From a virus: 34,692 nt of DNA. The notes beneath the pieces are model-generated. The model was not told where the DNA came from. It did no database searches and was given only the letters and a program-made list of their open reading frames with translations. The number at the start of each line of letters is the position of its first letter. Position 1 is the stretch's first letter. Made by a program: the position numbers and the translations under genes. This document shows positions 1 to 34,692 of the stretch, in pieces. The stretch lies in IMG/VR virus record IMGVR_UViG_3300024429_000127, positions 1 through 34,692 of that record. One strand, 5' to 3'.

Positions 1-328
1 GAATCATGCACAATAGCGGATCTCTGAGGGGTGATAGCGTCGGGACAACCAACATCATTGACTCTTGTGCTGATTGTGGGTACCAACGGTAGAAAGGTGA
101 CTGAACCGCCCCGTAATGCTCATATAGTAAAGTGAACTTGCCGGCCGGCGCAAGTGCTTCGTTGTGAGGATTACCCGTCCACCCATCCCGCAATACCCAT
201 CCATTTTGAAGCGCCATTAAGTTGTTGGTATGTGCGAGACCACCGATGTCTGGATGTTTCCGCAAGGCATCAATAACCCACCAGGTACCGGTGCTCTGCA
301 ACGTTGATAAGAGGATGTATTTATGCAT
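1..328 (-). CDS. sulfotransferase-like protein, C-terminus cut by window edge
   Basis: The first 109 residues are visible and the gene runs off the left edge. The N-terminus KYILLSTLQSTGTWWVIDAL resembles the 5'-phosphosulfate loop of PAPS-dependent sulfotransferases (hydrophobic strand, S-x-G-T-x-W, then helix). VVPTLSPLRDPLL at about residues 93-105 resembles the 3'-phosphate-binding strand ending in RDP. The ATG shares one base with the stop of the transketolase gene (TAATG), so the two are translationally coupled. Such enzymes transfer sulfate from PAPS to sugars or other acceptors. The acceptor cannot be read from the sequence. It is the last visible gene of the metabolic cassette. Confidence 0.6.
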   Translation of the reverse strand, partial: MHKYILLSTLQSTGTWWVIDALRKHPDIGGLAHTNNLMALQNGWVLRDGWTGNPHNEALAPAGKFTLLYEHYGAVQSPFYRWYPQSAQESMMLVVPTLSPLRDPLLCMI

Positions 329-1065
329 TATTGTAATTCTTCCATAGCAATCTTTTCCTGGTCATCACCCAACCATTTTGCATGCCACTCGGGTTTGTTT
401 TCCATGAAAGAGACGCCCTTGCCTTTGATTGTATGTATAAAAAATAAATTCGGTTTGTTTGGAGTTGTGGTTTTGGTAAGTAGCAGGTTAATTATCCTAT
501 CAATATCATTTCCTTCTAATGTCTTCATTACAATCCAACCTGCATTATTTGAAGCTTCCCATAATGCATTCATGGGTAATATATTGGATATCATGCCAGA
601 TCCCTGAATATTATTAGAATCCACAATCACAACCAGATTATCAAGCTTGTGATGTGCCGCAATCAGCATTGACTCCCAAGTTGTACCCTCTTGGCATTCG
701 CCGTCTCCCATAAGAACGTAAATTTTACCCGGCTCTCCCTTCAATTTCTTTGCCATCGCCATACCAACGCCCATCGGAAAACCATGCCCAAGGCTCCCGG
801 TTGAGCAGATAATACCGTTATGAGGGTCACGGGATGGATGCCCCTCAAGTCTCGGGTTAAACCCCTTCTCGCGCAAGATAACATACCAGGGCCAGCAAGC
901 ATGTCCTTTGCTCAAAATAAACCGGTCATCATCGGTAAGAACGTGATCATAGAGGGCAATCAATATTTCAACAATCGAGAAAGCACCGCCCCAGTGATAC
1001 CCGCCATTAGCCTTTGAAAGCTTTATGGTATCGCGTCTGATTTGTTTTGAGCGGTCGTTTAGCAT
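328..1065 (-). CDS. transketolase, N-terminal (ThDP-binding) subunit
   Basis: This 245-residue protein matches the N-terminal half of split transketolases. It has the early HWGGAFS segment, SKGHACWPWY, GSLGHGFPMGVGMA, and the thiamine-diphosphate motif beginning MGDGECQEGTTWES and ending in DSNN. Transketolase moves two-carbon ketol units between sugar phosphates and needs a C-terminal pyrimidine-binding half for a complete active site. No C-terminal half is present in this window. It may lie beyond the left edge, be supplied by the host, or be absent. The gene follows the upstream gene directly (TAAATG) and overlaps the sulfotransferase start by one base. Confidence 0.9.
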   Translation of the reverse strand: MLNDRSKQIRRDTIKLSKANGGYHWGGAFSIVEILIALYDHVLTDDDRFILSKGHACWPWYVILREKGFNPRLEGHPSRDPHNGIICSTGSLGHGFPMGVGMAMAKKLKGEPGKIYVLMGDGECQEGTTWESMLIAAHHKLDNLVVIVDSNNIQGSGMISNILPMNALWEASNNAGWIVMKTLEGNDIDRIINLLLTKTTTPNKPNLFFIHTIKGKGVSFMENKPEWHAKWLGDDQEKIAMEELQ

Positions 1066-1347
1066 TTATTGCGGTCGCCTCCCTTTTGGAGGTGAAGGTG
1101 GGGGTATTGGTTTTATTACTCCCGGAGGAGGCCCAAAGGAGTGCCCTGTTACTTTACTACCCCCCACCAGCGGTGTGCCATCAAACCTAACCCAACCATT
1201 TTCTTTTATATGTTTCCTAATAGCTTTGCTTAAATAATACGGGGATATTTTTCTTTTATGACTTATAAAAAATAAAACAATAGTTATGAGCATGAATAAT
1301 TCGCCTACACCGAAACCAAGCCAAAAATCATTAGACATATTTAGCAT
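1066..1347 (-). CDS. small membrane protein with proline-rich tail
   Basis: About 93 residues if the ATG at 1347 is used; a TTG at 1359 would add four. One transmembrane segment (FWLGFGVGELFMLITIVLFF) is followed by a basic region and a proline-rich C-terminus (GPPPGVIKPIPPPSPPKG). I do not recognise a family. It sits in the metabolic cassette between another small membrane protein and the transketolase gene, with no spacer to the latter. Its start region closely resembles that of the preceding gene. Confidence 0.6.
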   Translation of the reverse strand: MLNMSNDFWLGFGVGELFMLITIVLFFISHKRKISPYYLSKAIRKHIKENGWVRFDGTPLVGGSKVTGHSFGPPPGVIKPIPPPSPPKGRRPQ

Positions 1348-1359
1348 ATCGGGTACCAA

Positions 1360-1548
1360 TTATAAAATTCCCGAACAAGGACCATTTTTATTCTCGTTAG
1401 GAAAAAAAATCATTTGAATTAGTACAGCGCCCATCAAGCCGAAAAGCATAAAAGCCAGTACGTGCTTGGGAGGATATAAGAATATTGAACAAAAATTCAA
1501 TGTCATCAAAATATAACCTATTTTTTTACTTTTAAGTGAATTCAACAT
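1360..1548 (-). CDS. small hydrophobic membrane protein
   Basis: About 62 residues from the ATG at 1548; a TTG at 1560 would add four. There are two hydrophobic stretches (IGYILMTLNFCSIFLY and HVLAFMLFGLMGAVLIQMIFF), consistent with a two-pass membrane protein. The ATG lies inside the last codons of the methyltransferase gene, a 7-base overlap. Family unknown. A small holin-like role is possible but nothing specific supports it. Confidence 0.55.
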   Translation of the reverse strand: MLNSLKSKKIGYILMTLNFCSIFLYPPKHVLAFMLFGLMGAVLIQMIFFPNENKNGPCSGIL

Positions 1549-2312
1549 ATGGGATACCAATTAAAAATATCTGGCCTATCAGATTTATTTGAACGATCCA
1601 AGCAACCTTCTGGGAATGTACCGATCTTTGGTTTTATATTCCCGGCAAGTTCTTTGTGCACAAAGCTCACCTCAAGTAATGGCGGGAATACATGACTATA
1701 TCGATCACCGCCTTTTCCTTCTTCAACTTTGACAACCGGCAAAGAATTATTTGCATGAATATGATAAATACAGAAAACTTCATTCAGCTTTTTCAACTCA
1801 GAATAATATTTGAAAAAAAGATCTTGATTTATTTTGTCATGTGCATCTTGATAAACACCGTTGAAATATGGCGATAGTCCATCTTTGGGTTGAGTATGAA
1901 TAATATGGAACTCAACAAGAACCTGATCAAACATTTCTAATGTTGACCTACTTAAATTTTCCAACAAATCCCACTCATTCCATTCAATGTCTATTTTAAG
2001 CATTGATCTCAAAGGGATTTTAACAGAGTTCTCTGTGAATTCTTTTTTATGAAATTCAATTTTCGGATGATCCTCTTTAATCCCATCAATTGTCGGATCG
2101 AATAAGATTATTTTATCCGGGTTAAATTTATTCATGAAATCAAGTTCTAATCCTATATCATCACCCACCCCAACAGTTATCAACTTGGTTGTTTTCTGGC
2201 ATAACTCTTCCAGAACAACATAACCGCCATCACCTGGACCGCCCAATCTAACCTTTGTCAGGTCGCAATCATAGACAGTGAGTTCTTTTAAGAATTTTTC
2301 AATATTATTCAT
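1542..2312 (-). CDS. Methyltransf_22-type SAM-dependent methyltransferase
   Basis: A 256-residue protein with VRLGGPGDGGYVVL at about residues 21-34, a hallmark of the Methyltransf_22/METTL24-like group. It continues with a Rossmann-type SAM site (LITVGVGDDIGLELDF, then KIILFDPTID). The downstream strands KIDIEWNEWDLL and VLVEFHI fit the rest of the fold. The substrate is unknown. Its place beside sulfotransferase, transketolase and dehydrogenase genes suggests tailoring of a glycan or small molecule, which is inference. It overlaps the upstream membrane-protein gene by 8 bases. Confidence 0.75.
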   Translation of the reverse strand: MNNIEKFLKELTVYDCDLTKVRLGGPGDGGYVVLEELCQKTTKLITVGVGDDIGLELDFMNKFNPDKIILFDPTIDGIKEDHPKIEFHKKEFTENSVKIPLRSMLKIDIEWNEWDLLENLSRSTLEMFDQVLVEFHIIHTQPKDGLSPYFNGVYQDAHDKINQDLFFKYYSELKKLNEVFCIYHIHANNSLPVVKVEEGKGGDRYSHVFPPLLEVSFVHKELAGNIKPKIGTFPEGCLDRSNKSDRPDIFNWYPIC

Positions 2313-2580
2313 GGGGGTGGATTGCCTTTATAAGTTCATGGGTCTCGATAGTCTTATCCTCAATCCTTTTGAGCTGTTTTTTTATGTGTGAAAGTTCGTT
2401 CTCTAATATTTCTCCATCTACTTTCGGGAACCCAAGATCATCAAAAACCTCTCTTGATACTTCTCTGGCTTCGATGCGGTCAATTTTATATTCCAATGTA
2501 GTCCAAGCCACACCCATAAAAAATATAAGCCACGCCAATGATTTCCAATTATCTGACCACCAGCTGCGCTTTGTAGTCAT
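2305..2580 (-). CDS. small protein, N-terminal membrane anchor and coiled coil
   Basis: 91 residues. A membrane segment at about residues 12-28 (NWKSLAWLIFFMGVAWTTL) is followed by a charged, heptad-like helix (ENELSHIKKQLKRIEDK), which fits a membrane-tethered coiled coil. This layout occurs in phage lysis accessory proteins such as spanins and XhlA-like proteins, but no diagnostic motif is visible. It overlaps the methyltransferase gene by 8 bases and follows a virion-type gene. Confidence 0.6.
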   Translation of the reverse strand: MTTKRSWWSDNWKSLAWLIFFMGVAWTTLEYKIDRIEAREVSREVFDDLGFPKVDGEILENELSHIKKQLKRIEDKTIETHELIKAIHPHE

Positions 2581-2588
2581 AATACACT

Positions 2589-3071
2589 CTATCCTATTAT
2601 TGATGCATAATTTATGAATAGATCATGCGATGCATTTCCTGTTGTCGGATGATAAAGCCTAATTAATACTTCGTTGCTGCCGTTAATATAATTACGCCTA
2701 CTTGCTATGCCCACTGGTAAATCACTAAACCTATAATTGAAATCTAATCCCCTATCAAAAGTCCATAATAATCTCCAGACTGAATTCTCATCATCAAATA
2801 TCTGTGTCTGGATATAATGTGTTCCATCATAATAAGCTGAAATACCAATGAAACAAAAATCCCTAACATTGGCAAATGTAAACTGAATATTAAAACCTGG
2901 CACTCCCGTGACTTCTTGGAAATGGATTGAATTATTATCTTCCCAGTTTTGAATGTCTGATACTGACCCAGATATCAATGTACCGTCACTATCAATTATG
3001 TCCACGGAATTGGCTACAATAGGCGTTCTAATGACGTCACAAATACCAACATTAGGAGTGAGTTCTACCAT
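2589..3071 (-). CDS. predicted virion protein, beta-rich
   Basis: 160 residues, rich in polar and aromatic residues with alternating beta-type patterns (FCFIGISAYYDGTHYIQTQ, WRLLWTFDRGLDFNYRF). There is no signal peptide or catalytic motif. It begins directly after the stop of the 342-codon structural gene (TAAATG), so the two are probably made together. A tail, fibre or decoration component is most likely, inferred from composition and position. Confidence 0.6.
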   Translation of the reverse strand: MVELTPNVGICDVIRTPIVANSVDIIDSDGTLISGSVSDIQNWEDNNSIHFQEVTGVPGFNIQFTFANVRDFCFIGISAYYDGTHYIQTQIFDDENSVWRLLWTFDRGLDFNYRFSDLPVGIASRRNYINGSNEVLIRLYHPTTGNASHDLFINYASIIG

Positions 3072-4073
3072 TTATATCACCGATACCCTATAAGCGCTAT
3101 CAGCTATCCATGTTATGCGCAAACTGTCCACAACAATACCTGAAAACCTCATAACTTCATTTTGCTTCATAGTATGTTCGTCGCCAAAAGATACGCCGTC
3201 AGTTGAAAAAGCTATTGTGAAGTTACCGGGGCCATCATTTTTAATCCACCCCTGGGTGCCTTCTCTTCCCAGCCCAGCACTACTATTTATGTCCAGTGTA
3301 ACTGGACTATCACCAGTTTCAAAGCTGGTATCTTCAAAAAATATCGGCGTATCATCAATCCTGTTCACTTCAAGGCCGGAAGAGTCGTAAATAGTTACGT
3401 TTAATTGAGTATTTGAGTTGCTACTTATGGCAGCTTCAAGTTCTTCCAGTGATATTTTTAGATTATTACCATTCGTAGAACGTATATTAGCATATGCATT
3501 ATCAGCCCTCTTGGCCGTTAACACTGACCTCACTAAATCCGCAGGATGATCGGATGTGATAACGAATTCCACCCCATGAGTGTGCTGGTGTGATTGGTCT
3601 ATTTTGCTCAATGAAGAGCCTATGATAAACGCTGCTGTGGGTGTTGTTCCGTTTATATATTTAACCCGATAATACCTACCACTTAAAGTAAACGTATAAT
3701 GTTTATTAGAGCCTGCATTTATCGAAAAAGAATGAGTGTGATTTATGGTATTCGCATCGTCACTTGACTCAACTTTGAATCCATCTATTGCTGATAATTG
3801 ATCTGTAGATAATTCAATGCTTAAACTTGCATAATTTAATACATCAATCCATTCTCCTTCAAATATGCCACCATTACCAAGGTTTCCTGTTGTAGAATTA
3901 CCAGAATCAAGGACACGGACTGTTTGCAGTTCCGTGACAATATCATCTTGTTTTTCTTCAGTGGCTGCATTGATTGCTGAACCGCCAGTATTGGCTAACT
4001 TTATTTTTGAATCGTCAGATTGTATTACCCTAGATGTCGCTTTATCCGATGATCCCTCGCCACCTGATCCCAT
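3072..4073 (-). CDS. predicted virion structural protein
   Basis: 333 residues from the ATG at 4073, which overlaps the dehydrogenase stop as TAATG and has a GGGGGA Shine-Dalgarno. An upstream ATG at 4100 lies inside the dehydrogenase gene and is less likely. The Gly/Ser-rich N-terminus is followed by a segment common in phage structural proteins (DKATSRVIQSDDSKIKLAN and an ATEEKQDDIV helix), then a long Asn/Ser/Thr-rich beta region. A baseplate, fibre or minor structural role is inferred. Confidence 0.65.
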   Translation of the reverse strand: MGSGGEGSSDKATSRVIQSDDSKIKLANTGGSAINAATEEKQDDIVTELQTVRVLDSGNSTTGNLGNGGIFEGEWIDVLNYASLSIELSTDQLSAIDGFKVESSDDANTINHTHSFSINAGSNKHYTFTLSGRYYRVKYINGTTPTAAFIIGSSLSKIDQSHQHTHGVEFVITSDHPADLVRSVLTAKRADNAYANIRSTNGNNLKISLEELEAAISSNSNTQLNVTIYDSSGLEVNRIDDTPIFFEDTSFETGDSPVTLDINSSAGLGREGTQGWIKNDGPGNFTIAFSTDGVSFGDEHTMKQNEVMRFSGIVVDSLRITWIADSAYRVSVI

Positions 4074-5095
4074 TACAAATCCCCCATCGTTATAATGCAT
4101 TTACCCACTTGCCCGGATTTGATTATGCCGATGGCTTTGTTGATATCATTAAGCGAAAATCTATGAGTTACTAACTCATCGACTTTTAATTTCCCAGCTT
4201 TATATAATTTTAAATATCGAGGTATGTCTATCGTGGGATTGGTTAACCCGCCCTGGCTATCCATCAACGTCTTCCCACAATAATGTTGTCGCATATTGTT
4301 TATTTTAAGATCCTGATCGTGGGATGTCTGGCCGACCAATATCATCCTACCGCCTGGTGATGTTATGCTATACCCATATTCAATCATTTCCGTCTTGCCG
4401 GTACAATCGACAACTACATCATATAAGTCATGATAATAGATGAGTCTAATGTTAGTGGGATCATAAAGACCGGTTGCGCCAAACTTATTTGCCATCTCCA
4501 GCTTATTTGGATAAATATCGTAAGCATCAATGATCCCGGCACCAACCATCGCAGCACCCTGAACAATATTCAAGCCGACACCACCGCAACCAATAATAGC
4601 TATTGACTGCCCGATTTTTAAATGAGCCTCATTGTTTATTAATCCAAGCCCGGTTGTGACCGCGCATCCCATAAGGGCAGCTACATCAAAAGGGATGTCC
4701 TTGTCAATTGGAGTTAAACGATTTTCAGAGACTATGGCATATTCGGTAAATGTATGAATGGGGCCAGCCCCGACTATCTTATCCCCCCATTTATATTCAG
4801 GGCAGTGCTGTGCATCTATACCAGCCCCTTTTCGCCAATGCATCACGACGTGGTCGCCTCTCTTCAAGTGAGAACCACCACGACCGATGTTTTTAACAAT
4901 CCCCGCCCCTTCATGACCCAATAGATGCGGAAGGTATTTGTCATGTCCAGCAGATCCGGAAATCTCTCCTATTTGGGCGCCACAAATTCCAGCAGCTTTC
5001 ACTTTAACCAAAACCTGGCCACATTCCAGATTTGGGAGACATAAATCAGCTATAACTAGTGGAGAATTCTGTTTTTCGAGAATTGCGGCGTTCAT
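4073..5095 (-). CDS. zinc-type alcohol/polyol dehydrogenase (MDR family)
   Basis: A 340-residue medium-chain dehydrogenase. The catalytic zinc site is seen as C in VKAAGICGAQIGE and H-E in LLGHEGAGIV, with a likely third ligand C in MGCAVTTGLGL. The NAD(P) Rossmann motif is AIIGCGGVGLNIVQGA. The four-cysteine structural-zinc lobe of classical ADH is absent; its place is taken by HWRKGAGIDAQHCPEYKWG. This subgroup is familiar from polysaccharide and sugar-modification loci. It lies one base after the DUF3326 gene. Substrate unknown. Confidence 0.88.
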   Translation of the reverse strand: MNAAILEKQNSPLVIADLCLPNLECGQVLVKVKAAGICGAQIGEISGSAGHDKYLPHLLGHEGAGIVKNIGRGGSHLKRGDHVVMHWRKGAGIDAQHCPEYKWGDKIVGAGPIHTFTEYAIVSENRLTPIDKDIPFDVAALMGCAVTTGLGLINNEAHLKIGQSIAIIGCGGVGLNIVQGAAMVGAGIIDAYDIYPNKLEMANKFGATGLYDPTNIRLIYYHDLYDVVVDCTGKTEMIEYGYSITSPGGRMILVGQTSHDQDLKINNMRQHYCGKTLMDSQGGLTNPTIDIPRYLKLYKAGKLKVDELVTHRFSLNDINKAIGIIKSGQVGKCIITMGDL

Positions 5096-5096
5096 A

Positions 5097-6074
5097 TCAT
5101 ACCCTTACTGAATCAGGTTTTATGCCAGCCTTCATTGCCATGACATATCCAGCTGCCTCCCAATAGTTTTGAATATCAATCGAGAATTCTGTGTTTATAT
5201 TAAGACATGTTTTGTTTTCTTTTACTACTATTACTGGAATACCAGCTTTTTTGCATGCAGATTGCGCAACGTTCCAGCAACCATCAGGAGCAACCAACCA
5301 ATCAACGTCATCAATTGATATTCCCTTGGTCCGATTTCCAGTAGAAACCCTCGGCGCCCGGTGCAATCCCTTTAGGACACAATGAAGATAGCAGTTTGAA
5401 ATAACTTCAGGCGCCATACGTGGATTCATGGCAGAATTAATTATTTGCAATGAATCTTTTGTGTCCATGTCTTCAAGCGGTGCATGAGCGACAGGTTTCA
5501 TGAGTGCCTTTGCAATTAATTTCGATGCCTTGGCCTCAACGCCGCCCCATGGATTTATCCCACCGTTTTTAAAATAATCAAGAGCAACATTCCTCTTCAC
5601 GTCAATAACAGTGTGAATTGCCAAAGCATCAAAATTATAATCTTTAATCTGCCCAATTAATGACATATATCCCATTACGTCACCAGTAGCCAAACCTTGA
5701 TCGAATCTTGCCACCATCCTTAATTTAGATTCTAATTCGACAATCTCAATATCAGCGCCTATCGTTATCCGGGCAGCGTTAACAGCATTTATCGTTTGAT
5801 TTGAAATTGGTTTATTACATGCTAATAAAATCTTATTATAGGTTCTGACGGGTTCGAGGTTAACTTCATCCTTAAGAAACCTATCTAGGATGCTCCCTTC
5901 GACATAAAGAACATTCTCTGGCATCTCGTTAATGTCAGATGCATTGACAACATTGGGGTGTGTAATCAGGGTATCGCAACACCCAGCTAATAACTTACAT
6001 ACGGGATTTGCATCTCCAGCATGACCGCCGATTGTTGCGCCTATTCCTGTGGGTATTATCAGGACTCCTATCAT
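5097..6074 (-). CDS. DUF3326 family protein
   Basis: 325 residues matching the DUF3326 family as I remember it from cyanobacteria, plants and scattered bacteria. Matching landmarks are the N-terminal IIPTGIGATIGGHAGDA, LITHPNVVNASDINEMP, NVLYVEGSILDRF, the central INPWGGVEAKASKLI, AHAPLED, LHCVLKGLHRAPR and the late AAGYVMAMKAGI. Function is unknown. The glycine-rich GATIGGHAGDA may bind a phosphate or nucleotide. It overlaps the AdoMetDC-like gene by 4 bases (ATGA) and precedes the dehydrogenase by one base, so the three form one coupled unit. Confidence 0.75.
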   Translation of the reverse strand: MIGVLIIPTGIGATIGGHAGDANPVCKLLAGCCDTLITHPNVVNASDINEMPENVLYVEGSILDRFLKDEVNLEPVRTYNKILLACNKPISNQTINAVNAARITIGADIEIVELESKLRMVARFDQGLATGDVMGYMSLIGQIKDYNFDALAIHTVIDVKRNVALDYFKNGGINPWGGVEAKASKLIAKALMKPVAHAPLEDMDTKDSLQIINSAMNPRMAPEVISNCYLHCVLKGLHRAPRVSTGNRTKGISIDDVDWLVAPDGCWNVAQSACKKAGIPVIVVKENKTCLNINTEFSIDIQNYWEAAGYVMAMKAGIKPDSVRV

Positions 6075-6448
6075 AATCTATCCAATAAGTAATGATTAAC
6101 GATCTTCCCCTTAAATGTCTCTACAGCCAAGTAACTCAAGTTTTTAGTGTTAAATTTCTTGCAAGAAAATAGATTAATAAAAACTTTATCCAACATATCA
6201 AGGGTGTGTATAGTTATGTTGCTCTGAAGAAGGAATTGTACAGCCGTCGTTCCTTTTGTTTTGGGGTCAGTTTGTTTTTCATCTTCAGGAATACCAACAT
6301 CATCCCAGAAATAAAGAGCGCATTGCTCAACTTCCATAATTTCACAGCATTTTGTCATGAATTCTTCTATAACCGATCTTCTGAATGTAGAAGGGTCACA
6401 ATTATGTAAATCGAGTATTAATTCAGCGCCATATTTTTTGTCTTTCAC
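6071..6448 (-). CDS. S-adenosylmethionine decarboxylase-like pyruvoyl enzyme
   Basis: 125 residues, the usual length of class 1b bacterial AdoMetDC (SpeD/SpeH). The start is GTG at 6448, overlapping the upstream stop as GTGA. GAELILDLHNCDP matches the family N-terminus and LLQSNITIHTLD matches the SHxTIHT processing region. Counting from the candidate pyruvoyl-forming Ser, His lies at +5 and Cys at +20 (LFSC), the same spacing as the Ser63/His68/Cys83 set of the Thermotoga enzyme. The residue before the Ser is Gln instead of the usual Glu, and the next His is Asn. Homologues of this fold have also become ornithine or arginine decarboxylases, so the substrate is open. Confidence 0.75.
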   Translation of the reverse strand: MKDKKYGAELILDLHNCDPSTFRRSVIEEFMTKCCEIMEVEQCALYFWDDVGIPEDEKQTDPKTKGTTAVQFLLQSNITIHTLDMLDKVFINLFSCKKFNTKNLSYLAVETFKGKIVNHYLLDRL

Positions 6449-7128
6449 AATAAATCCTTTACGCTAACTTTCAGAAATTCCTTAATCGCACTATCGGGAC
6501 TGGCGTTAATGATCTCAATCCCAAGTTCTTTGGCATCTTTCGCAATCTGCGGGAATCCTCTTAAATGCCGAGCAAGGGTGGCCTTTTTAGTTTTGCCATG
6601 AAAACTATGAAAATGAGTATTCCCATCTTCTCCGGGGCACATATCAAATCCCAACAAAATAATCTTTTTTACGCCTAAATGCACAGCAAGGTTGATCGCG
6701 GCACTCCCACTGTTGCCATTCCAAGAAACCTTAGTTTTGTTTTGAGTAATTCCGAAACGTCTGTCAGGATTTTTTTTTAGTCCCTTGACGAAGTTTTCTT
6801 TTTTCTTATTGACGAACCGGGGGCAGCAAGATACTTTAAGTCCTGGGAATGTAGCCAGAGCGGAGCGGTGGATTGTATACCATGGGCAATCACCAAAAAA
6901 AACAATGTCTATCCATTCTCCCATGGAATAGGCGTTATTGATACCAATTATGCGTTGACCGTGAAGCTGGGAAAGGTATGGAGAATAAGCAGATAGCGGC
7001 AATTCATTATTCATTACACTATGAATAATATTCTCTGGAACGTCAAATTGACGGGGAACTGAATGCCCCCCCCCTATTATCCAGCACGTTTCACCTTGCC
7101 AAAAATTTGGGACTTGCCACGCTGGCAT
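6445..7128 (-). CDS. DUF115/MptE-like protein
   Basis: 227 residues. The N-terminal CWIIGGGHSVPR resembles the glycine-rich G-G-G/P-S loop of DUF115 (MptE-like, MAF_flag10) proteins. IIGINNAYSMGEWIDIVFFGD and KIILLGFDMCPGEDG also fit this fold. DUF115 domains occur in Maf flagellin glycosyltransferases, in MptE pyrophosphokinase and in many phage proteins of unknown role. It ends by overlapping the AdoMetDC-like gene and lies 2 bases after the 109-residue gene downstream of the capsid gene. A glycosyl- or diphosphate-transfer role is plausible but unproven. Confidence 0.65.
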   Translation of the reverse strand: MPAWQVPNFWQGETCWIIGGGHSVPRQFDVPENIIHSVMNNELPLSAYSPYLSQLHGQRIIGINNAYSMGEWIDIVFFGDCPWYTIHRSALATFPGLKVSCCPRFVNKKKENFVKGLKKNPDRRFGITQNKTKVSWNGNSGSAAINLAVHLGVKKIILLGFDMCPGEDGNTHFHSFHGKTKKATLARHLRGFPQIAKDAKELGIEIINASPDSAIKEFLKVSVKDLL

Positions 7129-7130
7129 CT

Positions 7131-7460
7131 TTAGCCCTCCAATAAATTCGAGAGCATTAATTCAGCTTCTTCCTGGCGGAGTCCTTTGTTGTTTATCGGC
7201 TTTTTTGACATGACGTTTATCACGTTAAACCAGCCATCAGGTTTGTCTTTTGATGGGACAATTTCAAATCCAATGACCGGAACTAAGGGAGCCGGTGCTG
7301 GTATGGCATCTAATGGCTTTATAACGTCACGTGCGCCTTTTGGGATTTCTTCTTCGTGAGCAAGGAAAGGCTCTCCCCTTTTATAAGTCTTTCCATTATC
7401 CAGAGACACCTTGCCGGTTTTGTTTACCCATTTAATCTTTGATCTTTTTTCATCTTCCAT
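7131..7460 (-). CDS. hypothetical protein of head module
   Basis: 109 residues, hydrophilic, with a proline-rich middle (KPLDAIPAPAPLVPVIG) and a C-terminus reading GWFNVINVMSKKPINNKGLRQEEAELML. It has no recognised catalytic motif. Being immediately downstream of the major capsid gene, it may be a head-completion or connector protein, but I do not recognise it. Confidence 0.6.
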   Translation of the reverse strand: MEDEKRSKIKWVNKTGKVSLDNGKTYKRGEPFLAHEEEIPKGARDVIKPLDAIPAPAPLVPVIGFEIVPSKDKPDGWFNVINVMSKKPINNKGLRQEEAELMLSNLLEG

Positions 7461-7502
7461 TATGTAAAAACCTCATCTTTGCATGATTAGCAAAATAGTT
7501 GG

Positions 7503-8576
7503 CTAGGAAATGTGCAACACACCGGAGGCCCCATTCTGATCGGCTCTAACTTGCGGAACCTGAATGGTCATTACTTTGTGCTTTACAATAAATGGCTCAG
7601 TAGTCCATTCCATGCTTTGAATACCAAGTCCACGAATTAACCTCACGACATCTTCGGTCATTTGGACAAGCAATACAGTGTTGGCGGGAAGCGTATCAAC
7701 CACTTTGATGCTATCGATATTGTTTATTTCCAAGATCCTCTGTCGAATAGTTTTTCCTGGGGTGGTTGCATCATAGTCTTTATCAAGTACAGTTTCATAT
7801 GCAGTCGGAATATAAAGAACATATGGACCGTAATGTTTGTCATTAATCAAGTCCTGTTTCCCGTCAATGACCTGCGTTACTATCTGTAACGGCGTTTTCG
7901 ATGCCCACGATGTACCAAGTGCACGGGTATTGCGCTGGGGATGATTTAAATAACTCCAAATAGTACCACCACCAAACACATAGGAAGTTGCTGTAAATAA
8001 CATTGATTCCAACTTCTCTGCAACCTTTCGCGTGGCATGTTTTACGCTGGTAACGTCCAAGGGATTTCCCAATTTACGGCTTGATTCCAGTTTTCTTTTG
8101 CTGATTGAATAATCAACGTGGATAATCGGAATGGGAGTGTAAAGAGTCTCGAAATTAGGCACATCTCCTGGTGACCTGGTTTCTCCAGTCATCGTGAGAT
8201 TAGCCTCCATCGAGTCTGATACAGTATGATGTTCTAATACTGTAGTGCCCATGGCATTTCCAAGATCGAAAGTCAGGTTCTTGTCAATCAAGTCCTGAAT
8301 CCCATTTAAACGCGTCCTGGATACTTCGAGAATGGCCGCATCTAAGGCAACCCATTCATCTCTCCGGAGAGTTGCGTTTGTAACCAGCCGATTTTGATAA
8401 TTGGTTTTCTTTTTAGGATCACCACCAGTAAATACCGTTATATATGGCCGCCAATCTTTCTTGGACACCCACGGTCTCATGGCATTTATATTTAGAGATC
8501 CCTCTTCCAACATTCTATTGGCCAGAACACCTTCAACTTGGTTTTTACCAATAAGATCAACATTTGTTTTTTCCAT
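7503..8576 (-). CDS. major capsid protein (HK97 fold, encapsulin-like)
   Basis: 357 residues following protease/scaffold and decoration genes, the standard place for a major capsid protein. Support comes from the N-arm, the long helix EWVALDAAILEVSRTRLNGIQDLI (seen in short pieces), the KRKLESSRKLGNPLDVTSV region, the YGPYVLYIPTAYETVLDKDY segment and a C-terminal beta strand IQVPQVRADQNG. These resemble encapsulin-type (Linocin_M18-like) HK97-fold shells. Shine-Dalgarno GAGG lies about 10 bases before the ATG. It forms the icosahedral head. Confidence 0.85.
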   Translation of the reverse strand: MEKTNVDLIGKNQVEGVLANRMLEEGSLNINAMRPWVSKKDWRPYITVFTGGDPKKKTNYQNRLVTNATLRRDEWVALDAAILEVSRTRLNGIQDLIDKNLTFDLGNAMGTTVLEHHTVSDSMEANLTMTGETRSPGDVPNFETLYTPIPIIHVDYSISKRKLESSRKLGNPLDVTSVKHATRKVAEKLESMLFTATSYVFGGGTIWSYLNHPQRNTRALGTSWASKTPLQIVTQVIDGKQDLINDKHYGPYVLYIPTAYETVLDKDYDATTPGKTIRQRILEINNIDSIKVVDTLPANTVLLVQMTEDVVRLIRGLGIQSMEWTTEPFIVKHKVMTIQVPQVRADQNGASGVLHIS

Positions 8577-8602
8577 TTTTAATTCACCTCGCTTTCCTTT
8601 TT

Positions 8603-9073
8603 TTAAACTGCTACAACCAAAATACGTCCCGAAGGATCTGCCCCACTCGAACCAGACATATCCACTGCTTCTTTTGCCCTTGCTACAATAGCATTTGTCT
8701 GAATGGAGCCGGAATCGTCGGGAACATGAACGCGAAGATAGCCATCGCCATTAGATACTAAATCATCATTGATGGCGGCTGTTTCTCCATTTGCCAGCAA
8801 TGCATAAACCCAATCCCCACGATTTGCGGTCCATACTTGCACTTTATCGTCAACCGCATAATTATCGTCGATACCCTTTCCTTGTGATTCGTCCTCAATT
8901 GCAAACAAGGGCATCGCGTTGCCCTCTGCCGTTGAGTGAGGTTTAACAAAAGGCGCCGCTTGTGTTCCAGCTGGATCTTCCTCACATAGCATGCCGGGAG
9001 TGACGATAGCAGTTGCTTTCATTTCCTCCATGACATCTACATAACTTTTTACTCTTATAGTGTTTTTTGCCAC
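8603..9073 (-). CDS. capsid decoration protein
   Basis: 156 residues beginning at GTG 9073. It has the pattern of small phage head-decoration proteins preceding encapsulin-like capsids: AIVTPGMLCEED, HSTAEGNAMPLFAIEDE, GKGIDDNYAVDDKVQVW, RGDWVYALLANGE and LVSNGDGYLRV. It lacks catalytic motifs. It probably sits on the outside of the capsid lattice. It is separated from the capsid gene by 26 bases and belongs to the same transcript. Confidence 0.75.
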   Translation of the reverse strand: MAKNTIRVKSYVDVMEEMKATAIVTPGMLCEEDPAGTQAAPFVKPHSTAEGNAMPLFAIEDESQGKGIDDNYAVDDKVQVWTANRGDWVYALLANGETAAINDDLVSNGDGYLRVHVPDDSGSIQTNAIVARAKEAVDMSGSSGADPSGRILVVAV

Positions 9074-9094
9074 GTATAATCACCTACCTTTCTC

Positions 9095-10507
9095 TTATTC
9101 GACACCTTCTGGAAGGAGCATTTCCGAATTCGTGATTGGATTATTAATTCCACCACCCAAACCGGTAAAATCACTTGGCGCGGGAAGTGCTTTCATAAGC
9201 CTTTTTAACGCACCGATACCCATCGGTTTCAATGCTTCAGCATCATATGCGTCGTTGCAATTTGCAACGATGTGGTCGACTAATTTGATCCGTTCGTCAT
9301 CGACCAATTGCTGTCCGTGTTGGTATTGAGCGCGTACTTCGGGAGACAACAAAGCCATAAACTTATCCTTGTCTCTCAGCTCTTCACGCAAGACCTGAAT
9401 GGCCTGATCCCGGTTATCAACTGAATTAGCAGCGGGAGCGGGTTCTACTGGCAATAACTGAATAATCCTTTCCTCACTCAAAGTTTCCAGATATTCCTTG
9501 TCTTTTTCTTCAAACCGGGTCAACTTGCTCTGAACGATTAACTTAATCTGCTTCGGGCAACACGGTTCTTTTTTATCTTTTTCTTTCATGCTTGTGACTC
9601 CTTCCTTTTTTGAATTTGCACCAACAAATTCTATATTGCGGATTACTGGGGTTGGTTCCCCAGTGAACTCTATGCTTCCATCTGCATTGACTATATATGT
9701 CCTGCGGAAAAGTTCGGTTCCACCACCTCCAGGAAAATTCATTCGGACGGCAAAGATAAAATCAGTCTCGAATACTTCTTCTAAAAAATGTATTCGGATA
9801 TCCGTGTCCATATTGTCAAGCTTGGTTTGAATCTTCCCGGATATTTCCTGGAAGCCAATCTGATTAATAGAAAAACCTTTTTTATTTATATCTTTAAATA
9901 TTTTTAATAATTCTTTAGGCTCCACATTGTCCCCTTTTTGGTTTGCCCGGATGCCACAACCGTCATCCCAGCTACAAGCACCTTCCCCGCCTGGTAATAG
10001 AGCCAGGTGGTCTGGCCTGAAATTATAAGCGGTTGAGGTATAACCCTCCCCGTTCCAACTACCGGCAATACCATCATTCTCGGTAAATACCCCCGTTGAT
10101 ACCTCGAGCGGTTTCCCTGCCCTGACATGTTCCAACACAGCCGGAGACAGCAAACTTGTTTTATCAATGTCAATCCAGCATTCAGACATCAGCTTGTTTT
10201 CTGCGTTTAGATGAGTGTTGAATATGATACCTATTGTCTGAAATTTATAAACTGCCGGAGAGTTTGCAGAAATAAACTCACCATCGTCATCTTGCGGATG
10301 ATAGATGGTTACAGGGATACCATTCCACGCTTCGGGTATTTTGCCAAACTCCGAAGGGCTATAATATAAAGCTCCGTTATTGGCAACGTGGACACCTTCG
10401 ACAAGCATGGCGGTTGGAACGACTAAATAATCATTGCCATTAAGTGATTCTTGCCTCGCGGTGTATCCATTTGCGGCAAGCTTTATTATTATCAAACTTT
10501 GTTTCAT
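9095..10507 (-). CDS. DUF2213-type prohead protease/scaffold fusion
   Basis: 470 residues from the ATG at 10507; a TTG at 10522 would add five. Residues 1-190 resemble the DUF2213 prohead protease region (YLVVPTAMLVEGVHVANNG, AWNGIPVTIYHP, GKPLEVSTGVFTE, FRPDHLALLPGGEGACS). A middle segment of about 120 residues follows, then a charged, helical C-terminal part that looks like a scaffold. Self-cleaving proteases that also scaffold the prohead are common just upstream of decoration and capsid genes. The exact catalytic residues were not identified. Confidence 0.78.
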   Translation of the reverse strand: MKQSLIIIKLAANGYTARQESLNGNDYLVVPTAMLVEGVHVANNGALYYSPSEFGKIPEAWNGIPVTIYHPQDDDGEFISANSPAVYKFQTIGIIFNTHLNAENKLMSECWIDIDKTSLLSPAVLEHVRAGKPLEVSTGVFTENDGIAGSWNGEGYTSTAYNFRPDHLALLPGGEGACSWDDGCGIRANQKGDNVEPKELLKIFKDINKKGFSINQIGFQEISGKIQTKLDNMDTDIRIHFLEEVFETDFIFAVRMNFPGGGGTELFRRTYIVNADGSIEFTGEPTPVIRNIEFVGANSKKEGVTSMKEKDKKEPCCPKQIKLIVQSKLTRFEEKDKEYLETLSEERIIQLLPVEPAPAANSVDNRDQAIQVLREELRDKDKFMALLSPEVRAQYQHGQQLVDDERIKLVDHIVANCNDAYDAEALKPMGIGALKRLMKALPAPSDFTGLGGGINNPITNSEMLLPEGVE

Positions 10508-10590
10508 ATTGCCTATGTGCAAATAAAAAAAGCCCGGAACGCTTTCAAAGAGTGTTTAAGTATTACACTCTTCAATTACGATCCGGGCTT
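10508..10590 (-). terminator. long hairpin followed by T-run upstream of the protease gene
   Basis: On the minus strand AAGCCCGGA (10590-10582) pairs with TCCGGGCTT (10538-10530) and runs straight into seven T residues. Between them a second hairpin can form (AGAGTGT/ACACTCT at 10565-10571 and 10549-10555). This looks like a branched rho-independent terminator or attenuator lying only about 20 bases before the protease start. The rest of the 10508-10695 gap holds only a doubtful 19-codon TTG frame and repeats of CTTTAA. Confidence 0.6.
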
Positions 10591-10695
10591 AAAGGTGGCC
10601 TAATTAAAGGCGCTTAAAGGTACCGGGTGTTAAATTGTTAAATAACTTTTACATGTTCTCAACCACTATCTCGGTTTCTGCTTCTAATGGTTTGA

Positions 10696-10890
10696 TTAGC
10701 CTAGCCAAGGTTTATCTTTATTTCTGGGCCCACCATTGTTAACTCGCTTGCCAGTTATATCCACATCGAAGTCATCTCCATCGTCATGGTAAATCTTGTT
10801 ATCGGCAATATCTACATCGAAGTTATCAAGAGACCTCCCGGATAACGATCTATTTTTAACATCTTGTCTAGTTTCTTCATTGTCTCTCAT
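10696..10890 (-). CDS. small acidic protein with internal repeat
   Basis: 64 residues from the ATG at 10890, preceded by GAGG at a good distance; a TTG at 10935 is less likely. Two copies of a D-x-FDVDI motif (DNFDVDIADNK and DDFDVDITGKR) lie 18 residues apart. The underlying DNA is also repeated (ATATCYACATCGAAGTYATC). Unknown function; it lies upstream of the protease gene. Confidence 0.6.
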   Translation of the reverse strand: MRDNEETRQDVKNRSLSGRSLDNFDVDIADNKIYHDDGDDFDVDITGKRVNNGGPRNKDKPWLG

Positions 10891-10915
10891 AATGCCCTCT
10901 TCGAAAAGGTTTTGA

Positions 10916-11065
10916 TTAAATTTCCTTGTCCACAATCTTTATTTTACAAGTCTCTCCATTATTTAAGTATAAAGCAATCTTGCCAGACATTTTTACAAGT
11001 TCTGGATGTTGTTTTATTAAAGCGGAAATCTTTTTCTTCCATTCTTTGCGGTTAAATTCTGTCAT
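10916..11065 (-). CDS. small basic protein
   Basis: 49 residues (MTEFNRKEWKKKISALIKQH at the start). The start lies two bases after the stop of the upstream, apparently frameshifted frame (TAAAAATG), and the end lies 26 bases before the next ATG. It is mostly helical and lysine-rich, ending in a short beta-like segment. Family unknown. Good codon structure and coupling argue that it is real, although no clear Shine-Dalgarno is present. Confidence 0.55.
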   Translation of the reverse strand: MTEFNRKEWKKKISALIKQHPELVKMSGKIALYLNNGETCKIKIVDKEI

Positions 11066-11067
11066 TT

Positions 11068-11333
11068 TTAGCATAGAAGGATGCCAACTCTTTTCCGGGC
11101 CATGCCATTACCGGTCAGGTCATGTTTGTGGTTAACAATAGAGCACCCCGAGCAAGAGAGGTTAATATAAGAGCCCTCCAGCTCTCGGTTGTGGGTCACC
11201 CCGGCATTGATGCTATCATTATAAGCGGAAAAAAGATTAAGATCACCTGCCCCGTATATTTATTGGGCAATAACCGGTATTTTTTCATCAGGGCATCTTG
11301 CTCTTTGTAGTATTCTTTCAGGTTATTGTCCAT
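11068..11333 (-). pseudogene. small gene that reads well only with a -1 frameshift
   Basis: From an ATG at 11333 with AAAGGA upstream, one frame gives 45 residues starting MDNNLKEYYKEQDALMKKYR and ending at 11196. Another frame continues to 11068 with sensible protein (DLNLFSAYNDSINAGVTHN, YINLSCSGCSIVNHKHDL) but has no start codon of its own. Joining them by a -1 shift at the GGGG run (11250-11253) gives one protein of about 87 residues whose stop is two bases before the next gene. This is a mutation, a sequencing error or a programmed frameshift. Confidence 0.45.
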
Positions 11334-11345
11334 TCCTTTATCTAT

Positions 11346-11374
11346 AAGATACCTATTTATTTGATTTTTGTCAA
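11346..11374 (-). promoter_or_regulatory. minus-strand sigma70 promoter
   Basis: TTGACA at 11374-11369 and TATCTT at 11351-11346 with 17-base spacing, reading toward the 11333 gene. It is arranged back to back with the plus-strand promoter of the RHH repressor gene, so 11334-11432 is a divergent control region. Confidence 0.55.
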
Positions 11375-11397
11375 ATTATTGCCAAAATCATTGACAC

Positions 11398-11426
11398 TTG
11401 ACACCGTATATACACTATAGTACAAT
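11398..11426 (+). promoter_or_regulatory. RHH-1 promoter with operator in the spacer
   Basis: TTGACA (11398-11403), 17 bases, TACAAT (11421-11426). The predicted start of transcription falls at or next to the ATG at 11433, so the mRNA would be leaderless. CCGTATATAC at 11404-11413 fills the spacer and is repeated in inverted form after the gene, as expected for an autoregulatory operator. Confidence 0.7.
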
Positions 11427-11432
11427 ATATCC

Positions 11433-11576
11433 ATGCCTAATAAAAATCAATTCAGTCTTCGGATTAATAAAGAACTTCTTGATCAATACAAGAAATTAGC
11501 TAAAAAACTTAATACAAACATGTCTATGATTATCAGGGACTTGTTGAATATATGGTATCAAAAACATAAAGATTAA
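11433..11576 (+). CDS. Arc/MetJ-type ribbon-helix-helix repressor (RHH-1)
   Basis: 47 residues. NQFSLRI forms the N-terminal beta strand that would read the major groove, followed by two helices (KELLDQYKKLAKKLN and MSMIIRDLLNIWYQKH). This is the Arc/MetJ layout and length. It is the first gene of a short plus-strand operon inside minus-strand head genes. It probably binds the GTATATAC-type repeats flanking it. A second RHH gene at 27039 has the same arrangement and an almost identical sequence just after its stop. Confidence 0.75.
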   Translation: MPNKNQFSLRINKELLDQYKKLAKKLNTNMSMIIRDLLNIWYQKHKD

Positions 11577-11597
11577 AAAAATTTGTTCGTTTAATAT

Positions 11598-11607
11598 GTA
11601 TATACGG
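11598..11607 (+). promoter_or_regulatory. second putative RHH-1 operator
   Basis: GTATATACGG is the exact inverted copy of CCGTATATAC in the RHH-1 promoter. It lies 21 bases after the RHH-1 stop and just before the next gene, so the repressor could also act on the downstream gene. Confidence 0.5.
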
Positions 11608-11617
11608 TAATGGTAAA

Positions 11618-12220
11618 ATGGAAACTAAGGTTTGTAATAAATGTAACAAGGATAAATGTTTGAATGAATTTCATAAAAACTGTATGAACAAATCCGGAAG
11701 ATTAACAATTTGCAAAGAATGTAGAAATTATCCACGCGTTAAAAGATCAAAAGAAACTTTTGAAATAATAATAAGTATGATTCAATATATGATTAGATTT
11801 GGACTTATATTTAGAATAAATAATAGAGATGGCATCCTTATAATTAATAATCACATAAAAAGATGTTATAGATGTAAAAAAGTAAAGGATTTAGATGATT
11901 TTCATAACGATAAAAATAGAATTGATAATAAAAGTTACGAATGCAAAGAATGTCTTTATGAAACATCTAAAAAACATAGGCAATTAAACCGAGAAAGATA
12001 CAATAAATATAGTAGTTTGTGGAAATTAAGGAATAGTGAAAAATGCAAAGAAAACCAAAAACTGTTATATTATAAAAATCCTTGTTTAGCGTCGGCAAAA
12101 TGTTATTTTAGAAAAGGAATAACTGGTATTTCTATTAATAAAATACCACCACGCTTGATCAAATATAAAGAAATTCATACTTTACTCAAGCGGGCTTTGA
12201 AATCTTCACAATCAACATAA
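11618..12220 (+). CDS. double zinc-finger protein, possible homing-endonuclease relative
   Basis: 200 residues with two similar Cys4 modules: residues 5-36 (CNKCNKDKCLNEFHKN to CKEC) and about 87-118 (CYRCKKVKDLDDFHND to CKEC). They resemble the treble-clef zinc ribbons of HNH/endonuclease VII-type phage proteins. The C-terminal part is basic and lysine/asparagine-rich. No complete HNH triad is evident, so nuclease activity is only a possibility. It is the second gene of the RHH-1 operon and is more AT-rich than its neighbours, suggesting separate acquisition. Confidence 0.55.
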   Translation: METKVCNKCNKDKCLNEFHKNCMNKSGRLTICKECRNYPRVKRSKETFEIIISMIQYMIRFGLIFRINNRDGILIINNHIKRCYRCKKVKDLDDFHNDKNRIDNKSYECKECLYETSKKHRQLNRERYNKYSSLWKLRNSEKCKENQKLLYYKNPCLASAKCYFRKGITGISINKIPPRLIKYKEIHTLLKRALKSSQST

Positions 12221-12468
12221 CAACGATAAGGAGTGAGTTATGGCAGAAATCAAAACCTGTACACAAGCCATTGATGCAATGGGAACAATCGCCGGTAAAT
12301 TATTAGCTGGTGAAAAAATTGATATCCCTCAAAAGGATATCAAGAATGCCATAGATGCTGTTGGTAAACAGATCATGGCAGCACGTAGTCAAATTCAATA
12401 TAATGAATTAATGCACTTAACAACTGAAATCCCGTTCTTTAGTTAAATAAACTAGCCCGCTTGAGTAA
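12182..12468. repeat. 15-bp perfect inverted repeat around the 68-residue gene
   Basis: TTACTCAAGCGGGCT at 12182-12196 is exactly inverted as AGCCCGCTTGAGTAA at 12454-12468. The arms enclose the end of the zinc-finger gene and the whole 12240-12446 gene. It could cyclise the end of the transcript or mark an insertion boundary. Confidence 0.7.
12240..12446 (+). CDS. small helical protein, last gene of RHH-1 operon
   Basis: 68 residues with a strong AAGGAG Shine-Dalgarno. It is predicted helical (TCTQAIDAMGTIAGKLLAGE, DIKNAIDAVGKQIMAARSQI). I know similar short phage proteins without a function. Twenty bases separate it from the zinc-finger gene. Confidence 0.6.
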   Translation: MAEIKTCTQAIDAMGTIAGKLLAGEKIDIPQKDIKNAIDAVGKQIMAARSQIQYNELMHLTTEIPFFS

Positions 12469-12539
12469 TATTTTTGTCAAATTGTTGCTAAATTATCATC
12501 CTTTTTACAATCTAGCGATGTAGTTATGGGTTGACTTGG

Positions 12540-12715
12540 ATTATTAGTCCGTCATTATGTCATCGCTATAATTCCGGATATTGTGGAATGGAGTGGGTAA
12601 CAAGCCCACGAGATCCTTTCGGTATCCCTGTTTCTAACTAGCTTACTTTTAAATACGGCCTATTGCATCCGGGTCATGTCGCATATTCGCCACGCTTACC
12701 ACTCCATTCCACTTT
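12540..12715. other. structured non-coding region with 14-bp inverted repeat
   Basis: GTGGAATGGAGTGG (12583-12596) is exactly inverted as CCACTCCATTCCAC (12699-12712). Read on the minus strand the stem extends through GGTAAGC/GCTTGTTACC. An inner GAUACC-GAAA-GGAUC hairpin sits near 12615-12632. A TATAAT at 12567-12572 points on the plus strand toward the first arm, with a weak -35. The region lies where plus- and minus-strand operons converge and could hold a small RNA or terminator. Confidence 0.4.
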
Positions 12716-12729
12716 ATTATTTCCGCCAT
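12649..12729 (-). CDS. possible 26-residue coupled peptide
   Basis: The ATG at 12729 overlaps the previous stop as TGATG, the coupling style used throughout this region. The peptide reads MAEIIKWNGVVSVANMRHDP and ends IGRI. It covers one arm of the 14-bp inverted repeat. Real translation is uncertain. Confidence 0.35.
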   Translation of the reverse strand: MAEIIKWNGVVSVANMRHDPDAIGRI

Positions 12730-12968
12730 CACCCAAACCCATACGGAACTTCATCATTTCGGATGTCCCGGCATGGATTAGGTAAAATACCTTTATGCGC
12801 CACCAGGAAGAAACAATATACCTTTTCTTTTTTAACCTCAAAGGCTGGAACATCTTGGTAAATGGTCGAATAAACCGGATAATCGTAATAATTTAAAGTT
12901 GTAGCAGTCTCTCCGGTATCATCGTCAGCCGTCGCCCTTGTCCCATGGTCTGGATAGTCAGGAACCAT
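12729..12968 (-). CDS. hypothetical protein
   Basis: 79 residues with an acidic, Tyr-rich N-terminus (MVPDYPDHGTRATADDDTG) and no recognised motif. It starts 2 bases after the upstream gene. Part of the run of small genes between the minor head protein and the RHH-1 island. Confidence 0.5.
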   Translation of the reverse strand: MVPDYPDHGTRATADDDTGETATTLNYYDYPVYSTIYQDVPAFEVKKEKVYCFFLVAHKGILPNPCRDIRNDEVPYGFG

Positions 12969-12970
12969 AA

Positions 12971-13231
12971 TTATAAATTAACGTTATCTTTAAATTTGTC
13001 AAGTTTGCGAATATCAATTGAAATATTTTTGTCGATAGTTTTCATTAATTCTGTCATTCTGTTCAAAGCTTCCTGATAAGTCACACCGTATCCTTTCATT
13101 GACTTCATCATTGCTTGGCGGCATGCTTTACCTTCAAAAGAATGCGTTGTTGGCGCATCAATGTCAATGCTCCCCATTATTCTTTTAATATTACGCTTGT
13201 TCTTTCTAATTGCTGATTCCAAGAAATTCAT
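12971..13231 (-). CDS. hypothetical protein
   Basis: 86 residues, basic N-terminus (FLESAIRKNKRNIKRIMGS), mostly helical afterwards. It overlaps the upstream gene by 4 bases (ATGA). Function unknown. Confidence 0.55.
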   Translation of the reverse strand: MNFLESAIRKNKRNIKRIMGSIDIDAPTTHSFEGKACRQAMMKSMKGYGVTYQEALNRMTELMKTIDKNISIDIRKLDKFKDNVNL

Positions 13232-13422
13232 CGTGCTCTCTTTACAGGCTTGCCAGTTTTATCATGTCTTATCAAGAATTCTTCAGTCATCTTTAACGCA
13301 AGAATTATATCATCAGCAGACCTATATTCCAACAAAGCAACTATTTCACTGACGATAATTGCCAACTCTTTCTTTGTTATCATGCGTGGTGGTGGCGAAC
13401 ATTTGGGATTATCTGCAACCAT
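13228..13422 (-). CDS. hypothetical helical protein
   Basis: 64 residues; after a short proline-rich start it is almost all helix (KKELAIIVSEIVALLEYRS, DIILALKMTEEFLIRH). Shares one base with the upstream stop (TAATG). Function unknown. Confidence 0.55.
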   Translation of the reverse strand: MVADNPKCSPPPRMITKKELAIIVSEIVALLEYRSADDIILALKMTEEFLIRHDKTGKPVKRAR

Positions 13423-13643
13423 TATTTCTTCGACCTTCGCACAATCTCCTCAGCAATACCAGAGGCTAGTTTATCAAGTTTTAGCTTATGTAATTCTTTT
13501 TGCTCTTCCATGATTGCCTTGGTTAATTCATCCATCAGGCGGTGAAGCGTCCGCCTCTCGTAATAAGAATTAACAATCGTCAGAATCGCCATAACACCGG
13601 CACCGACGATGCAACCGAAGAAATATTCAGTCATTATGAACAT
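13422..13643 (-). CDS. membrane-anchored coiled-coil protein
   Basis: 73 residues; one N-terminal membrane helix (FFGCIVGAGVMAILTIV) followed by a long charged helix (MDELTKAIMEEQKELHKLKL). A start three codons later (ATG at 13634) is also possible. The layout would suit a spanin- or holin-accessory-like protein, without proof. Confidence 0.55.
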   Translation of the reverse strand: MFIMTEYFFGCIVGAGVMAILTIVNSYYERRTLHRLMDELTKAIMEEQKELHKLKLDKLASGIAEEIVRRSKK

Positions 13644-13662
13644 TAAGATTCTATTCCACTTA

Positions 13663-13740
13663 TTAGTCTGGGGCGATCATGTGATTTAATACCCCGCCTA
13701 AGATTAAAATAAAAATTAGAAAGATTATTTCTTGGTCTAT
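13663..13740 (-). CDS. possible 25-residue membrane peptide with AUA start
   Basis: Reads IDQEIIFLIFILILGGVLNH and ends MIAPD, a clean single membrane span. It has no ATG/GTG/TTG, but its first codon ATA overlaps the previous stop as TAATA, exactly where this genome usually has TAATG, and GGAG lies about 11 bases upstream of that ATA. It may be a gene with a mutated or weak start, or chance. Confidence 0.3.
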   Translation of the reverse strand: MDQEIIFLIFILILGGVLNHMIAPD

Positions 13741-13940
13741 TATTTACTATTCTCCATATTCATTAATTCATTGATCCTATTATGCTCCCGCGCCCATGCT
13801 ATTTCAAGTTGCCTTTCTTTATCAAGATCTTGCGCCGCTTTAATTAATCGCTTCATCTGCCTTCCAGCGGGTGTGTTCATTTTTGACAAACTGGATGCTG
13901 CCCAAATTGAATTCCAGTCTGTGTTAGCCAATATACTCAT
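13740..13940 (-). CDS. hypothetical protein
   Basis: 66 residues, MSILANTDWNSIWAASSLSK then a helical, Arg/Lys/Glu-rich stretch. This type of short protein is common between phage minor head and protease genes. Function unknown. Confidence 0.55.
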   Translation of the reverse strand: MSILANTDWNSIWAASSLSKMNTPAGRQMKRLIKAAQDLDKERQLEIAWAREHNRINELMNMENSK

Positions 13941-13952
13941 TATGTCAATTCT

Positions 13953-14084
13953 TAATTTCTAAATATAAGAGATGTCTTTGCGAGGGTGTTTTGACCACCT
14001 CAGAGATTGTTTGAATAAATTGTTTTTTATCCGTATCTTGTTCCAATCTGTCTTTGGCAGAACGCTGATTTCTTCCACCCTCAT
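13953..14084 (-). CDS. small basic peptide
   Basis: 43 residues starting MRVEEISVLPKTDWNKIRIK. The start overlaps the upstream stop by 4 bases (ATGA) and the next gene begins 12 bases after its stop. Basic and tryptophan-containing, with no recognised family. Confidence 0.45.
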
Positions 14085-14332
14085 TTCTTTTCCAGCTTCA
14101 AGGGTTTAAAGGGTAATTTCATATAATCAGACCAATTACACATGAAGTCTTCTCCTTCTTTGATATGCCCCAAGTCTTGTGCCAACCATACAAACGGCTT
14201 TGCAATCTTAAAAAACAGCCATAAATAAAACTCTTTTAATCTATAAGCCAAGACCCATCTAAAACAATATGGCTTAAAGACAACTCTGCGAGTCACAAAA
14301 TCAATCTTATATTCAAATAGTTGTCGCTTCAT
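14081..14332 (-). CDS. hypothetical protein with hydrophobic helix
   Basis: 83 residues; aromatic and basic N-terminal half with a hydrophobic stretch (FYLWLFFKIAKPFVWLA) that may be membrane-associated. It starts immediately after the stop of the minor head gene (TAGATG). Function unknown. Confidence 0.5.
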   Translation of the reverse strand: MKRQLFEYKIDFVTRRVVFKPYCFRWVLAYRLKEFYLWLFFKIAKPFVWLAQDLGHIKEGEDFMCNWSDYMKLPFKPLKLEKK

Positions 14333-15700
14333 CTAATTCACCGTAACCGGGAGCCATGCGCACCGGCAGTTATGAACCAATATTCCATTTGCGTAGAATT
14401 CGGGCTGATCTTCGATAGTTAGATTATAGACATCCGTGATATCATCAAAGAAGTCTACCTGTTCAACCATGATCAGTTGTCCGCCAAAATTCAAAAGACT
14501 ATCATATTTTTTTAATTGATCAGCTCTTACGAAACCATCATTATCCTTCCAAATAGGGTGATCAACTGTACAATCAATAACAACTCCTGATTCCAGTCCC
14601 ACCTTCATCATCACACCAGAATATTTTCTTTTGCTTGTTTCTAATACCTTTTTATATCCTTTTCTTGTTAAAATTTTATCGCCTTCCTCAATTTCATAAA
14701 TATATTTATTTCCCTGATCTGCTTTAATAAGAGTATATTTTTTAAAACACGACGGGTGAACCGGAATTATCCCCCGAGCTTCCTCAATGGTAAAAATTTC
14801 CGCTTCAAGGGCTTCGCACTCTGCGCAAACCCTATCATCTCCCGCAGTAACAAATTCGGCACGTACCTTTACCCCAGCAACGCCAAAATTCTTGAACTCC
14901 TGAAGGGTTCCTTCGGCATGAGCCCTGATTATTTCTGTTCTTGCCAGCATCTTTGCCCGGCGCTGGGCAGGGATGAACCGGCCAAGAGTGTCAGTAATGG
15001 CGAGAGTATCCCCCACCGGCCCGCTGATAGTCTTTGTTAACCACCTTGCAATTGTATTGGGGTTTTGCCCTTCCGCTAATCCCTTGGCAAGCATACGGCT
15101 TATTTGCCCATCCATTGTCCCGGTAATCCCCTTGAGGTCGTTGAACGTCCTGGAGAACAAAAGACCAACCCGGTCAATGTGAAGGGGGTTGTTAAAAGCA
15201 GCTTCAATTCCACCGGAGGCTTCTATGGTAGGAACATCAAAGCCAGCCTTTCTCATTTCTTGCCGGGCCTGCTTAATCCCGGCTTGGTAGCCACTCTGAA
15301 TATATTTATCCGTCCATGCTGGCTCTATCCCTTGCCCGAACTGAATACCAAAGCCAAAATCGTTTACTTCAAGGATTCCCAATTGCTCTTGTTCCTTCAA
15401 CCATGACATGAATTGGTTGACTTTTTGACCGGATCGGCTAAAGGCGAATGCCTCTTGCCCGGGTGTCGATAATTGAAGAACGGTTGGGGGGTTCGTTAAT
15501 CCGAAAACATCCTCATCAACAATCGCTTGGCGAATTATTCCGCGAAGCTCAGTAAACCGTTTATTCATGTCACGAGCGAAGGCATTGCGAAGGGTCAATG
15601 TATGCGTCGGGTCGAACTGCTGGACGGCGTTGGCGGAGAGGTGGCGGGGGGGGTGACCGCAAACGTGAATCTTGTGTGATTTTTTAAGTTGTTGGATCAT
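14333..15700 (-). CDS. MuF-like minor head protein interrupted by an intein
   Basis: 455 residues as translated. Residues 1-317 are the N-extein: FDPTHTLTLRNAFARDMN, then LARTEIIRAHAEGTLQ, then VCAECEALEAEIF, features of phage head morphogenesis (Mu F/SPP1 gp7) proteins. Residues 318-444 are an intein and 445-455 the C-extein (CRCAWLPVTVN). Splicing would rebuild the family's typical HPxCRC-W ending. The mature 328-residue protein would sit at the portal vertex. The gene overlaps its upstream neighbour as TAATG, and its first 15 codons resemble three other leaders nearby. Confidence 0.82.
   Translation of the reverse strand: MIQQLKKSHKIHVCGHPPRHLSANAVQQFDPTHTLTLRNAFARDMNKRFTELRGIIRQAIVDEDVFGLTNPPTVLQLSTPGQEAFAFSRSGQKVNQFMSWLKEQEQLGILEVNDFGFGIQFGQGIEPAWTDKYIQSGYQAGIKQARQEMRKAGFDVPTIEASGGIEAAFNNPLHIDRVGLLFSRTFNDLKGITGTMDGQISRMLAKGLAEGQNPNTIARWLTKTISGPVGDTLAITDTLGRFIPAQRRAKMLARTEIIRAHAEGTLQEFKNFGVAGVKVRAEFVTAGDDRVCAECEALEAEIFTIEEARGIIPVHPSCFKKYTLIKADQGNKYIYEIEEGDKILTRKGYKKVLETSKRKYSGVMMKVGLESGVVIDCTVDHPIWKDNDGFVRADQLKKYDSLLNFGGQLIMVEQVDFFDDITDVYNLTIEDQPEFYANGILVHNCRCAWLPVTVN
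14369..14749 (-). other. mini-intein (about 127 residues) in the minor head protein
   Basis: It begins with Cys (CFKKYTLI, block A). The block B pattern DCTVDHPIW supplies the conserved T-x-x-H. VYNLTIEDQPEFYANGILVHN is a typical block F/G with penultimate His and terminal Asn, followed by Cys +1. It is too short to carry a homing endonuclease. It splits the conserved HPS-CRC motif of the minor head protein. All residues needed for class 1 splicing appear present. Confidence 0.85.
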
Positions 15701-15954
15701 TATAACTCTTTTAAATATTCATAAGATTTTTTATGTGGAATATGAAACTCTCTCATTCTAACCCACCCCACTTTGCTCCAAAATTCTTCAGATTCTACTA
15801 CTATAGTATTGAGATGTGTCGGAGGATGCAAAATATAATCTGCAAACAATAACTTAAAAATATTATCAGGAACATTTTTTCTTGTAAATTTATAATAAGG
15901 ACACAGATCACATACTATGGTGTGTTTGGGTTGGTTTTTGATTTGTTGTGGCAT
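15700..15954 (-). CDS. small protein with duplicated minor-head leader
   Basis: 84 residues starting MPQQIKNQPKHTIVCDLCPY. The first 10-15 residues resemble the starts of the minor head protein (MIQQLKKSHKIHVCGH) and of two short peptides upstream. CDLC may be half of a zinc site. The remainder (FWSKVGWVRMREFHIPHKKS) is unfamiliar. It may be a gene inserted behind a copied leader. Confidence 0.5.
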   Translation of the reverse strand: MPQQIKNQPKHTIVCDLCPYYKFTRKNVPDNIFKLLFADYILHPPTHLNTIVVESEEFWSKVGWVRMREFHIPHKKSYEYLKEL

Positions 15955-15965
15955 ATTATTCTTAT

Positions 15966-16187
15966 TTATTCAATATCTAATTCTTCTATAACTTTCTTGA
16001 CAGTGGGCATAACAATTGTACCTTTTATAATCAATACAGAGTTTTCGCCCCAATAATTTGTGTCCATATTTGTAACATTTATTAAGCAATTAGGCTCGTT
16101 TTCCTTTAATTCTTTTAGTAATTCATTCTTATCTTCAAATGTTTGTATCAAAGTATCACCGTCACTATTAGAAATTTTAAAATACAT
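15966..16187 (-). CDS. hypothetical protein
   Basis: 73 residues with an AGGGAG Shine-Dalgarno; mixed alpha/beta, acidic (MYFKISNSDGDTLIQTFEDK at the start). Function unknown. One of the small genes stacked between portal and minor head protein. Confidence 0.55.
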   Translation of the reverse strand: MYFKISNSDGDTLIQTFEDKNELLKELKENEPNCLINVTNMDTNYWGENSVLIIKGTIVMPTVKKVIEELDIE

Positions 16188-16208
16188 TTTATTACTCCCT
16201 TAAAATAT

Positions 16209-16286
16209 TTAACATGTTACCGCATAGTGGTGTTTATCTATATGGTGGTTGCATGTGTGTGTTTGTGTTTTGAGTTGTTGTGGCAT
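16209..16286 (-). CDS. short peptide carrying the duplicated MPQQ leader
   Basis: 25 residues beginning MPQQLKTQTHTCNHHIDKHH. Nearly the same start is found in the 15954 gene and the minor head gene. The peptide stops after the Cys/His-rich part, as if only the leader had been copied. Confidence 0.4.
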   Translation of the reverse strand: MPQQLKTQTHTCNHHIDKHHYAVTC

Positions 16287-16289
16287 ATT

Positions 16290-16541
16290 TCACTTTATAT
16301 AATTTTGAATCAGCATATGTATAGCTTGTCTTTCGGTTAGAGAGTCTTCTATCCACAAATGCATGTCAAGAAAGGTCATCTTGTAGTATTCTACTTCTTC
16401 AGACATTAACTCTTCGCGTATTTGGCATCCCTTTCTAAAGTCAGAACAATCAGGATTATGTTTTAGAAAAGATATTGTCTGTCTATTGGGATCCACTTCC
16501 CTTAACTTGCCATCCATAGGTCCACCGATAAATAAAGACAT
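16290..16541 (-). CDS. hypothetical protein
   Basis: 83 residues, starting MSLFIGGPMDGKLREVDPNR, a start often seen in short phage proteins. The C-terminal part is helical (LTERQAIHMLIQNYI). It shares one base with the stop of the preceding 19-residue leader-like frame (TAATG) and has GGAAGG upstream. Confidence 0.6.
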   Translation of the reverse strand: MSLFIGGPMDGKLREVDPNRQTISFLKHNPDCSDFRKGCQIREELMSEEVEYYKMTFLDMHLWIEDSLTERQAIHMLIQNYIK

Positions 16542-16600
16542 TATACCTTCCTTTTATCCTTCCCCTGATTACATGTATGTTTATGGGCTGTTTGGGGCAT
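16541..16600 (-). CDS. 19-residue peptide, fourth copy of the MPQ leader
   Basis: MPQTAHKHTCNQGKDKRKV. The beginning matches the MPQ...HKHTC pattern of the other three leaders. Its stop overlaps the start of the next gene. It may be a vestigial leader serving for translational coupling. Confidence 0.35.
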   Translation of the reverse strand: MPQTAHKHTCNQGKDKRKV

Positions 16601-16604
16601 TAGT

Positions 16605-16835
16605 TTAATTTAGCTCTGGACGAACTGGTCTGTCATCTTCTATGGGATCAGCAACAAGGATAGGTGTATAGATATCATCATTAAGAAACATTATTTCATT
16701 TGGATCATAAACAAAAGTTTTGCACCAATTGTCGCCATCTTCTGCAAGATAAACTTTCCCATCCTCACGAATTACACATATATCACCCGGCTTTAAGTTT
16801 TCTATGTTAATTAATGTAATCTTAGAATTTTTCAT
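16605..16835 (-). CDS. hypothetical protein
   Basis: 76 residues from the ATG at 16835, preceded by GGAAG. The longer frame begins at 16859, where its ATG overlaps the upstream stop as TAATG. The body (NIENLKPGDICVIREDGKVYLAEDGDNW) looks like a small beta protein. The DNA around its start (GATGCATCGACCGCACGG) resembles that before the 21195 gene. Confidence 0.55.
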   Translation of the reverse strand: MKNSKITLINIENLKPGDICVIREDGKVYLAEDGDNWCKTFVYDPNEIMFLNDDIYTPILVADPIEDDRPVRPELN

Positions 16836-16858
16836 CATTCTTCCGTGCGGTCGATGCA

Positions 16859-17029
16859 TTAACTTAATATTAATCTCCTCCCATGCTTTAGCTTGACTCT
16901 GGCTGGCAGGTATTTTGAAGGCAGATCATTACATGCTGTTTGTTTTTTACATATCTCACATTTGCCAATATTTTTTCCCATAGTTGTCGGCCATGAATTT
17001 TCTTTACCGCAATCATCGCAATAAAACAT
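16859..17029 (-). CDS. zinc-ribbon peptide
   Basis: 56 residues with two Cys pairs: CDDC (residues 4-7) and CEIC (24-27), plus a later Cys. This is a typical small zinc ribbon. It lies 2 bases after the portal stop and overlaps the following frame by one base. Function unknown. Confidence 0.6.
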   Translation of the reverse strand: MFYCDDCGKENSWPTTMGKNIGKCEICKKQTACNDLPSKYLPARVKLKHGRRLILS

Positions 17030-17031
17030 TT

Positions 17032-18453
17032 TTATTCCCCCTCCGCAAAATCATCGACTTCCAATTTAACCTCATTCTTCCGATCTTCTTCAATCATCTT
17101 CACTTTTTCTTCACTAAGCCCGATAACAAATTTTAGAAAGGTAGATGGCGGAATAATGTTTCGTGCTATTGGATCACGAGAATATAGAGCAAGAGAATCA
17201 GCAATAATTTTACCGACTTCTGCTTTTTCCTTTTCACTTTGTGAGAATAAATCAGACCATTTAACTGAGTATTTGTCTTTTGCCGGGGGCAGTATTCCAA
17301 ACAAAATCATCCTATCGACAAACTGCCTGACAATGATAGGTTCTGCAAATTCTTCACGCCGTGCCAGTAACAATTCTTTCCAAGTTTTATCATCCTGGGA
17401 ACTTGCTAACTGCCCACGCTCTGACCCAGTAAATATCCTCTTTGGTATCCCGGTAACTGCCGATATCATTTGAAACTGGATATCTACATGATTCTGGGGG
17501 TCAGATATTTGTTGAGCAAGGGCTTCTAATTTAACCCCCTGCATGTTTAGAATTCTTCTGAGGTTGTGCTCATATTCGTCAATCTGGTCTTTTAAATCCG
17601 CTCTCTCCGCCGCTCCCATTGAATATTCTTTTTCTGCTAATATTTGGAACCCTCCCCTGGCCCCCCTCCAGAACATCTCAGCAGATCCACCAACCAACTT
17701 TTCCATATCGTATAAACGGTTAAAAACAGCTTTTAACCTGGGAGTTCCTATTACTTCTGATTCTAATAGTCCTTCGGCAACATGGATTATTCTTGACCAG
17801 TGTACTTGCAGTTGTGATGTGGCCGTAGTCGTGGTCGTTCCCGTTCCACCAGGAGAGGAGAGCGTGATATCATAGGTTAACGGCTTGCCAAACCTCTCAT
17901 GGGCTGGATTCTCTTCCCATGTCGATACCTTGGCACTATTCTGACTTAATGGTTTTATATAATTTATGTCCATGTTTTTACTTGTTACTTCATTTTTATA
18001 ATCTTCTTTATTTTTTACATCGCTCAGACCAAGCAATAAAATACCATAACAACCTATGCCTGTTAATTTATCCAACCTTGTGAATATTGATCCCAATGAC
18101 TTATTGTCATATAATTCACCAAATGACTTTTCTAATTCTGTCTCTTCATCATCGTCAGACTCGACTAACTCAACCCCGCCTTGCCATGTTGCCTGAACTG
18201 GTCTATCGATGATTGCTTTGGCGATATCCTGCCTGTCGTATTGTGTCCAATAGTCGGTGTATTCTAAGTCAGTTTTGTATCCTAACGCTTGATATAAATC
18301 TCGTTCACCGCTATATTGTATACCGAGTTTTGAGGATAGCTCCGCACGTGCGAGAGCAACGCTTGACAGGGCTTTGAAGAACTCCAAGTTGGATGTTATC
18401 CCAGGCGAGTTTTTTGATGTTTTCTTTTTGGTTTTAATAGTTTGTTTTGGCAT
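17032..18453 (-). CDS. portal protein (DUF1073 type)
   Basis: 473 residues in the standard position between terminase and minor head genes. DUF1073-type landmarks: YWTQYDRQDIAKAIIDRPV, LTGIGCYGILLLGLSD, HWSRIIHVAEG, LVGGSAEMFWRGARGGF, the long helix ERADLKDQIDEYEHNLRRIL, and GIPKRIFTGSERGQLASSQDD. It forms the dodecameric DNA gateway at one capsid vertex. Its GGSAEMFWRGAR codons are duplicated 1.08 kb upstream. Confidence 0.88.
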   Translation of the reverse strand: MPKQTIKTKKKTSKNSPGITSNLEFFKALSSVALARAELSSKLGIQYSGERDLYQALGYKTDLEYTDYWTQYDRQDIAKAIIDRPVQATWQGGVELVESDDDEETELEKSFGELYDNKSLGSIFTRLDKLTGIGCYGILLLGLSDVKNKEDYKNEVTSKNMDINYIKPLSQNSAKVSTWEENPAHERFGKPLTYDITLSSPGGTGTTTTTATSQLQVHWSRIIHVAEGLLESEVIGTPRLKAVFNRLYDMEKLVGGSAEMFWRGARGGFQILAEKEYSMGAAERADLKDQIDEYEHNLRRILNMQGVKLEALAQQISDPQNHVDIQFQMISAVTGIPKRIFTGSERGQLASSQDDKTWKELLLARREEFAEPIIVRQFVDRMILFGILPPAKDKYSVKWSDLFSQSEKEKAEVGKIIADSLALYSRDPIARNIIPPSTFLKFVIGLSEEKVKMIEEDRKNEVKLEVDDFAEGE

Positions 18454-18488
18454 GGCTATTTAATCCTAATACCCGAAGCATGTCTTTG

Positions 18489-18719
18489 CTATTTGGCAAA
18501 AACTTGAAAATGATTTATGTTGCAATCATTTACATGTCCATTGGATGTTCTCAAATAAATTATTTTTTTATTATTTGTGAACTTAAAATAAATATTAAGA
18601 TATTTTTCCGTACATAATATGTCACAAAAAAATAATTGCTCTTTTGGTGTTTCTATTTTAAAATAATCTTTTACTTCTTTTCCACATTGATCGCAAAAGT
18701 AAATTATTTTTTCGCCCAT
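18489..18719 (-). CDS. small zinc-finger-like protein
   Basis: 76 residues; CDQCGK near the N-terminus and CDILC about 20 residues later make a plausible four-Cys zinc site (MYM/HNH-like treble clef). The rest is beta-rich. It lies between the large terminase and portal genes next to a duplicated portal fragment, so it may be inserted. Confidence 0.55.
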   Translation of the reverse strand: MGEKIIYFCDQCGKEVKDYFKIETPKEQLFFCDILCTEKYLNIYFKFTNNKKIIYLRTSNGHVNDCNINHFQVFAK

Positions 18720-18725
18720 AATGTC

Positions 18726-18866
18726 CTAGGGTCTGGCCCCCCTCCAGAACATCTCAGCAGATCCACGCAAAGCTCGCCGCAGATTGCGCTCATATTGTTT
18801 TAGCGTTCGAAGCAACTTTTTCCTATTTGATAATCTTGGACTTAATTTATTTAATGGTGTTTTCAT
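18726..18866 (-). CDS. chimeric peptide ending in a portal-gene fragment
   Basis: 46 residues from the ATG at 18866 (TTAGGAG Shine-Dalgarno). The N-terminus is basic (MKTPLNKLSPRLSNRKKLLR). The C-terminus QYERNLRRALRGSAEMFWRGARP is composed of two pieces resembling portal protein (EYEHNLRRIL and GGSAEMFWRGAR). The second piece is a 34-bp exact copy of the portal gene. It starts inside the spacer right after the large terminase gene. Probably a recombination remnant. Confidence 0.45.
   Translation of the reverse strand: MKTPLNKLSPRLSNRKKLLRTLKQYERNLRRALRGSAEMFWRGARP
18733..18766. repeat. 34-bp direct repeat of portal-gene sequence
   Basis: CTGGCCCCCCTCCAGAACAT and the next 14 bases are identical to 17657-17690 inside the portal gene, in the same orientation and reading frame (coding GSAEMFWRGAR on the minus strand). 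The copies are 1076 bases apart and flank the N-terminal half of the portal gene plus the zinc-finger gene. Confidence 0.85.
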
Positions 18867-18883
18867 AATAACTCCTAATTGTA

Positions 18884-20068
18884 TCAAAAAAACCTTCCTG
18901 CTTGTTTTTTCCTTGTTATCCGCTCCAGAGCATAACGTGCGCAATCGACAAAATGGTTATGTTTATCTTCCAGAACTGGCAGGATATCACCTGTTCTTGG
19001 ATCGGTCTTGTAACTGTAATTACCAAATTCATATATTACACGCTTGCATCTACTGTGTATAATTATTTCATAAGATTTGAGAAACTTAATACCTTCTTCA
19101 ACTGATCCCTTGCCTTTTTTTGCCGGAAGAATCCTGAACCCTTGACGATTCATGTAGCTGATTGTTTCCGGTCGGGCCGAGTCAGCAGTTATGAACCATT
19201 TTCTTGATCCTGGTACTTGATCGAATAATTCCGGGGTGTCGTCTATTTCAACCCCTACCCCTCCAGCTTCGTAATCAATAAATAATTTACGGTTATCGTG
19301 ATCCTCGTACAATCTTATAAGTGCCGTAGGATCTTGGGAGAAACCCCAATCTGCACCATAATAAAAAACTGTATCTTGGGGTGCATTAAATGTGTCAATG
19401 CTCCATTTTCCATGAAATACAAGAGCCTCTGTATATTTTACCGGTTCCCCGAGCCATATATGCTGATATTTGCCGGGATCATGGGATTTATCCCACTCCA
19501 TTTCTTGTTTGAGAACATCAGGAAACCAGGGATTAGCATCATAGTTTACCTTCTTGACAAGAGCGTTATCCCGTTTGTTCTCCACAAACATTTGATGGAC
19601 TGGTGCATTTATATCCCTTGGATTGTAGGAGAACCATAACTCGGAACCTTCTCGGCGTATTGTCGGAATAAGAATATCTAAAGAAGCTTGGGAGACTCCA
19701 TCCGCTTCTTCAACCCAGCAGATATCAATGCCTTCCATTGATTTTATTTTCTGGACATTATCTTTTAGGCCCGTAAAAATAAATAATGATCCATTTAAAC
19801 CTGTTATCTCCTGTCTTGTTGAAGTGAAAAAATATTCAAGATTGTATTCTGCGATAATATCATCAAGAACCCTTTTCACTGAATCCTTTATTGATAACTG
19901 AACCTCCCTGCCACACATTATCCGGTGCGGTCTTTGCATGGCTTTTATCAATAATGTTCTGGCAAAACTTGCGCTCTTGGCACCTCCCCTTCCCCCATAG
20001 TAAACCTTGAATCTATGCGGGTCAAATAATTCCTTGAATGCTTTTGGTATTTCAATGTTTGAGTTCAA
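18884..20068 (-). CDS. terminase large subunit (PBSX/Terminase_3 type)
   Basis: 394 residues. Walker A is VYYGGRGGAKSASFAR at about residues 22-37; Walker B is GIDICWVEEAD. The C-terminal RNase H-like nuclease shows YGADWGFSQDPTALI, ITADSARPE and HNHFVDCARYALE with the expected acidic residues. It packages DNA through the portal. The start is a TTG at 20068 overlapping the small-subunit gene by 17 bases; no later ATG keeps the N-terminal IEIPKAFKELFDP. Confidence 0.92.
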   Translation of the reverse strand: MNSNIEIPKAFKELFDPHRFKVYYGGRGGAKSASFARTLLIKAMQRPHRIMCGREVQLSIKDSVKRVLDDIIAEYNLEYFFTSTRQEITGLNGSLFIFTGLKDNVQKIKSMEGIDICWVEEADGVSQASLDILIPTIRREGSELWFSYNPRDINAPVHQMFVENKRDNALVKKVNYDANPWFPDVLKQEMEWDKSHDPGKYQHIWLGEPVKYTEALVFHGKWSIDTFNAPQDTVFYYGADWGFSQDPTALIRLYEDHDNRKLFIDYEAGGVGVEIDDTPELFDQVPGSRKWFITADSARPETISYMNRQGFRILPAKKGKGSVEEGIKFLKSYEIIIHSRCKRVIYEFGNYSYKTDPRTGDILPVLEDKHNHFVDCARYALERITRKKQAGRFF

Positions 20069-20393
20069 CGAAAGTCACTGTAATGTTTTGATTTATCGGC
20101 TCGCCGTCCGGGCCGGAGACTTCTAAAATTTTCTTTCCAAATTCCTTCGGCCAAATCCTCTCAAGCGCCCATGCTTTAGATTGCCAACTAGGGTCTTCAT
20201 TTATTATTTTCAATAACTTAACTTGTCCTAATGATTTTGCCGCTTTTATCCTCTTGGAAAACTTGGGCTTTTTCATCCAATCATAGAAAGTCTCTTCATT
20301 GATTCCTACCGCCTCTGCGCAAGACTTATTAGACACACCTATGGCAAGCATACCCTCAATTTGTTTGATTATTTCCTCGCAGTATTTAGCCAT
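20052..20393 (-). CDS. terminase small subunit
   Basis: 113 residues, helix-turn-helix at the N-terminus (CEEIIKQIEGMLAIGVSNKS, CAEAVGINEETFYDWMKK), followed by SWQSKAWALERIWPKEFG, a signature of HTH-type small terminases. It recognises the packaging start and works with the large subunit encoded directly downstream. TAGGA precedes its ATG. Confidence 0.85.
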   Translation of the reverse strand: MAKYCEEIIKQIEGMLAIGVSNKSCAEAVGINEETFYDWMKKPKFSKRIKAAKSLGQVKLLKIINEDPSWQSKAWALERIWPKEFGKKILEVSGPDGEPINQNITVTFVELKH

Positions 20394-20435
20394 TTTCCTA
20401 ATCCTCGCGGCCGCTATCTCACAACATTATATTCC

Positions 20436-20711
20436 TCACCAATTAAAGAACTTGTGCAAGACCTCAAGATCGTGAGTGGGGATAACCCCGAGTGAATCTT
20501 TATTTTCAACCAAATGTTTAAAATATTGCTTTAAGCATTCAAGAAGATCTTGTTTTGCACTTTTTTTATCTCTACCCCACCCAAACATTTGAATATCAAG
20601 CCAATCATAACAGATAATTGGGGGATCTCGAAGTGAGTCCGATGCATTTAGATTTAAAGTGGCGAATTTCTCCAATTTAACCATTAATTTTGCATCGCTT
20701 TGTTTTCTCAT
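20436..20711 (-). CDS. hypothetical protein
   Basis: 91 residues; contains WLDIQMFGWGRDKKSAKQDL and a helical stretch (LLECLKQYFKHLVENKDSL), reminiscent of HicB-like antitoxin cores but too divergent to assign. Overlaps the upstream holin-like gene by 4 bases. Confidence 0.5.
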   Translation of the reverse strand: MRKQSDAKLMVKLEKFATLNLNASDSLRDPPIICYDWLDIQMFGWGRDKKSAKQDLLECLKQYFKHLVENKDSLGVIPTHDLEVLHKFFNW

Positions 20712-20971
20712 CTCTTCTGAGCTTTCCCAGCGTCGTATACCGTCGATCCCATGGCCCCAAGAAACAACCCGGTGAAAGCGTTATTAATCTCCGGGGTTAG
20801 CTGAAAGCCGAAAAGATCACCGATAAGCCCTAAAAGAGCGCCCACCAACGGGGGAATAACGGGCAGGAACTTTTTAAACGTTTTCTCGCTCTTAAAGGGG
20901 ATTAATCTTTTAAGGAGTCCGGTTATCCCTGGAGTTAGCAGGGTTATTATGGTTGAGATTGTTGTGTCCAT
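20708..20971 (-). CDS. holin-like membrane protein
   Basis: 87 residues with hydrophobic, glycine-rich helices (FLPVIPPLVGALLGLIGDLF and AFTGLFLGAMGSTVYDAG) and a basic C-terminus. Size and topology fit small phage holins, but no lysin gene is adjacent and the assignment is by composition only. Confidence 0.5.
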   Translation of the reverse strand: MDTTISTIITLLTPGITGLLKRLIPFKSEKTFKKFLPVIPPLVGALLGLIGDLFGFQLTPEINNAFTGLFLGAMGSTVYDAGKAQKR

Positions 20972-20985
20972 TTTTCCCCCATGAC

Positions 20986-21195
20986 TTAAAAAGGATCAAA
21001 GATCTTCATATTTTCCAGCCACATTAATGATTCTTGTAACTTTTCCAGTATTATGTCGCGGTTACGTGCATAAGCTTGCTGTTTTCGCGTTTCTATGGGG
21101 TCACCCATAAACTCATAAGATTTATTTAAAAATTCGTTGCGCACATCTTCAATAACTGATTGGAAATTTTCTATATCGTTTTTTTTCATCATCAT
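20986..21195 (-). CDS. hypothetical helical protein
   Basis: About 69 residues from the first of three tandem ATGs (21195, overlapping the previous stop by 4 bases); GGGG lies just upstream and the third ATG (21189) has the best spacing. Mostly helical and charged. Function unknown. Confidence 0.55.
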   Translation of the reverse strand: MMMKKNDIENFQSVIEDVRNEFLNKSYEFMGDPIETRKQQAYARNRDIILEKLQESLMWLENMKIFDPF

Positions 21196-21380
21196 TCCCC
21201 GTGCGCGTTGATGCATTCCGGTGGTCGGATGGTCTCTTGGTTTGACTTACGATACTTCTCTCTATTGTCTTCAATGTCGTAATACTGTCCACAATCCGGC
21301 GATCCGCCAAAATAGCTTGCCTGTAAACACGGACAGCCGTCGCAGTATTTCGGGTCGCCCAACTTGATTTCAATCTTCAT
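21192..21380 (-). CDS. cysteine-containing small protein
   Basis: 62 residues. CDGCPCLQASYFGG and later CGQYYD and PPECIN suggest a metal site or disulfides. Short proteins of this type (C-x-x-C-P-x-L, then Y-C) are common in phage genomes. Overlaps the upstream gene by 11 bases. Confidence 0.55.
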   Translation of the reverse strand: MKIEIKLGDPKYCDGCPCLQASYFGGSPDCGQYYDIEDNREKYRKSNQETIRPPECINAHGE

Positions 21381-21570
21381 CCCTAAATCCTAAATGGTTG
21401 TGGTTAGCCCAAGCGGTAGCCATGAGACCGGCAAGTTTTATCTGCCACCCAGTACAGAATGAAATTTCTTTTGATAAGAAACCTTCCGGCCATGATCCAG
21501 TCTCCTCAAGTAATCTGTGGGCTTTCAAGTGATCTACATTATAAATGTTAAAGGAATCTAATATATCCAT
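21370..21570 (-). CDS. hypothetical protein
   Basis: 66 residues, MDILDSFNIYNVDHLKAHRL at the start, with no family recognised. Its 3' end overlaps the Cys-containing gene. A 20-codon frame (21572-21634) ends just before it. Confidence 0.5.
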   Translation of the reverse strand: MDILDSFNIYNVDHLKAHRLLEETGSWPEGFLSKEISFCTGWQIKLAGLMATAWANHNHLGFRDED

Positions 21571-21571
21571 T

Positions 21572-21634
21572 TTACTCCAATTCCAGGCACATTTCTTTTT
21601 CTATGACATCTTTTACAGCTTTTAATACTTTCAT
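21572..21634 (-). CDS. possible short peptide, or tail of a longer AUA-start frame
   Basis: MKVLKAVKDVIEKEMCLELE from an ATG at 21634. The same frame continues upstream, open, to the stop of the HTH gene (TTTTAAATA), reading IKKIPYDPAPEPIKTFTTKP before the ATG. Either a short peptide is made, or an extension of the HTH gene was lost to a stop. Doubtful. Confidence 0.25.
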   Translation of the reverse strand: MKVLKAVKDVIEKEMCLELE

Positions 21635-21700
21635 GTTTAGCGGCTTGGTTGTGAATGTTTTTATCGGTTCCGGGGCAGGGTCGTAAGGTATTTTTTTTAT

Positions 21701-21892
21701 TTAAAAGATTTCCCCTTCTTTGCACCCCAAAACCTCAGCTATCGCCTTGCGCTCCTCCGTGTTAGCGTTCCTTCGCCCGGTAACTAATTGCGACAACCGC
21801 TCCTCTGTTATGTTAGCCGATGAAGCTATCTCCATCTGGCGCCTGCCAGATAAGGCTATCTCAGATTTTAGTTTTATGTTTATGATTTTCAT
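21701..21892 (-). CDS. Cro/CI-type HTH regulator
   Basis: 63 residues: SGRRQMEIASSANITEERLS, then QLVTGRRNANTEERKAIAEVLG, a complete XRE helix-turn-helix domain and nothing else, like Cro. Probably binds its own or nearby promoters. It lies downstream of the tRNA-Ile terminator, so it needs its own promoter; none is obvious upstream. Confidence 0.75.
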   Translation of the reverse strand: MKIINIKLKSEIALSGRRQMEIASSANITEERLSQLVTGRRNANTEERKAIAEVLGCKEGEIF

Positions 21893-21918
21893 ATTGAGTT
21901 ACAGAGCTAAATATTATT

Positions 21919-21960
21919 AATTTAAAATGCAGGAGGCCACTAGCCTGTGACCCCCTGCCA
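21919..21960 (-). terminator. terminator after tRNA-Ile
   Basis: On the minus strand GCAGGGGG (21958-21951) pairs imperfectly with CCTCCTGC (21936-21929), then ATTTTAAATT. It sits three bases after the tRNA-Ile end and would close the DUF7873-like/tRNA-like RNA/tRNA-Ile transcript. Confidence 0.55.
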
Positions 21961-21962
21961 TG

Positions 21963-28709: not shown

Positions 28710-29113
28710 TAATAATTCAAGACCCTTTGCACAATCTCTTGAAAATCCTTTACAATAATAACCTTGGGGTCGGTGACCCGTTGGGGGGGGTCAATGTATC
28801 TCCTGACTGCTCTTTTGACAAACTCCACCTGGCGGGCATTAAGCCCTGAAAGGCACTTAAATACAGCATTAACAGGTACTTGACCACGGCGGGTTTCCTT
28901 GATGATTTTATGCAACTCCCGAAAGATTTCTTCCCGGAGCATCGTCACACGGTCATCATCCGATTTGACATCCCGGTAGATGCGGGTAGCAATGACGGCA
29001 TTGTTACTCCCCCCCTCCCCCTTTAGAAAGCTACATCCGCCAAACCACATTACTACAATTCCAAGGATAAAAAGTTCCACAGTTGTTTGATGAGATATTT
29101 TAATTTTAGACAT
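28664..29113 (-). CDS. predicted lipoprotein
   Basis: 149 residues. The N-terminus has a hydrophobic span ending in a lipobox-like FGGC (FILGIVVMWFGGCSFLKGEG), followed by a charged helical domain (EEIFRELHKIIKETRRGQVP, QVEFVKRAVRRYI). Phage lipoproteins are often outer spanins or superinfection-exclusion factors; neither can be chosen from sequence. If acylated, the host would be expected to lipidate Cys27. Confidence 0.6.
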   Translation of the reverse strand: MSKIKISHQTTVELFILGIVVMWFGGCSFLKGEGGSNNAVIATRIYRDVKSDDDRVTMLREEIFRELHKIIKETRRGQVPVNAVFKCLSGLNARQVEFVKRAVRRYIDPPQRVTDPKVIIVKDFQEIVQRVLNYYYADGLSDIIPTWGK

Positions 29114-29146
29114 TCTTTACCTCCCGCTATGATTTTGGATTGAACT

Positions 29147-29557
29147 TCAATCATCCAATATTTTATAATCATCTTTATCCATGTCATTGGTCATAATCAC
29201 AAGAAAACCGAGAAATATAACCATGCAAAACAATGGAACCATCAATTCTTTTGGCAATAATATCCAAATCCATTGCAATCCTATATTGCCGGGATGGCTT
29301 CTTTTTGATACAGACATACAGCTAGGGATAAATCCAAAAGAAAACAGAATAGAAACACTTAATAATAGTCTCCCGGACAAGGCATTGATGCTTTTGGGCC
29401 TAAGCCTGCCCAAAAAAGACTTCCTTTCTTCCTTGTTTCCCCCGTTACTCCTATCGGTTTTCCAGATATATTTTTTAAGCGTTATCATTACGACCAAAGC
29501 TATAACACCTATTGCTAATGCCATTCCCAATGTTGCGCTAAAAGTATTGTAAAACAT
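29147..29557 (-). CDS. three-span membrane protein
   Basis: 136 residues with three hydrophobic segments (LGMALAIGVIALVVMITL, LLLSVSILFSFGFIPSC, LMVPLFCMVIFLGFLVIM). AGGAGGG precedes the ATG. Paired with the lipoprotein gene downstream. Function unknown. Confidence 0.6.
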   Translation of the reverse strand: MFYNTFSATLGMALAIGVIALVVMITLKKYIWKTDRSNGGNKEERKSFLGRLRPKSINALSGRLLLSVSILFSFGFIPSCMSVSKRSHPGNIGLQWIWILLPKELMVPLFCMVIFLGFLVIMTNDMDKDDYKILDD

Positions 29558-29594
29558 TTCAACCCTCCTTTTTATAAATGGTTACCGTAAATCA

Positions 29595-29688
29595 AACTAT
29601 TCGAATTCCTCGAATAGTTGCGGGGCCAACCCCCCTCCCTCCTCCTTTCATAAGATTCAGTTGTCCTAATTTATCGAATAACTGAATC
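29595..29688. repeat. two inverted repeats after the DNA methyltransferase gene
   Basis: AACTATTCGA/TCGAATAGTT (29595-29604 and 29610-29619, 10-bp stem, 5-base loop) and GATTCAGTT/AACTGAATC (29654-29662 and 29680-29688). The second starts inside the methyltransferase stop region. Neither is followed by a T-run, so they are not classical terminators. Confidence 0.65.
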
Positions 29689-30646
29689 ACCCAGTTTCAA
29701 TATCCTCGAGTCGTAGCTGGGCGGTTTCCCTCCGATACCGGGCGACCGCGATGTCGAAATAATCTTTATTTAATTCACAGTAAATTGATTGTCTATTATT
29801 TTTATATGATACGAGAGCGGAGGTACCACTTCCCCCAAAGGGATCTAACACAACTCCACCTTTGGGACATCCTGCCAGCACACACGGTTCAATCAAATCA
29901 GGGGGGAATACGGCGAAATGAGCGCCAGTGAATGGTTTTGTTGGGATTGTCCACACAGAACGCTTATTCTTTGTATTTTTTATCGGCAGGTCCTCGAGCT
30001 TTCCCCCTCCTAAATAGCTAGCTGCTCCAGTATGTTTTTTGTTTTCAGTTTGGTTTCCCCATCTTTCCCATTTAGCCGGTTCTTCGATAGCTTTATAATC
30101 ATAATAATATTTTGATTTTTTACTGAGGAGGAAGATATATTCATGAGATTTTGTACAACGATCCCGAACTGATTCCGGCATGGGATTTGGTTTATGCCAT
30201 ATTATGTCCTGGCGAAGATACCAACCATCAGCTTGTAAAGCAAAAGCTACGCGCCAGGGGATGCCAATAAGATTTTTACATCTAAGAGATTCTATCTTGA
30301 GTGATCTTAATCTTTCTATCCTATTGGTTCGTTTATCTTTATATCCATGATTTCCTTTTCTATTTTTTAAATTATTCCCAGAATAAGTATCCCCCAAATT
30401 CAGCCACAAAGTACCATCGTCTCGGAGAACCCTCTTTACTTCCCGGAAGACATTGACAAGTTTTTCTACATATTTATCAGGGTGGTCCTCGAGGCCAATT
30501 TGATCATTATGACCGTAATCGCGCAATCCAAAGTAAGGAGGAGAGGTCACGCAGCAATTGATTGACTTTTCCGGCAACTCTGGGAGAATGTTCAAACAGT
30601 CCCCCAGGATGAAGGTCGCGTCCCCGATTGTCGTTTTATCAGTCAT
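29687..30646 (-). CDS. DNA methyltransferase, beta class (probable N4-cytosine)
   Basis: 319 residues. Motif IV is TSPPYFGLRDYG at about residues 34-45 and motif I, DPFGGSGTS, comes late (about 268-276), the order of beta-class enzymes. TSPPY favours N4-cytosine, although N6-adenine is possible. The insert between motifs (LIGIPWRVAFALQADGWYLR, IIWHKPNPMPESVRDR) is family-typical. It likely protects phage DNA from host restriction. GGAGGGG precedes the start. Confidence 0.9.
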   Translation of the reverse strand: MTDKTTIGDATFILGDCLNILPELPEKSINCCVTSPPYFGLRDYGHNDQIGLEDHPDKYVEKLVNVFREVKRVLRDDGTLWLNLGDTYSGNNLKNRKGNHGYKDKRTNRIERLRSLKIESLRCKNLIGIPWRVAFALQADGWYLRQDIIWHKPNPMPESVRDRCTKSHEYIFLLSKKSKYYYDYKAIEEPAKWERWGNQTENKKHTGAASYLGGGKLEDLPIKNTKNKRSVWTIPTKPFTGAHFAVFPPDLIEPCVLAGCPKGGVVLDPFGGSGTSALVSYKNNRQSIYCELNKDYFDIAVARYRRETAQLRLEDIETG

Positions 30647-30675
30647 ATCCCCTCCTTATTTATTCACACCCTTAT

Positions 30676-30786
30676 TCATAGGTCGAATTCGTCGGCATAT
30701 GTCTCAAGCCACACGATATCCATCAAGGGTAACTTAGCCCTTAAATGCCTAACTGCTTTTATTCGGGGAAATATTATGAATTCCAC
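30676..30786 (-). CDS. small protein with duplicated leader
   Basis: 36 residues from GTG at 30786 with AAGGAG (VEFIIFPRIKAVRHLRAKLP at the start). The leader AGGAGAACCCAGTGGAATTCAT nearly repeats that of the next upstream gene (AGGAGAACCTCATGGAATTC). Function unknown. Confidence 0.5.
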   Translation of the reverse strand: MEFIIFPRIKAVRHLRAKLPLMDIVWLETYADEFDL

Positions 30787-30808
30787 TGGGTTCTCCTTGA
30801 AAGATTAT

Positions 30809-30904
30809 TTAATCCTTGGTAATTACATGCAATGCCGTGATAGCAGCCACAAGACACAAACCGATCCAAAGCAGTACGCATCCTAATATTGCAATGAATT
30901 CCAT
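30809..30904 (-). CDS. 31-residue membrane peptide
   Basis: MEFIAILGCVLLWIGLCLVA and AITALHVITKD, a single membrane helix. AGGAGAACC precedes the ATG. Size and topology resemble small regulatory or holin-like phage peptides. Confidence 0.55.
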   Translation of the reverse strand: MEFIAILGCVLLWIGLCLVAAITALHVITKD

Positions 30905-30920
30905 GAGGTTCTCCTATTTC

Positions 30921-31124
30921 TTATAAAAATATATCTGAAATTAGTTTGTCGAAATTTTCCATAAAATCTCCTCCCTCAATTTTCATACTACCACCACCTT
31001 TTAAAAATATTTCTATACTTTTATTCCCTATTTTTTTAACCATCGCAATACTATCACAACCAATAATAGTCGTGCATTTATCGTTTTTGTATTTGGTTAT
31101 AATTGTTACAATCTTTTCTTTCAT
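30921..31124 (-). CDS. hypothetical protein
   Basis: 67 residues, beta-rich (KIVTIITKYKNDKCTTIIGC, KSIEIFLKGGGSMKIEGGDF). GGGGGA about 9 bases before the ATG. Function unknown. Confidence 0.5.
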   Translation of the reverse strand: MKEKIVTIITKYKNDKCTTIIGCDSIAMVKKIGNKSIEIFLKGGGSMKIEGGDFMENFDKLISDIFL

Positions 31125-31238
31125 CGAAACATCCCCCGATCAACCAGTAGTTTGCAGAAGATACTCATAGGATATGTGTCCAATTCTTGCCTGTTTTTAT
31201 ACAACTGATTGTGTTGGCAGGGGCACTAAACATGTCTC

Positions 31239-31703
31239 CTATTCTTGTTGATTCAAATTTGTCTCCCTTAACAGCCTTTTTATTTCTCTTACGTCGCTAT
31301 TAGTAAAAGCAGTTCTGGGATGCTTCTCTCCCCTTGCAACGTTTTCGCCATGACTACCCAATGCATTAATTGCATGCCTTATGTTTTCTTTATGCGTACA
31401 CCATTCCAGGTTTTCTACTCTGTTGTCATCCTTAATGCCATTTTTATGATTTACCTCTGGCTTGTTTTCTGGGTTTGGAATAAATACTATCGCCACTAAT
31501 CGATGTGCCAAATAATCTTTCTGATTACACTTATAGCACAAGTTGTAAACATGATATCCTGCTTTGTGTTTTTTTGGGGTAAGGATGTTTTTCGGGCGCG
31601 TTCCCCGTCCCTTTTTAATTCGTTTTAGCCTTCCTTTGTTACTAATCTTATACCAGCCCTCATATCCAACAACGTCTCTCCATTCTTCTATGACGTTCCC
31701 CAT
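31239..31703 (-). CDS. HNH homing-type endonuclease (NUMOD4-HNH)
   Basis: 154 residues. The N-terminal NUMOD4 domain is EEWRDVVGYEGWYKISNKGR. The HNH core follows at about residues 67-105 (AHRLVAIVFIPNPENKPEVN, HKNGIKDDNRVENLEW). The C-terminal part GEKHPRTAFTNSDVREIKRL is a NUMOD-like DNA-binding helix. Such free-standing nucleases spread themselves between phages. The ATG lies immediately after a T-run that ends a hairpin leader, and no Shine-Dalgarno is visible. Confidence 0.85.
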   Translation of the reverse strand: MGNVIEEWRDVVGYEGWYKISNKGRLKRIKKGRGTRPKNILTPKKHKAGYHVYNLCYKCNQKDYLAHRLVAIVFIPNPENKPEVNHKNGIKDDNRVENLEWCTHKENIRHAINALGSHGENVARGEKHPRTAFTNSDVREIKRLLRETNLNQQE

Positions 31704-31779
31704 AAAAAAAGCCCCGTGGTGTCGATGGAGCGGTTAAACTCCCCACGGGGCATACTTCTAAATAATGGCTCCATCGACA
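31704..31779 (-). promoter_or_regulatory. attenuator- or pseudoknot-like leader of the HNH gene
   Basis: In transcript order: A (TGTCGATGGAGC, 31779-31768), B (GCCCCGTGG, 31751-31743), A' (GCTCCATCGACA, 31731-31720), B' (CCACGGGGC, 31719-31711), seven T (31710-31704), ATG (31703). A pairs A' (12 bp) and B pairs B' (9 bp), interlocked. The B-B' hairpin plus T-run is a terminator. A-A' would either form a pseudoknot with it or replace it. Transcription is predicted to start at the beginning of A. Confidence 0.75.
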
Positions 31780-31784
31780 TCTCT

Positions 31785-31812
31785 ATTTTACCATCTTGCT
31801 ATCGATTGTCAA
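31785..31812 (-). promoter_or_regulatory. promoter of the HNH gene
   Basis: TTGACA (31812-31807), 16 bases, TAAAAT (31790-31785). The -35 box lies in the last codons of the RusA gene. The predicted start is about 31778, at the first base pairs of the structured leader. Confidence 0.65.
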
Positions 31813-32251
31813 CACCATAATCACGCACTGGAACAATGTTGTCATGGTCGAGACATTCAATTGTAATGTTTACAAATGGTCGTGCATTTTTACCGATTAG
31901 ATAATTCTTTGACTCATTAGATCTAATTACTTGTGAATCGTCTTTATAAACCACACCGTTAAGAGCATCCTTGATTGATTTCAACAGGTTATCCAAGTCC
32001 GGCTTCTTGGTGTGGGCCTTAATTCTCTTTGGTAGGTAACCTGGCTTTTTGAAATAGAAAGAAACAGACATATAGACTGGACCCTCCCACGGATTGCCGA
32101 AATTTATTTCCTTCACCCTCTTCATTGCCAATAAGCGGACTTTAAATTCCCAGTCTCTTGTTTTGGACGGTGTGTATGTCCCCCTATTGGTCACGCGTGG
32201 CCTTAGCTTAGGTACAGCAGTCTCGTATATTTTCAAACTAAAGAAATTCAC
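31799..32251 (-). CDS. rusA: RusA-family Holliday-junction resolvase
   Basis: 150 residues with PKLRPRVTNRGTYTPSKTRD, EGPVYMSVSFYFKKPG, and the diagnostic HTKKPDLDNLLKSIKDALNG followed by VVYKDDSQV. These carry the acidic residues (DLDN, DAL, DDSQ) that bind magnesium in RusA. It cuts four-way junctions made during phage recombination and before packaging. The start is GTG at 32251, overlapping the stop of a 13-codon frame. Confidence 0.88.
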   Translation of the reverse strand: MNFFSLKIYETAVPKLRPRVTNRGTYTPSKTRDWEFKVRLLAMKRVKEINFGNPWEGPVYMSVSFYFKKPGYLPKRIKAHTKKPDLDNLLKSIKDALNGVVYKDDSQVIRSNESKNYLIGKNARPFVNITIECLDHDNIVPVRDYGVDNR

Positions 32252-32330
32252 TTTGCCCTTTTAGCCTCTTTTCCGAGAGTTTTTATCATACACCCTTCTG
32301 GCCTATGTCAATTCCGGCGAAGAGTTTCAT
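32248..32330 (-). pseudogene. relic resembling RuvC start, upstream of rusA
   Basis: A 14-codon frame (ATG at 32330) reads MKLFAGIDIGQKGV, like the first catalytic-Asp strand of RuvC-like nucleases (F-A-G-I-D-x-G-x-x-G). It stops and overlaps (ATGA) a 13-codon frame, MIKTLGKEAKRAK, which in turn overlaps the rusA GTG. This may be an internally deleted ruvC-like gene replaced by rusA, or merely short coupled leader peptides. Confidence 0.35.
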
Positions 32331-32363
32331 TCTATTACCTCTGCAAGATCTAAGATTTGGGGG

Positions 32364-32594
32364 TTATTCATTGGCACAGTCCAGATAAACATCAACATGC
32401 CCTTTTGTCCTGTCACGTCTTGTGTAAAATAACCTGTATTGCACTTTTGTAAACTTCTTTGTCTCCATGTCCATAATCCCAGCACATGGATTCTTTTCTA
32501 ACCTTCTTACAGTGACTTCTTCCGATTTTCCATTTTCCGTAAGTTGTAATTTAATCTTTTTCCCAGGACTTAATAAATTTTCGTCTTTATTCAT
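32364..32594 (-). CDS. hypothetical protein
   Basis: 76 residues, basic, beta-rich (KKIKLQLTENGKSEEVTVRR, KVQYRLFYTRRDRTKGHVDV). No family recognised. Confidence 0.55.
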   Translation of the reverse strand: MNKDENLLSPGKKIKLQLTENGKSEEVTVRRLEKNPCAGIMDMETKKFTKVQYRLFYTRRDRTKGHVDVYLDCANE

Positions 32595-32624
32595 TTTCTC
32601 TCCTTAAAAAACCAGCAGCATTTC

Positions 32625-33041
32625 TTACAAATGCTCATCTCCCTCCCCCAATGCCTCTTTGAGAATTTCTTCCGCAGTGATGCTGCCAAACCCCATCTCC
32701 AAAAACATTATTGCCCTCTCAATCGCATCCCTCAACCGCTCGTTTTCCCCTTCTAAAGCAAACAATTTTTGCTTAGCCTCTTTTCTTTCTTTCCAGATAT
32801 AATCTCTATTTTCTGTCAATTCATTAATTTTCTTTTTTAACTCCCGGTTCTCCCGCAGGAGGTCGGGGGCGCTGGCTATGAGTTCGGAATTGGCTTCGAT
32901 TTCTAATCTATCTGATACTATTGCTATAGGGTTATGCATTACTACCCTAAAATCAGAGATGTCCTCATCTGTTATGAATACAGTTGAGGGGCCTTTTAAT
33001 ATATGCCACGGTCCCTGCGTGAATTTATCTTCTTTTATCAT
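32625..33041 (-). CDS. Ead/Ea22-like phage protein
   Basis: 138 residues. FTQGPWHILKGP at the start and NSELIASAPDLLRENRELKK in the middle are typical of a widespread phage early-region family of unknown function. The second half is a coiled coil (ALEGENERLRDAIERAIMFL). Confidence 0.65.
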   Translation of the reverse strand: MIKEDKFTQGPWHILKGPSTVFITDEDISDFRVVMHNPIAIVSDRLEIEANSELIASAPDLLRENRELKKKINELTENRDYIWKERKEAKQKLFALEGENERLRDAIERAIMFLEMGFGSITAEEILKEALGEGDEHL

Positions 33042-33075
33042 TTCTTCTCCCCTTCTTCCCGGACTTTAAGCAGCA

Positions 33076-33318
33076 TCATGGCCGCCTCCGCGATACACAA
33101 TGATCCCAGCTACTACAGGCACCTTGCTTGCAATGATAAGAGCCACGACAACCAGGCTTTACGTCATGCGCCCTTAATATTTTTTCCCCCCGATCTCCAT
33201 TCAACTCCAACTCCAACTCCAACTTTTCCATCACATCATCGAATTCTTCTTGATTAAGGTTTATCAGCAAAAGCTCATGATAGTAGCCTTTATTTGAGAT
33301 GAGGTGGGTGAATTTCAT
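33076..33318 (-). CDS. hypothetical protein with Cys-rich tail
   Basis: 80 residues; an N-terminal alpha/beta part (FTHLISNKGYYHELLLINLN) and a Cys/His-rich C-terminus (CRGSYHCKQGACSSWDHCVS) that may bind metal. Overlaps the YopX-family gene by 4 bases. Confidence 0.55.
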   Translation of the reverse strand: MKFTHLISNKGYYHELLLINLNQEEFDDVMEKLELELELNGDRGEKILRAHDVKPGCRGSYHCKQGACSSWDHCVSRRRP

Positions 33319-33884
33319 TTCAAGAGCTCCGGGTTTGGTAAATGGCTATCCTGGTGAATGTTCCCGATGATTATAAGAGTATGTTTATCTTCTATTGATA
33401 CACATACTTTTCCCCCTAAGTAAAAACCGCAGTTATTCCACTTGACAATTCCTTGCGAAACAAGTCCCTTTAAATCATTATCATAATATTGAAATTCAGC
33501 AACATCCCCCTCAAAGATTTCCCTACCCTTCCATTCATTCGGCAAGTTGCCAGATGAAACCACCCAAGCATCCTTTTCTTCTTCCGATAATTCATCCCAT
33601 TTTGTGTTGTCGTGTAGCCCGGTGAATTGTTCCAATATGAAACGTTCTGATAAATTTTTCGACATCCTCCCCAATGGCAATGTCAGGTCAAGATTGAATT
33701 CTTTAGCTTCCTTATCCCACGCCCGAAATTTTATTTCTCTTTGCATTTCCCCCTCCCTCGATTCCATCATCAAGACAACCTCCAGCGTAATATCCTCTAG
33801 GCATTTCGGGCAGACATAGTGAGCCCGGCCCTTGCGGATGTAGTCTCCGTAGTCATGGGAACATTCTTGCTTTGAGTTTTCCAT
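33315..33884 (-). CDS. YopX-family protein with N-terminal zinc-ribbon extension
   Basis: 189 residues from the ATG at 33884 (TGATG with the upstream stop). The YopX domain begins near residue 48: REIKFRAWDKEAKEFN, LEQFTGLHDN, GREIFEGDVAEF, and ends with IIIGNIHQDSHLPNPELL. It has an extra segment (ELSEEEKDAWVVSSGNLPNE) before the EGD motif. The N-terminal 47 residues (CSHDYG, HYVCPKCLED) look like a small zinc ribbon fused in frame. An internal ATG with GGGGG upstream could also start the YopX part alone. Function unknown. Confidence 0.7.
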   Translation of the reverse strand: MENSKQECSHDYGDYIRKGRAHYVCPKCLEDITLEVVLMMESREGEMQREIKFRAWDKEAKEFNLDLTLPLGRMSKNLSERFILEQFTGLHDNTKWDELSEEEKDAWVVSSGNLPNEWKGREIFEGDVAEFQYYDNDLKGLVSQGIVKWNNCGFYLGGKVCVSIEDKHTLIIIGNIHQDSHLPNPELLK

Positions 33885-33895
33885 CACTCAATCCC
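33877..33895. repeat. 19-bp direct repeat at gene starts
   Basis: TTTTCCATCACTCAATCCC occurs here and at 34053-34071. On the minus strand both copies read GGGATTGAGTGATGGAAAA and contain the start codon of the following gene. Confidence 0.8.
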
Positions 33896-34060
33896 CTTCA
33901 TTGTCCTTAGAAGTGCCATTTCTTCCTCAAGCCTTATGACTCTCGATGATAGCGTCTCTTTTTCCCTCGAATATGTGCAACCATCACAGTGACACATAAA
34001 CTTTCCCCGGTACGAGTCATATGCTACTGAGCACCGACCGCATTTCGGACATTTTTCCAT
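33884..34060 (-). CDS. zinc-finger/coiled-coil peptide
   Basis: 58 residues: CPKCGRCSVAYDS and CHCDGC supply the Cys of a zinc finger, followed by a helix (LSSRVIRLEEEMALLRTMKG). Its first bases and those of the downstream YopX-family gene are a direct repeat. Starts 12 bases after the methyltransferase stop. Confidence 0.6.
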   Translation of the reverse strand: MEKCPKCGRCSVAYDSYRGKFMCHCDGCTYSREKETLSSRVIRLEEEMALLRTMKGIE

Positions 34061-34072
34061 CACTCAATCCCT

Positions 34073-34692
34073 TTATTTGTTTGCCTTATAAAAGGCCGTT
34101 GCGAAGCCGGGAGGGGTTATGGCCCTTCTTTTATGGTATGGATAGCCGGCAAGTTCTGGCATTTTCCTGTTATTGTCTCTCATCAAGATCATTGCTTCTT
34201 TGCTGATTTGACAGGGGTGTTTTTTGGGCTCGTTAAACCAGCCCCAGATATCCGTCTTTTTGCTATATTGATCTCCGTAATCACAGGGGTCAAAGGTAAA
34301 CTTCGGTCTTTCAAGAAAGCGCCTTAACACACCCATAGGGTTCTCAACTGCCCAGAATTTCAGTGTAGGAATGCCATTATCGGTTTGTTGTCCTTGCTCT
34401 TCTTCAACCGTCCAGATGATATTCATCCCAGCCCTTACAAGAACCATACCATCTTTCAAATTCCTTTTTGTTTTAGCGGTTGTCCTGGCTCTGCTAAAAT
34501 GAGTGCAGACAGGGGCGAAAAGTATCCCGTAGATCTTAGAAACTTGTATCCATGTTGTTCGATTTCCTTGTCTTGGAAAAACTAAATATAATATCTTGTT
34601 CCTTAACTCGAAGGAATGCTCAAGAAGATCGTATTCTGGCAAAGTAACAACAATCACCAGATACCCCGCCTTCCGGTATGGCTCCGACCAAG
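34073..34692 (-). CDS. C5-cytosine DNA methyltransferase-like protein, start beyond window edge
   Basis: The frame is open to the right edge, so the true N-terminus is outside. Upstream of the in-frame GTG at 34657 it reads WSEPYRKAGYLVIVVTLPEYD, the end of motif I and motif II of phage cytosine methyltransferases. FAPVCTHFSRAR is motif IV with the catalytic Cys (PVC instead of the usual PPC). KFWAVENPMGVLRRFLERP and DPCDYGDQYSKKTDIWGWFN fit later motifs. It probably modifies phage or host DNA. Confidence 0.75.
   Translation of the reverse strand, partial: WSEPYRKAGYLVIVVTLPEYDLLEHSFELRNKILYLVFPRQGNRTTWIQVSKIYGILFAPVCTHFSRARTTAKTKRNLKDGMVLVRAGMNIIWTVEEEQGQQTDNGIPTLKFWAVENPMGVLRRFLERPKFTFDPCDYGDQYSKKTDIWGWFNEPKKHPCQISKEAMILMRDNNRKMPELAGYPYHKRRAITPPGFATAFYKANK

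Follow-up and report, generated by a model that had tools for sequence, protein, structure and literature searches.

A probable tailoring cassette with a separate SpeD-DUF3326 gene pair downstream of a phage major capsid gene

The stretch of viral DNA analysed here, referred to below as the window, comprises 34,692 nt (IMGVR_UViG_3300024429_000127, positions 1-34,692) and is a truncated linear contig, throughout which the base composition is continuous. Every gene between positions 2 and 7128 is carried by the minus strand, and the block follows immediately after the major capsid gene, which lies on the same strand. From the capsid gene toward the left end of the contig, the features are the following:

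7503-8576, minus: major capsid protein, given as context (PF19774, DUF6260, E=2e-22; phrog_771, E=3e-25)
7131-7460, minus: gene m, small conserved protein between the capsid and DUF115 genes (same place in the relatives L010 and L009)
6445-7128, minus: gene l, DUF115/MptE-like, candidate glycosyltransferase (phrog_4603, E=6e-34)
6071-6448, minus: gene k, predicted SpeD-like pyruvoyl decarboxylase (PF02675, AdoMet_dc, E=9e-12)
5097-6074, minus: gene j, DUF3326 protein (PF11805, E=2e-73)
4073-5095, minus: gene i, MDR (zinc-binding alcohol) dehydrogenase (PF08240/PF00107, ADH_N and ADH_zinc_N, E ~1e-16; phrog_2640, E=1e-76)
3072-4100, minus: gene h, orphan protein without family, possibly virion-associated
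2589-3071, minus: gene g, orphan protein without family or relatives, possibly virion-associated
2305-2580, minus: gene f, small membrane-type protein (ORF only, without family)
1542-2312, minus: gene e, FkbM-like methyltransferase, weak family match (PF05050, E=0.086)
1360-1560, minus: gene d, small predicted membrane protein (ORF only)
1066-1359, minus: gene c, small predicted membrane protein (ORF only)
328-1065, minus: gene b, transketolase N half, TPP pyrophosphate-binding domain (PF00456, Transketolase_N, E=3e-29)
2-328, minus: gene a, sulfotransferase-like, cut by the contig end (relatives in L160 and L153)

Neighboring genes overlap by 1 bp (b/a), 4 bp (l/k and k/j), 8 bp (f/e), 19 bp (e/d) or 28 bp (i/h), and a gap of 1 bp separates j from i. 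A cassette with overlapping start and stop codons among phage late genes is what the original prediction had described, and this arrangement is confirmed, the same order being found in independent contigs and not arising by chance. Regarding the labels then given to the genes, Transketolase_N, MDR, DUF3326 and AdoMet_dc are recovered by Pfam, whereas Methyltransf_22 is not recovered, DUF115 falls below threshold and the sulfotransferase label has no Pfam match. Gene e matches only Methyltransf_21/FkbM, and this below threshold, although 24 of the 49 viral contigs that carry the transketolase also have a relative of this gene. Gene l, which lies behind the capsid gene in relatives too, scores 23.7 bits against PF01973 (DUF115/MptE-like; curated cut-off 34.6), and the phrog family that it matches is named alpha-2,3-sialyltransferase, a name-only assignment. 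Gene a is related to full-length sulfotransferase-like proteins of L160 (E=2.5e-5) and L153 (E=4.1e-5), and a gene of this kind lies between the two transketolase halves (TK-N and TK-C) also in L153, L166 and L175. Of the PAPS-binding features sought, the glycine of the N-terminal motif and an Arg-Asp pair are invariant among relatives; the profile matches a solved sulfotransferase weakly (E=0.55 at best), and the ST3 protein of L152 scores 25.6 bits against Sulfotransfer_3 (cut-off 27). The sulfotransferase and DUF115 assignments, coming from weak or name-only matches, are used below as putative. Relatives of genes c and d are absent from the fetched loci, and those of gene h from viral contigs.

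Co-occurrence of these genes in related phages is found repeatedly. The order capsid-DUF115-MDR-(methyltransferase)-transketolase N half (TKN) is present in ten distinct phage contigs related through the major capsid protein, besides the window. More broadly, relatives of TKN can be found in 49 viral contigs, accompanied by TKC in 47, MDR in 41 and SDR in 34 (L010 and L152 are one contig). Gene b exhibits the GDG...N motif of the TPP pyrophosphate-binding domain, and the pyrimidine-binding half of the transketolase is a separate gene in 47 of the 49 related contigs (Transket_pyr in L010, E=1e-17). As the second half has about 160 aa in relatives and matches the Pyr domain only, a reduced form working like a transketolase would be expected. 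In the transketolase tree, the window falls among the viral sequences, without belonging to any smaller group that is well supported. The genes that the original prediction sought beyond the left edge do occur in fuller relatives: these have the other half of the transketolase and genes of glycosyltransferase type, and some of them nucleotidyltransferases as well.

The metabolic character of the enzymes could suggest that host DNA was wrongly joined to a phage contig, as the original prediction had considered. However, ten distinct related contigs share the junctions with the capsid block, the composition is continuous, and few bacteria have this type of transketolase (1 of 289, 0 of 246, 7 of 345 and 3 of 395 bacterial genomes at E<=1e-75), so that a chimera is given practically no credence and can be regarded as ruled out. 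It could also be imagined that the cassette is captured, non-functional cargo filling the genome, since "stuffer DNA" has been raised for the LPS genes of cyanophages (Sullivan et al., 2010; PMC3037559). Against this, pairwise dN/dS values of 0.02-0.15 in cassette genes (L166-L168), similar to the 0.056 of the capsid gene, indicate that the genes of the sugar module are under purifying selection in relatives; moreover, TPP motifs are retained in most transketolase copies and divergent phages share the gene order. Genome filler is therefore a very unlikely explanation.

The left 7 kb probably forms a tailoring cassette of the late operon in which two modules, each mobile independently of the other, are combined. 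One of them would make a surface sugar and attach it, most likely to the virion, and the other is an inserted SpeD-DUF3326 pair. The first module would comprise the DUF115-like, MDR, methyltransferase, split mini-transketolase and sulfotransferase-like genes; to the left of the window, an SDR, the other half of the transketolase and genes of glycosyltransferase type would be expected to follow. A modified sugar would arise through transfer of two-carbon units with thiamine, redox reactions with NAD(P)H, methylation and probably sulfation, and would then be attached to a surface, the DUF115-like protein being the likely core glycosyltransferase. The surface-glycan pathway proposed originally stands for five kinds of gene (MDR, transketolase, methyltransferase, sulfotransferase-like and DUF115-like), whereas membership of SpeD and DUF3326 is not supported. 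It holds because phage contigs with nucleotide-sugar genes of the HldE/HldD type have the core, as does a polysaccharide locus of a bacterium; the LPS clusters of cyanophages have it too, but lack this transketolase. Genes of the RfaE-I, RfaE-II and HldD types occur in about 20, 14 and 13 TKN-related contigs, respectively, and those of L161 are confirmed with NCBIfam (5e-33, 5e-43 and 1e-59). The cassette of L010, for which the sequence reaches as far as the head-tail genes, yielded no gene of the HldE/HldD type, so ADP-heptose cannot be transferred to this clade as the product and was not adopted as such. The truncated window has none of GmhA, HldE, GmhB and HldD.

As for the surface concerned, the virion is the preferred target because in relatives the module has the capsid gene on one side and the head-tail genes on the other; in L199, connector and major tail genes come after the cassette. 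This argument is weakened by several other phages, such as L161 and the cyanophages, whose core is surrounded by additional sugar genes and does not follow a recognised capsid gene. In a sibling phage (L009), the same block of capsid and DUF115 genes is followed by other sugar genes, namely those for GT11, GT2, GDP-mannose dehydratase and epimerase. Alternatively, the module may change the polysaccharide (LPS or capsule) of the infected cell's envelope, e.g., to exclude other phages, and leave the virion as it is. In bacteria, the nearest set of homologues that was found belongs to a locus for surface polysaccharide, and it has been argued for pelagimyophages that phage sugar genes modify the host O-chain (PMC7029224). 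On the other hand, the capsid-to-head-tail placement in the window's relatives suggests late expression, at which point exclusion would be of little use. Modification of the host surface is a somewhat unlikely reading.

Regarding the second module, gene j matches PF11805 over its full length (247.9 bits, cut-off 25). In 48 of 60 viral loci, SpeD adjoins DUF3326 or is close by; it adjoins DUF3326 in 33 of 80 cellular (genome) loci, an NspC-like decarboxylase taking its place in 24 more. Gene k keeps the self-processing residues S76, H81 and C96. The diagnostic proline of true AdoMetDC (PMC10407285) is missing, position 84 being D in our own alignment to the published logo; 5 of the 48 viral pairs have this proline, and all genome pairs lack it. 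Ornithine decarboxylases of the SpeDC type are recognized by Gln, Thr, Phe and Tyr residues. Gln71 is conserved in 47/48 viral and 30/33 genome pairs, and the Thr of most SpeD-DUF3326 pairs is replaced by Gln75 in the window. Judged by these residues, gene k does not encode a standard AdoMet decarboxylase. The predicted enzyme would cleave itself to become a pyruvoyl enzyme and decarboxylate an amino acid, the probable substrate being L-ornithine and not AdoMet, and DUF3326 would act on or with the resulting amine.

The pair sits between the DUF115 and MDR genes with 4-bp overlaps, and a different SpeD ends the cassette of L010. It could therefore be hypothesized that SpeD-DUF3326 takes part in glycan synthesis and that an amine, for example putrescine, is joined to the sugar or lipid in this way. 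This is improbable, since the pair occurs in many unrelated phages and cells without a recurrent sugar neighbor and DUF3326 is absent from every other transketolase cassette fetched. For the same reasons the pair is regarded as a separate two-gene unit inserted into the first module, its role as a sugar step not being supported. No DUF3326 relative was found in the phage collection searched, and 35 genomes with a DUF3326 pair display no clear replacement pattern among spermidine synthase, deoxyhypusine/homospermidine synthase, NspC and saccharopine-dehydrogenase-like families. With about even chances, SpeD-DUF3326 may represent an undescribed two-gene amine pathway that phages, bacteria and archaea have in common. 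An amine would be formed by a pyruvoyl decarboxylase or, in other genomes, by a PLP decarboxylase of the NspC-like kind, and DUF3326 would perform a new step with it; in this phage, the pathway would be coupled to that of the surface sugar in one late operon. The linkage itself appears to be new, being undescribed in the literature searched.

The AlphaFold model of gene j is of high confidence (pLDDT 93.3, pTM 0.90). DUF3326 has no sequence relative in the PDB, and Foldseek with shallow (7-row) and deep (88-row) DUF3326 models gave no match below E=0.001. VIA-align Z scores are middling, the best being 8.5 for lumazine synthase over 128 residues. Ornithine carbamoyltransferases recur as weak Foldseek matches (TM ~0.2) and were not used. 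As modeled, DUF3326 has no clear structural relative, and no fold was assigned from matches of this strength.

The old question of whether phage sugar-pathway genes are functional or filler (PMC3037559) is made testable by a conserved, selected set behind a capsid gene and by sibling phages swapping sugar sets at one spot. As a conserved family of unknown function, DUF3326 is here tied to amine-forming decarboxylases in phages, bacteria and archaea, which provides a lead on its role.

Among known systems, SpeDC and SpeDA (PMC9992855, PMC10407285) descend from SpeD and are pyruvoyl enzymes that decarboxylate ornithine and arginine; gene k resembles them as a phage-encoded SpeD homologue that lacks the AdoMetDC proline, has a conserved Gln and retains Ser/His/Cys. 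Neither paper is among the literature found to mention DUF3326. Mycobacteriophage virions are described in PMC12619734, citing Freeman et al. (2023), as glycosylated on capsid and tail subunits; there the glycans have been shown on virions, whereas we infer the window case from sugar-building enzymes and not from glycosyltransferases alone. The surface polysaccharide locus L217, which is cellular (Bacteroidota), harbors SDR, a 160-aa transketolase Pyr half, the N half, MDR and HldE consecutively, together with GT9, FkbM MT, dTDP-sugar isomerase, DegT (aminotransferase) and C-methyltransferase genes. LPS/heptose clusters can be found in several T4-like cyanophages, including P-SSM2 and S-SSM7 (PMC3037559). 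Those of S-SM2 and P-TIM68 have an MDR related to gene i (46-47% identical), together with an HldE-type kinase and adenylyltransferase, an HldD-like epimerase and a capsule-phosphatase-type HAD, genes that lie beside the transketolase core in other phage contigs. In contrast, the TPP enzyme of S-SM2 is a different, fused protein of 402 aa without match to the window transketolase; the idea that the cyanophage "transketolase central region" protein is a fused form of the window enzyme was dropped, as the comparison gave no match. The clusters of S-SM2 and P-TIM68 lie near nrd, tRNA or hli genes, whereas the window cassette lies behind the capsid gene, and the DUF3326 of the window has no relative in the phage collection. 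The sugar module is a variant of the known phage LPS/heptose clusters, and as such a variant it is itself new.

The record is a linear virus sequence of 34,692 bases, and its left 7.5 kb holds co-oriented minus-strand genes immediately downstream of the major capsid gene, with overlaps of 1 to 28 bases at several gene junctions. The original prediction, a metabolic or tailoring cassette with overlapping gene ends among virion genes, is confirmed in this respect. Its labels needed correction, as given below in transcription order.

Genes of the left block (all on the minus strand)
1st: small gene m, 7131-7460
2nd: DUF115-like gene l (phage family named alpha-2,3-sialyltransferase, E=6e-34; weak by Pfam)
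3rd: SpeD-like gene k (Pfam AdoMet_dc, confirmed)
4th: DUF3326 gene j (Pfam confirmed)
5th: MDR dehydrogenase gene i (Pfam confirmed)
6th and 7th: orphan genes h and g
8th: small membrane-type gene f
9th: FkbM-like methyltransferase gene e (weak by Pfam)
10th and 11th: small genes d and c
12th: transketolase N half (TK-N), gene b (Pfam confirmed)
13th: sulfotransferase-like gene a, truncated by the contig end (weak by Pfam)

Elsewhere in the window, the minus-strand head operon is broken at 11618-12220 by a gene on the plus strand in which a CxxC motif is repeated, apparently an inserted mobile endonuclease-like gene; a Mu F-like head protein (14333-15700) ends almost directly after a C-terminal domain of the HINT/intein type (PT-HINT, E=7e-12), and a tRNA-Ile (anticodon gat) lies inside the phage at 21962-22034.

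The glycan genes of this block, here called module 1, form a conserved phage cassette. With the TK-N protein as query, 49 distinct loci were found in viral contigs, mostly at 45-65% identity (L010 and L152, a single contig, were entered once; several contigs are near-duplicates). The separately encoded second transketolase half (TK-C), which had been predicted beyond the left edge of the window, accompanies TK-N in 47 of the 49, together with MDR (41/49), SDR (34/49), and methyltransferase (24/49) genes. Ten distinct contigs (L010, L153, L155, L157, L166, L167, L168, L176, L191, and L199) also encode a related capsid protein and share, in a single orientation, the order capsid gene, DUF115, MDR, mostly a methyltransferase, TK-N, TK-C, and SDR. 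In most of them a methyltransferase/GT9-type gene and a sulfotransferase-like gene come after SDR, and in L199 the genes after the cassette include head-tail connector and major tail protein matches. In the annotation of the cultured Brevundimonas phage MaInes, whose capsid protein is more distant, no such cassette stands behind the capsid gene. Pairwise dN/dS among L166-L168, a coarse estimate by simple counting on three closely related contigs, is 0.02-0.15 for MDR, methyltransferase, both transketolase halves, SDR, and DUF115, against 0.056 for the capsid gene, which argues that the module 1 genes are functional.

Different sugar genes can occupy one and the same place. Whereas the transketolase cassettes carry the genes just described, the viral contig L009 has capsid, a small gene, and DUF115 followed by GT11, FkbM methyltransferase, GT2, C-methyltransferase, epimerase, and GDP-mannose 4,6-dehydratase genes. 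Since the DUF115 gene stays fixed while the adjoining sugar genes are exchanged, gene order suggests a surface-glycan system in which DUF115 may be the core transferase. The virion is the preferred target of the glycan, the alternative being the host envelope.

The transketolase is reduced: its N half has 245 aa, and the second half, as seen in relatives, has about 160 aa and matches the pyrimidine-binding domain only. The TPP motif is retained in 49 of the 50 N halves compared, and 45 of the 48 second halves have a GxxEQ motif. Adjoining the core are RfaE-I type kinases in about 20 contigs and RfaE-II and HldD-type genes in 13-14; in the viral contig L161, the RfaE-I, RfaE-II, and HldD-type genes match NCBIfam heptose models at 5e-33, 5e-43, and 1e-59. 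Sedoheptulose 7-phosphate, from which the heptose route usually starts, can be supplied by a transketolase, and an ADP-heptose-like sugar is therefore a plausible product in contigs with such genes. This product is not carried over to the window's clade, because RfaE-I, RfaE-II, and HldD-type genes were not found in the L010 cassette, covered up to the head-tail genes. In their place L010 has an APS-kinase-like and NMN-adenylyltransferase-like fusion (20101-20820), for which sugar activation or PAPS supply is possible.

The SpeD-like and DUF3326 genes are a system separate from module 1, and the more novel of the two. As DUF3326 is absent from every other transketolase cassette retrieved, and the SpeD of L010 (L206 11905-12330; canonical ESH motif, at the cassette end before virion genes) differs from that of the window, the pair is best seen as an inserted unit. 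Among 60 viral DUF3326 loci, a SpeD homologue is directly adjacent in 43 and nearby in five more; the best 80 cellular loci have adjacent SpeD (33), an adjacent NspC-like PLP decarboxylase (24), a contig edge (2), or neither (21), these tallies being of loci and not independent events because some viral loci are near-duplicates. A glutathionylspermidine-synthase-like gene stands just ahead of the pair in 14 cellular loci. In the NspC group (L033, L044, and others), the NspC-like decarboxylase (L033 against TIGR01047, E=3e-75, under the model's cut-off) replaces SpeD ahead of DUF3326, with an AMP-binding ligase gene coming after DUF3326 in seven loci. Across L012-L091, most cellular DUF3326 proteins encoded beside a decarboxylase gene have a longer N-terminal part than those of phages and than those standing alone, which come mainly from planctomycetes. 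In the window SpeD, the Ser, His, and Cys needed for processing are retained. The proline characteristic of AdoMet decarboxylases is missing and the Gln shared by nearly all pairs is present, so that its residues would fit the ornithine-type group, SpeDC (PMC10407285). The predicted DUF3326 structure is confident (pLDDT 93.3, pTM 0.90), with no clear match among solved structures, and we propose that DUF3326 acts on the amine. Polyamine synthases, looked for in 35 genomes carrying the pair, gave no clear pattern.

The surface-glycan pathway originally proposed is supported for module 1, through its recurrence in phages and a bacterial polysaccharide locus, and not for the SpeD-DUF3326 pair. 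Close TK-N relatives are rare in bacteria (1/289, 0/246, 7/345, and 3/395 genomes at E<=1e-75). The best, from a Bacteroidota genome, has the order SDR-TKC-TKN-MDR-HldE inside a polysaccharide locus, also with GT9, FkbM, dTDP-sugar isomerase, DegT, and C-methyltransferase genes; another bacterial copy (L219) has SIS-domain isomerase and acyltransferase genes nearby. In cyanophages, LPS genes are known to co-occur, function or stuffer DNA being left undecided (Sullivan et al., PMC3037559). In cyanophages S-SM2 and P-TIM68, MDR is accompanied by HldE-type genes and epimerases.
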